From Nguyenibacter vanlangensis (GTDB taxonomy: Bacteria; Pseudomonadota; Alphaproteobacteria; Acetobacterales; Acetobacteraceae): 64,000 nucleotides of DNA. The notes under the pieces are model-generated. The model was not told the origin of the DNA. It did no database searches and saw nothing but the letters and a program-made list of their open reading frames with translations. The DNA lies in assembly GCF_038719015.1 (NCBI RefSeq), contig NZ_CP152276.1:4171501-4235500 (forward strand), in the 5' to 3' direction. The position numbers were made by a program, and so were the translations under genes. Positions 1 to 64,000 of this stretch are shown here, piece by piece. Position 1 is the first letter of the stretch. Each line of letters opens with the position of its first letter.

Positions 1-344
1 ACCTGGTGCGCGTTCATGCCCCGGCCGAGGCCGCGGTCGAGGAAACCTATGTCAACCGCAACGGCGCCTCGACGCTCAAACTCGGCTATGCCCGCGGGGT
101 GGCGCTGCTGGTGCCCGCGCTGGCCGGGATCGGGGTTTCCGAATACGGTGCCATGGCGGTGAAGCGGGCGGTGGTGGGCACCGGCGCCGCCAGCAAGGAC
201 CAGGTCGAGATGATGGTGCGCCGCCTGCTGCCCGGAGCGACGATCCGCCGGGCCGATGCGTCCGATGCCCTGGCGGTGGCGATCTGCCACGCCCATCACC
301 GGGCCAGCGCACTGCGCGTCATGGCCGGGACGCGCATGGCATGA
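1..344 (+). CDS. ruvC: RuvC Holliday junction resolvase, C-terminal part (5' end outside window)
   Basis: The frame is open from the first bases, so this is the 3' end of a gene that starts upstream. RuvC is the endonuclease that cuts Holliday junctions after RuvAB branch migration. The visible part has the conserved [11 protein letters not shown] and [22 protein letters not shown] segments split over about 50 residues, and ends with [14 protein letters not shown], which carries the last catalytic acidic residue (DALAVA) of the RNase-H-like fold. The stop overlaps the ruvA start (ATGA), giving translational coupling in a ruvCAB operon. The identification is secure from motif and neighbours; only the N-terminal half is unseen. 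Confidence 0.95.
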
Positions 345-940
345 TCGCGCAGTTGACCGGCCTGGTGGGACAGGTCGAAGCCGATCGCTGCGTGGTCGAC
401 GTTCATGGCGTCGGCTATCTGGTCCATGCCTCGACGCGCACCCTCGCCGCGTTGCCCCACCCGCCCGAGGTCGCGCGCGTGCTGGTCGAGACCGTGGTGC
501 GCGAGGATGCGTTCCTGCTCTACGGCTTCGCCGAGCCGGCGGAACGGGACTGGTTCCGCCTGCTGACCACCGTGCAGGGGGTGGGGGCGAAGCTGGCGCT
601 GGGGATTCTCTCCGCCCTGTCGCCGGCCGATCTGGCGGCGGTGATCGCCGCGGCGGATAAGGCCGGCCTGACCCGCGTATCCGGGGTGGGCGCGCGCCTG
701 GCCGAACGAATCCTGTCGGAATTGCGCGGCAAGGCCGGCCGCATTGCGGTGCCGCCCGGCGCGGTCCTGCCGGCCGCTGCGGGCGGCGGGGTGGAGGCCG
801 ACGCGCTGCTGGCGCTGGCGGGCCTGGGTTTCCGTCGCGCCGAGGCGCAGCCGGTGGTGGCGCGCATCGTCGCGCGCCTGGATGACAAGGCGGATCTGGA
901 CGTCGTGATCCGCGAAAGCCTGCGGGACCTCGCGAAATGA
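341..940 (+). CDS. ruvA: Holliday junction branch migration protein RuvA
   Basis: RuvA forms the tetramer that holds the four-way junction and loads the RuvB motor. At 199 aa it has the usual length. An N-terminal OB-fold (about residues 1-63) starts [15 protein letters not shown]. Two helix-hairpin-helix DNA-binding elements follow ([13 protein letters not shown] near 78 and [13 protein letters not shown] near 113). A short linker rich in Ala/Pro/Gly leads to the C-terminal RuvB-binding three-helix domain ([15 protein letters not shown]). The ATG overlaps the ruvC stop, and its own stop overlaps the ruvB start at ATGA 937-940, so the three genes are translationally coupled. Confidence 0.97.
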
Positions 941-2019
941 CCGAACAGCCCCCGCGCACCGTCGATCCCGCCCGTACCGGCGACGACGCGCTCGAGGCCG
1001 GGCTGCGCCCGCAGACCCTGGAGGATTTCACCGGGCAGAAGGCCAGCCGCGAGAACCTGGCGATCTTCATCGCCGCCGCCCGCCAGCGCGGCGAGGCCAT
1101 GGACCATGTGCTGCTGCACGGCCCGCCGGGCCTGGGCAAGACGACGCTGGCGCAGATCGTGGCGCGGGAACTGGGCGTCGGCTTTCGCGCGACCTCGGGC
1201 CCGGTCATCCAGCGGGCGGGCGACCTGGCGGCGATCCTGACCAACCTGCAGCCGCGCGACGTGCTGTTCATCGACGAGATCCATCGCCTGCAGCCGGCGA
1301 TCGAGGAAGTGCTCTATCCGGCGATGGAGGATTTCCAGCTCGACCTGATCATCGGCGAGGGGCCGGCCGCCCGCTCGGTGCGGATCGACCTGTCCCCCTT
1401 CACGCTGGTCGCCGCCACCACCCGGGCGGGGCTGCTGGCGACCCCGCTGCGCGACCGGTTCGGCATCCCGCTGCGGCTGGTGTTCTACACGCCGGACGAA
1501 CTGCGCCAGATCGTCTCGCGCGGGGCACGCAAGCTGCAATTCGACCTGACATCCGACGGGGCCGAGGAAATCGCCCGCCGTTCGCGCGGCACGCCGCGCA
1601 TCGCCGGCCGGCTGCTGCGCCGGGTGCGCGATTTTGCCGCCGTCTCGCGCGGCGGCGGGCCGGTCGACCGTGTCCTGGCCGACGCCGCGCTGTCGCGGCT
1701 CGAAGTCGATGCGCTGGGCCTGGACGGGATGGACCGCCGCTATCTGCGCCGCATCGCCGAACACCACCATGGCGGTCCGGTGGGGGTGGACACCCTCGCC
1801 GCCGCCCTGGCCGAGGCCCGCGACACGCTGGAAGACGTCGTCGAACCCTATCTGATCCAGGAGGGATTGGTGCTGCGCACCAGCCGCGGCCGCATGCTGG
1901 GCGAACGTGGCTGGCGGCATCTGGGCCTGGTCCCGCCGCCCCGCCAGCCGGGCCAGGGCGATCTGCTGCACGGGGGGGATCCGCTCCGGGGGGATGGCCC
2001 GCCGGAGGACGGGGCATGA
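937..2019 (+). CDS. ruvB: Holliday junction branch migration DNA helicase RuvB
   Basis: AAA+ motor of the RuvAB branch-migration complex. The 360-aa product has the family signature [11 protein letters not shown] (24-34), Walker [10 protein letters not shown] (62-70), Walker [11 protein letters not shown], sensor regions around ATTRAGLL and [10 protein letters not shown], and the C-terminal winged-helix domain with [10 protein letters not shown] and [17 protein letters not shown]. The tail after the winged helix is about 20 residues longer than in many homologues and rich in Gly/Asp/Pro. The ATG overlaps ruvA. The stop at 2017-2019 overlaps the start of the thioesterase gene (ATGA), so transcription appears to run on into the tol-pal cluster. 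Confidence 0.97.
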
Positions 2020-2420
2020 TGCACAGCATCCCGTTCCGCATTTATTACGAGGACACGGATGCGGGCGGCGTCGTCTATCACGCCCGCTACCTGGCGTTGG
2101 CCGAACGCGCCCGGACCGAGGCGATTCGCAGCCTGGGCCGCCCGGTTGCGGCCCTGATCGACGAATTCGGCCTGGCCTTCGTGGTGCGCCGGGCCGGCAT
2201 CGACTATCGCCGGCCGCTGCGGCTGGACGATGTCGTGACCGTGGTCACCCGCCTGACCGAACTCAGCCCGGCCAGTTGCCGCCTGGCGCAGGATTTCCTG
2301 CGCGACGGCACGCCGTGCGCGACGCTCGATGTCCACCTGGCCTGCGTGCGGGTGGCCGACGGCCGGCCTGCCCGATTTCCGCCTTCATGGCGTGATCTGC
2401 TGAACGGATTGGCGGATTAG
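2016..2420 (+). CDS. ybgC: Tol-Pal-associated acyl-CoA thioesterase YbgC
   Basis: Hotdog-fold 4-hydroxybenzoyl-CoA-type thioesterase, the customary first gene of the tol-pal operon. In other proteobacteria it hydrolyses short-chain acyl-CoA or acyl-ACP and is linked to phospholipid metabolism. The sequence near the N terminus, [17 protein letters not shown], carries the catalytic Asp of the family. The length (134 aa) is normal. Two in-frame ATGs begin the gene; the first overlaps the ruvB stop. A gap of about 200 bp follows before tolQ, so tolQ may also have a promoter of its own. Confidence 0.93.
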
Positions 2421-2625
2421 GGCGGGCCCGCATTCCCGGGCATGACGGGCCGTCCATGCCGGTCCGGATTTATTCGTCGGGGCAGGCGCGAACCGCCGCC
2501 GGGGGTGCTTCTGCTTTCCTGCGGAAGCCTATAAGGAACGCACTGGAGTGCAGTGTCAGGCTGCCCCGACTCGGCCGCGGCACGCGAGGCGGCACGGCCA
2601 TGGGCAGAAGGTGCAGGAGGCATTT

Positions 2626-3342
<717 letters not shown>

Positions 3343-3345
3343 ACC

Positions 3346-3789
<444 letters not shown>

Positions 3790-3818
3790 TTTTCCTCCGT
3801 CCTGGGAGCGTCCTCGTC

Positions 3819-4817
3819 GTGGTTCCGCCGCGTCGTTCCGAACGTATCCTGATGCGGCGCTCGATCGTCGCGTCCGGCGTCATCCATGCGGCGCTGCTGC
3901 TGGCGGTGATTCTGGGGCTGCCGATGCCGGTGCCCCCCGAACCGCCGCCGCCGCCGACCATCGAGATGGAATTCACCAGCTCCGACAATGGCGGCATGCC
4001 CCACAAGGCCGAGAAGCCGGCGACCAAGCCTGCGCCAGCCCCGGCCCCGGTGAAGCAGGAGGCCCCGCCGGCCCCCACGCCGCCGACCAAGGCGCCGAAC
4101 GAGGAGCCGCCGCCGCCTCCGCCGCCCCCGCCCCCCATGCCGCCCCCGCCGGAGCCGAAGCCGGTGCGCCAGCCGCCGAAGCCGGTCCCGCCGAAGGTCC
4201 AGCAGCCGACGCCCGAAGCGGTGCATCAGCCGCCGCCCCCGCCGCGTCCGGCGCCGCCGCAGCCCACGCATACGACCAGCCCGCCGACGCCGCAGCCCGA
4301 ACCGACCGCGCCGCCCAAGGTGCGGCAGCCGTCGCGCATCACCCAGCCGAACGAGGCGAAGAAAGCGGTGCCGGACACGCATTCGCTGCTGGCGACCCTG
4401 GATGCCTTCCGTGCGGACCAGAAACAGACCCATCCGCCCAAGGCGCGGGCGAACCCGCTGCAGGGCGGCGCGCCCGAAGGCGGCGGGGCGCCGGACGGCG
4501 ACATCACCAGCGCGCTCAGCGCGGCCCAGCAGGGCGCGATCGGCAATGCGGTCCGCCGCTGCTATACCGAGGACACGGCCGCGCGCGATTATGCCACTTT
4601 CGTCGCCCATCTGGTGGTGACGGTCGATGCGACGGGCACGGCCCGCATCGTCCAGTTCGCGCCGGAAACCCAGGCGCGGATGGCGGCCGACGGGTCCTAT
4701 CGCGCCCTGGCCGAACGCGCGCGCGCGGCGGTGCTGAGCCCCACCTGCGCCCAGCTGCCACTGCCAAAGGCGATGCTGGGGCAAACGCGGCAACTGAAAT
4801 TCGTTTTCCGCCCATGA
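3819..4817 (+). CDS. tolA: Cell envelope integrity protein TolA
   Basis: Links the TolQR motor to TolB and Pal across the periplasm. The 332-aa product has one membrane anchor (about residues 13-35), a long Pro/Lys/Ala-rich spacer (about 40-190) in place of the helical domain of enterobacterial TolA, and a C-terminal globular domain with the TonB/TolA-like order AVRRCYTEDTAARDYATFV ... LVVTVDATGTARIV. The polyproline spacer is typical of alphaproteobacterial TolA/TonB-like proteins. I use the GTG at 3819; the internal ATG at 3852 would still keep the anchor. Its assignment rests mainly on position between tolR and tolB. Confidence 0.9.
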   Translation: MVPPRRSERILMRRSIVASGVIHAALLLAVILGLPMPVPPEPPPPPTIEMEFTSSDNGGMPHKAEKPATKPAPAPAPVKQEAPPAPTPPTKAPNEEPPPPPPPPPPMPPPPEPKPVRQPPKPVPPKVQQPTPEAVHQPPPPPRPAPPQPTHTTSPPTPQPEPTAPPKVRQPSRITQPNEAKKAVPDTHSLLATLDAFRADQKQTHPPKARANPLQGGAPEGGGAPDGDITSALSAAQQGAIGNAVRRCYTEDTAARDYATFVAHLVVTVDATGTARIVQFAPETQARMAADGSYRALAERARAAVLSPTCAQLPLPKAMLGQTRQLKFVFRP

Positions 4818-4919
4818 GGCAGCCTGCCTGCCGGACTGTCGCCCGGCCCGGGGGAGGCCAGGCTAATGCAGGCCAGGATAGTGCAGGCCACCCTGGGCGG
4901 TGCGTACGAGGAGAAGATT

Positions 4920-6290
4920 ATGCGTCCGAATGACCTTGCGTGGATTTCCGATACCGATGCGTCGTTTTTGGCGTCCCATCTCGGCCGGCGCACCTTGATG
5001 GGGGCGGGGGCCGGCCTTGCGGGCGGTATCCTGGCCGCGCCGCTTTCGGCCCTGGCGCAGCAGGCGCCCGCCCCCGGCGCCGCCGAAATCACGGTGGACC
5101 AGGCACGCACCGCGCCGATCCCGATCGTCATTCCCGTGCTGGGCGGCGACATGGGCCAGCAGATCAGCGGCGTCGTGTCGGCCGACCTGGGCAATTGCGG
5201 CCTGTTCGCCCCGGTCAGCGGCGCGCTGCCGGTGGGCGTGCCGGATTTCGGCACCTACAAGTCGCTGGGCGCCCGCGCGCTGGTCAGCGGCACCGCCACC
5301 AGCAGCGGCGGCGCGCTGCGGGTCGAATTCCGCCTGTGGGATGTGCTGACCGGCCAGCAGATCCAGGGCACGGCCTATACCGCCGGCGTGAACGAGGCCC
5401 GCAAGATCGCCCATATCATCGCCGACGTGATCTATGAGCGGATGCTGGGCGAGAAGGGCTATTTCAACACCCGCATCGCCTATATCGCCCGCTCGGGCCC
5501 CCGCGCGCACCAGACGACGCGCCTGGCGATCATGGACCAGGACGGCGCCAACAGCCATTATCTGTCCGGCGGGCAGTGGCTGACCCTGACTCCGCGCTTC
5601 AGCCCCACCAGCGACCAACTGGCCTTCATGTCCTACGCCAACAACCGGCCGCGGGTGTATCTGCTGAACCTGGCCACCGGCCGGCAGCAATTGCTGGGCG
5701 ATTTCGAAGGGATCTCCTTCGCGCCGCGCTTCGCGCCCGACGGCCGGTCGGTCGTCATGTCGGTCACGCGCGGCGCGGGGTCGGATATCTATACGGTCGA
5801 CCTGGTGTCGCGCGTCAAGCGGCAGCTCACCGCCTCGGGCGCCATCGACACCAGCCCGTGCTACAGTCCCGACGGCTCGCAGATCGTCTTCAATTCCGAT
5901 CGCGGCGGCTCGCCGCAGCTTTATATCATGAGCGCGGGCGGCGGCGGCGCGCGGCGCATCTCCTACGGCACGGGCACTTATGGCTCGCCGGTCTGGTCGC
6001 CGCGCGGCGACCTGATCGCCTTTACCCGCATCGCCAACGGCAGCTTCTCGCTGGGCGTCATGGCGCCTGACGGCACCGGCGAACGGATCATGACCCAGGG
6101 CTTCACGGTCGACAGCCCCAGCTTCTGCCCGAACGGGCGGGTCATCGCCTTCTGCCGTCAGTCGGCGGCCGGCCCCGGCGGAGCCGGCTTCTCGACGGGC
6201 ATCAGCACGGTGGATATCACCGGTTTCCATGAGCGGCCGATTCCGGTCGGCGGGGCGTCCGACCCGGCCTGGTCGCCGCAGAACGGTTAA
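4920..6290 (+). CDS. tolB: Tol-Pal system beta-propeller protein TolB
   Basis: Periplasmic TolB, which binds Pal and TolA. An N-terminal D1 domain (about 60-180) precedes a six-bladed propeller with repeats such as PRFSPTSDQLAFMSY, PRFAPDGRSVVMSV, PCYSPDGSQIVFNSDR and PVWSPRGDLIAFTR. I chose ATG 4920 because GAGGAG lies at 4908-4913; an upstream in-frame start at 4866 lacks such a site. The product is then 456 aa. The signal sequence is unusual: about 22 residues precede GRRTLMGAGAGL and an Ala-rich region ending SALAQ. This fits a twin-arginine (Tat) signal, whereas TolB is usually Sec-exported. Confidence 0.95.
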   Translation: MRPNDLAWISDTDASFLASHLGRRTLMGAGAGLAGGILAAPLSALAQQAPAPGAAEITVDQARTAPIPIVIPVLGGDMGQQISGVVSADLGNCGLFAPVSGALPVGVPDFGTYKSLGARALVSGTATSSGGALRVEFRLWDVLTGQQIQGTAYTAGVNEARKIAHIIADVIYERMLGEKGYFNTRIAYIARSGPRAHQTTRLAIMDQDGANSHYLSGGQWLTLTPRFSPTSDQLAFMSYANNRPRVYLLNLATGRQQLLGDFEGISFAPRFAPDGRSVVMSVTRGAGSDIYTVDLVSRVKRQLTASGAIDTSPCYSPDGSQIVFNSDRGGSPQLYIMSAGGGGARRISYGTGTYGSPVWSPRGDLIAFTRIANGSFSLGVMAPDGTGERIMTQGFTVDSPSFCPNGRVIAFCRQSAAGPGGAGFSTGISTVDITGFHERPIPVGGASDPAWSPQNG

Positions 6291-6298
6291 GTTTTAAA

Positions 6299-6332
6299 GA
6301 CCGGAAAGGCACATTACTGTGCTTTTCCGGTC
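6299..6332. terminator. Intergenic hairpin after tolB
   Basis: Fourteen-base arms (6299-6312 and 6319-6332, GACCGGAAAGGCAC on the left) pair with one G-U wobble around a six-base loop. No T-run follows on the + strand, so it may act as a transcript-stabilising or partial terminator element separating tolB from pal. The 246-bp tolB-pal gap suggests pal can be expressed separately. Confidence 0.5.
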
Positions 6333-6536
6333 AATACTGACAGAAGATATCCGCCGCGCGCGAAGGGCATCTTGACCTGCCACCGCGTCTGGCGTTAACG
6401 GGCGGGTGGTCTCCAGTGTTCGCAACGTTCTGTCGCCCGGTTGTTGACGGAACAAAACGAGTGTCGGGACCAAGTCCTTACCCGACTACTTAATCATAAT
6501 GGTTCCGTGCGGGAACCGATCTCAGGATCTAAAATA

Positions 6537-7013
6537 ATGAGACTGAAGCTTCTTGGTGCGCTTGGCATGGCCGTGCTTCTGGCGGCGTGCTCTGGAAATA
6601 AGGAAACGGGGGCAACGACGGGTACCGGGGCCGCCGCGCAGACCTCGGGCGTCACGCCGGGCAGCGAGGCCGACCTGGTCGCCAATGTCGGTGACCGCGT
6701 GTTCTTCGACTTCAACAAGAACGCGCTCTCCAGCGAGGCCCAGGCCACTCTCGATCGCCAGGCCGCCTGGCTGGCCAAGTATCCGCAGGTCACGATCGAA
6801 GTCGCGGGCAACTGCGATGACCGTGGCACCGAGGAATACAACATCGCCCTGGGCGAGCGTCGCGCCAATGCGGCGCGCGACTACCTGGTGGCGAAGGGCG
6901 TCGCCGCTTCGCGCATCACGACGATCTCCTACGGCAAGGATCGTCCGACGGCGACCGGCGACGACGAGCAGTCGTGGGCCCAGAACCGCAACGCGATCAC
7001 GTCGGTTCGCTGA
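6537..7013 (+). CDS. pal: Peptidoglycan-associated lipoprotein Pal
   Basis: Outer-membrane lipoprotein of the Tol-Pal system that binds peptidoglycan through an OmpA-like domain. ATG 6537 is preceded by AGGA at 6524-6527 and gives a 158-aa product with a clear lipoprotein signal (MRLKLLGALGMAVLLAACSG, Cys at residue 18). The OmpA/Pal domain covers about 50-158, with FFDFNKNALSSEA, NCDDRGTEEYNIALGERRA and SYGKDRPTATGDDEQSWAQN. The usual EGHxDERGT reads VAGNCDDRGT and the usual NRRA near the end reads NRNA. These are modest departures at or near the diaminopimelate-binding surface. An intrinsic terminator follows. Confidence 0.95.
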   Translation: MRLKLLGALGMAVLLAACSGNKETGATTGTGAAAQTSGVTPGSEADLVANVGDRVFFDFNKNALSSEAQATLDRQAAWLAKYPQVTIEVAGNCDDRGTEEYNIALGERRANAARDYLVAKGVAASRITTISYGKDRPTATGDDEQSWAQNRNAITSVR

Positions 7014-7044
7014 GCGTCTCGGCAGACTCTCCATCTGTCCGAAC

Positions 7045-7081
7045 AAACCGGCCAGGCGCATGTCGCCTGGCCGGTTTTGTT
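7045..7081 (+). terminator. Rho-independent terminator after pal
   Basis: A perfect 14-bp stem, AAACCGGCCAGGCG at 7045-7058 against 7064-7077, closes a five-base loop (CATGT). It runs into GGTTTTGTTTTG on the + strand, 32 bp after the pal stop. Confidence 0.9.
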
Positions 7082-7260
7082 TTGCGCGCAGCGTTCCGTC
7101 CCCCATGTCCTTCCTTCGCGTCCGTCACGGGGCCCGCGCGGCATCTTCACGCCTTCGGGGCGCAGGTGCATAACAGGGGCGGTCTCTCTGACCTCGTATC
7201 GTCGCGTGCGATCATGGCCGGCCTGTGGGCGGTGCTGATCCACTCTTGGGGAATCCGTTC

Positions 7261-8166
7261 ATGCGGCTTGCTGCATTCCGCCCTTCTTCGCCATTTCATG
7301 GTCGCGGCATCCGGCCCGCGCGGGCAGGGGGGCTGGCGCTGCTGGGTCTGCTGGCCGGCCTGACCAGCCTGTCGCCGCTGCCGGCCCGGGCGCAGGATGT
7401 GACCAGCCGCGAAGGCATCGCCCTGCAGGACCAGATCATGGATTTGCGCCAGCAGATCTTGCAGCTCCAGGGGGCCATGGCGTCCCAGCCGGCCGGCGGT
7501 GGCCTGCCGCCGCCCGCGGCGCAGGGTGCCGCCCCCGCGGCCAATGGCGACCTGACGGCGCAATTGCTGGAACGCGTCGCCACGCTGGAACAGCAGGTGC
7601 GCGACATGCGCGGCGAACTCGACCAGTTGACCAACCAGGTCCAGCAGCAGAACGCGGCGGTGACCAAGCAGATCGACGACATGAACTTCGCCATGCAGAA
7701 TGGCGGCCATGGCGCGGCCCCCGCACCCGAATCGGCGCCGGCCGCCGCCGCCCCGGCGGCGCCCGCCGCGCCCGCGACCAGGGCCACGCCCGAAACCTTG
7801 CTGCGCGACGGCAACGCCGCGCTGATCCGCGGCGACTACGCGGCGGCCCAGGCGGCGGCGCAGAAGGTGCTGGCCGGTCCGCGCAATGCGCGTCAGGTCG
7901 ACGCGCAGTTCCTGCTGGCCCAGTCGCTGGCCGGCCAGAAACAGTACCGGCAATCCGCCGTAGCCTATTACGATACCTATAATCGCGCGCCGCATTCGGC
8001 CCGCGCGCCGGACGCGCTGCTGGGGGTCACGGCCACGCTGCTGGCCCTGGGCGACAAAAGCTCGGCCTGCCAGGCCCTGGCGAAGCTGAAGGCCGAATTC
8101 TCGTCGCCCGCCCCCCGGGTCAAATCGGCCGAAGCCATCTATCGCGCTCGCGCGGGGTGCCGCTGA
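7261..8166 (+). CDS. cpoB: Tol-Pal system periplasmic coordinator CpoB/YbgF
   Basis: Periplasmic TPR protein at the end of the tol-pal cluster, which in E. coli binds TolA and coordinates peptidoglycan synthesis with constriction. With ATG 7261 the product is 301 aa. It has a signal peptide ending near LPARAQ (about residue 45), a coiled coil (about 50-150, with LQDQIMDLRQQILQLQ and ERVATLEQQVRDMRGEL), an Ala/Pro linker, and a C-terminal TPR domain with AAQAAAQKVLAGPRNARQVD and PHSARAPDALLGV. An in-frame start at 7225 is possible but would only lengthen the signal's N-region. It lies past the pal terminator and couples to tilS 4 bp downstream. Confidence 0.9.
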   Translation: MRLAAFRPSSPFHGRGIRPARAGGLALLGLLAGLTSLSPLPARAQDVTSREGIALQDQIMDLRQQILQLQGAMASQPAGGGLPPPAAQGAAPAANGDLTAQLLERVATLEQQVRDMRGELDQLTNQVQQQNAAVTKQIDDMNFAMQNGGHGAAPAPESAPAAAAPAAPAAPATRATPETLLRDGNAALIRGDYAAAQAAAQKVLAGPRNARQVDAQFLLAQSLAGQKQYRQSAVAYYDTYNRAPHSARAPDALLGVTATLLALGDKSSACQALAKLKAEFSSPAPRVKSAEAIYRARAGCR

Positions 8167-8170
8167 CCGC

Positions 8171-9511
8171 GTGACGGCGCCCGGCGAGACACCGCCCGGG
8201 GGCCAGGGCGGAGCGGGGCCGCTGGATGACGCGGCCTTCGCGGCGGCGATCGCGCCGCTCGGCCCGTGGCTGCCGGACCGGCCGGACATGCCGCCGGTCG
8301 GGCTGGCGGTCTCGGGCGGGGCGGACAGCCTCTGCCTGGCCTTCCTCGCCGGGCGCTGGCGGCGGCGGGTCCGTGCGCTGATCGTCGATCACGGCCTGCG
8401 CGCGGCCTCGGGGGGCGAGGCCCGGCTGACGCGCGACCGGCTGCATGCCATGGGCATTCCGGCCGACATCCTGATGCTGGACGGGCTGCACCCCGGACCG
8501 GGGCTGGCCGATCGGGCGCGCCGTGCCCGCTATGCCGCGCTGGCGCGGGCCTGCCGCGCATACGGAATCGTCGACCTGCTGCTGGGCCACCATGCCGACG
8601 ACCAGGCGGAAACCATCCTGATCCGCCGGCGTGCCGCCAGCGGCCCCGACGGGCTGGCCGGCATGGCGCGCGTCTCGATCCTGCCCGATATGCGGCTGGT
8701 GCGGCCGTTGCTGTCCTTCGGTCGCGACCGGCTGCGTGCCACGCTGCGCCATGCGGGGCTGGAGTGGGTCGAGGATCCGTCCAACGCGGACCCGTGTGCC
8801 GAGCGCGCGCGGGTCCGCGCCGCCCTGGCGCATGATCCCGATCGCGCGGCCCAGGCCCTGCTCGAGGCCGGCCGGCAGGGCGCCGCACGCATGGCCCGCG
8901 ACGTGGCGCGGGCCGCGCGGCTTGCCGATACCGCCACGGCCGCCGTCGGCGGCTGGGTGGCGCTGCGGGGCGATCCGTCCTGCCCCCGGGATCTGGCATT
9001 GCTGATCCGCGCGGTCTCGGGGCGCGACTATCCGCCATCGGCCCGTGCCGTGGCCGCGCTGTGCGCCGGCCCCAGGGCCGTCATATCGGGCGCGGTCACT
9101 TTGGGCGGGGTGTGCCTGGTTCCGGCGGGGGCCGCGCTGCGCCGGGCCGGCCTGTCCTGGCTGCTGGTGCGCGAGGAGGCGGCGATGCAGCCCCCGGTCC
9201 CGGCCCGGCCGGGCGGCATGTGGGATGGGCGCTTCGTGCTGTGTGCGCCGCCGGGCACGGACCTGTCGGGGGTGACGATCGGCGCCGCCGGGCCGCCCGC
9301 TTGCTGGGCGCCGCGGCACTGGCGCTCCGTCTGGCCCGCCCGCGCGCTGCGCACGGCGCCGGCCCTGCACCGGGCGGGCCGGGTGGTCGCGGTGCCGGGA
9401 CTGGCGATCTGCCATGCGCCGGATCTGGCGGCGGTGCGGCTGCTGCCGGCCGCGGGCGCGGCGGCGACCGAAAGCGCGCGCTTCGCCGGGGGGCCGGGGG
9501 CGGAATTCTGA
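8171..9511 (+). CDS. tilS: tRNA(Ile)-lysidine synthase TilS
   Basis: Modifies C34 of the CAU anticodon of tRNA-Ile to lysidine so that AUA is read as Ile. The PP-loop ATP-binding motif SGGADSLCLAFLAG lies near residue 50, and the family segments LIVDHGLR, HHADDQAETILIRR and WVEDPSNADP follow in order. The GTG start at 8171 follows the cpoB stop by 4 bp. The C-terminal third is Ala/Gly/Arg-rich and less conserved. At 446 aa the length is normal for the long form. This gene is usually essential and often lies beside ftsH, as here. Confidence 0.93.
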   Translation: MTAPGETPPGGQGGAGPLDDAAFAAAIAPLGPWLPDRPDMPPVGLAVSGGADSLCLAFLAGRWRRRVRALIVDHGLRAASGGEARLTRDRLHAMGIPADILMLDGLHPGPGLADRARRARYAALARACRAYGIVDLLLGHHADDQAETILIRRRAASGPDGLAGMARVSILPDMRLVRPLLSFGRDRLRATLRHAGLEWVEDPSNADPCAERARVRAALAHDPDRAAQALLEAGRQGAARMARDVARAARLADTATAAVGGWVALRGDPSCPRDLALLIRAVSGRDYPPSARAVAALCAGPRAVISGAVTLGGVCLVPAGAALRRAGLSWLLVREEAAMQPPVPARPGGMWDGRFVLCAPPGTDLSGVTIGAAGPPACWAPRHWRSVWPARALRTAPALHRAGRVVAVPGLAICHAPDLAAVRLLPAAGAAATESARFAGGPGAEF

Positions 9512-9683
9512 TGCCCGGGGCAAGAAAGACCGCTCATGGGGGTGTGAATGTGACCCGAAGCGCCTATGTATGGGTGAACATAAGGTTGAAAAGGCGCGTT
9601 GCCGCTGGTCAGAATAGAGCCGCCTCGCGTGCCCCGGCACCGTGCGGGAGCCGGGGGCGTCAGCGTATGGAACAATGGGCAAG

Positions 9684-11615
<1,932 letters not shown>

Positions 11616-11639
11616 GGCCCCCATCATCGGGTCTGAACG

Positions 11640-11673
11640 ACAGGCGGGGCCCATGCTCCGCCTGTTTTCTTTC
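11640..11673 (+). terminator. Rho-independent terminator after ftsH
   Basis: ACAGGCGGGGC (11640-11650) pairs with GCTCCGCCTGT (11655-11665) around a four-base loop with one G-U pair, followed by TTTCTTTC on the + strand. Confidence 0.85.
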
Positions 11674-11675
11674 GG

Positions 11676-11742
11676 GCGCGCGTCCCCGCGTTTTCTTATG
11701 AGCGCGCGTCCCCGCATTTTCTTATGAGCGCGCGTCTCCGCG
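11676..11742. repeat. 26-bp tandem repeat, two full copies and a partial third
   Basis: The unit starts GCGCGCGTCCCCGC and ends TTTTCTTATGA. Copies lie at 11676-11701 and 11702-11727 with one base difference, and a third start at 11728-11742. The array sits directly after the ftsH terminator and before folP. No function is evident; slippage expansion is likely. Confidence 0.85.
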
Positions 11743-11749
11743 CGACGAA

Positions 11750-11783
11750 AACATGCCACGGAAACATGCCATGAGAACATGCC
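11750..11783. repeat. Three AACATGCC repeats at 13-bp spacing upstream of folP
   Basis: AACATGCC occurs at 11750, 11763 and 11776, exactly 13 bp apart, ending 12 bp before the folP GTG. The repeats occupy the leader or ribosome-binding region. They may be a regulatory repeat or another slippage product. Confidence 0.8.
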
Positions 11784-11795
11784 GGGAAGCACGTT

Positions 11796-12899
11796 GTGGA
11801 TGATACGCGGCTGATCGAGCCTGTGGGGCTGCTGTTCGGCCCGGACGCGCGCGACGCGGTGCGCGCCGGCCTGGCCCACGGGCTGGCCGGCGGTCCCGCC
11901 GCCTTCACCCTGGCCCGGCTGATCGGGGATGGCGCGGCGCGGCTGGTGGCGGCCGGCGATATCCCCCCCGGCTGGCTGACGGCGCTGGAGCGCGTCACCG
12001 CCCCCCTGCCATCGGCGGGTCTGCCCGATGGGCCGCTGGTGATGGGAATCCTGAACGCCACCCCGGACAGTTTCAGCGATGGCGGACGCCATGAAGCGGC
12101 CGCGGACGCGGTGCGCGCCGGCATGGAGATGGTGGCGGACGGGGCCGCCCTGCTGGATATCGGCGGCGAAAGCACGCGCCCCGGTGCGGCCGTCGTCACG
12201 CCGGGACAGGAATGGGCGCGCGTGGCCCCCGTCCTGGCCGGGCTGCGGGCCGAAATCGATCGGACAAGAATCGACGGGGCCGATATCGCCCTGTCGGTCG
12301 ATACGCGCAACGCGGCCACCATGTCGGCCGCGCTGGCGCTGGGGGCCACGGTGATCAACGACGTCTCGGCCCTGGCGCATGATCCGGACGCGCTGGCGGT
12401 GGTGGTCGATGCCGCGTGCCCGGTGGTGCTGATGCATATGCGCGGCACGCCGCAAACCATGGCGCGGCTGGCGCATTACGACGACGTGGCTGTCGACGTT
12501 ACGCGTGAACTCGCCGCCCGCGTCGCGAGCGCGGTCGCCGCCGGAATCGATCGCCGGCGCATCATCGTCGACCCGGGCATCGGCTTCGCCAAGAACGCGG
12601 CCCAGAATGCCGAACTCTTGTCCAGGCTGCCGATTCTGGCCAATCTGGGCTGCCGGGTGCTGCTGGGCACCTCGCGCAAGCGCATGCTGGGCGAATGGTC
12701 GGGGGTGGCGCGCGCCGCGGACCGCGACCCGGGCACCCTGGTCAGCAGCCTGCCGGGCCTGGCGCTGGGTAACACGATCCTGCGAGTCCATAACGTACCG
12801 GCGATGGTACAGGCCGTACGGGTATGGCAGGGCGCGTGGCGCTGCGATAATTGGGATCGCGGCGAAAGACAGGGACGGCCAGGGATGACCCAGGGATGA
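11796..12899 (+). CDS. folP: Dihydropteroate synthase FolP
   Basis: Condenses 4-aminobenzoate with the pterin pyrophosphate in folate synthesis; the sulfonamide target. The TIM-barrel signatures are present: [14 protein letters not shown] near residue 84, [48 protein letters not shown] and [10 protein letters not shown]. The product is 367 aa, longer than the roughly 280-aa norm because about 75 residues precede the barrel. The GTG 11796 start is chosen as the first in frame after the repeats. The stop overlaps the glmM start at ATGA 12896-12899. Confidence 0.93.
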
Positions 12900-14254
12900 C
12901 CAAGACGAGAAAATTATTCGGCACTGACGGCATTCGCGGCACCGCCAACCAGGATCCGATGACGGTCGAGATCGCCCAGAAGCTGGGGCAGGCGGCGGGG
13001 CTGCGCTTCATGCGCGGGGCGCACCGGCACCGGGTGCTGCTGGGCAAGGATACCCGCCTGTCGGGATACATGATCGAATGCGCCCTGGTCTCGGGCTTCC
13101 TGTCCGCCGGCATGGACGTCACCCTGGTCGGCCCGATGCCTACCCCGGCGATCGCCATGCTGACCCGTTCGCTGCGCGCCGATCTGGGGGTGATGATCTC
13201 GGCCTCGCACAACCCGTTCGGCGATAACGGCATCAAGCTGTTCGGCCCCGACGGCTTCAAGCTGTCCGACGAGACCGAGGCCGAGATCGAGTCCCTGATG
13301 CGCGCCGACCTGGGCGACCGGCTGGCCGCGCCGGAGAGGATCGGCCGGGCCTCGCGCCTCAACGACGCTGCCGGCCGCTATATCGAGAATGCCAAGGCGT
13401 CCTTCCCGCGCGGCCGGCGGCTGGACGGGCTGCGCATCGTCATCGATTGCGCCAACGGCGCTGCCTATCGCGTCGCACCGACCGCGCTGTGGGAACTGGG
13501 GGCCGAGGTGATTCGCATCGGCTGCGAACCCAACGGCGTCAACATCAATGAAAATTGCGGTTCCACCCGCCCGGAATCCCTCTGCGCCGCGGTGGTCGCG
13601 CACCGGGCCCATATCGGCATCGCGCTGGATGGAGACGCCGATCGCGTACTGATCGCCGACGAGCAGGGGCGCCTGATCGACGGCGACCAGATCCTGGCCC
13701 TGATCGCGCGGTCCTGGGCACGCCAGGGGCGGCTGCATTCGGCGCAGATCGTCGCGACCGTCATGTCGAACATGGGCCTGGCCCGCTGCCTGGAAGGAAT
13801 GGGGCTGGAACTGGTGCGCACCGCCGTGGGCGACCGCTATGTGGTGGAGCGCATGCGTGAACTGGGCGCCAATGTCGGCGGCGAGCAATCGGGCCACATG
13901 GTCCTGTCCGATTTCGCCACCACCGGCGACGGGCTGGTCGCGGCGCTGCAGGTGCTGGCGGTACTGGTCGAGGAAGCCCGTCCGGCCAGCGAAGTCTGCC
14001 GCATGTTCACCCCGTTCCCGCAGATGCTGCGCAATGTCCGCTTCGCCGGCCGGAGCCCGCTGCTCGCTCCCTCGGTCCAGGATGCAAGCCGCCGGGCCGA
14101 GGCCACGCTGGGCACCGCCGGCCGGCTGGTGCTGCGCGAAAGCGGCACAGAGCCCCTGGTCCGCGTGATGGTCGAGGCCGAGGACCCGGCGCTGGTCGAA
14201 CGCGTGGTCGGCGAAATGTGCGCGGCGATCGATTCCGCCCAGGTCGCGGCATAA
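12896..14254 (+). CDS. glmM: Phosphoglucosamine mutase GlmM
   Basis: Interconverts glucosamine-6-phosphate and glucosamine-1-phosphate on the path to UDP-GlcNAc, peptidoglycan and LPS. The start [15 protein letters not shown] is canonical and overlaps the folP stop. The active phosphoserine loop [14 protein letters not shown] has its Ser near residue 104, the metal-binding DGDADR motif is present, and the substrate loop GGEQSGHM and C-terminal [12 protein letters not shown] phosphate-binding site are intact. At 452 aa the length is as expected. A folP-glmM pair is common in proteobacteria downstream of ftsH. Confidence 0.97.
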
Positions 14255-14258
14255 ACGC

Positions 14259-15068
14259 ATGAAGGGCCGCGTTCTGGTCACAGCCGGCAGCGATTCCGGC
14301 GGCGGCGCGGGAATCCAGGCGGACATCAAGGCGATCACCGCGCTGGGCGGGTTCGCCATGACGGCGCTGTCCGCCCTGACCGTGCAGAATACGCTGGGGG
14401 TCGCGGCCGTGCTGCCCGTGCCGCCGGATTTCGTGACGCAGCAGATGCGATGCGTGATCGACGATCTGGGGGTCGACGCATTCAAAAGCGGCATGCTGGA
14501 CAGGGCGGAAATCATTCTGGCGGTCGCCGATATCGTCGCCGCCCATCCGGCGATCCCCTATGTGCTGGATCCGGTGATGGTGGCGAAGGGCGGGGCGCGC
14601 CTGCTGCAGGACAATGCGGTCGAAACGCTCAGGCGGCATCTGGTGCCCCGGGCCAGCCTGCTGACCCCCAATCTGCCCGAGGCCGAGGTCCTGGTCGGCC
14701 GCCCCATCCGTACGGTGGCCGACATGCGCCGCGCGGCCGAGGAATTGCGCCACGCCGGGGCCGCGTCCGTGCTGGTCAAGGGCGGTCATCTGGAAGGCGA
14801 TGAACTGACCGACGTCCTGGCGACCCAGGGCGGGATCGAACTGTTCACCGATACCCGCCTGCCGACGCGCCATACGCACGGCACCGGTTGCACCCTTGCC
14901 AGCGCGATCGCCACCGGTCTGGCGCAGGGCCTGGCGTTGCGTGACGCGGTCATCCGGGCCCGGACTTACCTTCGGGCCGCCATCGCCGCGGCCCCGGGCT
15001 ATGGGGCCGGGGCCGGACCGCTGGATCACGGCGTCACCATCCGGCCGGAATGGCGCCCGGAAGGATGA
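14259..15068 (+). CDS. thiD: Hydroxymethylpyrimidine/phosphomethylpyrimidine kinase ThiD
   Basis: Ribokinase-fold enzyme that phosphorylates HMP and HMP-P for thiamine synthesis. The 269-aa product has the N-terminal GSDSGGGAGIQADIKA motif, ALTVQNTLGV, the DPVMVAKGGARLL segment, TPNLPEAEVL, the VLVKGGHLEG strand and the anion-hole/catalytic motif THGTGCTLASAIA with its catalytic Cys and preceding Gly residues. It starts 4 bp after glmM, so it is probably co-transcribed although the functions differ. Confidence 0.94.
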   Translation: MKGRVLVTAGSDSGGGAGIQADIKAITALGGFAMTALSALTVQNTLGVAAVLPVPPDFVTQQMRCVIDDLGVDAFKSGMLDRAEIILAVADIVAAHPAIPYVLDPVMVAKGGARLLQDNAVETLRRHLVPRASLLTPNLPEAEVLVGRPIRTVADMRRAAEELRHAGAASVLVKGGHLEGDELTDVLATQGGIELFTDTRLPTRHTHGTGCTLASAIATGLAQGLALRDAVIRARTYLRAAIAAAPGYGAGAGPLDHGVTIRPEWRPEG

Positions 15069-15138
15069 AATCCGATCGTGACGGGGCGGAAGCGGCCCGT
15101 CAGGCGAATATGCCCGGACGATGAAAGGCGCGCGCCGT

Positions 15139-15459
15139 TCAGACGTTTCCGGGGGAACGATTCGCGGCATCGGCCATCCGCAGGATCACCGGCACAAGGC
15201 GTGAGACGTGACACGGGCGCAGCACGCCCAGTCGGCGCAGCCCCTGGATGCTGCGCGCCGCCAGCCAGGCGCAGCCCAGGGTCAGGTCGCGCGTCAGGCG
15301 GCCGCGCGCCGGAACGCCGCAGGGCGGGGCGGCGGCCTCATTGTCCGGAAGCGGTCCGTCCTCGGGTTGCCGGGCAGGGGGGGCGGCATGGCGCAAGGTG
15401 CCGGCCCGGCACCAGGCCTGCAGCGGAATGTCCGGCGCGGCCGAACGCAGCCCGCTCAT
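15139..15459 (-). CDS. Small hypothetical protein, unrecognised
   Basis: A 106-aa minus-strand frame beginning MSGLRSAAPDIPLQAW, convergent with thiD. I do not recognise a family. Support for coding is the third-position bias: the large majority of codons end in G or C, and the choice of codons resembles neighbouring genes. The C-terminal half (LTRDLTLGCAWLAARSIQGL through VIRMADAANR-like residues) has alternating hydrophobic and Arg residues that could form helices. A TTG start at 15510 would add 17 residues. It has five Cys residues and no signal peptide. Confidence 0.45.
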   Translation of the reverse strand: MSGLRSAAPDIPLQAWCRAGTLRHAAPPARQPEDGPLPDNEAAAPPCGVPARGRLTRDLTLGCAWLAARSIQGLRRLGVLRPCHVSRLVPVILRMADAANRSPGNV

Positions 15460-15978
15460 GCGCGGACATCCAGCCGCCCGCGGGTCCGGGCAGGTACGAA
15501 GATCAAACAAAAAGCCATGAATCTGGCCTCCTGCCGTTCAAGCGGTTGCTCGAATCCAGGAGGCCGCCCGCTGTCAGCAGACAGACGGCACGGTCGCACC
15601 CGGACAAGGACATGGCCCGCGGACGAACCGGACACCGGGCTGGCTGCCAGGCGCCGCGTCCCCGCAGGCGATTCTAGATCGGGGTTTCATCATCGTTTCT
15701 TGTTCGGTGTATCGACGCACGAACAGCGTTCGGCCGCCGATTTCGGTCGCAGCCGGTATAATGGATCCGCCGCCCCGTTCAAGGGGAAAAACCCGCGTCG
15801 GAACGAAATCGTATCATTGGCGTTCATAGCCGGTGGAAAACCGCCGCGGAACACAATTGGCTAACTTCTGCGTGAAACCGCATGGCGACCCAGCCTTCCT
15901 CGCTCGGAATAATTGTTTTTGTTAAAAACTACACCTATAGGTAGAAATTGGTAACAGGTGAAACCTATGGTGGTTGGC
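15460..15978 (+). promoter_or_regulatory. Leader region of the CtrA-like gene with a 10-bp palindrome
   Basis: About 500 bp without a convincing gene. A TATAAT hexamer lies at 15757-15762, without a clear -35 partner. The last 60 bp before the regulator gene turn AT-rich and contain ACCTATAGGT, a perfect palindrome at 15933-15942, with a half-site copy ACCTAT at 15963-15968. The palindrome's position near the start would suit an operator, possibly autoregulatory. No TTAA-N7-TTAA CtrA box is visible. Confidence 0.35.
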
Positions 15979-16704
15979 ATGCGCGTTTTACTCGTAGAAA
16001 GTGATGGCGTTGAAGTCGGTGATACGGCCAGCACCCTGCGTTCGATCGGTCACCCGTTCGATCATGTCGTAACGGGGCAGGCGGCCATCGCGATGCTTCA
16101 GCGCTTCGATTATGATGTCGCGCTGATCGAGCTGATGCTGCCCGACATCGATGGCTATGAAGTCCTGCGCAAGGCGCGGGCGGTGCGCCTGCACACCCCG
16201 ATCCTGGCACTGTCCAGCGTCGCGACGCCCCAGGCCAAGGTGCGGGCCTTCTCCGCCGGGGTCGACGACTACATCACCAAGCCCTATCACACGTCCGAGT
16301 TGGCAGCGCGGATCCAGGCCGTGGTGCGTCGCTCGAAAGGCTACAGCCAGCCGGAATTGCGGGCCGGGTCGCTGAAACTCAATCTCGACAGCCGCGAGGT
16401 CACGGTGGGCGACCGCCCGGTACGCCTGACCGGCAAGGAATATCTGATCCTGGAACTGCTGCTGCTGCGCAAGGGAGTCGCGCTGAGCAAATATGCCTTC
16501 CTCGATCATCTCTATGGCGGAATGGACGAACCCGACATGAAGATCATCGACGTGTTCATCTGCAAGTTGCGCAAGAAGCTGCAGCAGGCGGGTGCCGGCA
16601 ACCTGATCGTCACCGTCTGGGGCCAGGGCTATATGCTCAAGGACGCCCTGCCCGTCCGCCCGTCGCGGCATCCGGGGCGGGGCGCGCTGCAGCCTGCCGT
16701 TTAG
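15979..16704 (+). CDS. CtrA-family response regulator with Glu in place of the phospho-acceptor Asp
   Basis: OmpR/CtrA-type regulator: receiver domain (1-115) and winged-helix DNA-binding domain (about 125-228) with the CtrA-specific stretches LTGKEYLILELLLLRKG, LDHLYGGMDEPDMKIIDVF and ICKLRKK. With ATG 15979 the product is 241 aa and co-linear with Caulobacter CtrA. In that numbering the acceptor position 51 is Glu (DVALIELMLPD instead of LLDLNLPD). One residue of the acidic pair is Ser (VESDG), the switch Thr is Ser, and Lys of DDYITKPY is kept. ATG 15967, with AGGTGA upstream, is an alternative start. It is probably a cell-cycle regulator active without phosphorylation; whether it is the sole CtrA or a paralogue cannot be seen here. 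Confidence 0.88.
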   Translation: MRVLLVESDGVEVGDTASTLRSIGHPFDHVVTGQAAIAMLQRFDYDVALIELMLPDIDGYEVLRKARAVRLHTPILALSSVATPQAKVRAFSAGVDDYITKPYHTSELAARIQAVVRRSKGYSQPELRAGSLKLNLDSREVTVGDRPVRLTGKEYLILELLLLRKGVALSKYAFLDHLYGGMDEPDMKIIDVFICKLRKKLQQAGAGNLIVTVWGQGYMLKDALPVRPSRHPGRGALQPAV

Positions 16705-16706
16705 TT

Positions 16707-16754
16707 GAGTATCTGCCATGAATCTGAAACTCTCCAGATTCATGGCAGATACTC
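16707..16754 (+). terminator. Perfect 20-bp hairpin after the CtrA-like gene
   Basis: Left arm 16707-16726 (GAGTATCTGCCATGAATCTG) is perfectly complementary to 16735-16754, with an eight-base loop. It starts 2 bp after the stop. No T-run follows, so it is either a non-canonical terminator or a small inverted-repeat element. Confidence 0.6.
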
Positions 16755-16820
16755 CATAGAGCGACATCCAACCGCCCGCCTGCCATGGCGGACACGGCGT
16801 GCATTTCATCCGTGTCAGGC

Positions 16821-16850
16821 AAAAAAAACGCAGGATCCGAAGATCCTGCG
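16821..16850 (-). terminator. Minus-strand intrinsic terminator with no annotated gene upstream
   Basis: On the minus strand CGCAGGATC-TTCG-GATCCTGCG forms a 9-bp stem with a stable UUCG tetraloop, followed by eight T residues. It is a textbook Rho-independent terminator for a transcript coming from 16850-17090, where no conventional gene is visible. Confidence 0.85.
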
Positions 16851-17089
16851 AAGTTAACGTGATGGTTCACTGATGCGATGCCCCCATCGCCCTTTCCTTA
16901 TGGCACCGCATGGCGGGATCCGACATGACCTGCATCAAGTCCCGATGAACATTTCGTAAGGTCCGCGTCACCCGGAGCGATCCCGCAACGAAGGGTGGTT
17001 GAGCCCACGGCCCGCTGCCCGTACAGTCCCGTACGGTCAGGGGCGGCCGCCGCGTGGTGCCGCTGCGGCCTTCGGGAGGCGGATGATTC
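16851..17089 (-). other. Candidate small RNA or short-peptide gene ending at the minus-strand terminator
   Basis: This stretch holds no long gene. Because a strong terminator ends it on the minus strand, a short transcript divergent from the FAD oxidase gene at 17090 is likely. The only plausible peptide is a 22-codon frame at 16867-16935 (MQVMSDPAMRCHKERAMGAS...), stopping 17 nt before the terminator stem. A five-codon frame stops just before it with a TGATG overlap. I cannot tell a peptide gene from a non-coding RNA. Confidence 0.3.
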
Positions 17090-18439
17090 ATGTCGGATGC
17101 GGACAGGGCCGGGGCGGTTGGCGCGCCTGCCGGCGGCGGGCCCGCCACGTCGCGCGACCCGCGCACGCACGGGCTGTGGGAACAGACCGCGCCGGCCCCG
17201 CCCGTGACGGCGCCGCTGGCCGGCCGGGTCGCCGCCCGGATCGCGATCGTCGGCGGTGGCTTCACCGGGCTTTCCGCGGCCCTGGCACTGGCCCGGTCGG
17301 GCCATGACCCGGTGGTGCTGGAAGCGGCGGAAATCGGGTTCGGCGGGTCCGGACGCAATGTCGGGCTGGTCAATGCCGGCATGTGGGTCAGGCCCGACGA
17401 CCTGTCGGCGACGCTGGGGCAACCGTACGGCGAACGGCTGCTGACCCTGCTGGGCGACGCGCCGGCCGAAGTCTTCGCCCTGGTCCGCCGCCACGCGATC
17501 GCCTGCGAGGCCCAGCCGGTCGGCACGCTGCATTGCGCCGACACGGCGCGGGGCCTGCGCGAACTGCAGGAACGCGCCCGGCAATGGCAGGCGCGCGGGG
17601 TGGCGGTGCGGCTGCTCGATAAGGCCGAAACCGGCCGCATGACCGGCAGCCCCCATTATCGTGCCGCGCTGCTGGATCCGCGTGCCGGCACGATCCAGCC
17701 TCTGGCCTATGCGCGCGGGCTGGCGGCGGCGGCGATCGGGGCCGGGGCGCGCCTTTTCACCGGCTCGCCCGTCACCGGCTGCACGCGGTCGGGCGGGCAA
17801 TACCGGCTGGACCTGCCGCAAGGTCATGTGCTGGCCGACCAGGTGATCGTCGCCACCAATGCCTATGGCACAGGTCCCTGGTCGATGCTGGCGCGCCAGT
17901 TGGTGCCGGTCAGCTATTTCAACTGTGCCACGCCGCCGCTGCCCGCCGCCCTGCGCGCCACGATCCTGCCCGGGCGGCAGGGGGCATGGGACACCCGGCA
18001 GGTCATGCGCTCGTTCCGGCTGGACCATGCCGGCCGGCTGGTCGTCGGCAGTATCGGCGCGCTCGCCGGGCCGGGCCTGGCCCTGCATCGCGACTGGGCG
18101 CGGCGTACGATCGCGCGCCTTTTTCCGCAGCTTGGCCGCCAGTTCACGTCATCGGGCTTCGCGGCCGAATGGTATGGCACGATCGGCATGACCCATGACC
18201 ATTTGCCCCGCCTGCACCGTCTGGGGCCGGGCATGATCGCGCTCTGCGGCTATAATGGCCGGGGCATCGCGCCCGGAACGGTGTTCGGGCGGGTCCTGGC
18301 CGACCTGGCGCGCGGCGCCCTGGACGACGGGACGGCCCCGCTGCCGGTGACCGGCATCCGCCCGCCGGGCCTTCGCGCGGCCCGCCGTATCTTCTACGAA
18401 GCGGGGGCCTGCATCGCCCATGCGGCCGATGCGCGGTAA
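17090..18439 (+). CDS. FAD-dependent oxidoreductase, probable L-pipecolate oxidase (AmaA-like)
   Basis: DAO/OrdL-type flavoprotein of 449 aa. A segment HGLWEQTAPAPP, typical of this subfamily, precedes the dinucleotide motif IAIVGGGFTGLSAALALA near residue 48. The second FAD element GGSGRNVGLVNAGMW and the C-terminal GYNGRGIAPGTVFG complete the fold. Homologues oxidise secondary or primary amino groups (gamma-glutamylputrescine, pipecolate, sarcosine). The next gene encodes an antiquitin-type aminoadipate semialdehyde dehydrogenase, and then comes a piperideine-2-carboxylate reductase-like protein. From that context I infer L-pipecolate to Delta1-piperideine-6-carboxylate. Its TAA stop lies at the target duplication of the adjacent MITE. 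Confidence 0.8.
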   Translation: MSDADRAGAVGAPAGGGPATSRDPRTHGLWEQTAPAPPVTAPLAGRVAARIAIVGGGFTGLSAALALARSGHDPVVLEAAEIGFGGSGRNVGLVNAGMWVRPDDLSATLGQPYGERLLTLLGDAPAEVFALVRRHAIACEAQPVGTLHCADTARGLRELQERARQWQARGVAVRLLDKAETGRMTGSPHYRAALLDPRAGTIQPLAYARGLAAAAIGAGARLFTGSPVTGCTRSGGQYRLDLPQGHVLADQVIVATNAYGTGPWSMLARQLVPVSYFNCATPPLPAALRATILPGRQGAWDTRQVMRSFRLDHAGRLVVGSIGALAGPGLALHRDWARRTIARLFPQLGRQFTSSGFAAEWYGTIGMTHDHLPRLHRLGPGMIALCGYNGRGIAPGTVFGRVLADLARGALDDGTAPLPVTGIRPPGLRAARRIFYEAGACIAHAADAR

Positions 18440-18530
18440 GAGGCTGTCTCACAAGCCCTGCTGTCGGCGATCCGACGCGCGTCTTCAGCGGGCCGCTCTC
18501 GCTCGACAGCAGGGCTTGTGAGACAGCCTC
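18440..18530. mobile_element. 91-bp MITE-like element with 27-bp terminal inverted repeats and TAA target duplication
   Basis: Perfect 27-bp inverted repeats at 18440-18466 and 18504-18530 (outer ends GAGGCTGTCTCACAAG...) enclose a 37-bp centre. The element is flanked by TAA on both sides (18437-18439 and 18531-18533). The left TAA is the stop codon of the oxidase gene, so insertion preserved its reading frame. A 3-bp TNA duplication is characteristic of the IS1031 group of IS5-family elements, first described in acetic acid bacteria. Family assignment is inference from the duplication only. It could also act as a bidirectional transcript hairpin. Confidence 0.75.
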
Positions 18531-18596
18531 TAAGATCCGGCCCCGGCGGCCCGGAAATATGCCCTCTTTTGCGATCACCTGCCGACAGGATGGAAG

Positions 18597-20168
18597 ATGA
18601 CCGACCTTGTTGCCGAAACCCGTTCCCTGCTGGCCGCGCTGGGCGTCGCGGCCGATGCCCTGACTTCTGATAGCCTGGCATCTGATAGCTTGGCGGGCGA
18701 TCCATCGGCGGGCGGCCTGCCGGTACGCTCGCCCGTGACGGGGCAGGACATCGCGCGGGTGGTTACGGCCACGCCGCAGGCGGCGCGGGACGGCATTGCC
18801 GCCGCCCATGCCGCGTTTCGCGCCTGGCGGCTGGTGCCGGCGCCGCGCCGTGGCGAACTGGTCCGGCTGCTGGGCGAGGAACTGCGCGCCGCCAAGCACG
18901 CCCTGGGCCGGCTGGTGTCGATCGAAGTCGGCAAATCCCCTTCGGAAGGCCAGGGCGAAGTCCAGGAAATGATCGATATCTGCGATTTCGCGGTGGGCCT
19001 GTCGCGTCAGTTGCACGGGCTGACGATCGCCACCGAGCGGCCCGAGCATCGGATGATGGAAACCTGGCATCCGCTTGGCGTCACCGGCGTGATCTCGGCC
19101 TTCAACTTCCCGGTCGCCGTCTGGTCCTGGAACGCGGCGCTGGCCCTGGTCTGCGGCAATCCGGTGGTGTGGAAACCGTCGGAAAAGGCGCCGCTGACCG
19201 CGCTGGCCTGCCAGGCGGTCTTCGCCCGCGCCGCCGCTCGCTTCGCCGAAAGCGGCGCCCAGGTGCCGGACGGGCTGCTGGTGGTGCTCAATGGCGGGCG
19301 TGAGATCGGCGAAATCCTGGTCGATCATCCCGACGTGCCGCTGGTCTCGGCCACCGGATCGACGGCGATGGGCCGCGCGGTGGGCCAGCGCCTGGCCGCC
19401 CGCTTCGCGCGCGCCATCCTGGAACTGGGCGGGAACAACGCCGCCATCGTCACCCCGTCGGCCGACCTGGAACTGACCCTGCGCGGCGTCGCCTTCGCCG
19501 CCATGGGCACGGCCGGCCAGCGCTGCACCACGCTGCGCCGTCTGTTCGTGCATGACAGCATCCATGACGCTTTCGTCGCCCGGCTGCGCGCCGCCTACCA
19601 GTCGGTCACGGTCGGCAGCCCGCTGGACGAAGGCAATCTGGTCGGCCCGCTGATCGATGCTGCGTCGTTCGCGCGCATGCAGCAGGCGCTCGACGCCGCC
19701 CGCGCGTTGGGCGGGGTGGTGACCGGCGGCATGCGCGAAAGCGCCGATCTCTATCCGGATGCCTTCTATGTCCGGCCGGCGCTGGTGGAAATGCCCGCGC
19801 AGGCCGGCCCGGTGCTGCAGGAAACCTTCGCGCCGATCCTGTATGTCATGAAATATTCGGATCTCGACCAGGCGATCGCGCTGCAGAATGCGGTGCCGCA
19901 GGGCCTGTCTTCGTCCATCTTCACCACCGATCTGCGCCAGGCGGAACGATTCCTGTCCGGCGCCGGGTCGGATTGCGGCATCGCCAACGTCAATATCGGC
20001 ACGTCGGGGGCCGAGATCGGCGGGGCCTTCGGCGGCGAGAAGGAAACCGGCGGCGGCCGCGAATCCGGTTCGGACGCCTGGAAGGCCTATATGCGTCGCG
20101 CCACCAACACGATCAATTACGGCGCGACCCTGCCCCTGGCGCAGGGCGTGTCCTTCGATATCGGCTGA
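18597..20168 (+). CDS. Aldehyde dehydrogenase, antiquitin type (L-aminoadipate-semialdehyde dehydrogenase, AmaB-like)
   Basis: ALDH7 family enzyme that would oxidise 2-aminoadipate 6-semialdehyde (in equilibrium with piperideine-6-carboxylate) to 2-aminoadipate. Family-specific stretches are strongly conserved: NFPVAVWSWNAALALVCGN, ELGGNNAAIV with the catalytic Glu, GTAGQRCTT with the catalytic Cys, and the C-terminal NIGTSGAEIGGAFGGEKETG and GSDAWKAYMRR. At 523 aa it is slightly long because of an N-terminal stretch holding a 15-bp DNA repeat (18666-18695, DSLASDSLA). The reductase gene follows 14 bp later with GAGGAGG over the stop. Confidence 0.9.
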   Translation: MTDLVAETRSLLAALGVAADALTSDSLASDSLAGDPSAGGLPVRSPVTGQDIARVVTATPQAARDGIAAAHAAFRAWRLVPAPRRGELVRLLGEELRAAKHALGRLVSIEVGKSPSEGQGEVQEMIDICDFAVGLSRQLHGLTIATERPEHRMMETWHPLGVTGVISAFNFPVAVWSWNAALALVCGNPVVWKPSEKAPLTALACQAVFARAAARFAESGAQVPDGLLVVLNGGREIGEILVDHPDVPLVSATGSTAMGRAVGQRLAARFARAILELGGNNAAIVTPSADLELTLRGVAFAAMGTAGQRCTTLRRLFVHDSIHDAFVARLRAAYQSVTVGSPLDEGNLVGPLIDAASFARMQQALDAARALGGVVTGGMRESADLYPDAFYVRPALVEMPAQAGPVLQETFAPILYVMKYSDLDQAIALQNAVPQGLSSSIFTTDLRQAERFLSGAGSDCGIANVNIGTSGAEIGGAFGGEKETGGGRESGSDAWKAYMRRATNTINYGATLPLAQGVSFDIG

Positions 20169-20182
20169 GGAGGCCACGGACG

Positions 20183-21109
20183 ATGGAGGGCATGCGCGAC
20201 CTGGACGCCGCGCGGACGGCGGCGGTACTTCCGTTTGCCGCTCTGGTCGAAACGCTGGAACGCGTCCTGCCGGATTATCTCGCCGGCCGTATCCTGTGCC
20301 CCGAGCGCCAGGTCACGCAGGCCCCGGTCGAGGGCGGGGTGCTGCTGTCCATGCCCTGCGCGGGGCCGGACCTGATGTGCCACAAGCTGCTGACGGTCTA
20401 TCCCGACAATCCAGCGGCGGGGCGGCCCGCCATCCAGGGACAGGTGACCTGCATCGACGGCGCGACGGGACGGGTCCTGTTCGCGATGGACGGCCCGACC
20501 GCGACCGGCCGCCGCACCGCCGCGGTGACGCTGGTCGGCATCCGCCATCTGCTGCCCCAGGCGCCGCGTCGCGCCCTGATCTACGGCACCGGGGCGCAGG
20601 CCGCCGCCCATGTGCTCGCCCTGGCCGAAACCTGGCCCGGGATCGGCCTGGTCATCCAGGGCCGTTCGGCCGGGCGCGAACAGGCGGTGGGCGAACGCAC
20701 CGGGATCGCGGTCGAGGCCGCGTCGTCGGGCGCGGCATGCGATGACGCCGACGTGGTCATCCTGGCGACGACCGCCCGCGCGCCGCTCTATGACCAACCG
20801 GCGCGCGCCGGCCGCCTGGTGGTGGGGGTCGGCGCCTTTCGGCCTGATATGGTGGAAATCGGACCCGTCACCATCGGCGGCAGCGCGCTCTATGTCGACG
20901 ACCCCGCCGGCGCCCCCTCCGAAGCCGGCGACTTCATCCAGGCCGGCGTCGACTGGGAGCGCGTCCATCCGCTGGCCGAAATCCTGACCGGCCACGCCCC
21001 GCCGCTGGACCGGCCGATCCTGTTCAAGAGCGTCGGCTGCGCCGCCTGGGACCTGGCCGCCTGCCACGTCGCCCGGCAGGTCATGGCCCGGGGGACGATG
21101 GCCGTTTAG
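20183..21109 (+). CDS. Ornithine cyclodeaminase/mu-crystallin family protein, probable Delta1-piperideine-2-carboxylate reductase
   Basis: 308-aa NAD(P)-binding protein of the OCD family. GAGGAGG at 20167-20173 supports ATG 20183. An N-terminal ligand domain contains QAPVEGGVLLSMPCAG, followed by KLLTVYPDNP and the Rossmann motif LIYGTGAQAAAHVLAL near residue 135. Family members include ornithine cyclodeaminase, alanine dehydrogenase, ketimine reductases and Delta1-pyrroline/piperideine-2-carboxylate reductases. The preceding pipecolate oxidase-like and aminoadipate dehydrogenase genes favour the last: it would supply L-pipecolate from the D-lysine-derived cyclic imine. This is inference from context. 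Confidence 0.75.
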   Translation: MEGMRDLDAARTAAVLPFAALVETLERVLPDYLAGRILCPERQVTQAPVEGGVLLSMPCAGPDLMCHKLLTVYPDNPAAGRPAIQGQVTCIDGATGRVLFAMDGPTATGRRTAAVTLVGIRHLLPQAPRRALIYGTGAQAAAHVLALAETWPGIGLVIQGRSAGREQAVGERTGIAVEAASSGAACDDADVVILATTARAPLYDQPARAGRLVVGVGAFRPDMVEIGPVTIGGSALYVDDPAGAPSEAGDFIQAGVDWERVHPLAEILTGHAPPLDRPILFKSVGCAAWDLAACHVARQVMARGTMAV

Positions 21110-21139
21110 AGCATCATCGGATAAAGATGCTGGCGCCGG

Positions 21140-23146
21140 TCACATCAGGTCGCGGGCGATCCGTTCGGACCAGTCGCGGCGCGCGACCGGCCGGCCGTTC
21201 TCGAACGCCTCCAATTGTCCGATCAGGTGGAAATGCGTCGTATCCGACGTCATCTCCGTGCGGGTGACGATCTTCGTCATCCAGCCCTCGCGCCCGGTTT
21301 CATAGCTCTGGGTCAGGACATGGCGCGCCGAGAGCGGATCGTCGTCGCAAATCGTCAGGTCCCGCTTGAGACTATGCGAAACGATGCTATCGATCCCGTC
21401 CAGGCGATAGATCCCTTCTCCGAAGACCCCGCCCTGCGCATCGGTGACGTAGCGCATCGTGCCGGTCACGCAGTCCTGCTGGCTGTACCGGGCAATTCGG
21501 CCGGGATCCAGGACCGTCATCGGTGTCGGCGGTCCATGGGCCGGCGGCGGAAAGGCGATGGCGGCGTCCTGCTCCGCCATCGCGCCGCTCCGCCGCGGCA
21601 GCAGCAGCCGTCCGTCCCGCAGTGACAGGGTCGCGGCGTGGGGGGCGGGCCAGATCATCGGCCAATAGGCGGTTCCGATCGCGATCCGCATTCGGTGCCC
21701 CGGGGCGAAGCGATGCCCGCAATCGTTCAGAACGATCGTCAGGTCGAACCATTCGCCCGGCACCCGCGGTTCCGGCGTCTCGTGGCCGTTGCGATGCGTC
21801 AGGTTGGTCACCTGATAGCTGACTCGCGTGGCCCTGCCGTCCGGTGCGACGTCCGACAGGGTCACGACCGCATGCGCCACGGGCACATCCACGGCGGCGC
21901 GCAGCTTCAGGCGCGGCGCGCCCAATATGTCGCAGGACTGTTCCAGCGCGGCGGTCTCGAAGACCAGCGCCCCCCCGCCATCCAGCCGCTGGTCGGTCGG
22001 CATTTCGCCGACGCAGCCGGTACCCATCCATTCGCCGCCGGCGCGGCCATGGCTCTGGGGCGAGCGGATGCGCATCACCGCGTCGCCGCCATCGGCCGGG
22101 CCCAGCCCATGGTCCGCGCGCAGATGCAGGGTCAGCGGCGCGATCTCGGCCGACGGCCAGGCGGTTTCGGCCGCCCACCGGCCGGGAATGGCGGCGCATG
22201 TTCCGTCGGGCGCATAGAAATCGGTGATGTAGGCGCGCAGCATCGGCTCGGCCATGATGCGGGTGTCTTTTCCCTTCAGCCAATGGTCCCACCACCGCAC
22301 GGCCTCCTGCAGGAAGCCGATCGCCGGCCCCGGCGCGCCGTCATGCGGATAGACATGTCCCCACGGACCGATGATCCCGCGCCGCGGCGCCGTCAGATGT
22401 TCCAGCAGGCGCGGCACCGCGTTGGTATAGCTGTCGACCCATCCGCCCACCGCCAGGACGGGGCAGGCGATATCGGCATAATTTTCGCAGACCGAGCCGT
22501 GCTTCCAGTAGGAATCATAGCGCTGGTGCGCCAGCCACTGCGCGGGAAAGAACGGCAGGGCGGCAATCCGCTCCAGCCATTGCGCGCGCCAGTCCGGTCC
22601 CACGATCTCGGGATAGGGCGGCCGCGCCTGGAAGGCCAGCATGATGCTGCCCCACCACAGATTGTCGTTCAGCAGGCAGCCGCCCATGTAATGGATGTCG
22701 TCGGTATAGCGATTGTCGGTGGAATAGACCGTCAAGATGGCCTTCAGGGCCGGCGGCCGGCGCGCCGCCACCTGCAGGCAGTTGAAGCCGCCCCAGGACT
22801 TGCCCATCATGCCCACCGCGCCGGTGCACCAGTCCTGTTCCGCGATCCAGGCGATCACCTCCAGCGCGTCATCCTGCTCCTGCTTCAGATATTCATCCGC
22901 CAGATGCCCGTCGGATTCGCCGCTGCCGCGCATGTCCACCCGCACGCAGGCATAGCCCTGTTGCGCGAAATAGCCGTGCATCGGCTCGTCGCGCACGCGC
23001 GTGCCGTCGCTCTTGCGATAGGGAATATATTCCAAGATGGCGGGTACCGGCATGCGGCCGGCATCCTCGGGCAGCCACAGCCGGGCGGCCAGGCGGCATC
23101 CGTCCGACAGGGGGATCCAGATATGGTTCTCGATATGGACGGACAT
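21140..23146 (-). CDS. CocE/NonD family hydrolase (X-Pro dipeptidyl-peptidase S15-like)
   Basis: Cytoplasmic alpha/beta hydrolase of 668 aa. The catalytic fold shows IWIPLSDGCRLAARLWLPE, EYIPYRKSDG, VRVDMRGSGESDG and the nucleophile elbow GMMGKSWGGFN, with Ser in GKSWGG. The later VGGWVDSYTNAVPRLLEHL segment carries the Asp and GPWGHVYPH the His. The C-terminal jelly-roll domain ends in residues typical of the S15 family. I start at ATG 23146 (MSVHIENHIW); the frame opens further upstream, but that part is unlike the family. It faces the POT peptide transporter in the same direction 76 bp upstream, so peptide import followed by hydrolysis is plausible. Substrate unknown (peptides or esters). 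Confidence 0.87.
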   Translation of the reverse strand: MSVHIENHIWIPLSDGCRLAARLWLPEDAGRMPVPAILEYIPYRKSDGTRVRDEPMHGYFAQQGYACVRVDMRGSGESDGHLADEYLKQEQDDALEVIAWIAEQDWCTGAVGMMGKSWGGFNCLQVAARRPPALKAILTVYSTDNRYTDDIHYMGGCLLNDNLWWGSIMLAFQARPPYPEIVGPDWRAQWLERIAALPFFPAQWLAHQRYDSYWKHGSVCENYADIACPVLAVGGWVDSYTNAVPRLLEHLTAPRRGIIGPWGHVYPHDGAPGPAIGFLQEAVRWWDHWLKGKDTRIMAEPMLRAYITDFYAPDGTCAAIPGRWAAETAWPSAEIAPLTLHLRADHGLGPADGGDAVMRIRSPQSHGRAGGEWMGTGCVGEMPTDQRLDGGGALVFETAALEQSCDILGAPRLKLRAAVDVPVAHAVVTLSDVAPDGRATRVSYQVTNLTHRNGHETPEPRVPGEWFDLTIVLNDCGHRFAPGHRMRIAIGTAYWPMIWPAPHAATLSLRDGRLLLPRRSGAMAEQDAAIAFPPPAHGPPTPMTVLDPGRIARYSQQDCVTGTMRYVTDAQGGVFGEGIYRLDGIDSIVSHSLKRDLTICDDDPLSARHVLTQSYETGREGWMTKIVTRTEMTSDTTHFHLIGQLEAFENGRPVARRDWSERIARDLM

Positions 23147-23222
23147 CCCATATGCTCCCACGGCGCGATGCCGATCGTGAAAGGATCTTGAAACGACAAG
23201 AAGGAAAAAAGTCGCCCGGATG

Positions 23223-24581
23223 CTAGGCGTCCTGGACGACGGCATGCGGGGTGCGCATGATCAGCGGCCGGCAGATCGCCATGGCGGCCACCCCCACGGC
23301 GGTCAGGGCCGCGATCAGCAGCCAATAGGCCGAAATTCCGACGCTGCCCCACATGCCGCCGATCCAGCCGCTGGCCAGATTGCCGGCGAATATGGTCAGA
23401 TACCATACCGCCATCGTCATCGATTCGTATCCCGGCCTTGCCAGGCGCGAGAACAATCCCATCGCCGCCGGGCTGAAATACAGGTCGCCGACTTCCCAGC
23501 CCGCGAAATACAGCGCGGCCAGCCAGGGTGATGGCGCCCGGCCGCCCAGCACGACCGACAGCGCGCCCAGCAGGCACTGCATCGCCAGGATGATCGCCGC
23601 CCCGATCAGCATCTTCGTGCCGGGGCCGGGTTCGCGCCCGGCACGTGCCTGCGCGGACCAGCGCAGGGTCAGGACCGGCGTGCCGATCAGCACCATGGCC
23701 GGCGGTATGGCCTGCAGCCATGCCATGCCGATATCCGACGGGCCGGTGCCCAGCCAGCGGACCAGGGCATTGGCCTGCTGTTCATAGCTGATCCACAGGA
23801 AAACGGACGATATGCTCAGCACTGTCAGCAACGCGGCCGGGTGGCCGCCCGAGACGGCGCGGCGGCCGCGCGACGCCGCCCATTCGGCCTGCCGTTCCGG
23901 CAGATGCCGGGCCCCCAGGACATACAGCGCCAGGCCCAGGATCATGCCCGCCGACGTCGCCATGAAGGCCGCGTTCCACCCCGCCCTCTCGGCCAGCAGG
24001 GCGCAGACCAGGGGGGCGGCGGTGGCCCCGATATTGATCCCGACATAGAAGATCGAAAAGCCGCGTTCGCGCCTGGGATCGTCCGGTTCGTACAGATCCG
24101 CCATCTGCGCCGCGATATTGCCCTTCACCCCGCCCGTGCCGACCACGATCAGCAGCAGCGCCGCCAGGAACCAGCGCGGCGTGGTCAGCAACAGATGCCC
24201 CGCCACGATCAGCAGGCCGCCGCCGATGATCGTGGCCCGCTTGCCGAACAGGCGATCCGCCAGCAGGCCGCCGAGCAGCGGCGTCAGATAGACGAATCCC
24301 GAATATACGCCATAAAGTTCGGACGAGATCCGTACCGTTCCGGCCTGTGCGGGGTCCAGATGCAGCAGGGCGCAGACCGCCTGATATCCCGCGACATGCG
24401 TCGGCGCATCCGGCAGCACCACCGCCGTCATGTAGACGATCAGCATCGCGCGCATGCCGTAGAAGGAAAACCGCTCCCACATCTCGACCAGGAACAGCAG
24501 CACCAGTCCCGGCGGATGGCCGAACAGGATGCGCGGCGACGGTCTCGCGCCCGGCGCCGGCATCAACCCGTTGCCCAGCAT
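23223..24581 (-). CDS. POT/PTR family proton-coupled peptide transporter
   Basis: 452-aa MFS protein with about 12 hydrophobic segments. The PTR2 signature is visible: LVEMWERFSFYGMRAMLIVY near the N terminus includes the ExxER proton-coupling motif (EMWERFSFYG). FYVGINIGATAAPLVCALLAE matches the second PTR2 signature. In proteobacteria such proteins import di- and tripeptides. A second, different POT gene lies at 52869. The downstream gene encodes an S15-type hydrolase. Start ATG 24581; MPAPGARPSP, six codons later, is an alternative. Confidence 0.9.
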   Translation of the reverse strand: MLGNGLMPAPGARPSPRILFGHPPGLVLLFLVEMWERFSFYGMRAMLIVYMTAVVLPDAPTHVAGYQAVCALLHLDPAQAGTVRISSELYGVYSGFVYLTPLLGGLLADRLFGKRATIIGGGLLIVAGHLLLTTPRWFLAALLLIVVGTGGVKGNIAAQMADLYEPDDPRRERGFSIFYVGINIGATAAPLVCALLAERAGWNAAFMATSAGMILGLALYVLGARHLPERQAEWAASRGRRAVSGGHPAALLTVLSISSVFLWISYEQQANALVRWLGTGPSDIGMAWLQAIPPAMVLIGTPVLTLRWSAQARAGREPGPGTKMLIGAAIILAMQCLLGALSVVLGGRAPSPWLAALYFAGWEVGDLYFSPAAMGLFSRLARPGYESMTMAVWYLTIFAGNLASGWIGGMWGSVGISAYWLLIAALTAVGVAAMAICRPLIMRTPHAVVQDA

Positions 24582-24665
24582 GCCGGAAAATATGCCCTCT
24601 CACGCAAGGTCCGCCCTCCTGCAATCGATGCCGGCGACCCGGCATCACCTGTGGCGCCCCGGCCA

Positions 24666-24825
24666 TCAGAGACCGGTCGTGCCGTTCACGACATATTTGC
24701 CGGCCAACGGATAGGCGGTGCCGCCGCAGGTGATGGTGTCGGCATGGACCGAATGGTTGTAGCTGATGCTGCTATAGATCGACAGGCGCGCGCGACGCGC
24801 TGGATGTGACGATCTGCTTCGGCAT
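24666..24825 (-). pseudogene. Frameshifted small gene downstream of the Hsp70-like gene
   Basis: ATG 24825 lies 11 nt after the Hsp70-like stop behind a GGGGGG ribosome-like site, and reads MPKQIVTSSASRAPVDL then TAG at 24772-24774. In another frame the following sequence stays coding-like (SIYSSISYNHSVHADTITC, then GGTAYPLAGKYVVNGTTGL, TGA at 24666-24668). It has strong G/C third positions and no start of its own. Joining the two frames would give a protein of about 53 residues. I do not know the family. It is either a decayed gene, a sequencing indel, or recoding. Confidence 0.45.
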
Positions 24826-24836
24826 GCCCCCCGGCC

Positions 24837-26129
24837 CTATCGGCCCATCAGCGCCAGCCCTTCGGCCACCGAGACGAATTCGCCGCCCCGATCGACCCGG
24901 GCCGCGCCGAACCGGTCGACGAACAGGGCGCGCACCGCCGGGACGAAGGACGTGCCGCCGGTCAGGAACACCCGGTCGATTCCGTCCTCGGTCAGTCCCG
25001 CGTTGGCCAGGGCTTCGCCGATGGCGGCATCGAACTGCGCCAGGTCCGGCGCGATCCAGGATTCGAACTCGGCCCGCGCGATCGCGCGTTCGATCCGGAT
25101 GTCCTTGTAGCTGAAGCGCAGGACCGTGCTGTCGGCGGCCGACAATGCGCTCTTCGCCGCGCCGACCGCGCGATACAGCGCCTGCCCCTGCTGGTCGGCG
25201 ACCAGCATCGCCAGCGCATTCAGTTTCGCGGGGTCGGAGGCCGTGCGCGCCACCTCGGCGATCGCGCGCAGGGTCTGCGGCGTGCGCATCAGCGACAGGC
25301 GGTGCCAGCGCGCCAGGCTGGCATACCATTCGATCGGCACCGGCAGCGGCGCGCCGCCCATGATGCGATAGGTGCCGTCGCGCCCCAGTTCGGGTGATAC
25401 CACCCGGTCGATGATCCGGTAATCGAACTGGTCGCCCGCGATCCCCACCCCGGCATGGCCCAGCGGAACGGCGCGCCCCGCCGCCGGGTCGAAGCGCAGG
25501 ACCGAGAAATCGCTGGTGCCGCCGCCGAAATCGCCGACCAGAATGGTGGCCGGCGCCTGCAGTCGCTGCGCGAAGCGCCAGCCCGCGGCCTCGGGCTCCA
25601 GCGCCACCGCGATCTCGCCGAACCCGGCCGCGCGGAATCCGTCGCGCAGCCGCTGCTCGCCGAACGCATCGTCGGGCGCATCGCCGGCAAAGCGCACCGG
25701 GCGCCCGACAATGGCCTGCGCCTGCGCCGGATCGACCCCTGCCGCGCGCGCCAATCCGGCCACGAACTGCCCGACCAGCATTTCCAGTGTCAGGCGCCGC
25801 CCCAGCAGCCGCGTCTCGCTGAACGAGGTCTGCGCCAGGTACGATTTCATCGACATGATCAGCCGGCTTTCCGCCGGATCGTCCAGATAGGCATCGATCG
25901 CGGCGGCGCCGATCGCCTCGTGCAGCATCAGCCGCCCGCGCTCTTCCTCCTGCCACAGGCACAGCAGCGTGCGGCAGGTTTCGGATTCCGCATGTCCGGG
26001 AAAGGCGAACCGCGCCGTCCGCGTGCCGCCATCCGGGGTCGCGACCACGACGACGCTGTTGGTGGTGCCGAAATCGATGCCGATCCGGGCGCGGGGGGAG
26101 GGCGCGGTGCTGGACATCCGGCGGTGCAT
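24837..26129 (-). CDS. Hsp70-family protein, YegD-like
   Basis: Actin/Hsp70-fold ATPase lacking the DnaK substrate-binding lid. About 430 aa, near the 450 of E. coli YegD. Phosphate 1 motif IGIDFGTTNSVVVVA near the N terminus, phosphate 2 ILVGDFGGGTSDFSVLRF, and the adenosine motif VFLTGGTSFVPAVR near the C terminus are all intact, and MSMKSYLAQTSF matches the YegD subgroup. The start is uncertain: ATG 26129 or 26117, neither with a good ribosome site. It follows alkB by 51 bp on the same strand, so it may be expressed with the ada-alkB operon. Its role is unknown. Confidence 0.85.
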   Translation of the reverse strand: MHRRMSSTAPSPRARIGIDFGTTNSVVVVATPDGGTRTARFAFPGHAESETCRTLLCLWQEEERGRLMLHEAIGAAAIDAYLDDPAESRLIMSMKSYLAQTSFSETRLLGRRLTLEMLVGQFVAGLARAAGVDPAQAQAIVGRPVRFAGDAPDDAFGEQRLRDGFRAAGFGEIAVALEPEAAGWRFAQRLQAPATILVGDFGGGTSDFSVLRFDPAAGRAVPLGHAGVGIAGDQFDYRIIDRVVSPELGRDGTYRIMGGAPLPVPIEWYASLARWHRLSLMRTPQTLRAIAEVARTASDPAKLNALAMLVADQQGQALYRAVGAAKSALSAADSTVLRFSYKDIRIERAIARAEFESWIAPDLAQFDAAIGEALANAGLTEDGIDRVFLTGGTSFVPAVRALFVDRFGAARVDRGGEFVSVAEGLALMGR

Positions 26130-26180
26130 AGGCGCGGCCGTCCATCCTGTCCACCCGCCCATTCCAGGCGTTCCGGCGGG

Positions 26181-26852
26181 CTATCCCGCCCGGCGGAAGG
26201 TCAGGTTCAGCCGTGCCCGCCCCGTCGCCGGATGCTCGCCCTCGGCCAGCGTGTGGATCCCGTGATGGGCCAGGCGCGCGGGCCCGCCCCACGCCACGAC
26301 GTCGCCATGCGCCAGCCGCACGCGCCGCACCGCATCGCCGCGCGCCGTCCCGCCCCACAGGAAGATCGCCGGCAGGCCCAGCGACACCGACACGATCGGC
26401 TGGCCGAAATCGCGCTCATTGCGGTCCTGATGCAGCGTCAGCCGCGTCCCGGGCTCATAACGGTTGATCAGGCAGGCATCGGGCAGGAAGCCGGAAAACC
26501 CGGCCCGCGCCGCAGCCCGCGCCGCCAGCGCGCCGAACAGCGCAGGCATGGCCGGCCAGGGCCGGCCCGACAAAGGATCCTCTGGCGTGTACCGATAGCC
26601 GCGCGCGTCCGACACCCATCCTTCGGCGCCGCAATTGGTCATGGCGACCGACATCATCCGCCCGCCCGGGGTGGACATGCGGCGAAAGGGCGCCAGATCC
26701 GCAATGTCCGCGATGGCGGCCAGCAGGTCCGCCGCCGCCGCGCGCGCGAAGCCCGCCAGCCTGATCGCCCCCGGTCCCAGCACCTCGTCCGGGCCGGGGC
26801 CCAGGTCCAGTTCCCCCAGCCCCTCCGGTTCCCGTCCCGTCCTACGCGGCAT
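26181..26852 (-). CDS. alkB: Alpha-ketoglutarate-dependent DNA dioxygenase AlkB
   Basis: Oxidatively demethylates 1-methyladenine and 3-methylcytosine in DNA. ATG 26852 overlaps the preceding gene by 11 bp and gives 223 aa. Key segments are MTNCGAEGWVSDARGYRY, INRYEPGTRLTLHQDRNERD (Fe ligands His and Asp of HxD), SVSLGLPAIFLWGG, the distal His in LAHHGIHTLAEGEHP, and RLNLTFRRAG with the 2OG-binding Arg residues. It is third in an ada/2OG-dioxygenase/alkB operon. Confidence 0.95.
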   Translation of the reverse strand: MPRRTGREPEGLGELDLGPGPDEVLGPGAIRLAGFARAAAADLLAAIADIADLAPFRRMSTPGGRMMSVAMTNCGAEGWVSDARGYRYTPEDPLSGRPWPAMPALFGALAARAAARAGFSGFLPDACLINRYEPGTRLTLHQDRNERDFGQPIVSVSLGLPAIFLWGGTARGDAVRRVRLAHGDVVAWGGPARLAHHGIHTLAEGEHPATGRARLNLTFRRAG

Positions 26853-27537
26853 CGTGAAACACCATCCCCAGCACATGCCGCCGCCCCGACAGCACCGTGC
26901 CGACCCCATGGCGCATCGTCACGCGATATGGCCCGCGCGCGCCCCGTACCGGCCGGTGATGGACGGCAAACGCCACCGCATCCCCTTGCCGCAGCGGCAC
27001 GCAATCGGCCCGGGACTGCATGCGCGGGCGCTGCTCGGTCAGGATGAAGGCGCCGCCGGTGAAATCCACCTCCGGCTGCGACAGCAGGATGGCGACCTGC
27101 AACGGAAAGACCAGCGCACCGTACAGATCCTGGTGCAGGCAATTATAATCCCCCGGCCCATAGCGCAGCAGCAGCGGCGTCGGCCGGCACTGTCCCCCCG
27201 CATGGCATGCCTGCAGGAAATCCTCGTGCCGCGCCGGAAATCGCGCTGCCTGGCCCAGCCGCGCCTGCCAGTCATTGGCGATGGTGGCCAGCGCCGGATA
27301 CAGTGCCTGCCGCAATTGCGCGACCAGCGGCGGCAGCGGATAGGAAAAATACCGGTATTCCCCGCGCCCGAACCCGTGCCGTTCCATGACCACCCGGGCG
27401 CGGAACCCGTCCGCGCCATCATACAGCGCCGCCAGGTCCGCGGCCTGCGCGGCGTCCAGCAGCCCGGGCATTACCGCCCAGCCCCGGGCGTTCAGGCCCT
27501 CGGCCAGTCCTGCCTGCATCATGCCGGCATCCGTCAC
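26842..27537 (-). CDS. 2-oxoglutarate/Fe(II) oxygenase between ada and alkB
   Basis: 231-aa protein of the 2OG-Fe(II) oxygenase superfamily. It carries LRYGPGDYNCLHQDLYG with the HxD iron pair, FTGGAFILTEQRPRMQSRAD, and a distal histidine in VTMRHGVGTVLSGRRH followed by an Arg pair. It is not AlkB itself (that gene is next) and resembles the prolyl-hydroxylase-like oxygenases commonly annotated in alphaproteobacterial ada operons. Its start overlaps the ada stop (ATGA 27534-27537) and its stop overlaps alkB, so it is translationally locked into the adaptive-response operon. The substrate is unknown; repair-related oxidation is inference. Confidence 0.85.
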   Translation of the reverse strand: MTDAGMMQAGLAEGLNARGWAVMPGLLDAAQAADLAALYDGADGFRARVVMERHGFGRGEYRYFSYPLPPLVAQLRQALYPALATIANDWQARLGQAARFPARHEDFLQACHAGGQCRPTPLLLRYGPGDYNCLHQDLYGALVFPLQVAILLSQPEVDFTGGAFILTEQRPRMQSRADCVPLRQGDAVAFAVHHRPVRGARGPYRVTMRHGVGTVLSGRRHVLGMVFHDAA

Positions 27538-28646
27538 GGCAGCACCGCGCCCTCTCGGGCGATCAGCGCCCGCTTGCGCGCGATCCCCCAGCGATAGCCC
27601 GACAGCGACCCGTCGGTACGCACCACCCGGTGGCAGGGAATGGCCACCGCCAGCGCATTGGCGGCGCAGGCCCCGGCGACGGCGCGCACCGCCTGGGGCG
27701 CACCGATCGCCCGGGCCACGTCGCGATAGGTCGCGACCTGTCCGGGCGGGATCGCCCGCAGCGCCGTCCAGACGCGGCGCTGGAACGCCGTGCCGCGAAT
27801 GTCCAGCGGCAGGTCCAGCCCGGTTCCGGGCGCCTCGACGAATGCCACGACCTGCGCCACCCGCTGCTCATACTCCGCGTCGCCGCCGATCAGCGTCGCC
27901 TTCGGAAACCGATCCTGCAGATCGCGCAGCAGGGCGTCGGGCGCGTCCCCCATCAGGATGGCGCACACGCCCCGCTCGCTGCTGGCCACCAGGATCGCCC
28001 CCAGCGCGCATTGTCCGACCGCGAAATGCAGGCTCTCTCCGGCACCCCCCTTGCGATAGGCGCTCGGCTGCATGCCCAGCGCCCGGTCCGCATGCGCATA
28101 GAACCGGCTGCTCGATCCGAATCCCGCCTCGTACAGCGCCGCGGTTACCGTGGCTCCGCCGGCCAGCGCCGCGCGCAGGCGCCCGTCGCGATGGGCGGCG
28201 GCATAATCATGGGGCGTCAGCCCGGTCTCGGCACGGAACGTCCGATGGAAATGCGCCACGCTCCATCCGCAGGCGGCGGCCAGTTCCTCGGTCGTGGGCA
28301 CGGTCTCGGCCTGTTCGATATGGCGGCATGCGGCGGCGACGATCGCGCACGCCTCCGCCACGGGGGCCGCATCCGGACGGCAGCGGCGGCAGGCGCGGAA
28401 ACCCGCCGCACGTGCTGCCTCCCGGCTGTCATAGATGCGCACATTCTCGGGCCGGGCGGTGCGCGACGGGCAGGACGGGCGGCAATACACGCCCGTGGTC
28501 GTCACCGCGTACCAGAATAATCCGTCCGCCGCACGGTCGCGTGCGACGATCCGCCGCCAGCGCGGGTCCTGATCGGTCGTCTCCGGCACCGGCCGGACGG
28601 CAAGGGGCATATCCATCGGCTGCATCCCGTCTGTCGTGATGTCCAT
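27534..28646 (-). CDS. ada: Ada: methyl-DNA sensor-regulator and O6-methylguanine-DNA methyltransferase
   Basis: Bifunctional adaptive-response protein of about 370 aa. The N-terminal methylphosphotriester-accepting zinc domain has GVYCRPSCPSR and FRACRRCRPD, four Cys in the expected spacing. An AraC-type HTH follows (GWSVAHFHRTFRAETGLTP, ALYEAGFGSSSRFYAH, LGMQPSAYRKGG). The C-terminal methyltransferase has FQRRVWTALRAIPPGQVATY and the acceptor IPCHRVV. The start is taken at ATG 28646; the frame is open upstream and two more ATGs follow within 10 codons. It heads the operon, consistent with autoregulation in the 193-bp upstream gap. Confidence 0.95.
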   Translation of the reverse strand: MDITTDGMQPMDMPLAVRPVPETTDQDPRWRRIVARDRAADGLFWYAVTTTGVYCRPSCPSRTARPENVRIYDSREAARAAGFRACRRCRPDAAPVAEACAIVAAACRHIEQAETVPTTEELAAACGWSVAHFHRTFRAETGLTPHDYAAAHRDGRLRAALAGGATVTAALYEAGFGSSSRFYAHADRALGMQPSAYRKGGAGESLHFAVGQCALGAILVASSERGVCAILMGDAPDALLRDLQDRFPKATLIGGDAEYEQRVAQVVAFVEAPGTGLDLPLDIRGTAFQRRVWTALRAIPPGQVATYRDVARAIGAPQAVRAVAGACAANALAVAIPCHRVVRTDGSLSGYRWGIARKRALIAREGAVLP

Positions 28647-28839
28647 GCCCTCGATCCTGCCGTCTCGCCGGTGGCCCCGCATCCCGGATCCTGCTCCCGA
28701 ATTTCACCCGGTGCGCGCGGCGTGCCCCCATCCGGATCGAGGGAATATTGGCGCCGTCGCCCACCATCGCCACCATCCGGCGCAAATTCCTGGCGCACAT
28801 CCTGCGCCATGCCGTGCCGCATATCCAAAAAGAACCGCC

Positions 28840-29280
28840 TCAATCGATATCCGGCCGGATCGCTTCGGCAGCCGGGCGCTGGGGCGCAATGTCGGCGGGG
28901 CCGACCGTATCGGCATAATGGTTGCCGAAATGGCTGCGGACGTAGTTCACCACCGCGGCCACCTGGGTGTCCGACAATTTGTCGGCGAACCATGGCATGC
29001 CGCCGAAACCGTTCAGCACGACATAGGCCGGATAGCCTGCCGCCGCGAGCTTGGGATTGCCCGCCAGCGCCGGGAAACGCGCTGCCCCTGCGGCCCCGCG
29101 TCCGTCCGCCATGTGGCAGCCCTGGCACAGTGTGCGATAGATCGCGCCGCCATCATTGGTGGCGATCGCACGCCCGGCAATGGCGTCCGCGCTGTCGGCC
29201 CGTGCCGGAACGGACAGGGCGGGGGAGATCAGCGCGGCCAGCAGGATCAGCGCCGGCAATGAGTGGTTCAGACGGATCAT
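28840..29280 (-). CDS. Secreted c-type cytochrome, partner of the upstream amine oxidase
   Basis: 146-aa single-haem cytochrome c with a Sec signal peptide (MIRLNHSLPALILLAALISP through SVPARAD). The haem site is CQGCH near residue 52. The distal methionine is probably in the GGMPWFADKLSD segment, followed by the C-terminal helix TQVAAVVNYVRSHFG. The start overlaps the amine oxidase stop (ATGA 29280). Translational coupling to a Tat-exported flavoprotein suggests it takes electrons from that enzyme in the periplasm. Confidence 0.9.
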   Translation of the reverse strand: MIRLNHSLPALILLAALISPALSVPARADSADAIAGRAIATNDGGAIYRTLCQGCHMADGRGAAGAARFPALAGNPKLAAAGYPAYVVLNGFGGMPWFADKLSDTQVAAVVNYVRSHFGNHYADTVGPADIAPQRPAAEAIRPDID

Positions 29281-30884
29281 CAGGCGGCTCCGATCGCGCG
29301 GCGATGCAGGCGGGTGACGGCGTCCAGCGACGACAGGATCGCCCCTTCCTGCCAGCATCCGAAGAATGAGGCATGCTCGCCGGCCAGTACCAGGCGGTTA
29401 TCGATCGCGCACAGGTCGCGATAATGCATCTTGCGGGCCTGTTCGCTCCACAGCGCGCAACAGCCCAGCGTCCAGGGCACGCGGCTCCATGCCACAGCGG
29501 CGCCGGTCGAAAATTCCTTGCGGTATTGCGGATGAATCACCGCGCCCTGGGCCAGCGCCGCCTCGATCCGCTCGGCCGGGCTCAGGCCCGCGAAACGGAA
29601 TGCCTCGGCATCCTCATACATGTAGCCGCCCAGCAGCACCGCCTTGCCGCGCGAGAAATAGCCCGTGCTGGGATAGGAAATCTGGTTGATCGGCAGGTCG
29701 GTGAAACTGATGCCGCCATAGATCTGCTCGTCTTCCTCCCAGAAGCGCCGGTTGAATTCCAGACCGATCTTGACCGACGACAGATAGGGCACGGCGGCGA
29801 TCGCCGCCTTCATCGGGCCGCCGACCTGCACGTCCAGTTGCGACAGCACCGACAGCGGAATGGTGCAGACGCAATAATCGGCCTGCGCCACGCGCGGCGC
29901 ATTGCCGTGCGCCTCGTCGATATAGGACACGCTGACGCCGTGCTGATCCTGATGGATCGCCGTCACCCGGCAGCGCATGGTGATCAGGTCGCCGACCTGG
30001 CGGGCAAACCCCTTGCCGATCTGGTCCATCCCGCCCACGGGCTGAAACATCGTGGTCTGGTGGTCCAGGCTGGCATTGGTGGCCAGCGCCAGCCACAGCC
30101 CGGACCGCATCAGCGCGTCGCGCGGCAGCGGGTCGGACGGCACGGGCGCGCCGTCCGGGCCGCCGCCCTGTGGCTTGGCAAAGCCCCGGCGCTGCGACGT
30201 CATGACGCTTTTGGTATAGGCGAATGTTCCGTCCAGCATGCCGCACGCCTTCAGCGCCTGCAGCAGATGCTCCCGCTCGTCGTCGCCGACCGGCAGGTCC
30301 AGCCTGTGCTGGTCGATCGCCTTGGCCAGCAATTCCGAGGTATGGCCGGCATAATCGGCCGCGATGGTGCGATAGCGCTGCTTTTGCCCGCCGAAGGCCC
30401 CCGTCGCATGGACATAGGCGTTGAAATTGACCTGCACGAACGGTTCCAGCGCCACGCCGAACGCCCGGCAATAATGCAGCAGCGCCTGGTGGTGGTACGG
30501 GATGCGCCAGGGACCGGGATTGAAATAATTTCCGGGCGCGAAGCCGATATTCTGCGTGGCGCCGCCCAGTTCGGTAAACCGGTCGCCGCCGTGCAGGCTG
30601 AAATTCCGGCCGCCGGCACGGTCCTGATATTCCAGGATCCGCACCGAATAGCCGGCCTTGCGCAACTCATAGGCGGCCAGCATGCCCGCCAGCCCCGCGC
30701 CCAGCACCAGCACCGACGTGCCGGGCCTGGCGCCATCCAGCCTGGGCGGACCCGCGAAATCGCGCCCGGCGGCGTGGCCCAGGGCGGTCATCGCCTGATA
30801 CAGCGCGGCCGACCCGCCCACCGCGCCGATCCGCGACAGAAGCTGGCGCCGCGTCTGCGGCGCAAATTCCGGGCTGCTGGTCAT
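29280..30884 (-). CDS. Tat-exported flavin monoamine oxidase/dehydrogenase
   Basis: 534-aa FAD amine oxidase family protein. The N terminus MTSSPEFAPQTRRQLLSRIG plus a hydrophobic stretch is a good twin-arginine signal. The FAD motif VLVLGAGLAGMLAAYELRKAG starts near residue 62, with GGRNFSLHGGDRFTELGGAT next. The C-terminal FAD-contact segment is LVLAGEHASFFGCWQEGAI. ATG 30884 is chosen because upstream in-frame codons lack family character. NicA2 of Pseudomonas is an established case of a flavin amine oxidase that is really a cytochrome-c-reducing dehydrogenase. The coupled cytochrome here suggests the same. Substrate unknown. Confidence 0.9.
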   Translation of the reverse strand: MTSSPEFAPQTRRQLLSRIGAVGGSAALYQAMTALGHAAGRDFAGPPRLDGARPGTSVLVLGAGLAGMLAAYELRKAGYSVRILEYQDRAGGRNFSLHGGDRFTELGGATQNIGFAPGNYFNPGPWRIPYHHQALLHYCRAFGVALEPFVQVNFNAYVHATGAFGGQKQRYRTIAADYAGHTSELLAKAIDQHRLDLPVGDDEREHLLQALKACGMLDGTFAYTKSVMTSQRRGFAKPQGGGPDGAPVPSDPLPRDALMRSGLWLALATNASLDHQTTMFQPVGGMDQIGKGFARQVGDLITMRCRVTAIHQDQHGVSVSYIDEAHGNAPRVAQADYCVCTIPLSVLSQLDVQVGGPMKAAIAAVPYLSSVKIGLEFNRRFWEEDEQIYGGISFTDLPINQISYPSTGYFSRGKAVLLGGYMYEDAEAFRFAGLSPAERIEAALAQGAVIHPQYRKEFSTGAAVAWSRVPWTLGCCALWSEQARKMHYRDLCAIDNRLVLAGEHASFFGCWQEGAILSSLDAVTRLHRRAIGAA

Positions 30885-31038
30885 CCTGTTACGGTCCTTC
30901 GTCGATCTCGGGCGCCGATCTCGGGCGTCTCGTTTCGGTCTTCGATATGGCCTGCGGGCCATTTCCGCAACAGCGGGTGCGCGACGCTCCGGCATGGCGG
31001 CATTGGAAGTACGGCGCGATCTGTCCTATGCGGTCGTC

Positions 31039-31566
31039 ATGACCGTGCTTACGCTCCGCCCCGTTGCGCGCGCCGACGCTTCGGACCTGATCCGCGCCAA
31101 TCGCGACAGCCGCGATTATCATGCCCCCTGGGCCCGGCCCTTCACCGACCCGGACGGGTTCGATACCTGGTTCGCCCAATGCGCCACCGGTTCCGCCGTG
31201 GGGCTGGTCGCGCGCCATGGAGGCGATGGCGGGGTGATCGGGGTCTTCACCCTCAGCCAGATCGCCATGGGTGCGTTTTGCAGCGCGTATCTGGGCTATT
31301 ACGGCATGCGGGCTTATGCGCGGCGGGGGCTGATGACGCAGGCGCTGCGCCTGACCCTGGCCCATGCCTTCGACGAATTGGGCCTGCACCGGGTCGAGGC
31401 CAATATCCAGCCCGGCAATCTGGCCTCGATCGCCCTGGTGCGCCGCGCCGGTTTCCGACAGGAGGGATTCTCCCCCCGCTATCTGAAGATCGACGCGGCC
31501 TGGCGCGACCATGAACGCTGGGCCCGCCTGTCGGACGACCCGGTAGACGACCCGGTTCCAGGCTGA
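31039..31566 (+). CDS. GNAT acetyltransferase, RimJ-like
   Basis: 175-aa N-acetyltransferase. LTLRPVARADASDLIRANR opens the fold. Motif A is GYYGMRAYARRGLMTQALRL (a RimJ-type acetyl-CoA loop), then HAFDELGLHRVEANIQPGNL and SIALVRRAGFRQEGFSPRYL. RimJ/RimL proteins acetylate N termini of ribosomal proteins, but related enzymes act on other substrates. Start ATG 31039 is chosen to fit the family; ATG 30994 is in frame upstream. It is divergent from the amine oxidase gene. Confidence 0.88.
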   Translation: MTVLTLRPVARADASDLIRANRDSRDYHAPWARPFTDPDGFDTWFAQCATGSAVGLVARHGGDGGVIGVFTLSQIAMGAFCSAYLGYYGMRAYARRGLMTQALRLTLAHAFDELGLHRVEANIQPGNLASIALVRRAGFRQEGFSPRYLKIDAAWRDHERWARLSDDPVDDPVPG

Positions 31567-31616
31567 AACCGGGGGCAGGGGGATGCGATCCGTCGCGGCC
31601 CCCTGCCGGCCCGGAA

Positions 31617-33893
31617 TCAGCGCATCGTGTCGGCGGTCGGGATCTTCAGCGTTGCCGCCAGGAAGGATTCGCGCGCCTCATCCACGTGCGTGCGCAGCGC
31701 CGGGTCGGTCAGCATATGCGTGCCCGGCAGCAGCAGCAGGTTGTACGGACGCCCGGCGCGGATGAAAGCCTGCGTCAGCTTCATCGTGTTTTCGAAATAC
31801 ACGTTGTCGTCGGTCAGCCCGTGCATGATCAGCAGCGGTCGCGACAGTTGCGCGGCATAGGTCAGCACGTTGCTGGCCGCGTAGCCCTGCGGATCGTCCT
31901 GCGGCGTGCCCAGATACCGTTCGGTATAGGCCGTGTCGTAATCGGCGAAATCCGCCGGCGGCGCGCCCGCGACCCCCACCTTGAAGACATCCGGCCGGCG
32001 GATCGTCGCCATCGCGGTGAAATACCCGCCGAACGACCAGCCATAGACGCCCACCCGCGACAGATCCAGTTCGGCATAGCGTTTTCCCAGCGCCGCCAGC
32101 CCGTCGGCCTGGTCGCGCAACGGCAGGTCGATCAGGTCGTTCTTGGTCGCCCGTTCCCAATCATGGTCGCGCCCCGGCGTGCCGCGCCCGTCCAGGCTGA
32201 CGACGATATAGCCGTGATCGGCCAGGCACTGGCTTTCCAGATATTGGCGCGGCGCCTGCAGCACCTGCTTGTATCCGGGCCCGGCATAGACCGACAGCAC
32301 GACCGGATAGCGCCGCCCGGGCACGAAAGCGGCCGGGCGGATGATCATCGCATCCATGTCCAGCGCCCCGGCGCGGGTATATTGGATATGCGGCGCCAGG
32401 GTCGGGGTTTCGGCCACGCCGGGCAGGGTGGCCAGCACATGGCCGTCGCGGTCGCGCACCACGGTCGCGGCGCTGCCGTCCGCGCCCATCATGGCGTCGG
32501 TAAAGACCGCATGCCCGCCCTCGGCGAACGATGTGGCGTGCAGCCCCGGCTCGGGCGTCAGCCTGACCGGCGCGCCCCCGCGCAGCCCCAGCCGATAGAC
32601 CGCGTTCTGTGTCCGGTCCGGATTGGCGGTGACGGTCACCGTTCCGCCCGCCGCGTCCACATCGTCCAGCGAGACGAAGGGCAGGTCCGGCGGCGTGATC
32701 GCGTGGTCCAGCGTGCCGTCGGCATGGCGCAGTTCCAGCCGCCATGCGCCGCCACGCTCGGCTGCCCACAGAAAGCCGCTGCCATCCGGCAGCCAGCGCG
32801 GCAGGGCGTGCCCGCGCCCCTCGCCCGAGGGCGTGATGTTGATCCAGGCCGGATCATGCTCGGTCAGCAGCGTCGCGACCCGGCCGGTGGCCGGATCGAC
32901 GCGCAGCACGCGTTCCTCGGTCTGCGCGCGGTTCAGCACCACCAGCGACAGGGCGCCGCGGCCTTTCGGCCAGACCACCCGCGCCAGATAGGGGAAGGCA
33001 TTGCTGTCCCACGCCACCCAGCGCGTCGGCCCGCCCGTGCGCGACACCAGGCCAAGCCGCACCCGCGCATTCGCCGTCCCCGCGCGGGGATAGCGGAATT
33101 CGACCGGCGGGGTCGCGGGGTGCTCGGGGTCGGCGATGTAATGGCGCTCGACGCCGGATATATCGGCTTCCTCGTACAACAGCGTCTGCCCGTCGGGCGC
33201 CCACCACAGCCCGTCCGGCCGGCTCAGTTCCTCGGCGGCGGCAAATTCGGCCAGCCCGTGCGTCAGCGTCTCGCTGCCGCCGCGCGTCAGCCGCACCGGG
33301 CGCCCCGCGGTGCGTCCGGTGCGCAGGCCGATCACATACACGTCGTTGTCGCGCACCGCCGCGACCTGCCGTCCGTCCGGCGACAGGCGCGGCGCGATCC
33401 AGCCCCGGCCCGGCAGGTCGGTGACCTGCCCGCCGGCGACCGCCACCTGCATCAGCCGGTCCCCCTGGCTGACCAGCGCGGTGGTCCCGTCGTCGGACAG
33501 GGCGAAATCGGTGATGCCGGTCAGCGACATCCGCGCCCGCTCGCGCCGCGCCTTCTCCTCGACCGAGAGTTTTTCGGGCCCGTCCGCCGGCCGCGCAAGT
33601 TCGACCGCGCGGCTGCCGGCCAGGTCATAGCGCCACAAATGCAGGCTGGTCTCACGCGGGCCGCTGCGCAGGAACAGCACCGATTTCCCGTCCGGCGTCG
33701 GCTGCGCGTGGCGCGGCAGGCCCAGGGTGAAATTCCGCGTCGCCGCCAGATCGGCGTAACATTGCCCTCCGCTCCCGGACGCGGCGTTTGCCGCCCCTGC
33801 GGCGGCGCCGGCCGCCAGGACCAGCCCCGGCAGGCCGAGCGCCAAATATCGTCCCAGGCGCCGGGCGCGCCCTCTTTGCAGTGCGTTCTTCAT
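31617..33893 (-). CDS. Secreted S9 prolyl oligopeptidase family protein (dipeptidyl peptidase IV-like)
   Basis: 758-aa serine peptidase with a signal peptide (Arg-rich N region, hydrophobic LALGLPGLVLAAGAAAGA). It has an eight-bladed propeller (about 60-500) and a C-terminal alpha/beta hydrolase domain. The catalytic Ser is in VGVYGWSFGGYFT, the Asp in HGLTDDNVYFE and the His in LPGTHML. The propeller stretch LAEFAAAEELSRPDGLWWAP carries the paired Glu of DPP-IV enzymes that bind the peptide N terminus. It probably releases dipeptides in the periplasm for the POT transporters; that link is inference. Confidence 0.92.
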   Translation of the reverse strand: MKNALQRGRARRLGRYLALGLPGLVLAAGAAAGAANAASGSGGQCYADLAATRNFTLGLPRHAQPTPDGKSVLFLRSGPRETSLHLWRYDLAGSRAVELARPADGPEKLSVEEKARRERARMSLTGITDFALSDDGTTALVSQGDRLMQVAVAGGQVTDLPGRGWIAPRLSPDGRQVAAVRDNDVYVIGLRTGRTAGRPVRLTRGGSETLTHGLAEFAAAEELSRPDGLWWAPDGQTLLYEEADISGVERHYIADPEHPATPPVEFRYPRAGTANARVRLGLVSRTGGPTRWVAWDSNAFPYLARVVWPKGRGALSLVVLNRAQTEERVLRVDPATGRVATLLTEHDPAWINITPSGEGRGHALPRWLPDGSGFLWAAERGGAWRLELRHADGTLDHAITPPDLPFVSLDDVDAAGGTVTVTANPDRTQNAVYRLGLRGGAPVRLTPEPGLHATSFAEGGHAVFTDAMMGADGSAATVVRDRDGHVLATLPGVAETPTLAPHIQYTRAGALDMDAMIIRPAAFVPGRRYPVVLSVYAGPGYKQVLQAPRQYLESQCLADHGYIVVSLDGRGTPGRDHDWERATKNDLIDLPLRDQADGLAALGKRYAELDLSRVGVYGWSFGGYFTAMATIRRPDVFKVGVAGAPPADFADYDTAYTERYLGTPQDDPQGYAASNVLTYAAQLSRPLLIMHGLTDDNVYFENTMKLTQAFIRAGRPYNLLLLPGTHMLTDPALRTHVDEARESFLAATLKIPTADTMR

Positions 33894-34103
33894 GAATGGT
33901 CCATGGTTCGTTCAGATCGACGGAACGATGAAGCCCCGCACCACGCGGCGCAAGCGGTCACGCGGCAACGAAACGAAATCGTCCGGGAAACGAGATCCTC
34001 CGGGCGCTGCCGATCCCATCGCCATCGCGCGGCTTCACCCCCTCGCACGGGACGCGCCGCTCGGATATGAGGCTGCTGTCCTCACTGATCGAAACATCCG
34101 CCC

Positions 34104-34985
34104 ATGCCCAACCCCTTCGTCCGCCTGCTTCCCCTGATCGCCGCGATCGCCATCCTGTCCTGGGCCAGCGCCTATCCGGTGGTGCGCATCGCCTTGCGCG
34201 ACCTGCCGCCCGTGCCCCTGGCGGCGATGCGCTACAGCGTGGCGGCGGTGCTGGCGGCCGCTTGGCTGGCCTGGGCGCGCCCGCCGCTGCCGGCGCCGCG
34301 CGACCTGCCGCGCATCCTGGCCTGCGGCGTGATCGGCATCGCGCTGTACAATGTCCTGTTCAACAGCGGCGAGGTCACGGTATCGGCCGGCGCCGCCAGC
34401 CTGCTCATCAGCGCCGCCCCCCTCATGGCCGCGCTGATCGCGGTGGCGACCATGGGCGAGACCCTGTCGCGCTGGGGCTGGGGGGGATCGCTGCTCAGCT
34501 TCGCGGGGGTGGTGCTGATCGCCCAGGGGCAGATCGGCGGCATCGCGTTCGGCTCGGGGGCGACCCTGGTCTTCGGCGCGGCCGTCTGCGGCGCGCTTTA
34601 TACCTCGCTGCAGAAAAGGCTGGTGGTGCGGTACGGCGCCCTGCCCAGCATCAGCTACATCCTGCTGGCCGGCGCGCTGTGCCTGCTGCCCTGGCTGCCG
34701 CAGGCCCTGGCCATCATGCCGCACGCCCCCGCGCGCTGCTGGGCGGCGGTGCTGGAACTGGGCATCTTCCCCGCGGCGATCGGCTATGCCGCCTGGGCCT
34801 TCGTCATCGGCCATATGGGGGCGGCGCGCGGGGCCGGGCTGCTCTATCTGCTGCCGCCGGCCACCCTGGTGCTGGCCTTCGTCCTGACCGGCGAGATCCC
34901 CAGCCCACGCACCCTGATCGGCGGCGCGATCGTCATGGCCGGGGTCGTGCTGACCAACATGTACGGCCGCGCTCGCCCCGCCTGA
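34104..34985 (+). CDS. DMT superfamily (EamA) transporter
   Basis: 293-aa inner-membrane protein with ten predicted hydrophobic segments arranged as two EamA repeats. The first contains LSWASAYPVVRIALRDLPPV and ends near IALYNVLFNSGEVTVSAGAA; the second ends with YLLPPATLVLAFVLTGEIPS. Such proteins usually export metabolites or amino acids; the substrate cannot be inferred. The gene converges on the lipoprotein gene with one base between the stops. Confidence 0.88.
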   Translation: MPNPFVRLLPLIAAIAILSWASAYPVVRIALRDLPPVPLAAMRYSVAAVLAAAWLAWARPPLPAPRDLPRILACGVIGIALYNVLFNSGEVTVSAGAASLLISAAPLMAALIAVATMGETLSRWGWGGSLLSFAGVVLIAQGQIGGIAFGSGATLVFGAAVCGALYTSLQKRLVVRYGALPSISYILLAGALCLLPWLPQALAIMPHAPARCWAAVLELGIFPAAIGYAAWAFVIGHMGAARGAGLLYLLPPATLVLAFVLTGEIPSPRTLIGGAIVMAGVVLTNMYGRARPA

Positions 34986-34986
34986 T

Positions 34987-35664
34987 TCAGCACCCCGTAC
35001 CGTTCCGCGCGCCCGCATCATCGCGCGGCAGGGCCGGAAGCAGCATCGCGGCCAAGGCAGCGTCCGCGTCGCAGCGCCGGACCGGATCACGCAGTTCGGT
35101 CACGAAGCGAAAATAATCCGGCGTCCAGCCCGGCACGCCCTCGGACGATACCAGGCGATAGATATCGATCACGCTCGGGGTGGGGGCGTTGGCGGGTTCC
35201 TGTCCCAATTGCCGTCGCGCCTCGATCAGCAGCAGCGCCGGCTGCCCCGCGATGCGCCCGCGCGCGAAATGTATGCTCGCAGTCCCGTCTTCCCCGGTGT
35301 GCGGCGTATCGGTCAGATGATTCCGCAACGGCCGCTTTCGATCCGGGCCGTCATCGGCGCCGACCACGCGCCAGCCCCTTCCATCCGTCCCGCGCGGTTC
35401 GGTGACCAGAAACACGTGATAACTCCAGGCATTTCCATTATCCCGCCAAGTACGAAAGATCGCCACGTCGCCGCCATCCGTCGCCGCGCCATGCAGGATC
35501 GTCAGGCCGTCCCGCACCGTGACTGGCACCAGGTCCGTCGGCATGACCCGGGCAGCTCTCGCGTCGCCGCGCGTCGTCGCCGGCTTCATGCAGGCCGCCA
35601 CGCAGAGTGGCAGCATCGTCGCGCGGCTGATCCGCCTTCCTGTCTCGAAAATTTTCCAAGACAT
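34987..35664 (-). CDS. Putative lipoprotein of unknown function
   Basis: 225-aa product starting MSWKIFETGRRISRATMLPL followed by CVAAC, a possible lipobox with Cys near residue 25 after a rather short hydrophobic core. The rest is soluble-looking, with DGGDVAIFRTWRDNGNAWSY and VFLVTEPRGTDGRGWRVVGAD in the middle, and a Cys-containing C terminus. No family is recognised. It follows the GNAT gene by 11 bp and may share its transcript. Confidence 0.7.
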   Translation of the reverse strand: MSWKIFETGRRISRATMLPLCVAACMKPATTRGDARAARVMPTDLVPVTVRDGLTILHGAATDGGDVAIFRTWRDNGNAWSYHVFLVTEPRGTDGRGWRVVGADDGPDRKRPLRNHLTDTPHTGEDGTASIHFARGRIAGQPALLLIEARRQLGQEPANAPTPSVIDIYRLVSSEGVPGWTPDYFRFVTELRDPVRRCDADAALAAMLLPALPRDDAGARNGTGC

Positions 35665-35675
35665 CTGTCCACGCC

Positions 35676-36149
35676 TCATAATTCCAGATGCAGGAACTGG
35701 TTGAACGTGCTGGGCACGTAAGACCCGAACGCCGCCCCATCGACGAATCCGCGCCGGCGATACAGCGCCAGCGCCGCCGCGAAGGACGGTCCGCACCCCG
35801 TCTCCAGGCTCAGCCGCGTCATCCCCCGCGCCCTGGCTTCGGCGATGATATGATCCAGCAGCGCCGCGGCCGCGCCCCGACGCAAATGCGCGGGGTGGGT
35901 GCGCATGGATTTCACTTCGCCCGTCCCGTCATCCATGGTCCGCAGGGCCCCGATCGCCGCGATCTCCGCACCGTCCCACGCGCTCCAGACCGTGATCGCC
36001 GGATCGCGCAGACCGGACAGATCCAGCGCGAAGACATGTTCGGGTGGCGTGCCGGCCCGCATGCCCGCCAGATGCAGCGCCAGCAAAGCCCGTGTCGGCG
36101 CGCCGGTCAGATCGTCGACGCGAATGGAAAAATTGCGGATATTCTTCAT
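35676..36149 (-). CDS. GNAT family N-acetyltransferase
   Basis: 157-aa protein with the GNAT core: VWSAWDGAEIAAIGALRTMD, then motif A VKSMRTHPAHLRRGAAAALL, the helix DHIIAEARARGMTRLSLETG and the C-terminal ALYRRRGFVDGAAFGSY. Its ATG overlaps the stop of the alpha/beta hydrolase gene (ATGA 36146-36149), indicating coupled translation. The acceptor is unknown. Confidence 0.9.
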   Translation of the reverse strand: MKNIRNFSIRVDDLTGAPTRALLALHLAGMRAGTPPEHVFALDLSGLRDPAITVWSAWDGAEIAAIGALRTMDDGTGEVKSMRTHPAHLRRGAAAALLDHIIAEARARGMTRLSLETGCGPSFAAALALYRRRGFVDGAAFGSYVPSTFNQFLHLEL

Positions 36150-37048
36150 GCTTCGCAGACTCCTCTTTCGTCGATCCTCATCGTCCGGCGCAGGAACTCC
36201 CCGATCTCGGTCAATAGTACGGCCTGATACGCCGCCCGATCGAAACCCGGTGGATCCTGCGACGGCGGAAAATCCGACCTGATCCGATGGGGTGGAAATG
36301 GACTCAGGAACGAAAAATGCCCGGCCCCCGCGACCAGCCCGCAGGCGATGCGCCCGGCATCCGGCACGCCCTGCCGCACGATATCGGCCAGCCGGGGCGG
36401 GATCAGCGTATCGTGCTCGGCGAAGCGCATCAGGATCGGCATGTCCACGCCCGACAGCGCGCCCGGCGGGCCGAACCATCGCGTCGCGGGGGCCAGCAGC
36501 ACCAGCGCCGCGATGCGCCGGTCCCGCGTCACCGCGATCGGCCGCGGCGGGCCGCCGGACAGGCCGGCCCCGCCGCTCCACGGCTGGCCGCCGGCCGCCG
36601 CCAGCACGGAATAGCCACCCATGGAATGGCCGATCATCGCGACCCGCGCCGCCGGATTCGTCCCGATCATCGGGTCGGCCAGGGCGGCATCGACGCACAG
36701 GCGCAGATGGCGCGGGCGATTTTCCAGATTGGACAGGCTGCCCGCCAGCGCATTGTCATTCAGGCTGTTGCCCGGATGTTTCGGCATGGCGACGATGAAT
36801 CCCTGCCGCGCCAGCCCGATAGCCAGGTCGCGATGGACCCAGGGCGTACCGCCATCGCCATGCGACAGCACCACCAGCGCACGCGGTCCCGGAACCGGTC
36901 GCCCGTCCCGCGCCAGTTCCAGGGGGTACGACCCGACATGATGCAGGCGCGGCGCGTCCCCGCTCGGGTACAGCAGATTCAGCTCGATGATTGCATCCTG
37001 CGCGATGTCCCGTACCGCCAGGCAGCGATGGCCGATCGCATGGCCCAT
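36146..37048 (-). CDS. Alpha/beta hydrolase, dienelactone hydrolase/lipase-like
   Basis: 300-aa hydrolase. VVLSHGDGGTPWVHRDLA forms the oxyanion strand, the nucleophile elbow is VAMIGHSMGGYSVLAAAG (Ser in GHSMGG), MRFAEHDTLIPP carries the likely Asp, and AGHFSFLSPFPP the His. This combination resembles predicted dienelactone hydrolases and cutinase-like lipases. No signal peptide is seen, so it is probably cytoplasmic. Start ATG 37048 (MGHAIGHRC); an upstream in-frame ATG would add 10 residues. Confidence 0.87.
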   Translation of the reverse strand: MGHAIGHRCLAVRDIAQDAIIELNLLYPSGDAPRLHHVGSYPLELARDGRPVPGPRALVVLSHGDGGTPWVHRDLAIGLARQGFIVAMPKHPGNSLNDNALAGSLSNLENRPRHLRLCVDAALADPMIGTNPAARVAMIGHSMGGYSVLAAAGGQPWSGGAGLSGGPPRPIAVTRDRRIAALVLLAPATRWFGPPGALSGVDMPILMRFAEHDTLIPPRLADIVRQGVPDAGRIACGLVAGAGHFSFLSPFPPHRIRSDFPPSQDPPGFDRAAYQAVLLTEIGEFLRRTMRIDERGVCEA

Positions 37049-37102
37049 TGCCCGGTTCTCCTTTCCCGCGCTCGGCAAGGCTTTTTACAGACATGCGGGC
37101 AT

Positions 37103-38062
37103 TCATGACGGGCTTGCTTCCACCGCCCGCGCGGCGGCCGCTTTTCGAAGCCCGGCCCAGGTCAACCCGTAAATGCACAGGACGACAAGGACAAGTGCTC
37201 CGATCTGGTATGGTGCGATCCTCTCGCCCAAAAAGGGGACCGCGAGCGCCAAGGTCAGCGTCGGCCAGGGCGTCGTGATCGAACTGGCCAGCGACACGTC
37301 GATATGCCGGATCGCATGGAACCACACGATCAGTTCCAGGTAATAGGCCAGCCCCATAAGGATCGCCGTCGGCTGCGAGACGGCCGCAACAAGCGCGGGC
37401 AGGACGGAACGGCCCGTCGTGGCGGCGAGCAAGGCGAGGAGGAAGAGGGTCGAGATCGCAACACGGACAAAGGTGACCTGCACCGGCGTCACCGGCGTGC
37501 GGCCCAGTTCCTCCTTGATGATCACATGGGCGACGCTCCACAGGAGCGGGACAGCGAGCGAGGCCAGAAACCAGACCGAGAGAGTCGCCGCCCGTCCCGT
37601 TCCACCGGTTCCAAGATAATAGAGGGTTCCGATCAGGACCGCCGTCAGGCCCAGTTCCGCCGCGGTCTTGCGCCGCTTGAGGAACAGCGTCTCCCACAGG
37701 ATGGCAAAGAGCGGATAGGCCTGAATGGCGATGGCCGCGTTCGTGGCGCCGGCCTTCTCGATCCCCAGCACGTAGAGATACGTCGACAGGCCGAACATCG
37801 TCCCGGTCATCAGCGCGACGGCAGCCATGCGTCCCGTCTCGCGCGGGGGAATGGCGACACCGAAGACGCCCCTGTCGCCTCGTATCCATTCCAGCACGCA
37901 AGCCGGCGCCGCGAAGACGACCTGCCAGACGGAGAGCGCCGCCGCGAAGGCGAGAGCGCCGACCCCGTCGGGGCGGGAGTTGGAAATGATGGGCATGATC
38001 CCCAGAAGAACGAGGCAGCCGAAGGAAAGCGCGATGCCCTTCGGGGCGGCGTGGGGCGACAT
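37103..38062 (-). CDS. DMT superfamily transporter controlled by the divergent MocR gene
   Basis: 319-aa EamA-type membrane protein with about ten hydrophobic segments (from MSPHAAPKGIALSFGCLVLL; later TNAAIAIQAYPLFAILWETL and FLGERIAPYQIGALVLVVLC). The ATG at 38062 is chosen over an upstream extension that runs through the operator region. It is divergent from a MocR-type regulator, a common arrangement in which the regulator controls the adjacent transporter. Substrate unknown. Confidence 0.88.
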   Translation of the reverse strand: MSPHAAPKGIALSFGCLVLLGIMPIISNSRPDGVGALAFAAALSVWQVVFAAPACVLEWIRGDRGVFGVAIPPRETGRMAAVALMTGTMFGLSTYLYVLGIEKAGATNAAIAIQAYPLFAILWETLFLKRRKTAAELGLTAVLIGTLYYLGTGGTGRAATLSVWFLASLAVPLLWSVAHVIIKEELGRTPVTPVQVTFVRVAISTLFLLALLAATTGRSVLPALVAAVSQPTAILMGLAYYLELIVWFHAIRHIDVSLASSITTPWPTLTLALAVPFLGERIAPYQIGALVLVVLCIYGLTWAGLRKAAAARAVEASPS

Positions 38063-38108
38063 TGCATTGTTCCTGAAATCATTGCATCGATTGCTATGAA
38101 AACTGCAT
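38061..38108. promoter_or_regulatory. Candidate MocR operator: three phased direct repeats
   Basis: ATTGCAT at 38061-38067 and 38081-38087, and ACTGCAT at 38102-38108, are spaced 20 and 21 bp, i.e. two helical turns, in the 56-bp gap between the DMT and MocR genes. MocR/PdxR-type regulators are known to bind direct repeats on the same DNA face. The first copy overlaps the DMT start codon, so binding could repress it. Confidence 0.6.
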
Positions 38109-38118
38109 CTTTCGTGAC

Positions 38119-39540
38119 ATGCGAAACAAGGAAAACATTGATCTGCGCGCAATTTGGCATCCCGATCTGAGCAGGCGGCGCGGACCGAAATATCTGCAGA
38201 TCATCGCGGCGATGGCCGAGGACATCGCCTCGGGCGACTTGCCCGCGGGCGCGCGCCTGCCGCCGCATCGCGTGCTCGCCTGGCAGCTCGGCCTGTCGCC
38301 CAATACGACCAGCCGCGCCTATGCCGAGGGGGTGAAACGCGCCCTGCTGCGCGGTGAGGTCGGGCGCGGCACCTTTGTTCGGGTCCCATCGTCGCGACCC
38401 ACGGGCGGCGAGGCCGGAGATCTGCGCCGCCAGGGTCATGGTCCTGTCGATTTGTCGCGGAACCTGCCGCTGGCGGGGCTTGCCGAGCCGCATGTCCGCC
38501 GCGTGCTCGACGAAATCGCGCGGGGACCCGGGCTGTCCGCCATGCTCGACGACCAGACCGATGCCGATCTTTCGCGGCACGCAGGCGCGGCGGCGCGCTG
38601 GCTGGCGCTGTGCGGGCTGGAGGCGGCGCCCGAGGAGATCATCGCGACGAACGGCGCCCAGCACGGGTTGTTCTGCACCCTGATGGCGCTTTGCCGACCC
38701 GGAGACCTGCTGCTGGTGGAGGCGCTGAGCTATGCGCCCCTGCGTGGCATCGCCGACCGGCTCGGTTTGAAACTCCGCGCCGTGGCGATGGATGCCGAAG
38801 GACTCTGCCCCGCATCGCTGGAAGAGACCTGCTGCGGCACGTCCCCGAAGGCGCTTTACCTCACGCCGACATTGCAGACCCCGACCGCCGCGACGCTGTC
38901 GTATGAGCGCCGTCGGGCCATCGCCCGGATCGCGCGGCGTCATGACCTGATCCTGATCGAGGACGACGTCTTCGGTCCGTTGAAGCCCGACCGCCCGGTC
39001 GCGATTGCCGTGCTCGCGCCCGAACGGACAATCTATGTCACGAGCCTTTCGAAATGCGTGGCGCCGGGACTGCGTGTCGGCTACCTTCGCGCCCCGGGCA
39101 AGCTTGGGCCGGCGCTGCGCCATGCGGTCAATCTCAGCATCTGGATGACACCGCCGGTTACGTCCGAAATCGCGGCGCGGCTCATCCTCGACGGCACTGC
39201 CGCGCATCTGATCGCGGCGCAACGTCACGCCGCCGCGCGGCGCCAGCGTCTTGCCCGGCGCGTACTGAGTGATTTTGACTATGCATCCGACCCGCATGGC
39301 CTCCATATCTGGCTGCCTCTCTCCGCCGGATGGCGTGCCGACACGTTCCGCCTGGCGGCGGAGGGATGCGGCGTTCTGGTGGCCGAGGCGCAGCGTTTTG
39401 CCGCGCATCCCGCCGACGGCCCCGAATCCGTCCGCCTCTGCCTCAGCCATGAACCCAGCGAGACGCGGTTGCACGACGGGCTCGCCGCGATCGCGACGTT
39501 GCTCCGTCCGCCACCTTTGACGGATCCCATGCTCGTCTGA
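38119..39540 (+). CDS. MocR-family regulator (GntR HTH fused to PLP aminotransferase fold)
   Basis: 473-aa regulator. The N-terminal wHTH is KYLQIIAAMAEDIASGDLPA then LPPHRVLAWQLGLSPNTTSR, typical of GntR domains. The class I aminotransferase-like domain from about residue 110 contains ATNGAQHGLFCTLMALCRPG, YLTPTLQTPTAATLSYERR and the PLP lysine in YVTSLSKCVAPGLRVGYLR. It probably senses PLP with an amino compound and controls the divergent DMT transporter. The start is 56 bp from the transporter's. Confidence 0.92.
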   Translation: MRNKENIDLRAIWHPDLSRRRGPKYLQIIAAMAEDIASGDLPAGARLPPHRVLAWQLGLSPNTTSRAYAEGVKRALLRGEVGRGTFVRVPSSRPTGGEAGDLRRQGHGPVDLSRNLPLAGLAEPHVRRVLDEIARGPGLSAMLDDQTDADLSRHAGAAARWLALCGLEAAPEEIIATNGAQHGLFCTLMALCRPGDLLLVEALSYAPLRGIADRLGLKLRAVAMDAEGLCPASLEETCCGTSPKALYLTPTLQTPTAATLSYERRRAIARIARRHDLILIEDDVFGPLKPDRPVAIAVLAPERTIYVTSLSKCVAPGLRVGYLRAPGKLGPALRHAVNLSIWMTPPVTSEIAARLILDGTAAHLIAAQRHAAARRQRLARRVLSDFDYASDPHGLHIWLPLSAGWRADTFRLAAEGCGVLVAEAQRFAAHPADGPESVRLCLSHEPSETRLHDGLAAIATLLRPPPLTDPMLV

Positions 39541-39661
39541 ACACAAGAAGACAGGATCTCGGCGCGCTGCGCCTCGATCCGCTTAGATGTTTCCCAGACC
39601 GGTTGCGTTCGGCGCATTTTGCGCGCTTGACGTCCGTTGCCAATTCCGTTCAGTCTGAATC

Positions 39662-39730
39662 CGGCAATGGACTCTGCCGGGCCTCATGTTTTCGGGGTCG
39701 AACCGCCCCTGTGGGCTGATGATTCCTACC
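39662..39730 (+). promoter_or_regulatory. Fluoride riboswitch (crcB motif)
   Basis: The 5' half (GGCAATGG, then CTCTGCC) and the 3' half (AACCGCC, then GGCTGATGATTCCTACC at 39714-39730) match the conserved positions of the crcB-motif fluoride aptamer in order and spacing. It lies in the leader of the CLC-type gene, whose ATG is 127 bp downstream. A T-rich run at 39783-39787 could belong to an expression platform. A TTGACG -35-like hexamer is at 39627-39632. Confidence 0.85.
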
Positions 39731-39856
39731 TCGCCTATTGGCACCAAGGGGTGGAGTCCGAATCGAGTCATGCCGAGCCTCTCTTTTTCGTCGTGCAAGA
39801 ATAACGAGGCCGCCGCCTCGCGTGAGCGCGCGCTTATTCATATTCCACGGACATAT

Positions 39857-41203
39857 ATGACGGCCTCTTTTCACCATCTGGTCGCCGGATGGTCTGCGAC
39901 CCTGCGCGCGACCCTCAAATGGGCCTGCCTGCTGGTACCCATGGCGGCAATCGTCGGCAGCCTCTGCGCCCTGTTCCTTTGGCTGCTGGATGAGGTGACG
40001 ACATACCGCGTCACGCACTCATCGCTGCTCTTTCTTTTGCCACTGGCGGGTATCGCGACCGGGCTCCTCTATCATTGGTTCGGCCGGTCGGCCGAAGGCG
40101 GCAACAATCTGATCGTCGACCAGATCCACGAGCCCGGAGGCGGCGTGCCGCTCCGTATGGCGCCCCTGGTCCTGGTCAGCACCGTCATCAGCCACCTGTT
40201 CGGCGCCTCCGTCGGGCGCGAGGGGACGGCGGTGCAGATCGGCGGCAGCATCGCCGGCGGCTTCGTGCGCCTGTTCCGGCTGGAAGACCGGGCGGTGCGG
40301 ATTCTCCTGATGTCCGGCATCGCCGCCGGATTCGGCGCCGTTTTCGGCACCCCCATCGCCGGCGCGGTGTTCGGGCTGGAGGTGCTGGCCGTCGGCCGGA
40401 TCGAATACATGGCACTCTTGCCCGTAGCTGTCGCCGCGATCATCGCCGACTGGACCTGCCATCGCTGGGGCATTCATCACGTCCCCTATCATCTTGGCTT
40501 CGCGGGTTTTCCCGACACCACGGGCGACGCGTTCCACACGGACCCGCTCCTGCTCGCCAAGGTCGGCCTCGCCGCCATTGCCTTCGGCCTGGCAAGCCTG
40601 GCGTTCGCCGAGGGCGTACACCGGCTGGCCCCTGTCTTCCGCACCCTCTGCCCCATCGCCTGGCTGCGCCCGGCGATCGGCGGCGTTCTGACCATCGTCC
40701 TCGTCTTCCTTGCCGGCACAAGGGATTATCTCGGCCTCGGCGTCGTCCCCGCCGCACCCGGCGGCGGCGCCATCGTCAGCTTCTTCGGAGCCGGCGATTT
40801 CACCTGGAGCTGGCTGTGGAAGCTGGTCTTCACCGTGACGGCGCTCGCCACCGGCTACAAGGGGGGTGAAGTCACGCCCCTCTTCTTCATCGGCGCGGCG
40901 CTCGGCCACACGCTCGCGGGCCTGCTGCACGCGCCGGTCGACCTGATGGCCGCGGTCGGTTTCGTCGCCGTCTTCGCCGGCGCGGCCAACACGCCCTTGG
41001 CCTGTACGCTGATGGGCGTGGAGTTGTTCGGTGCCGCCGATACCGTCTATCTGGCGGTCGGCTGCTTCATCGCCTATCTCTGCTCCGGCCATTCGGGGAT
41101 CTATCTCTCCCAGCGCATCGGCGTCCCCAAGATCCGTCATCCGTTGATCGCCGGCGGCATGGCCTTGCGGCACGCGCGGACCCTCCTTCAGAACAGAAAA
41201 TAG
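39857..41203 (+). CDS. CLC-family antiporter, probable fluoride/proton (CLC-F) type
   Basis: 448-aa polytopic protein. The CLC gating-glutamate region is [20 protein letters not shown]. The usual GSGIP selectivity motif of chloride CLCs is absent; the corresponding stretch reads [18 protein letters not shown], as in the CLC-F (eriC-F) subgroup. The later ion-pathway motif reads [19 protein letters not shown] instead of GGIFAP. The upstream fluoride riboswitch strongly supports fluoride export with proton uptake. Start ATG 39857 is chosen; the frame is open upstream through the riboswitch. Its 3' end overlaps the convergent urease-like gene by 16 bp. Confidence 0.88.
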
Positions 41204-42810
41204 CGTTGCCGCATCGGCAGGGTTTCGGCGACCTCGCCCGACAGCAGCACGCCGTCGGCCCGGATGGCCTGCGTTTCGGCGTCGATCTCGATCTCCGGCA
41301 TGGCGCTGTTCAGCACCATGTCCTTCTTGCTGATGCCGCCCCTTGTGTTCGAAACCACGCGCATCTGCCGCCGCAATTCCAGCCGTTCGGCGATCCCGTC
41401 CGCCAACGCGGCCTGCGAGACGAAGGTCACGCAGGCCGCCGCCAGGCTGCTGCCCAACCCGCCGAACATCGGCCGCGCCGCCAGCGGCTGCACGGGCGGG
41501 ATCGCGCCATGCGCATCGCCCGCCATCGCCTGCATGATCGTCCCGCCCTTGATCACCAGGTCGGGCTTCACGCCGAAGAATGCCGGAGTCCAGATCACCA
41601 GGTCCGCCAGCTTGCCGCGCGCGACCGATCCGATTTCGTCCGCCATGCCGTGGGCGATGGCCGGGTTGATGGTATATTTCGCGACATAGCGCCGCACGCG
41701 CAGGTTGTCGTCCGTCCGGTCGCCCGGCAGCGTCCCGCGCAATATCTTCATCCGATGCGCCGTCTGCCAGGTCCGCAGCACGGCGTCGCCTACCCGCCCC
41801 AGCCCTTGGCTGTCCGACGCCATCATCGACAGCGCCCCCATATCATGCAGCATCTCGGCCGCGACCCGCGCGCCGAGCCAGCCATGCTGCATGTTCGACG
41901 GCGGAATGTTCATCGGCAGCATGTTCGGCAGCGCCGCCAGGCGGAACATCTCGGGCCCGCGCGCGCCCAGTATCGGCAGAACCGTCCGGCCGCGTGCCGC
42001 GGCGATCATGTCCTCGACCGGCTTTCCGTCGCGGTCCCCGCCGCCGTCCTCCATGTCGGCGGCACTCAGCACCGGAACATCCATCCGTTCGGCCACCGAC
42101 AGGCAGGTCTGCAGGGCGGCGGCCGTGATCCCGCCTTCGCCATGCAGCATCAGGCCGGCGGCGCCGCCCCGCACCATTTCCTCCAGAGCCGCGGGACGCA
42201 GCGCATCGCCCCGCCCGGTCAGCGCCAGGTTCACCGGCAGCGCCTCCGCCGCCTGGATCATCCGCGCCAGGTGCCACGGTCCGGGCGTGCCGGGCGCCGC
42301 CATCGTGCCCGTGGCCGGCCCGGTACCGCCGCCGATCATCGTGGTCACGCCCGCCGCCAGCGCGTCCTCGGCCTGTCGCGGACCGACCAGGTGGATCGGC
42401 GATTCGATCCCGCCCGCAGTGACGATGCGCCCGCCGGCGGCGATGATTTCCGTCCCCGGCCCGACCAGGATATCGACCCCGCCCTGCTGGTCCGGATTGC
42501 CCGCCCTGCCGATCGCGCCGATACGCCCTTCGACAATGCCGATATCCGCCTTGACGATTCCCCAATGGTCGATGATCACCGCATTGGTGATCACCGTATC
42601 GACCGCGCCTTCGGCATTGGTGCGCTGCGACCGGCCGATGGCGGCATGTCCCGTCCGCCCATGACCAGGCCGGGCTTTTTCGCCACGATGCGTCAGGTCA
42701 TGCTCCACCCGGACCAGCAGCGCGGTATCGGCCAGCTTCAGCGTGTCGCCCGCGATCGGGCCGGCCGTGCCGTCCCGCCGCCCCTCCGCGCGCGCCGGTA
42801 TCGAGGTCAT
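41188..42810 (-). CDS. Urease alpha-subunit-like protein lacking most nickel ligands (probable pseudoenzyme)
   Basis: Intact 540-aa frame, UreC-like end to end: [56 protein letters not shown] and the terminal [10 protein letters not shown]. The metal site is gone: HIH is P138-I-H140, the carbamylated Lys (GLKxHEDWG) is Met221, the HxDTLNESG segment reads [10 protein letters not shown] (His replaced by Ser249), and the HTEGAGGGHAPD loop with its His is replaced. About 30 residues including the catalytic flap (CHHLDP) are deleted. Asp333 (SDSQ) and His223 remain. GAGGAG lies before ATG 42810. It follows ureA on the same strand, with no ureB or accessory genes. Confidence 0.85.
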
Positions 42811-42856
42811 CTCTGTGCTCCTCTCGCCACGCCGCGCCATAATGGGCGGCGCGGCA

Positions 42857-43159
42857 TCAGCGGATCGGGGTGTGAACGCGCACCGCTCTCGGGCCGTCGG
42901 GAAACAGCGCATCGACCTCGATGACCGGGATCATCTCGGCGACGCCGTCCATCACCTGCGCGCGGGTCAGGACCTGCCTGCCCGCCTGCGCCAGTTCGTC
43001 CAGGCCGCGTCCATCACGCGCGCCCTCGACCACCGCCTCGGTGATCAGGGCCACGGCTTCGGGATAATTCAGCCGCACCCCCCGCTCCAGGCGCCGGCGC
43101 GCCACCTGGGCCGCCACGGCAATCAGCAACCCGTCCTTCTCATGCGGGGTCAGATACAC
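42857..43159 (-). CDS. ureA: Urease gamma subunit UreA
   Basis: 100-aa protein matching urease gamma over its full length: [67 protein letters not shown] and the C-terminal VHTPIR. Gamma subunits normally assemble with beta and alpha into the (alpha-beta-gamma)3 enzyme. Here the beta gene is missing, and the alpha-like gene 46 bp downstream has lost its active site. A functional urease from this locus is therefore unlikely. Confidence 0.92.
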
Positions 43160-43265
43160 GGCACATCCTCTTCGCGGCTTTGCCTTCTCTAAATGCGCCG
43201 TCCCGCCGCGATTTTCCCGAGACGGGCTTCACGGTCGCGTGATGTCGATTTTTGCGCGCGGCGTT

Positions 43266-43284
43266 ATGTTATCAATGATAACAT
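43266..43284. promoter_or_regulatory. 19-bp palindrome between ureA and the NnrU-like gene
   Basis: ATGTTATC (43266-43273) and GATAACAT (43277-43284) form perfect 8-bp arms with a 3-bp centre, in the middle of the 211-bp divergent intergenic region. It has the form of a dimeric regulator operator and could serve both directions. It does not match the FNR/NnrR consensus. Confidence 0.5.
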
Positions 43285-43370
43285 TGCGAACAATCCCGCG
43301 GGAAAGGCGTCCAAGTCGCGAAAACACGCTGGGATCAAAAAAATCGGGACCGAGAAGAGGGAATCGCATC

Positions 43371-44051
43371 ATGACCGCGCTGATCATCACCGCCCTCATC
43401 TGGGTCGGGCTGCATATCGGGCTGGCCGGCACGCGCCTGCGCGACCCCATCGCCCGCCGGCTTGGCGACCAGGGATTTCGCACCCTGTTCTCGGTCCTTT
43501 CGCTGGCTGCCCTCTTCGTCCTGGCGCGCAGCTACGCGGCCGCGCCCTATCGCGGCCTGTGGGTGGCGCCGGACTGGCTGCGCTGGCTGCTGGTGCTGGC
43601 CATGCTGCCCGCGTTCGCGCTGTTCGCCGGCGCGGTCCTGTCGCGCAACCCCACGTCGCTGGGCCCGCCGATCGGCCCGGAATGGCAGCCGCGCGGCATG
43701 GTGCGCATCACCCGCCACCCCATGCTCTGCAGTTTCGCGCTGTGGGCGCTGGTCCATATCATCGGCACGGGCAACGCGGCGTCGCTCATCTTCTTCGGCG
43801 CGTTCGGCGTGACGGCGCTGGCGGGCACGACGTCGATCGACGCCAAGCTGGCCCGGCGGCAGCCGGTCCTCTGGCGCACCCTGGCGGCCGGCACCTCCAT
43901 CGTCCCATTCGGCGCCATCCTGGCCGGGCGCAACCATTTCGCGCCGCGCGAACTGGGCTGGTCCGTCCCGATCCTGGCCCTGGGGCTCTGGGGCGGAATG
44001 CTGATCCTGCACCCGCTGCTGTTCGGCATGTCCCCCCTGCCGCATGTCTGA
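43371..44051 (+). CDS. NnrU-family membrane protein
   Basis: 226-aa inner-membrane protein with six or so hydrophobic segments. Characteristic NnrU features are LIWVGLHIGLAGTRLRDPI at the N terminus, RNPTSLGPPIGPEW, and MVRITRHPMLCSFALWALVH with the conserved RHP motif also seen in isoprenylcysteine methyltransferase-like proteins. NnrU was named for a link to nitric oxide reductase expression in rhizobia, but no denitrification genes are nearby. AGAGGGA precedes ATG 43371. Confidence 0.85.
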   Translation: MTALIITALIWVGLHIGLAGTRLRDPIARRLGDQGFRTLFSVLSLAALFVLARSYAAAPYRGLWVAPDWLRWLLVLAMLPAFALFAGAVLSRNPTSLGPPIGPEWQPRGMVRITRHPMLCSFALWALVHIIGTGNAASLIFFGAFGVTALAGTTSIDAKLARRQPVLWRTLAAGTSIVPFGAILAGRNHFAPRELGWSVPILALGLWGGMLILHPLLFGMSPLPHV

Positions 44052-44135
44052 TAGCAGTGCCGAATGGCGGGTCAGTAAATATCCGGGAAATATTCAGGCG
44101 GGACCAGCGATATTCCGCCGATCCCGTCCGCCGCG

Positions 44136-45212
44136 TCACTCCGACGGCACGTGATCGCGATAGCGGTCCCAGTGGCGCAGGATTTCCGCGACCACCGGCG
44201 CGCCCGCGCGTTCATTGTTGTCGAAGGCGAGCGCCTGCCCGGGGCCTTCATCCCCCATCGAATGCGTCACGTCCATGCCCGGCGGCGGCATCGAAAAATT
44301 GCTGGCCGAACGCAGCACCATGATGCGGTTCGCATCGACGAAGCCCAGGCGCGCCAGGGTGCGCATCTCACGCTGATAGGTCTGGCTCTCCTCGTTCGTC
44401 ATCACGAACAGGCCCCGGCCCCTGGTCCACAGCTTCACCCAGTTCTCCGCCCATTGCGTGCGCGGCGCACCGTGCCAGTACCGTTCGGCGCCCAGCGTCT
44501 CGCCCATCAGGACGAAAGGCGCCTTTTGCGCCTGCGGAAATCCCGTCCAGGCCGCGCGCCGCGCCGCGACCGCCGGGTCGTCCGCCAGCGCGGCGGTGCG
44601 GCTCAGCGCATAGGCCCAGCGCGCCAGCCCCTGATTCAGCGGATAGGCCTTGCTCAGTTCCGCGACATCGGTGACCGACCCGTAATGGTTCGGATTCTCC
44701 GGCAGCGTGTCGGGACGCGACGCGCCGATCGCATACAGGCCATAGGGCCAGCCTTTCGGAACGGTCCGGTCGTCGATCTCGCGCAGCGCGTCGCCATCCA
44801 CCACCCAGCGCGCCCAGGCGACGCTGCCGACCGACGCCGCATGCGGATCGACACCGGATATTCCGGTAAACAGCCAGTAAGTTTTATGAAAATCGAAACG
44901 CGGATCCAGCACGAACGCCGCCAGGTCCGTCACGCCATGCCGCAGCACGATCCCGTACAGCCCGTCCGCGTTCCGCCGCACCACGTCCGGCGCCCCGCGC
45001 ACCGGAACGGTCTGGTCCAGATGCTCGCGCTCGACCCAGTCCTGATACTCGCCCGGCGCGTCGCCGCGATCCGCGCCGTTTTCCCAATTGGCAACCACGA
45101 CCATTTTCACGTCCTCGGCCGCCCGCGCCGTCGGGACAAGCCCGATGGCCAGCAGGCAAGCCAGGCCGGACACTGCGCCGCGCCCCGCACGCCAACGATC
45201 GTTCCTTCTCAT
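44136..45212 (-). CDS. Purine nucleoside permease (NUP) family protein
   Basis: 358-aa secreted protein with a signal peptide (MRRNDRWRAGRGAVSGLACL, then LAIGLVPTARAA). The mature part matches the NUP family: VKMVVVANWENGADRGDAPG, YQDWVEREHLDQTV, YGIVLRHGVTDLAAFVLDPR, YWLFTGISGVDPHAASVGSV, and near the end MRTLARLGFVDANRIMVLRS. In fungi NUP is implicated in nucleoside uptake; bacterial members are periplasmic and less understood. ATG 45212 has GGAG at 45219-45222, and this ribosome site overlaps the left att repeat of the adjacent element. The element thus separates this gene from its original upstream DNA. Confidence 0.87.
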   Translation of the reverse strand: MRRNDRWRAGRGAVSGLACLLAIGLVPTARAAEDVKMVVVANWENGADRGDAPGEYQDWVEREHLDQTVPVRGAPDVVRRNADGLYGIVLRHGVTDLAAFVLDPRFDFHKTYWLFTGISGVDPHAASVGSVAWARWVVDGDALREIDDRTVPKGWPYGLYAIGASRPDTLPENPNHYGSVTDVAELSKAYPLNQGLARWAYALSRTAALADDPAVAARRAAWTGFPQAQKAPFVLMGETLGAERYWHGAPRTQWAENWVKLWTRGRGLFVMTNEESQTYQREMRTLARLGFVDANRIMVLRSASNFSMPPPGMDVTHSMGDEGPGQALAFDNNERAGAPVVAEILRHWDRYRDHVPSE

Positions 45213-45219
45213 GTCGGAC

Positions 45220-45234
45220 TCCAACATATCCCCC
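45220..45234. repeat. attL core repeat
   Basis: TCCAACATATCCCCC, identical to 51704-51718. A second partial copy (CCAACATAT) follows at 45233-45241, inside the element. The repeat contains the ribosome-binding sequence of the permease gene on the minus strand. Confidence 0.8.
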
Positions 45235-45368
45235 AACATATACCAAATAAGACACTGATAAAACACGATAAAATTTCGTTGCGGATCGTGTAACGTACAC
45301 ATGCGCATACACTTAGACGGCGACCGGAGATGAACGACTCCGGCCCAATCCGAAGGCAGAGAAGCGGG

Positions 45369-45680
45369 TCACTTTTCCAAGACACCTTCGATGATCGGAG
45401 GTTCCCCCGGCATCGGTACCCCGGCGAGGGCATGGAGCTGCTCGTCGGTCATCTCTTCCAGCCGCAGAACTGGACCCGTATCCGCTGCCGCGACCGCATA
45501 CGCTGGCAGCATCTTATGGAGCAGGGCCATAAAGAGGGCAGGGTCGCGCCTCGCCTGCTCCACAAGCCATGCCTGGCCGCCTAGCTCATCCAGCGCCCCC
45601 AGCACCATGCCCTTGAGCGCCGCTGTCGCCTTGTTCGGGATGCCCTTGCGTGAGCCGCCGTTCAGTTTGTCGTGTTTCAT
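45369..45680 (-). CDS. Short phage-type protein at the left end of the element
   Basis: 103 aa, starting MKHDKLNGGSRKGIPNKATA. The basic N-terminal KGxPNKAT motif followed by a helical region (LGALDELGGQAWLVEQARRD) ending in LP is seen in short phage proteins often encoded beside terminase genes. Function is not established. In satellites a terminase small-subunit-like gene near one end would redirect packaging, but this protein may be too short and I cannot show that role. The C-terminal half is acidic. Confidence 0.7.
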   Translation of the reverse strand: MKHDKLNGGSRKGIPNKATAALKGMVLGALDELGGQAWLVEQARRDPALFMALLHKMLPAYAVAAADTGPVLRLEEMTDEQLHALAGVPMPGEPPIIEGVLEK

Positions 45681-45728
45681 CGCGGCACCAGGGCAACCGA
45701 GGTCACTTTGCCCATCATGTTGCCTAAT

Positions 45729-46205
45729 TCAGTTGATGGTGGGCGGACAACATTCCTCGGCACGCTCCAAATCCTGCTGCCGTAGATACTCAGCGTAGAT
45801 CAGATACGGCCAGCCCAGTTCGTCAGGGGCGTCGGCGGCGTCCCCTTTGAAGGCGTAACAGAACGCGTGAGGGACGAAAGGTTGCTCATCGGCCTTCCAA
45901 AGCATCAGCATCATGCGTCCGGGCTGTTCAGCATCACCGTCATGGAATAATGCGAGGTAGCAATCCGGATAACGGCGCGCGAGGCTGCCAGCATCGGCAG
46001 CAACGTCGCGCAGCCATAGGGACGCCCTTTGCGATTTGAGAACAGCCCCAATTTTGCGCATATTAGTCCACTTCTGCAAAGCCTGTGTTGTGGTGTAACA
46101 ACACATATTGCCAAGCTGCTGGCGTGACAGTCCTCGCCCGTAGTCCGGCGGTGCCTCGAACTTGAGGGGGAAGGCGCAGAAATCCTCTGCGGTTTGCAGT
46201 CTCAT
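45729..46205 (-). CDS. Unknown protein of the element
   Basis: 158 aa, no recognised family. It begins MRLQTAEDFCAFPLKFEAPP and has several Cys residues, including NMCCYTTTQALQKW and a C-terminal ECCPPTIN. The middle section (RYPDCYLALFHDGD, GRMMLMLWKADE) looks like a small mixed alpha/beta domain. Its start overlaps the stop of the coiled-coil gene upstream (ATGA 46202-46205), so it is in the same operon. Confidence 0.7.
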   Translation of the reverse strand: MRLQTAEDFCAFPLKFEAPPDYGRGLSRQQLGNMCCYTTTQALQKWTNMRKIGAVLKSQRASLWLRDVAADAGSLARRYPDCYLALFHDGDAEQPGRMMLMLWKADEQPFVPHAFCYAFKGDAADAPDELGWPYLIYAEYLRQQDLERAEECCPPTIN

Positions 46206-46624
46206 CGGTTTCCTCCTGCAAGGGTTTCCCGCCTCAAGGCCGCATATGCCGCCTGGTCACGCTGCTGTCTGGCTTCGGCGCTGCGCTGCTTGTCCCCCTC
46301 AACCATCGACGCCTTATTGGGCCGCTCCATAAATGGACCGAAAGCGCCCCTCGGTGAGCCGATCCATTTGGTGATCGTGCGGCCGGTGATGTCCTTGACT
46401 ACCTCGGGCGCGACCTTCCCCTGGGCCGTCAGAGAGGCCACCAGCATTTCCCGCCGCTCCTCCAACTTGCGCTGTTCGACGAGCTTCAGGGCTGCCTTCA
46501 TCTGGCGATCCTGCTCGGCCTTCGCAGCCACTATGGCCGCCTTCTCCTTCAGGGCTCTTTGTTCCTCAGCGAATCTCGCTTGCCTGAGCATCTCTTCGGC
46601 CTGCGCCACCGATATCCCACTCAT
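46202..46624 (-). CDS. Charged coiled-coil protein of the element
   Basis: 140 aa, rich in Glu, Ala, Lys and Arg. Residues about 5-65 (SVAQAEEMLRQARFAEEQRA onward) are predicted by eye to form a continuous amphipathic helix or coiled coil. The C-terminal part is basic, with WIGSPRGAFGPFMERPNK. No family is recognised. It overlaps the RHH gene upstream by ATGA at 46621-46624 and the next gene downstream, so three genes are translationally chained. Confidence 0.7.
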   Translation of the reverse strand: MSGISVAQAEEMLRQARFAEEQRALKEKAAIVAAKAEQDRQMKAALKLVEQRKLEERREMLVASLTAQGKVAPEVVKDITGRTITKWIGSPRGAFGPFMERPNKASMVEGDKQRSAEARQQRDQAAYAALRRETLAGGNR

Positions 46625-46794
46625 GCTTTCATCTCCTTCTCTTCATAGCGATTCTTGATGACTACAACCGCCCGTTTCAGAATCGTGCGGATGACATTCG
46701 ACCGGCTCCCCCATTCCATAGCGGCAATGAGATCGAGGTCAGTGACAAGGGATTCCGGCAGTTTAAGAGAAATAGCTTTGGTTTTCTCGGCCAT
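46621..46794 (-). CDS. 57-aa ribbon-helix-helix DNA-binding protein
   Basis: A short frame reading MAEKTKAISLKLPESLVTDL, then DLIAAMEWGSRSNVIRTILK. This is the classic CopG/Arc-type pattern: an N-terminal beta strand (KAISLKLPE), helix, then the G-S-R-S-N-V-I-R turn and second helix. Such proteins repress their own operons and control plasmid or phage copy number. It is first in its operon, immediately beside the iteron cluster, and the following gene's ATG overlaps its stop. It is probably the regulator of this transcript or of replication. Confidence 0.85.
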   Translation of the reverse strand: MAEKTKAISLKLPESLVTDLDLIAAMEWGSRSNVIRTILKRAVVVIKNRYEEKEMKA

Positions 46795-46925
46795 TATATG
46801 TGTCTCCGTTTCATGACGACCTATAAGGATCGATATCGTTGTTATACTAACTGTGTATTTCTTTCACATCAAGAAGATTTTCTGTGATGTTTAAAACAAT
46901 ATTAGAAATGTAAACAACAAACTTC

Positions 46926-47068
46926 TATTCCAACCAATTCCAACTCTTTCCAACCTCTTTGGAATGGTTGGAATTGCGCATTCCAAGAAAGCAAAACGCT
47001 CTTTGGTTAAGTCATTGATTTCATTACGTTCCAAGATTCCAACCCCTAGGGGGTTGGAAGTTGGAATT
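46926..47068. other. Iteron cluster, candidate replication origin
   Basis: At least ten TTCCAA/TTGGAA sites in 140 bp. Three direct TTCCAAC copies are at exactly 10-bp spacing (46928, 46938, 46948), inverted TTGGAAT at 46959 and 46968, direct copies at 46981, 47029 and 47037, inverted at 47054 and 47061. A 10-bp-arm hairpin, TTCCAACCCC-TAG-GGGGTTGGAA, spans 47037-47059. The flanking DNA (46.80-46.93 kb) is strikingly AT-rich. It lies 21 bp after the primase-helicase stop, as expected for an origin bound by that protein. Confidence 0.75.
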
Positions 47069-47088
47069 CGAACCCTATGTGGGCCGAC

Positions 47089-49023
47089 CTAATGTGGCAT
47101 TATCCTGTTGGCCATCTCTTCGCCCTTACGCTGTAAGGCAACCTTGTCCTTCAGCCAGTACACCGACGAACTCGACATTCCGGTTGCCGCGATAACCTCT
47201 TTGGGCGTTCTTCCCGCCTCAAGCATATCGATGGCAAGCTCTTTCGCCGTTTTGACGATTGGGGAGGTCTGCCAGGCCACGCCATCCCCCTTCGTCTCGA
47301 GCCGCGCCTCAAACGGCGCCGCCTCGTCCCCCATGAAGCCGCGCGCCTTCTCGAAGTACCAATGGAATTTTGCCCCCTCTGCGGCCTCGTAGCCGTCAGG
47401 GCGGCGCAGGGCTATGACGGTATCGGCCACGTCCTCGCGACGGCTAGTGCCGCGCTGCTGCCCGGCCTTGCCAGCGTGGTGCACTAATAGGGACGAGATG
47501 CCCCGGCGACGCAGCGACAAGAGCATATCCTGGGATAGCTGCCAGTCATCAGCATCATTTTCCTTGCTACGGAACAGGCTGCTTATGTTGTCAAACACCA
47601 CCATCGATACGTGTTGCGCGAGGTCCTCAATCCATTCGCGGCCTTCGGCTGAGGCTGGGTCCGGCAGACCATCACGGTAAAGGCCGTTGGGCAGAAATCT
47701 GAAATACGCATCGTCGGGAAGGATTGCCCCCGACCCAATGACCACCTTCCTATATCGCTCTTGCAGGTCCGCCGCCGCCATTTCGCCGTCAAGGTAAAGA
47801 ACCCGGCGTGGTGCGGGCGCTGTGCCTTTCAGCGCGCTTGACCCCGACGCTACGGCGTAGGCGATTGACAGGGCTGCCCAGGTCTTCCCGATGCCACGCG
47901 GTGCATACAGCATCGCAATCCCTTCCGCCGGAAGGTAAGGATCGAGCAGCAGCGCGCGCGGAGGAATCTCCTTGCGCAAGAAGTCTGCCCCCGTAATCGG
48001 GACAGGAATCACCTTGGGAATATCAGGCTGAGATGCCCCTGTTCTCTTTGCCGTCTGTAAGATGTGTTTTCGAGCCCTCTCGGCCTGACGCATCGCGGCG
48101 GCTATGCCGCCCTGTTCAATGCAATGGGCCGAGATCGGCAGCGACGGGTTGGACAGTACACTTGCTATCTGTTCGTCGCTGTAGAATTGCCTGACCATCT
48201 CACACGCGACACCATAGACGCGCGATGACCGATCCCCTTTCGCCGGGTCCGCTGCATCGGGGTCCTCTATCATCCGCCTCAGCTTGGCGCTTGGCGGTGG
48301 GTCAAGGTAGTCCGGTCCGGCACGGGATACCGTTACCCCAGCGGAGGGGGACGCAGGTGCCTGGGCCTCTCGCGGCAGCGCTATCGGTTGAGCATCGCGG
48401 TTATGCACAAGCAGCGACGCCATCGCCTTATTGCGACCGCGCTGCCGCTTCTTCCCCGCGTTGTCGAGATGGTTGACCGTGCCGGGCAGCCGCATCACCC
48501 GGTCGATGTTGTGGCACGCGCGGTCCCCGCCATACTGCTCGGCGAGGGCGCGGTTATTGGTCTCAACCCAACCGCCGACCTTAATGTCGTCGGCATCTCT
48601 TGTCGGGTCGATCAGCCAGAAGGCTTGCAGCCCGCCGCCTGAGTCGATGACGAAGCCTGGGGGCACCTTCGCAGAGCAAAGACTTTCGCGCGTGGCGTTC
48701 TTGTCCCAATCTGCGACGTTTGGGTCTATGTCAACGTGAAGGAAGCGAGCCGCCACGATGTCGGCCTTGCTTGTCTTCCTATGGAGGCCCTCCTGCGTGA
48801 CGTTGACCGACCAATACACGTTCATGCCAGCGGTGTTTTGATCCGCCGCCCAGCGTGTGGCGGCTTCCGCATCACCGCCGAACCAGCGCCCCAGCGGAGG
48901 GGACCACTGGCACCCATCACCTGGGGCAGCGAAAAGCTGAATAGAATCCTTAACGCAGTCGCGGAGGAACGACTCGATAGCTTCCGCATCAGGAGCCAAA
49001 GAATCAGTGTTGAGCGTCAACAT
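47089..49023 (-). CDS. Primase-helicase replication protein of the element
   Basis: 644-aa protein. The N-terminal part resembles the RepB-like/archaeo-eukaryotic primase domain: ARFLHVDIDPNVADWD (acidic catalytic pair) and PPGFVIDSGGGLQAFWLID, then CHNIDRVMRLPGTVNHLDN. A RecA/KaiC-type ATPase (AAA_25, RepA-like) follows, with Walker A MLYAPRGIGKTWAALSIAYA near residue 375 and Walker B SMVVFDNISSLF, then LLVHHAGKAGQQRGTSRRED. The C terminus (ELAIDMLEAGRTPKEVIAAT) looks like an HTH that could bind the adjacent iterons. This domain set is typical of satellite pri-rep proteins and small integrative plasmids. Confidence 0.88.
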   Translation of the reverse strand: MLTLNTDSLAPDAEAIESFLRDCVKDSIQLFAAPGDGCQWSPPLGRWFGGDAEAATRWAADQNTAGMNVYWSVNVTQEGLHRKTSKADIVAARFLHVDIDPNVADWDKNATRESLCSAKVPPGFVIDSGGGLQAFWLIDPTRDADDIKVGGWVETNNRALAEQYGGDRACHNIDRVMRLPGTVNHLDNAGKKRQRGRNKAMASLLVHNRDAQPIALPREAQAPASPSAGVTVSRAGPDYLDPPPSAKLRRMIEDPDAADPAKGDRSSRVYGVACEMVRQFYSDEQIASVLSNPSLPISAHCIEQGGIAAAMRQAERARKHILQTAKRTGASQPDIPKVIPVPITGADFLRKEIPPRALLLDPYLPAEGIAMLYAPRGIGKTWAALSIAYAVASGSSALKGTAPAPRRVLYLDGEMAAADLQERYRKVVIGSGAILPDDAYFRFLPNGLYRDGLPDPASAEGREWIEDLAQHVSMVVFDNISSLFRSKENDADDWQLSQDMLLSLRRRGISSLLVHHAGKAGQQRGTSRREDVADTVIALRRPDGYEAAEGAKFHWYFEKARGFMGDEAAPFEARLETKGDGVAWQTSPIVKTAKELAIDMLEAGRTPKEVIAATGMSSSSVYWLKDKVALQRKGEEMANRIMPH

Positions 49024-49135
49024 TTATAGAAAACCACAAAAAAAGAGTTGTGAAAAACAACCCTTCTTGGTAGGTTCAATTCAGCAAGTGTCCTCCAAAC
49101 TTTGCTGCTTTGGCCCTACAAGACTGAGTTGCCTG

Positions 49136-49164
49136 AACCCCGTCAGCTAGCCACTGACGGGGTT
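49136..49164. terminator. Hairpin between the AlpA-like and primase genes
   Basis: AACCCCGTCAG (49136-49146) pairs perfectly with 49154-49164 around CTAGCCA. A short T-run (TTTCGCGTTT) follows on the + strand only, so it may act mainly as a structured boundary for the minus-strand transcript of the AlpA-like gene. Confidence 0.55.
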
Positions 49165-49185
49165 TCGCGTTTCAGGCGGCATGAC

Positions 49186-49431
49186 CTACGATGGGGCCTG
49201 CCATGAGGTAGGAACCTCAACACTTGGCGCGGCGCGATATGCCGCCCAGGGGCTCGCCGCAGGAGGGAGGTTCTCCGCAAAGCGCTTCAAGCTCCCGGCG
49301 GGGACAACGGTCACGCCGCCGAGCTTGCGGGCCTCGAGCTTCCCTTCTTTGACCAGCTTCCAAAAAGTGGTCGGTTTGATCCGAAGTAAATCGCAGCATT
49401 CCTTGGTCCTGTAGACGAGTGGTTCAAGCAT
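49186..49431 (-). CDS. AlpA/excisionase-like HTH protein
   Basis: 81 aa. YRTKECCDLLRIKPTTFWKL followed by VKEGKLEARKLGGVTVVPAG is the MerR-like winged HTH of the HTH_17/AlpA/Xis group. In P4 and PICI elements AlpA-type proteins activate integrase or act as excision factors. The C-terminal 30 residues are Ala/Pro-rich. It lies between the integrase side and the replication gene. Confidence 0.85.
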   Translation of the reverse strand: MLEPLVYRTKECCDLLRIKPTTFWKLVKEGKLEARKLGGVTVVPAGSLKRFAENLPPAASPWAAYRAAPSVEVPTSWQAPS

Positions 49432-49526
49432 TGCGTCGCTCTCCTATGTAATGTCTTTTGTCAATACACACAGAAATGCGAATTGCTCTGCTTCGTCAAC
49501 GATGTACTTATGGAGAAAAATATCGG

Positions 49527-50138
49527 CTATTGCAGTTTTTTCTCCATACGTGCGATGGCCTCCCTGGCTTGATTCTCGGCGCTGGCCTTGACCCCGAAAA
49601 TGCCGAATAGCTTGGTCACGAAGTCATAGAACGGGCCATATGGCTCGCTTGTGTCCTCCCCGGCCGGCCTTGTCCCCATGGTTGGCTTGGTGCCAGTGTG
49701 CAGCATGAACACCTGATAGATTTCGTCTGTGAAGTATGCCGCAGCGTCATTTCTCGGCCTGCCCCGTCCAGCGTGGGCAGGGGGCGGACGAAGCGCGATC
49801 AGCAAGGAGGCAAGCTCTTGCTCAACATGTCGCCTCAATATCATTGCCGGGTCGTCTGCGGGCATCGCCTTCAATGCTTTCTGCAATTCTAGGGCAGCAT
49901 CGCGGACCGCCTGGACCTTTTTGCTATCTGCTTTGCTGGGTGACAGTATCTTGCTGGTTGATGAGTCCTTTCTGTGTGGCGCAACCATTATTAAATGTTG
50001 CGTGTTGGCCGTCACGAAGTCTAGATAGTGAGATGAAATTTTTTTTATTTCGAATTCAATCTTGGATAATAGTTCATTATCAGAATCCGCTTGCGCGGAC
50101 ACTTCGGAATTTGATACGCTTTCCTTGAGCTCGGCCAT
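49527..50138 (-). CDS. Unknown protein of the element
   Basis: 203 aa, unrecognised. A polar N-terminal helix region (ELLSKIEFEIKKISSHYLDF) and DAALELQKALKAMPADDPAM are followed by RHVEQELASLLIALRPPPAH, a short basic GRGRPRNDAAAYFTDEIYQV stretch and a C-terminal TKLFGIFGVKASAENQ. The first third has lower GC at third positions than the rest, so base composition is mixed. It is 130 bp downstream of the integrase terminator region on the same strand. Function cannot be inferred. Confidence 0.7.
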   Translation of the reverse strand: MAELKESVSNSEVSAQADSDNELLSKIEFEIKKISSHYLDFVTANTQHLIMVAPHRKDSSTSKILSPSKADSKKVQAVRDAALELQKALKAMPADDPAMILRRHVEQELASLLIALRPPPAHAGRGRPRNDAAAYFTDEIYQVFMLHTGTKPTMGTRPAGEDTSEPYGPFYDFVTKLFGIFGVKASAENQAREAIARMEKKLQ

Positions 50139-50170
50139 GAGTGTTCCTCTCTAAGACGGCGAAAACTTGT

Positions 50171-50206
50171 GCCGGACGGTGACGCCCACCGTCCGGCTCT
50201 TTTTTT
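50171..50206. terminator. Intrinsic terminator between the integrase and the 203-aa gene
   Basis: GCCGGACGGTG (50171-50181) pairs with CACCGTCCGGC (50187-50197), loop ACGCC, then seven T residues at 50200-50206 on the + strand. On the minus strand the same stem follows the integrase stop and is preceded by an A-run and followed by a weak T-run (GTTTTC). It could therefore end the integrase transcript, although its stronger polarity is for the + strand. Confidence 0.7.
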
Positions 50207-50255
50207 GTATTTACCCTTCTGGCGCGAATTGCGGGGGCTGGGGGCCGGTCCACGC

Positions 50256-51545
50256 CTATCCCCGTCCTTCCCGAGCGGGGACGCGTTTTACCCGCCTGGC
50301 GCGCGGTTTCACGGCTGCAACAGGGCCGGTTGCGTAGTCAGCCCAATCCTGCATTAGGGGACGCCGCCTCTCCACAAGGAGGGACCGGGCATATGCTGAA
50401 TCGACCTTGTCCTTGTTTACGTGCGCCAGGGCAATCTTGCGCAGTTCGCTGGGATAGCTGGTCTTTTCTTCCGCCCAATCGGAAAAGGTGGACCGCATGC
50501 CGTGCACGGTATACGCACCAGCGCCGGCGGTCCCCAGGGCTTGGGATAGAGCGACATCAGTCAGGGCTCTGCCCGTCGAACGGCTGGGGAACACAAGCCG
50601 GTCAGGCTTGTTTCCCAGCAGAGCTACCTTAGTCAGAATCTCGATGGCGGCATCAGACAGCGGGGCGCAGTGCTCTTGACCTTGATTCTTCCGCCCCTTC
50701 ATGCGCTCGGCCGGAATGGTCCAGGTCTTCTTGTCCAAGTCGATTTCGCCCCACTTTGCTCCCCTGACTTCGCTGGAGCGAAGGGCAGTCAGCACTAAGA
50801 AGCGCAACGCCAACGCCGCCATGCCATCGCTCTCGGCCAGCTTGGACATGACAAGGGGCAGATCAGCCCAGGGGATGGCGGCGTGGTGCGACACTTTGCG
50901 GATCGCCCCAGGTGCGGGATAGACGTTTTGTAGGTGGCCCTTCCAGCGGGCCGGGTTCTCGCCCTCTCGCATGTGGAGAGATTTGGCGTAATCCAGCACG
51001 ATCTCGATGCGATTTCGGACGTTGGACGCGGTCGCCGTCTTCTCATGCCATATGGGATCGAGCACCTGCCGCACATGATCCGTGGTTATGGCGTTTACAG
51101 GCTTATCGCCCATGATGGGGTGAACGTACTTTTCCAGCGTGGCAGGCCACTGCGCCGTGTGCCTCGCGTTCTTCCACCCGGCCTTTTTCGCCTCGATATA
51201 CTGCCCGGCCACAATGCGAAACGTGGTGTCACGTTCAATCTGTGCGGCGCGCCTGGCTGCCCTGCGTTCCTCGATAGGGTCTTTGCCCTCGCGGAGCTGG
51301 CGGCGGGCTGCCAGGACCATCTCACGGGCCTCTTTTAGCCCGATCTCGGGATACGACCCCAACCCATGCCAGCGGACACCATAGCGATGTTCCCATGACA
51401 CGCTATTCGCGCCGACTTGCAGATATAATGCTCCGCCGAGACACTTGCGAACGCGCTTTTTCGTCCCCGAGACCTTCGCCCTGATGTCTTTGATCGACTT
51501 CCCGAGTTCGAGGTTTGTCCAATTAGTCTTTGGCTGTCGCCCGCG
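50256..51545 (-). CDS. P4-type tyrosine integrase
   Basis: About 429 aa with ATG 51545 (MRGRQPKTNW); the frame extends upstream. The N-terminal arm-binding domain contains GALYLQVGANSVSWEHRYGV and GLGSYPEIGLKEAREMVLAA, typical of the P4/Sf6 integrase group. A SAM-like core-binding domain follows. Catalytic residues: Arg in LTALRSSEVRGAKW, HxxR in VHGMRSTFSDWAEE, His in ALAHVNKDKVDS, and Tyr in AYARSLL. It lies at the right end of the element with attR 160 bp beyond its start, as expected for a site-specific integrating element. Confidence 0.93.
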   Translation of the reverse strand, partial: RGRQPKTNWTNLELGKSIKDIRAKVSGTKKRVRKCLGGALYLQVGANSVSWEHRYGVRWHGLGSYPEIGLKEAREMVLAARRQLREGKDPIEERRAARRAAQIERDTTFRIVAGQYIEAKKAGWKNARHTAQWPATLEKYVHPIMGDKPVNAITTDHVRQVLDPIWHEKTATASNVRNRIEIVLDYAKSLHMREGENPARWKGHLQNVYPAPGAIRKVSHHAAIPWADLPLVMSKLAESDGMAALALRFLVLTALRSSEVRGAKWGEIDLDKKTWTIPAERMKGRKNQGQEHCAPLSDAAIEILTKVALLGNKPDRLVFPSRSTGRALTDVALSQALGTAGAGAYTVHGMRSTFSDWAEEKTSYPSELRKIALAHVNKDKVDSAYARSLLVERRRPLMQDWADYATGPVAAVKPRARRVKRVPAREGRG

Positions 51546-51703
51546 CATGGCTGTCCCTGATATACTCCTACATACGGACATACATATAAAATGCGACCAA
51601 ACGCAAGTCGATCCGAACGAAAACGAACGGATGATCTTATTATCTACTGATATTGCTTGGTTTTTATGGGAAGAAATGTAGACGAGCGTTCGTATGTTTG
51701 TAT

Positions 51704-51718
51704 TCCAACATATCCCCC
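51704..51718. repeat. attR core repeat
   Basis: TCCAACATATCCCCC, identical to attL at 45220-45234. It lies 159 bp outside the integrase start codon. No tRNA sequence is seen at either copy. Confidence 0.8.
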
Positions 51719-51869
51719 TTATGTCAAAATGACGTTCCGCTTATTCCGGATCTGGAACGCGCGCGCTAGTGTCACGGCTCCGGAATCCGCAGGCGAATTT
51801 CGGAGATCCGCAGGCCATTGGAATCCTGATTCTTCTGTCCCGAAACCATCCTCCGTTCAGGCTCGTCCC

Positions 51870-52328
51870 ATGTGCTCCATCACCGTCCGGACCGTCGAAA
51901 CCGCGCAGGACCGCGACTCCTGCTTCGCCGTCCGCGCCGCCGTGTTCATCGACGAACAGCATGTCCCGCCCGAACTGGAATATGATTCCGACGACGACAC
52001 GGCGCTGCATGTGCTGGTCCTGGCCGGCGGCCGGCCGGTGGGCACCGCGCGGGTCCTGTTCAAGGATGGCGGCATGACCGCCAAGATCGGCCGCGTGGCG
52101 ATCGACGCCGCCTGGCGCGGCCGGGGGCTCGGCCGCCGCCTGATGCGCGCGATCAAGGATCTGCCCGCCTGCCGCGGCGTGGCCTGTTTTATGCTGGACG
52201 CTCAGACCCAGGCTCTGCCTTTCTATGAATCGCTGGGCTACGTGGCGTATGGCGAGGAATTCCCCGATGCCGGCATCCCGCACCGCGCGATGCGCAAGCG
52301 GCGTCCGGTCGCCGATCCCGCCCCTTGA
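51870..52328 (+). CDS. GNAT acetyltransferase, ElaA-like
   Basis: 152-aa protein. CFAVRAAVFIDEQHVPPELE and YDSDDDTALHVLVLAGGRPV lead into motif A KIGRVAIDAAWRGRGLGRRL (RGRGLGRRL acetyl-CoA loop), followed by FMLDAQTQALPFYESLGYVA. This is the pattern of the ElaA/YjdJ-type GNATs. ATG 51870 is used; in-frame codons upstream run into the attR side and lack family character. It is the first chromosomal gene beyond the element. Confidence 0.88.
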   Translation: MCSITVRTVETAQDRDSCFAVRAAVFIDEQHVPPELEYDSDDDTALHVLVLAGGRPVGTARVLFKDGGMTAKIGRVAIDAAWRGRGLGRRLMRAIKDLPACRGVACFMLDAQTQALPFYESLGYVAYGEEFPDAGIPHRAMRKRRPVADPAP

Positions 52329-52375
52329 ATGTCCCGCCTCCCGACACCACACGCCCCGGCAGCAGGAACCGCCCG

Positions 52376-52714
52376 ATGTCCATCGCCCCCACGCCTCAGC
52401 CTCCGTATTACGCGGTCGTTTTCACCTCCCTGCTCGGCCGGGACGATGCCGGCTATGGCGACATGGCGCGCGCGATGGCCGAAACGGCGGCCCGCCAGCC
52501 CGGCTTTCTGGGCGTCGAATCGGTGCGCGAGGGCGCGGGACCGGGCGCGCCGGGCATCACCGTCTCCTATTGGCGCAGCCTGGAGGACATCGCCGCCTGG
52601 AAGACGGACGCCGCCCACCAGATGGCGCAGCGCCTGGGGCGGCAGCGCTGGTACGCGGCCTACAAGACCCGGATCTGCCGGGTCGAGCGCGATTATGATT
52701 TCGCCGCCGGCTGA
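52376..52714 (+). CDS. Antibiotic biosynthesis monooxygenase (ABM) domain protein
   Basis: 112-aa single-domain ferredoxin-like fold: PPYYAVVFTSLLGRDDAGYG, QPGFLGVESVREGAG and ITVSYWRSLEDIAAWKTDAA, then GRQRWYAAYKTRICRVERD. ABM proteins dimerise and act as cofactor-free oxygenases or haem-degrading enzymes, but many are of unknown role. It starts 47 bp after the GNAT stop on the same strand. Confidence 0.88.
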   Translation: MSIAPTPQPPYYAVVFTSLLGRDDAGYGDMARAMAETAARQPGFLGVESVREGAGPGAPGITVSYWRSLEDIAAWKTDAAHQMAQRLGRQRWYAAYKTRICRVERDYDFAAG

Positions 52715-52868
52715 ATTCGCGACAGAATCATAGAATTTTCGAAATGATTTAGACATATTGTGCGTTATTCCTGCGCTCGGCGCAGAATGACGCCTGCCCG
52801 CGTTGTCGCTTTTGCTGCCGGTCTGATAGGTGTTTCGCCCAACGTTCGCGCTTCTATTCGGGAATTTC

Positions 52869-54386
52869 ATGAATTCTTCTTCATCAACGCCTCCGGGTGC
52901 CGCGTTGGCGCTTCCCTCCCGTGCCGCGTCTTTCAGCGTCGTCGTCGCCATCGAATTATGGGAACGCTTCGGCTATTACGGCATGCAGGCGGTGCTGCTG
53001 CTGTTCATGGTGCAGCATCTGGGCTTCGCCGACGCCCGCGCCAACATGACCTGGGGCGCCTTCGCCGCCATGACCTTTGCGCTGCCGGCCGTCGGTGGCT
53101 GGCTGGGCGATCGCGTCCTGGGCTCGCGCCGCGCCATGCTGACCGGCGCCACCACGCTGGCATTCGGCTATGCCGTGCTGGCGCTGGCCACCGTGCACGG
53201 GCAGTTCTTCACCCTGGCCATGGGCCTGATCGCCACCGGAAACGGGTTTTTCAAACCCAACGCCGCCAATCTGGTGCGCCGCATCTATGACGGCGACGAT
53301 GTCGAACTGGATGCCGCCTTCACCCTCTACTACATGGCGGTCAATGTCGGCTCGACCTTCTCGATGCTGCTGACCCCCTGGCTGCAGGAGCGCTTCGGTC
53401 CGGCCTTCGCGTTCTCGGCCTGTTCCGCCGGCCTGTTCGTGGGGCTGTGTTTCTATGCGGTCCGCCGTGGCCGGCTGGCCCATGTCGGCACCGCGCCGGA
53501 TTTCGCCGCCCTGCCGGCCGGGCGCGCCGTTGCGGTCTTCGCGGCCATGCTGGCGGTCATCGGCGCGCTCAGCATGGTGCTGGCCCATGCCGCGCTGGCC
53601 CGCGCCTGCGTGTTCGTCGCCGGCCTGCTGGTCCTGGGATGCTGGACCGCGATCTATTGCCGCGCCGCGCCCGTCCAGCGGCCGGGCCTGCGCATGGCCT
53701 ACATGCTCTCGCTCCAGGGCATGGTCTATTTCATCTTCTACCAGCAGATGATCACGTCGCTGACCCTGTTCGCGCTGCGCGGCGTCCATGGCCAGGTCCG
53801 GCTGGGCGGCATGACCCTGTTCAGCCTGTCCGCCGGGCAGTTCCAGGCGCTGAATCCGATCTGGATCATGCTGGCCAGCCCGCTGCTGGCGTGGCTGTAC
53901 CGACGCATGGCCCTGGCCGGGCGCGACCTGTCGCTGGCGCAGAAATTCGCCATCGGCTTCGCCCTGGTCACGCTGGCCTTCGTCATCTGGTGGCTGGGGG
54001 CGCTGGCGGGCGGGGCAGGGCGGGTCACGCCCTGGGTGATGATCTGGGCCTATGGCGCGCTGTCGGTGGGCGAATTGCTGATCAGCGGCCTGGGCCTGGC
54101 GGTCATCGCCCGCTACGTGCCCCGGTCCATCGGCGCCTTCATGATGGGCGCCTATTACCTCGCAGTCGGGGTGGCGATGTATCTCGGCAGCATGGTCGCC
54201 AATCTGGCGGCCATCGGTTCGGGAACGGTGGCGGCGCAGGCCGGAGGGGCGGGGGCCTATGCCGACCTGTTCCTCGACCTGGCGATGGCCGCGGCGGGAT
54301 GCACCGTGCTGTTCGTCCTGCTTCTCCCCCTTGCCCGTCAATGGGATCGCCAGCATAGCTTGGTGACGACATCCACCCAGCCCTGA
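52869..54386 (+). CDS. POT/PTR family peptide transporter (second copy)
   Basis: 505-aa MFS protein with about 14 hydrophobic segments. The ExxER motif is in VVVAIELWERFGYYGMQAVL, and FFKPNAANLVRRIYDGDDVE and FTLYYMAVNVGSTFSMLLTP match the PTR2 signatures of E. coli Dtp-type transporters. It is more DtpA-like than the copy at 23223 and only distantly similar to it. ATG 52869 (MNSSSSTPPG) is chosen. The next gene encodes an unrelated phosphodiesterase. Confidence 0.9.
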   Translation: MNSSSSTPPGAALALPSRAASFSVVVAIELWERFGYYGMQAVLLLFMVQHLGFADARANMTWGAFAAMTFALPAVGGWLGDRVLGSRRAMLTGATTLAFGYAVLALATVHGQFFTLAMGLIATGNGFFKPNAANLVRRIYDGDDVELDAAFTLYYMAVNVGSTFSMLLTPWLQERFGPAFAFSACSAGLFVGLCFYAVRRGRLAHVGTAPDFAALPAGRAVAVFAAMLAVIGALSMVLAHAALARACVFVAGLLVLGCWTAIYCRAAPVQRPGLRMAYMLSLQGMVYFIFYQQMITSLTLFALRGVHGQVRLGGMTLFSLSAGQFQALNPIWIMLASPLLAWLYRRMALAGRDLSLAQKFAIGFALVTLAFVIWWLGALAGGAGRVTPWVMIWAYGALSVGELLISGLGLAVIARYVPRSIGAFMMGAYYLAVGVAMYLGSMVANLAAIGSGTVAAQAGGAGAYADLFLDLAMAAAGCTVLFVLLLPLARQWDRQHSLVTTSTQP

Positions 54387-54427
54387 CCCCCGCGGCAGCG
54401 CGGCCGGTCGCCGGAGAATCCTGCCTG

Positions 54428-55687
54428 ATGCCGCGGCTGCTTCGTCTTCTTGCCCTGCTCCTGCCGCTGGGGGGTGCCGCCTGCGCGTCGGTGCCCGAAA
54501 CCGGGGGGTCTGAAACCGGCGGCCCGCCCCCGGTCATCCTGGTGTCGATCGACGGATTCCGGCCCGACTATCTGGATCGGGGGGTGACGCCCAACCTGAA
54601 CGCGCTGGCCGCGTCGGGCGTGCGCGCCGTGGCCATGCACCCGTCCTTCCCGTCGATCACCTTCCCCAACCATTACACGCTGGTCACGGGCCTGCGGCCG
54701 GACCGCAGCGGCATCGTCGGCAACACGATGTACGACCCCGCCATGCCCGGCATGCGCTTCAGCCTCGGCAACCGCGCCGCCGTTACCGACCGGCGCTGGT
54801 GGGACCAGGCCGAACCGGTCTGGGTCACCGCCGAACGGCACGGGCTGCGCAGCGCCACCCTGTTCTGGCCGGGGTCCGAGGCCCCGATCCACGGCGTCCG
54901 TCCCGCGGACTGGCTGCCCTTCGACGGCGCCATGCCGCCGGACGACCGGGTGGATCGTCTTCTGTCGTGGTTCGACCGTCCGCCGGCGCGGCGCCCGCGT
55001 TTCGCCACCCTGTATTTCAACCGGGTCGATCATGCCGGGCATGAATTCGGCCCCGACGCGCCGCAGACCACGGCCGCCGCCGCGCTGATCGACCAGGCGA
55101 TCGGCCGGCTGGTGGCGGGGCTGCGGGCCCGCCATATCGACGCCGACATCATCGTCGTGTCCGACCACGGCATGGCCGCCACCAGCATGCAGCGGATCGT
55201 CTACCTGGACCGGATCGCCCCGGCCGGCACGTTCCGCTTCGTCACGGGCGGCGCCTATGCCGGCGTCGATGCCGCCCCAGGGGTCGCCCCGAGGGCCACC
55301 CCCGGGCAGGCGGCGCGATTGGCGGCCGCGCTGCTGGCGCATCACGACCACATGGCCTGCACGCGCCGCCAGGACCTGCCGGAACGGTTCCATTACGGAC
55401 ATAATCCGCGCGTGCCGGCCTTCATCTGCGTGGCCGATGTCGGCTGGATGATCGCAGCATCGGCCGCCCATCCGCCCCGCACGGTCGGCGGCGATCACGG
55501 CTATGATGCCATGGCGCCGGAGATGAACGCCACCTTCCTGGCCGCCGGCCCGGCCTTCGTCCCCGGCCGGGTCATCGGCGCCTTCGACAATGTCGATGTC
55601 TATCCGCTGGTCATGACCTTGCTGGGCCTCCCCCCGCTGCCCTCCGACGGCACGGTCGCGCCGTTCCGCCCGGCGCTGCGACAATAG
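54428..55687 (+). CDS. Ectonucleotide pyrophosphatase/phosphodiesterase family lipoprotein
   Basis: 419-aa alkaline-phosphatase superfamily enzyme with a lipobox (LPLGGAACAS, Cys near 20). Metal and catalytic residues are in ILVSIDGFRPDYLDRG (Asp), PSFPSITFPNHYTLVTGLRP (nucleophile Thr in SITFPN), YFNRVDHAGHEFG (Asp, His), VVSDHGMAATS (Asp-His) and VGGDHGYDAM (His). NPP enzymes hydrolyse nucleotide or phosphodiester bonds outside the cytoplasm. It may provide nucleosides or phosphate in the periplasm; the link to the permease at 44 kb is speculative. Confidence 0.92.
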   Translation: MPRLLRLLALLLPLGGAACASVPETGGSETGGPPPVILVSIDGFRPDYLDRGVTPNLNALAASGVRAVAMHPSFPSITFPNHYTLVTGLRPDRSGIVGNTMYDPAMPGMRFSLGNRAAVTDRRWWDQAEPVWVTAERHGLRSATLFWPGSEAPIHGVRPADWLPFDGAMPPDDRVDRLLSWFDRPPARRPRFATLYFNRVDHAGHEFGPDAPQTTAAAALIDQAIGRLVAGLRARHIDADIIVVSDHGMAATSMQRIVYLDRIAPAGTFRFVTGGAYAGVDAAPGVAPRATPGQAARLAAALLAHHDHMACTRRQDLPERFHYGHNPRVPAFICVADVGWMIAASAAHPPRTVGGDHGYDAMAPEMNATFLAAGPAFVPGRVIGAFDNVDVYPLVMTLLGLPPLPSDGTVAPFRPALRQ

Positions 55688-55700
55688 GACGCGCTGGCCC

Positions 55701-56639
55701 ATGCCGCATCGGGACCTGGCCCTGCGGATCGCGGCACGCCTCACCGGGCACGTGCCCGCTGGCGCACGACGCTTCACCACCGGCATGTGCCATTATGTGT
55801 ATGAGGTCACGTTTCCCGATCACCCGCCGCTCGTCGCCCGCATCGGCCGTGATGCGGCACAGCCGGTCCTGAGCGACGCGCTGCTTTTGTCCGAAACCCT
55901 GCGGCCGCTTGGCGTCCCGTTACCTCGTATCCTGGCGCATGACGTAACGGCTACGCCGCCCTGGCTGCTGCTGGAACGCCTGCCCGGTACGGATCTGGGC
56001 GCGGTCATGGCCACCTTGTCCCCGGCTCGGCTTGCCACGGTCGCCGCCCACGTGGCCGACGCCCAGGCCATCGTCGCGCGCCTGCCGTCGGCTGGCCGCT
56101 ACGGCTATGCCGCCCGGCCCGAACTGGCCCCGCATACCGCCTGGTCCAACGTGCTGCTGGACAATGTCGATCGTGCGCGGCGGCGCATCGTGGCCGCGGG
56201 CTTGTTCGATCCCGCCCTGCCCCTGCAACTGCGTGACCGTATCCTGGCTGCCCGGGCGCGGATAGACACCGTGCCGGCAACCCCTTTTCTGCATGATACC
56301 ACGACCCGCAACGTGCTGGTCGCGCCCGGCGGCATGTTTTCGGGCATCGTCGATGTCGATGATCTCTGTTTCGGCGACCCGCGCTATCCGGCGGCACTGA
56401 CCTGCGCGGTCATGCGTGCCTATGGCGGGCCGCTTTCTTATGTGTCGGCATGGCGTGCCCGGGCCGGCTGGCCGGACGACGACTTGTTCGGCCTGTATGT
56501 CAGCGTGTTCCTGATGGACCTGATGGGCGAACACGGCCAGCTCTTCAACGGCAATATGCTGCCCTCCGGCCCGGGGTCGCGCGCGAGCCTGCTCCACGCC
56601 TTTCAGGCCAGCCTGAACGGCGCATCGTGCGGTGAGTGA
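55701..56639 (+). CDS. Aminoglycoside phosphotransferase (APH)-family kinase
   Basis: 312-aa kinase-like protein. FTTGMCHYVYEVTFPDHPPL and VARIGRD give the P-loop-like and Lys-type strand. PWLLLERLPGTDLG is the hinge, FLHDTTTRNVLVAPGGMFSG the catalytic HDxxxxN loop, and IVDVDDLCFGDPRYP the metal-binding Asp. Members phosphorylate aminoglycosides, choline, homoserine or sugars; nothing here points to resistance. It starts 13 bp after the phosphodiesterase stop. Confidence 0.88.
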   Translation: MPHRDLALRIAARLTGHVPAGARRFTTGMCHYVYEVTFPDHPPLVARIGRDAAQPVLSDALLLSETLRPLGVPLPRILAHDVTATPPWLLLERLPGTDLGAVMATLSPARLATVAAHVADAQAIVARLPSAGRYGYAARPELAPHTAWSNVLLDNVDRARRRIVAAGLFDPALPLQLRDRILAARARIDTVPATPFLHDTTTRNVLVAPGGMFSGIVDVDDLCFGDPRYPAALTCAVMRAYGGPLSYVSAWRARAGWPDDDLFGLYVSVFLMDLMGEHGQLFNGNMLPSGPGSRASLLHAFQASLNGASCGE

Positions 56640-56668
56640 GCAACGGGGGAATGAAAAGGAGAAACATC

Positions 56669-57619
56669 ATGGCGTATGCCGGATTCTTCAAAAGATCGGC
56701 GGCCCTGGCCGTGCTGCTCGCGCTCGGCGCGCCCGCGTCGCTCCCCATATCCGCCCGCGCGGCGGACGGGCTGTGGGCGGTCTATGACAGCGCGCTGCGC
56801 GGCGCGAAATATATCGACCTGACCCATGTGATCACGCCCGCCATGCCCGTCTGGGCCGGTTTCGCGCCGCCGGTCTTCGGGCGGGCCGAAGCCGCGACCG
56901 CCGTGCCGCCCTTCGCACGGAAGGGGCAGGTCTTCACCTATGCGGAGTCGGGATTCGAGGCCAGCCGCTATGTCCTGCCCACCGACCAGTTGGGCACGCA
57001 ACTCGACCCGCCCGCCCATTGGGCACCCGAATATCCGTCGATCGACGAATTGCCGCCCACCTATACCCTGCGCCCGCTGGTGGTGATCCCGATGCAGGAC
57101 AAGGTGGCGCGCGATCCGGGCTATCAGTTGCAGGTCGCCGACATCACGGCCTTCGAGGCCCGGCACGGCCGTATCCCCGCCGGTTCGGTGGTGTTCGTCC
57201 GCTCCGACTGGTCGAAGGGCTGGCCCGACCCCGCCCTGGCGCGGCAGGACCGCTTCCCGGGCGTGTCGCTGGCCGCCCTGCAATTCCTGCATCTGCGGCG
57301 GCACATCCTGTTCCATGGGCATGAACCGCTGGACACCGACGACACGCCGACCCTGGAAGGCGAGCACTGGCTGATGCATCACGGCTACGCCCAGGCCGAA
57401 GGGCTGGCCAATCTCGACCAGGTCGGCCCGACCGGCTGTCTGGTCGCCATCGGCTATCCGAAATTCCAGGGCGGCACCGGCGGCTATGCGCGCTATGTCG
57501 CGATCTGCCCGCATGACTGGCCCCACGGCGTCGCGATCGGCCAGGTGGCCGAGGCGCCGCTGTCTCGATCCGACCGCCCGCTCCATTGGGACGCCAGGGC
57601 GGGCATGCGCGTGCGATAG
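56669..57619 (+). CDS. Secreted cyclase/kynurenine formamidase-like protein
   Basis: 316-aa protein with a signal peptide (MAYAGFFKRSAALAVLLALG through SARAAD). The cyclase-family metal motif is split as YIDLTHVITPAMPVW and TDQLGTQLDPPAHWAPEYPS (HxxxDxxxH-like, with Gln-Leu-Asp in place of the usual His-Val-Asp). Later, HILFHGHEPLDTDDTPTLEG and EHWLMHHGYAQAEGLANLDQ follow. These proteins hydrolyse amide or lactone rings. AAGGAG precedes ATG 56669, though other ATGs lie just upstream. Periplasmic location is predicted. Confidence 0.87.
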   Translation: MAYAGFFKRSAALAVLLALGAPASLPISARAADGLWAVYDSALRGAKYIDLTHVITPAMPVWAGFAPPVFGRAEAATAVPPFARKGQVFTYAESGFEASRYVLPTDQLGTQLDPPAHWAPEYPSIDELPPTYTLRPLVVIPMQDKVARDPGYQLQVADITAFEARHGRIPAGSVVFVRSDWSKGWPDPALARQDRFPGVSLAALQFLHLRRHILFHGHEPLDTDDTPTLEGEHWLMHHGYAQAEGLANLDQVGPTGCLVAIGYPKFQGGTGGYARYVAICPHDWPHGVAIGQVAEAPLSRSDRPLHWDARAGMRVR

Positions 57620-57649
57620 GCAAAAGAGGACGAGGAACGCAGAGCCGGC

Positions 57650-58735
57650 ATGAATCATGAACGCAAGAATTTCCGCCTCACGGATCGCGCGTTGGCCGGC
57701 CGGCTGGCCTGCCTGCTGACATGCCTGGTCCTGGGTCTGGTCCAGGGGGCCTGTTCGTCCGGCCCGCGGCGCTGCGTCGTCTCCACCCTGGGCGATCTCA
57801 AGGTCATGAACGATGTCGGCCAGCCTATCGTCCGCGCGACGATCAACGGCACGCCCGTCGCCTTCCTGATCGATACGGGGGCTGCCTTCAGCATCGTGTC
57901 GCCCGAGGCCGCCGAGGCGTTGCGCCTGCCCTATACCGGCCAGTTCGTTCCCATCCAGGGCGTGGGCGGGCAGACCGTCGGCAATGTGGTCACGGTCGAC
58001 CGGCTCGGGCTCGGCTCGGGCACGGCGCGCGATACGCTCTTCGCGGTGGCCGGACATTTTCCCGGCCATATAGGCGGGCTGCCGGTGGTCGGCCTGTTCG
58101 GCGGCAATTTCCTCGCGGCCACCGAACCGGTCTTCGACCTGCCCGCCCACCAGCTCGATCTGTACACCGTCTCCGGCTGCGATTCCCCCACCCCGACCTG
58201 GAGCGGCCCCACCGACATGGCGCCGATCGAGATCGAGGGCGACTCCGCGATCATGATCGACGTCCTGCTCAACGGGCATCGCGTCTCCGCCCAGTTGGAC
58301 AGCGGCGCGGGCCATACGGTGATCCTGCCCGGCGATGCGCGCCATGCCGGCGTGGACCGCGCCCGCCTGTCGCAGGACCCGCACGGCCATATGCACGGGG
58401 TCGACGACAACCGGTTCGAAGCCCATCTGCACCGTTTCGACAGCCTGCAGGTCGGACACGCGATCTATTACAAGCCGTGGATCGCGGTCGCGCCGATGGA
58501 GATCGACCACGCGCTGCTCGGCGCGGACTTCCTGCGCCATAACCGGGTCTGGATCAGTTACCGGACCCAGCGGGTCTATATCCAGCGGCTGCATGCGCCC
58601 GACGGCGACCCGACCTTCCAGATCAGGCTGCGCCGGCTGCCGCCGGCCAACCCGGTTCCTGGCACCCCGGTTCCTGGCACCCCGGTTCCGGCCACGTTGT
58701 CCGCGCTGCCCCCGGTTTCGACCGCGTCGCGCTGA
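57650..58735 (+). CDS. Two-domain retropepsin-like aspartic protease lipoprotein
   Basis: 361 aa. A hydrophobic N terminus ends at VQGACSSG (lipobox Cys near 35). Two retropepsin-type half-domains each carry an active-site motif: VAFLIDTGAAFSIVSP near residue 75 and VSAQLDSGAGHTVILPG near 215. Each is followed by a later strand (PVVGLFGGNF, ALLGADFL). Having both in one chain recalls a pepsin-like arrangement built from retropepsin units. The C terminus carries a PVPGT repeat from a 15-bp DNA repeat. Start ATG 57650; it is 30 bp from the cyclase stop. Confidence 0.85.
   Translation: MNHERKNFRLTDRALAGRLACLLTCLVLGLVQGACSSGPRRCVVSTLGDLKVMNDVGQPIVRATINGTPVAFLIDTGAAFSIVSPEAAEALRLPYTGQFVPIQGVGGQTVGNVVTVDRLGLGSGTARDTLFAVAGHFPGHIGGLPVVGLFGGNFLAATEPVFDLPAHQLDLYTVSGCDSPTPTWSGPTDMAPIEIEGDSAIMIDVLLNGHRVSAQLDSGAGHTVILPGDARHAGVDRARLSQDPHGHMHGVDDNRFEAHLHRFDSLQVGHAIYYKPWIAVAPMEIDHALLGADFLRHNRVWISYRTQRVYIQRLHAPDGDPTFQIRLRRLPPANPVPGTPVPGTPVPATLSALPPVSTASR
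58651..58695 (+). repeat. 15-bp tandem repeat in the C-terminal codons of the aspartic protease gene
   Basis: CCCGGTTCCTGGCAC occurs at 58651-58665 and 58666-58680, with a third copy at 58681-58695 carrying two changes. It encodes a short PVPGT repeat. The unit keeps the frame, so copy number could vary without breaking the gene. Confidence 0.85.
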
Positions 58736-58812
58736 CTGGCGTCCGTCATTCCGGTCGGATACCGTAACGGACCGGCCGGGATGGGCCGGCATGCCGCAGG
58801 GAAGGGTTCCGC

Positions 58813-59868
58813 ATGAAGGACGTGCTGCGATTGGGGGCGGTCTTTATCGGCCTGATGGTCGGCGGCGGATTCGCCTCGGGGCAGGAAGTCATCCAGTTCT
58901 TTTCCGCCTTCGGGCGGCCGGGGCTGCTGGGGTGCCTGGTCTCGGGCGCGCTGTTCGCCGTGCTGGTGCTGGAATTGTACGCCATCGGCTGCCAGTTGCA
59001 GATCCACACCCACCAGCAGGCGATGACCCGCCTGTTCGGCCGGCGGGCGGCCCCGGCGCTCGATCTCGTGCTGTGCGTCTGCCTGTTCTGCATGATCACC
59101 GTCATGGTCGCGGGCGGCGGCGCGTCGATCCAGCAGCAATTCGGCCTGCCCGCGGCCGCGGGTTCGGCGATCATGGCGGCGCTGGCCTGGCTTGCCATGG
59201 TCTGCAACGCCAGGCGCATCGTCGACCTGGTCGGGATCATGACGCCGCTGGTCATGCTCATGGTCACGGCCATGCTCGCCTTCGCGCTGGCCCATCCGGC
59301 CCCGCCGACCGCCCCGCCGCTGCCCCCGCCGCCGCGCGCGGCCGCCAACTGGCTGGCCAGCGCCGTCCTCTACGTGTCGTTCAACGTCGCGGGGGCGGCG
59401 CCGGTGCTGCTCGTCGTCGGCGGCCAGGTCGCGCATCTCCGCACGGCGCGGCTGGGCGGTCTGGCGGGCGGGGCGGTGTTCGGCGCGCTGCTGCTCGGGC
59501 TGGCCTTCGTGCTGCACAGCCAGGACGCCCTGGTGCATGGCAGCGCCGTGCCCACGCTGCGCCTGGCCGGCAGGATGTCGCCTTTGTTCGGCGCCGCCCT
59601 GCTGCCGGTCATCCTGCTGAAACTCTATTGCTCGGCGGTGGGCATGACCTACACGCTCGCCGTGCGGCTGCAGTCATTCGGCCTGCCGCGCATGGCGGCG
59701 GCGGCCGGCATCGCGCTCGGCGCCTGGGGGATGAGCCAGCTTGGCTTCGTCGCGCTGGTCAACCGCGTCTATCCGGCCATCGGCTATTTCGGATTGGTGC
59801 TGATGGCGGTGATCCTGGCGTCGCTGGCGCGACGCTCCCTCGCGCGGCCTCGGGCCGCCTCGGCCTGA
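58813..59868 (+). CDS. YkvI-like membrane protein (APC superfamily)
   Basis: 351 aa, about ten hydrophobic segments. The N-terminal signature GLMVGGGFASGQEVIQFFSA matches YkvI-type proteins, which are distant relatives of amino-acid transporters of the LeuT/APC fold. TVMVAGGGASIQQQFGLPAA and LYVSFNVAGAAPVLLVVGGQ are further conserved-looking stretches. Substrate unknown. No clear partner gene is adjacent; it converges on the diguanylate cyclase gene across a 51-bp gap. Confidence 0.82.
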   Translation: MKDVLRLGAVFIGLMVGGGFASGQEVIQFFSAFGRPGLLGCLVSGALFAVLVLELYAIGCQLQIHTHQQAMTRLFGRRAAPALDLVLCVCLFCMITVMVAGGGASIQQQFGLPAAAGSAIMAALAWLAMVCNARRIVDLVGIMTPLVMLMVTAMLAFALAHPAPPTAPPLPPPPRAAANWLASAVLYVSFNVAGAAPVLLVVGGQVAHLRTARLGGLAGGAVFGALLLGLAFVLHSQDALVHGSAVPTLRLAGRMSPLFGAALLPVILLKLYCSAVGMTYTLAVRLQSFGLPRMAAAAGIALGAWGMSQLGFVALVNRVYPAIGYFGLVLMAVILASLARRSLARPRAASA

Positions 59869-59919
59869 TCCACGTGGATATGAAAAAATCAGTGCAGATC
59901 ACGTGATTCCATAAAATAA

Positions 59920-62877
59920 TCAATTGCTCTGATCGGCCGGCTCCGGTTCAAGCTCTGTTTCCATCCGGTTCCGCCCTGCCTTCTTGGCCCGGTACAGCGC
60001 GGCGTCGGCGCGGCCGATCAGCGCCTGCCAGGTCTCGCCCGGGCGCGCCTCGGCCAGCCCGGCGCTGACCGTCACACGGCGCGTGCGCCCCGACGACAGC
60101 GCGACCGCGCGCGACAGCGACCGCCGGATGTCCTCCATGCGGGCCGCCTTGTCTCCGTCGCCCTGCAGCACGATCAGGAACTCCTCGCCGCCGTACCGGC
60201 CGACCTCTTCGCCGTGGCGCCGGCCCAGGCGCAGCCTGCGCCCGATCTCGGTCAGCACCTCGTCGCCGGCCAGATGCCCCATCTGGTCGTTGATCGCCTT
60301 GAAATGGTCGACATCGGCCAGTCCGATCGCGAGCCCGATCGCCAGATCGGCGCCGGGGGCGTCCGCCTGCAGGCAGGCCTGCAGATGCGCCTGGATGGCG
60401 CCCCGGTTCAGCAGGCCCGTCAGGCTGTCCAGCCGCGACTGGCGGACCAGCGCCTCATGGGCCGCGCGGATCTCGGCCGTCTGGCGTTCGACGGTCTCGC
60501 GCAGTTTGCGCCGCTGCTTGATCAGCAATCCGACCCGGATGCGCCACAGCCCATAACCCGCCAGCCCGCAGGCCATGATTTCGCCGATCCGCACCTCCGG
60601 GCTCTGCCACCAGGGGCGCCCCATGCCCAGCGAAACCGCGACGATCGCCGGCTCCTGGTCGCGTCCGGGATCATAGGCCTGCAGCAGGAAACGATGCGTG
60701 CCCGGCGGCAGGCTCGGATAGCGCACGGTGTCCTCGGTCGCCTCGTTCCAGCCTTCATCCACCCCCTCAAGCCTGTAGCGGAAGCGGATCCGGCCCTCGT
60801 CACGATAATCCAGCGCGCCGAAGGTCACACGGAACGGCGCGCGGCTGAAGGCGACCGCGCGGCCGTCATAGGGGACGTCGCCCAGGGTCATCCGGCTGAT
60901 CACCGGCCGCAGCGTCTCGGCGCGCCGCAACTGCTCGGGCCGCAGGATATGCGACAGCCCCCTGCTGGTCCCGACCCAGATCGTGCCGTCCGTGTCCTCG
61001 ATCAGGCTGTCCTGGTCCAGATCGTCGGCGATCAGCCCGTCCGCCGCGGTCACGCGGGTCCAGTGCGCGCCGTCGAACAGCGCCAGCCCATGGTCCGACC
61101 CGATCCACACCCAGCCCCGATGGTCGACCAGCACGGCATAGGTCATGTCGGTTCCGATCTCCGACGGGCCGAAGGCGGTCAATGCCGTGATCCGGTCGCC
61201 GTCATGCGTCGCGCGATACAGCCCGCCCTGGCCGGTTACCCACAGCGTATGCGCGTCCTGCGCCGCCAGCAGGTTGGGGATGAAATCCGCCTTCGGCCAG
61301 CCGGCCCGCGCCACCGTCACGATGCCGTTGCGCCGCCGGACCAGCAGCCTGCGCCCTTCGATCAGCCACAGCGCGCCGTCCCGGTCGATCAGGCCGGACG
61401 CATAGGCCCCGCCCATCCCCGGCACCGGGACAGGGGTCGTATCCGCGCGCGCCGTATCGACCCGCCACGCCCCCGTGTCGGACAGGATCCACATATCATG
61501 CTCCCGCCCCGGCAGGATCTTGTTGATGCGGCGCATGTCGTAATTCTGCTGCAGGCCCGTCGCCGGATCCATGCGGGCCAGATAATCCGGCCCGTCATGC
61601 CACAGGCGGCCCCGATCGTCGGCGGCGATCAGGAACGCCGCCTGCGGGATCGCGCGCACGACGCGCCGCGCCGCCGTGTCCAGCGCATCGATCCCGCTGT
61701 CGGACGTGATCCAGAGCAGCCCGCCCGGCCGGCGCAGCATCTGCCAGATGATGGCGCCGGACAGCCCGTTCCGCCGGTCGAAATTCTCGAACACGCCGAA
61801 CCCCCGGGTCAGGATCATCCCGATCCCCGGCACGCCGATCCACAGATTGCGCTGACGGTCGAACAGCACCACGCTCAGCGGCGCCGCGATCGGCTCCCCG
61901 TCCAGCATCCGCATCGTCCAGCCGTCGTCGGTACGGATCGCCAGTTCGCCGTCATCGGCCTGGGTCATCAACCTGCCGTCCGGCGTCCAGGCGATGGTCA
62001 GAAAACGCTGGTAGTTCTCATATTGCGTGCCGATATGCGGGACCGGCTCGACCCGCAGCGTGCCGCGCGCCGGGTCGGCCGTGATCAGGCTGCGCAGGGT
62101 GCGAGCATACAATACGCCCCGCCCGTCCTCGGCGATGGCGTCCACCCTGCGAGGCGGCGCCAGGGCAGGGACCGGCAGACAATGCAGGCTCCGCCCCGCC
62201 AGCACGCACAGCCGGCCGCCGCCCGTGCCCAGCCATAACCGGTCCCGCTCGGCATGCAGGGCCGAGACGTCCGTCAGGGTGCCTTCAGCCAGCCCCAGCG
62301 CGCTTTCCAGCGTGTCGATCCTGTCTTCGCCCCCGACCCGATGCAGGAACAGCAGCCGGTCGCGGTCGGTCATGACCAGGCCGCCCCGCCAGGGCGCGAT
62401 CTTGCGGAATTCGTCGCGGCTCAGCGCCGCGTGTGCCGCCACCGGGACGAAATGCAGGCCCAGCACGGGCATGTCCTCCGTGACGGCATGGGCGACATAA
62501 ATCCGGTCCAGCAGGACCAGGACCAGGTCGCCCCCCGTGGTCATGACGGCGGCCTGCGCCATGCCGCCGACCGGCAGCCCCTGTTCGGGCCCCAGGGGCA
62601 GGAACTGCCGGCCGTCGAATGCGAAGAACCCGTGCTGGGTGCCCACCAGCATTTCGCCGTTCGGCAATTGCAGGGCACTCAGCACCGCGGTGTTCGTCAG
62701 CCCGGCGGCCATGCCGTAGCGCGTCGCGGCGATCGTCTGGCTCCGCGCCGGTCTCGCGGCGGACAGCGCCAGCAAGCAGCCGAATACGATCGCAAGTGGT
62801 TGGAAATATTTATTCTTTAGAAGAAACGACACGTCAGCCGCCCTGCGTCCGGCAGACGCCCGTAAAGAGGGTGTCAC
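59920..62877 (-). CDS. Periplasmic beta-propeller sensor diguanylate cyclase
   Basis: 985 aa. A signal-type N terminus (LLKNKYFQPLAIVFGCLLAL) precedes a two-component-regulator propeller domain of about 650 residues and a Y_Y_Y domain (YRLEGVDEGWNEATEDTVRY). One membrane segment follows (RIGEIMACGLAGYGLWRIRV), then a coiled linker and a GGDEF domain with DSLTGLLNRGAIQ, DVDHFKAINDQMGHLAGDEV and GRYGGEEFLIVL. The active-site motif GGEEF is intact, while the inhibitory RxxD site reads RHGE. GTG 62877 has GGGAGG six bases upstream. It probably converts a periplasmic signal into c-di-GMP. Confidence 0.92.
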   Translation of the reverse strand: MTPSLRASAGRRAADVSFLLKNKYFQPLAIVFGCLLALSAARPARSQTIAATRYGMAAGLTNTAVLSALQLPNGEMLVGTQHGFFAFDGRQFLPLGPEQGLPVGGMAQAAVMTTGGDLVLVLLDRIYVAHAVTEDMPVLGLHFVPVAAHAALSRDEFRKIAPWRGGLVMTDRDRLLFLHRVGGEDRIDTLESALGLAEGTLTDVSALHAERDRLWLGTGGGRLCVLAGRSLHCLPVPALAPPRRVDAIAEDGRGVLYARTLRSLITADPARGTLRVEPVPHIGTQYENYQRFLTIAWTPDGRLMTQADDGELAIRTDDGWTMRMLDGEPIAAPLSVVLFDRQRNLWIGVPGIGMILTRGFGVFENFDRRNGLSGAIIWQMLRRPGGLLWITSDSGIDALDTAARRVVRAIPQAAFLIAADDRGRLWHDGPDYLARMDPATGLQQNYDMRRINKILPGREHDMWILSDTGAWRVDTARADTTPVPVPGMGGAYASGLIDRDGALWLIEGRRLLVRRRNGIVTVARAGWPKADFIPNLLAAQDAHTLWVTGQGGLYRATHDGDRITALTAFGPSEIGTDMTYAVLVDHRGWVWIGSDHGLALFDGAHWTRVTAADGLIADDLDQDSLIEDTDGTIWVGTSRGLSHILRPEQLRRAETLRPVISRMTLGDVPYDGRAVAFSRAPFRVTFGALDYRDEGRIRFRYRLEGVDEGWNEATEDTVRYPSLPPGTHRFLLQAYDPGRDQEPAIVAVSLGMGRPWWQSPEVRIGEIMACGLAGYGLWRIRVGLLIKQRRKLRETVERQTAEIRAAHEALVRQSRLDSLTGLLNRGAIQAHLQACLQADAPGADLAIGLAIGLADVDHFKAINDQMGHLAGDEVLTEIGRRLRLGRRHGEEVGRYGGEEFLIVLQGDGDKAARMEDIRRSLSRAVALSSGRTRRVTVSAGLAEARPGETWQALIGRADAALYRAKKAGRNRMETELEPEPADQSN

Positions 62878-63178
62878 TCTGTCCTCCCGTGGAACGTTCG
62901 CGACCGGTCCGCTGGCGGCGGGTGGACTCTCTTCGCCGGGTCCGGTGGCAGGCCGGCCGCCGGGCCATGCCTTCGTTGTGCAAAACGGTCCGAGAGTGCG
63001 TTGAAAAAGGTTTACTGAAATGAAACGGCCGCATTACCCCCGATCGTGCCGTCCGGGTCAATAGTCATCGTGCAGAACCTGGGGTGCAGAACCTTGGACG
63101 CAGAACCTGGGCAAGGAACCTGGTCGGCCTGCGCGTACCGATGCCCTTATTGCGCGCGTATCGTGCGCGGCGGATCGC
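62878..63178. other. Intergenic stretch without a supported gene
   Basis: About 300 bp between the start of the cyclase gene and the stop of the Ner-like gene. The short frames in it lack family likeness. A near-repeat of GTGCAGAACCTGG and GACGCAGAACCTGG occurs around 63068-63108 (AGAACCTGG, AGAACCTTGG, AGAACCTGG), possibly slippage. The promoter of the cyclase gene should lie here. Confidence 0.5.
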
Positions 63179-63463
63179 TCACGCCATCGCCCCGTTTGCG
63201 CGGAGACGGTCCGGAACGCGGCTGATGGGCGTCCGGATGACGGCGCGCGGGATCGGCGTGCCATCGGCATGGAAACGGTCGGGAAACACCTGGTGCGGCG
63301 TCTTGCCGATCAGTTCGGCAATGCGCCGTTCGGTGCGGATGGAATTTCCGGGCCGGTGGATCGCCGCGCTGATTGCGTTGGGATTCAACCCCAATTGGCG
63401 AGAGATGCTCGCCAAACTGCCATACCGTTTCCTTAGTTCGGCTTTTATATCCTCGACATGCAT
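63179..63463 (-). CDS. Ner/Nlp-like helix-turn-helix protein
   Basis: 94 aa. MHVEDIKAELRKRYGSLASI, then SRQLGLNPNAISAAIHRPGN and RRIAELIGKTPHQVFPDRFH match the Ner/Nlp family of small HTH proteins (Ner represses early transcription in Mu-like phages; Nlp/SfsB is a cellular relative). It is divergent from a phage-type repressor gene across 211 bp, the arrangement of a Mu-like c-ner control switch. Confidence 0.88.
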   Translation of the reverse strand: MHVEDIKAELRKRYGSLASISRQLGLNPNAISAAIHRPGNSIRTERRIAELIGKTPHQVFPDRFHADGTPIPRAVIRTPISRVPDRLRANGAMA

Positions 63464-63674
63464 TGGCCTAACGCATGGCTTTCATGCCATACTGCGTCCC
63501 CTTGTGCGAGCCGGGCCGGCGCCAACCGGCCTTTATTTTCAACCCGAGATCAGATGTTGGCGCCTGATCCACATCTCAGAGGATGCTGTGTGAGTTTCTG
63601 TATGGCAACTCCAAATGAAAAGTCCGATCTTAAAATTTCTGTAATTAATCCCTGATCGGTGGTTATCCGTTGAA
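63464..63674. promoter_or_regulatory. Divergent control region between the Ner-like and repressor genes
   Basis: Contains an inverted repeat ATGGC-N6-GCCAT (63475-63490) just upstream of the Ner-like start, and a hairpin GGCCGG-CGCCAA-CCGGCC followed by TTTATTTT (63514-63539) that looks like a + strand terminator or attenuator. The part next to the repressor gene is AT-rich. Operators for both regulators are expected here. Confidence 0.45.
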
Positions 63675-64000
63675 ATGTCTAAGAATTTAGAGATTCCATA
63701 CGGCAACGCTGCCAATATGGCCGGATTCGGCCCCGACGACGCCGGCAGCGACGTAAAACGGCGGGCCGAAAGATTGCGCGCCGCCGTTCAGGCCGCCGGC
63801 GGGAATTCCCAAGTGGCAATTCGCGCCCAGATGGCGGTTGGCACGCTCAACAACTACATCGCCGGCCGCGACATGAAGGCCAGCGCCATGATCGCTCTTG
63901 CAAGAGCATGCGGCGTGCCGCTCGAATGGCTGGCGGTAGGCGCCGAAACGCCGATGTCCGATGCGTTCCGTCAGCGTCCGGGGCGGACGGCCAGCTTGCA
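63675..64000 (+). CDS. Phage-type HTH repressor, N-terminal part (3' end outside window)
   Basis: Open frame from ATG 63675 (MSKNLEIPYGNAANMAGFGP) to the window edge. Residues about 30-85 form a CI/C1-type helix-turn-helix: ERLRAAVQAAGGNSQVAIRA, then AVGTLNNYIAGRDMKASAMI and ALARACGVPLEWLAVG. Such proteins usually continue into an S24/LexA-like domain, which would lie beyond the edge. With the divergent Ner-like gene it suggests the start of a transposable-phage-like prophage; a stand-alone regulator cannot be excluded. Confidence 0.85.
   Translation, partial: MSKNLEIPYGNAANMAGFGPDDAGSDVKRRAERLRAAVQAAGGNSQVAIRAQMAVGTLNNYIAGRDMKASAMIALARACGVPLEWLAVGAETPMSDAFRQRPGRTASL

Follow-up and report, generated by a model that had tools for sequence, protein, structure and literature searches.

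The locus analysed here, a pair of genes for a UreA-like and a UreC-like protein in a window of Nguyenibacter vanlangensis DNA (the window being the whole stretch analysed, 64,000 nucleotides), resembles three described systems. One is the urease of Acetobacteraceae such as Gluconacetobacter johannae and Gluconobacter, whose UreA (gamma) and UreC (alpha) subunits share with the pair full-length homology, domain order, predicted fold and the placing of ureA before ureC. The pair differs in standing without UreB or UreE, UreF, and UreG, in having lost four of the six nickel ligands and the catalytic flap, and in a UreC identity of 57% to that of G. johannae. The iron urease UreA2B2 of Helicobacter is likewise a divergent set of urease structural genes without accessory genes of its own; it has retained its metal ligands and is enzymatically active, whereas the UreC-like protein here is without the full set of ligands. 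Urease alpha also belongs to the same amidohydrolase fold superfamily as the pseudo-dihydroorotase (pDHO) of class A2 aspartate transcarbamoylases. In one report (PMC7053772), pDHO is described as having lost its metal ligands and kept its fold; in Pseudomonas ATCase, the inactive dihydroorotase subunit, from which the metal ligands are absent, is described there as required for activity and assembly. pDHO, however, has a known active partner enzyme, while the UreA-like protein is the sole visible partner of the UreC-like protein.

Organization of the locus

The pair and its surroundings comprise the following features, given with window coordinates and strand.

39686..41203, plus strand: ClC-type chloride channel gene, convergent neighbour (profile match)
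41188..42810, minus strand: UreC-like gene, 540 aa, in frame; urease alpha fold predicted, metal site and flap lost
41860..42213, minus strand: part of the UreC-like gene covering roughly residues 200 to 317, with Met221, Ala250, Leu281, and the flap deletion (alignments and frame comparison)
42811..42856, minus strand: spacer of 46 nt at the place of canonical ureB, with a hairpin and then the ribosome-binding site GAGAGGAG for the UreC-like gene
42857..43159, minus strand: UreA-like gene, 100 aa, GTG start, ribosome-binding site AAGAGGA upstream (ORF and profile matches)
43266..43284, no strand: palindrome ATGTTATCAWTGATAACAT, 19 bp, in the divergent promoter region of the UreA-like and NnrU genes; single genomic copy
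43371..44051, plus strand: NnrU-family protein gene, divergent neighbour, presumed start (ORF and profile match)
44136..45308, minus strand: purine nucleoside permease (NUP) family protein gene (profile match)

The UreC-like ORF has a possible earlier start at 42912, and the ATG at 42810 has a ribosome-binding site that we judged by eye to be good. The protein passed the cut-offs of Pfam models PF00449 (118.1 bits; cut-off, 23) and PF01979 (126.3 bits; cut-off, 25) but failed the NCBIfam equivalog TIGR01792 (564.1 bits; cut-off, 680); the broader subfamily model NF009686 (606.3 versus 354) was the only NCBIfam urease-alpha model that it passed. Thus, the coordinates, the ORF, and the Pfam matches confirm what a preliminary description of this DNA had claimed, an intact 540-aa frame on the UreC scaffold. 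GC3 is 0.867 in the UreC-like gene and 0.851 in the UreA-like gene, and the codon-position GC pattern is intact. The predicted structure of the UreC-like protein retains the urease alpha fold, in a model whose input alignment consisted of canonical ureases and which is biased toward the canonical shape; model confidence is under 50 at the pocket loops (residues 253 to 262, 282 to 284, 302 to 312, and 334 to 337).

The UreA-like protein scored 129.3 against PF00547 (cut-off, 23.9) and 141.1 against NF009712 (cut-off, 123). Nonetheless, the earlier view that this UreA is standard was refuted by its invariant residues, of which 30 of 37 are kept and 7 are changed, while the worst of 95 canonical UreA proteins changes 2. 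A second UreA-like allele, P0121, is encoded on a 1,309-bp contig, belongs to a cluster of four, and is 96% identical; the two proteins differ at 4 of 100 residues, all inside residues 52 to 61. This allele suggests that the UreA-like gene, at least, is present in one further source.

The hairpin between the two genes, in a fold of positions 42805 to 42865, has a minimum free energy of −30.3 kcal/mol (z = −4.0). A ureB remnant was also considered for this place and rejected, the 46-nt spacer being too short to contain an appreciable one. The palindrome ATGTTATCAWTGATAACAT is a possible operator with a putative role in the divergent promoter region. A genome-wide search allowing up to two mismatches returned no further copies of it, and a single genomic copy gives no lead to a regulon.

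Loss of nickel ligands in the UreC-like protein

The UreC-like protein was compared with 109 different canonical UreC proteins from their loci in one alignment, and a second alignment held 142 long proteins, including the UreC-like protein itself, by similarity to which every member had been retrieved. Ligand positions are given in Klebsiella aerogenes residue numbering. Two of the six nickel ligands checked (H134, H136, K217, H246, H272, and D360) are present in the UreC-like protein, H136 as His140 and D360 as Asp333. The two alignments agree that H134 is replaced by Pro138, K217 by Met221, H246 by Ala250, and H272 by Leu281, and in both a deletion has removed the catalytic flap, including C319 and H320. 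Among the other key positions, H219 (His223) and R336 (Arg315) are kept, while D221 is replaced by Glu225. The metal site of urease is otherwise tightly kept: of the other 141 long UreC proteins, 140 carry the canonical residue at every one of the 13 key positions, and the exception, P0260, has a gap at H272.

Much of the preliminary description of the pocket holds, namely, that HIH reads PIH (Pro138), that the carbamylated lysine is Met221, and that the flap is deleted; the comparison with the 109 canonical UreC proteins and the 142-protein alignment indicate that four of the six metal ligands are truly missing. Two of its details need correction. The residue aligned with the histidine of HSDTLNESG is Ala250 and not Ser249, and Asp333 and His223 are not the sole survivors, as His140 is retained as well.

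The length changes of the UreC-like protein relative to the canonical protein preserve the frame. Moreover, when the three frames of the middle segment were compared with canonical UreC, only one was clearly similar to it. Because this segment resembles canonical UreC in a single continuous frame, a compensated frameshift is ruled out as the source of the lost motifs. Altogether, the sequence comparisons support the assignment of the UreC-like protein as a UreC that is probably dead at its active site and retained in frame.

Tests of selection on the two genes

Of 226 invariant UreC sites, 137 are kept, 65 are changed, and 24 are deleted in the UreC-like protein. The losses fall on 53 of the 75 sites at reference residues 201 to 360, compared with 36 of the 151 elsewhere (Fisher P = 2e-11), and all 17 invariant sites at residues 401 to 440 are retained.

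We used a purpose-written codon model on 10 genes and 532 codons. Omega on the UreC-like branch was 0.247, compared to a background of 0.048, with a dS of about 0.9. By segment, it was 0.23 in the N-terminal part (background, 0.052), 0.41 in the middle (0.021), and 0.18 in the C-terminal part (0.060), and each value was below 1 (2ΔlnL of 28.8, 11.7, and 35.7, respectively, on the first tree, the one on which a single segment's omega was fixed at 1). A second topology gave 0.28 overall and 0.24, 0.45, and 0.23 by segment. Furthermore, a model with a functional phase followed by a uniformly neutral one fitted worse on both trees (2ΔlnL of 25.1 and 20.7; 2 df).

Control branches were fitted on 9 genes and 568 codons with the UreC-like gene excluded. 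The five controls had omegas of 0.011 to 0.169, and two of the five differed from background (2ΔlnL of 20.5 and 37.7; 3 df). The codon model is thus imperfect, so that the size of a likelihood difference should not be over-read, and a difference from background is not peculiar to the UreC-like gene. The rise of omega over background in the middle segment was 19-fold, versus at most 4.4-fold in the controls. It was less distinct in the N-terminal segment (4.5-fold; controls' maximum, 2.1-fold), and that in the C-terminal segment (3.0-fold) was similar to the rise in one control, L033 (3.2-fold). On the UreA-like branch, omega was 0.40, which lies above background (2ΔlnL of 9.3) and is not distinguishable from 1 (2ΔlnL of 0.9), so neutrality is not rejected for this gene.

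In neutral simulations with substitutions only, the frame was open in 5 to 7% of runs at a dS of 0.19 and in 2 to 4% at 0.257. Since the DNA is GC-rich and the open-frame probability at a neutral dS of 0.19 is 0.05 to 0.07, the lack of stop codons says little when taken alone. The preliminary description had named dN/dS as a means to recognize decay and had argued from the intact frame and GC3 against recent decay. For the UreC-like gene, an omega of about 0.25 that is below 1 in all three segments, the worse fit of a neutral phase, and the clustered losses speak against plain neutral decay, within the limits of an imperfect codon model; for the UreA-like gene, omega is indistinguishable from 1.

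Missing partners and a relic urease operon

The genome is a single contig of 4.75 Mb. We found no PF00699 match, and hence no UreB, anywhere in it, no match to the UreF family, and for UreG a weak relative alone, below the cut-off. At the locus of the pair, UreE, UreF, and UreG were not found, and UreB was absent there as well. With the urease operon of genome G206 as a DNA query against the genome, no separate match was obtained for ureB, ureF, or ureG, and the single one for ureE covered 37 bases. With UreB and UreF matches missing genome-wide and UreG below the cut-off, the pair is without a visible working urease that could supply partners.

The remains of a canonical urease operon (L118) lie near 2.81 Mb (G000:C1:2810740-2812107, minus strand). 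They contain a complete 273-aa ureD frame with a 74% DNA match to ureD of G206. A deletion has joined the beginning of ureA to an internal part of a canonical ureC, which is itself then cut off. The ureC piece is 91% identical in DNA to G206 over 412 bases. Among the maturation genes ureD, ureE, ureF, and ureG, a complete frame was found for ureD alone, at this relic. Beta and accessory genes are thus lacking at the locus of the pair, as had been stated, but the genome does hold a complete ureD frame elsewhere. In an assembly of the same species (G209; 87% complete, 1,310 contigs), neither urease locus was found except for a 24-base match. On one of its contigs (G209:C66), the place of the relic seems to be filled by about 6.6 kb of other DNA, which marks a variable site.

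Relatives of the pair

Among the best 120 of 8,000 proteins scored from about 5.8 billion, the closest relatives of the UreC-like protein were canonical ureases with 55 to 59% identity. When the degenerate segment alone was searched against the same library, its own 90% cluster (6 members) alone stood out; 22 other proteins were at most 39% identical and kept the key residues, except for a gap in one. In the family, 135 of 200 genomes had some match to the UreC-like protein. None of the matches listed for genomes other than its own crosses the flap: each ends by query residue 305 or starts no earlier than residue 313, and identity per piece among them is at most 67%. Four of 14 genomes of the genus matched, its own and three with a canonical ureC, and no match similar to the dead pair was found in the 13 other genus genomes, including the same-species one (87% complete). 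The preliminary description had pointed to other Acetobacteraceae as a place to look for the same dead pair; among the matches listed, none appeared beyond the pair's own 90% clusters.

Matches in a plasmid collection numbered 119 records, with identities of 60 to 80% throughout, and among the 20 listed no feature name hints at a dead pair. A relative is encoded in 246 stretches of species-representative contigs, and the best identity was 58% among the best 80 of the 246. The canonical UreC of G. johannae is 85% identical to that of Zymomonas, 66 to 68% to those of two clostridia, and 57% to the UreC-like protein. One same-genus genome (G123) has a UreC identical to that of G. johannae DSM 13595 (P0041), and the other two canonical UreC proteins of the genus are 88% and 99% identical to the G. 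johannae protein. In a tree built by a quick method with the active-site columns left out, the UreC-like end branch measured 1.22 against a median of 0.12, and this long branch had no supported neighbour. Among the open-licence papers listed in literature searches, no title or abstract opening pointed to a pseudo-urease.

Possible origin and role of the pair

From these sequence data, we propose with modest confidence that the pair is a pseudo-urease, real and in frame, in which constraint remains on the UreC scaffold and the role would be non-catalytic. The best explanation, which we place just short of probable, is that the pocket was lost, that the rest of UreC stayed constrained, and that the pair forms a metal-free scaffold or ligand-binding oligomer. 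Both proteins would descend from UreA and UreC of a proteobacterial urease, probably an Acetobacteraceae-like one. In-frame changes would have taken apart the nickel pocket together with the mobile flap and substrate loops, with UreB and the nickel-loading genes gone from the locus, and the remainder of UreC (the N-terminal part, the barrel strands, and the C-terminal half) would be held under purifying selection. By analogy with inactive dihydroorotase subunits, the UreC-like and UreA-like proteins may form a metal-free oligomer that acts as a scaffold or a ligand-binding protein. A retained nickel-free complex derived from UreA and UreC, without UreB and with a non-catalytic role, in a genome whose canonical operon was deleted, is possible but rather doubtful. 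Expression of the pair, mutual binding of its two products, and any function are presumed in this proposal. The earlier suggestion that the pair was kept for a non-urease role is plausible, because the UreC-like omega, the neutral-phase fit, and the clustering of site losses speak against plain neutral decay; the role itself stays conjectural. We count against a pseudo-urease that a single genome appears to carry the pair, that neutrality of the UreA-like gene is not rejected, that an open frame carries little weight in GC-rich DNA, that two control branches also depart from background, and that the structure model leans toward the canonical.

A strong rival, although in our estimate somewhat unlikely, is a slowly decaying former urease, in which a ureAC remnant without ureB and accessory genes is drifting, the constraint is a leftover of the functional past, and the open frame is helped by high GC and rare stop codons. 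Such decay would fit the confinement to a single lineage, the UreA-like omega, the fraction of neutral simulations that stay open at a dS of 0.19, the loss by deletion of the canonical operon in the same genome, and the variability of neighbouring genes between species; it sits poorly with an omega below 1 in every UreC-like segment, the worse fit of a uniform neutral phase, the concentration of invariant-site losses around the active site, the frame-preserving length changes, and the intact codon-position GC pattern and ribosome-binding sites. With modest confidence, we prefer a retained scaffold over a decaying gene. If the scaffold was retained, the urease fold would be useful without nickel, and the pair would be a natural experiment that separates the assembly parts of UreC from the catalytic ones. 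If the gene is instead in slow decay, it would be a clean case of how long a GC-rich frame stays open.

A new enzyme is improbable. Its pocket would have been rebuilt for another reaction or ligand, with one metal (at His140, Asp333, and neighbours) or none, and perhaps tied to the nucleoside or nitrogen metabolism of the neighbouring genes, but the protein has lost the first HxH ligand, the bridging lysine, and the other two histidine ligands, the pocket loops have low confidence in the structure model, and the middle-segment omega is still below 1 and hence gives no sign of positive selection on average. That misalignment, sequencing error, or compensated frameshifts mimic the loss of ligands is hardly credible, for although aligning the middle segment is difficult and the DNA-level alignment lies mainly in the flanking parts, similarity is confined to one frame, the two alignments agree on the ligand losses, and a divergence of about 40% across 540 codons greatly exceeds what base-calling errors could produce in a single-contig assembly.

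A probable mobile element beside the pair

The window also contains an integrase/primase element of 6.5 kb, with a tyrosine integrase at 50256 to 51581, a RepB-primase/AAA protein, and a GC content below that of its surroundings. It probably spans positions 45220 to 51718, bounded by the 15-bp direct repeat TCCAACATATCCCCC at 45220 and 51704. This was the sole repeat of at least 13 bases between the two ranges searched, and its copy at 45220 falls within the NUP gene, at its 5' end. The pair as cargo of an integrative element is not favoured, because both copies of TCCAACATATCCCCC sit to one side of it. A stretch of the NUP gene is repeated at G000:C1:2147587-2148576 with 83% identity in DNA. 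A wider block that includes the pair, at about 37.04 to 51.89 kb of the window, is replaced by about 0.9 kb in two genomes (G202 and G203), its edges being those of the DNA matches.
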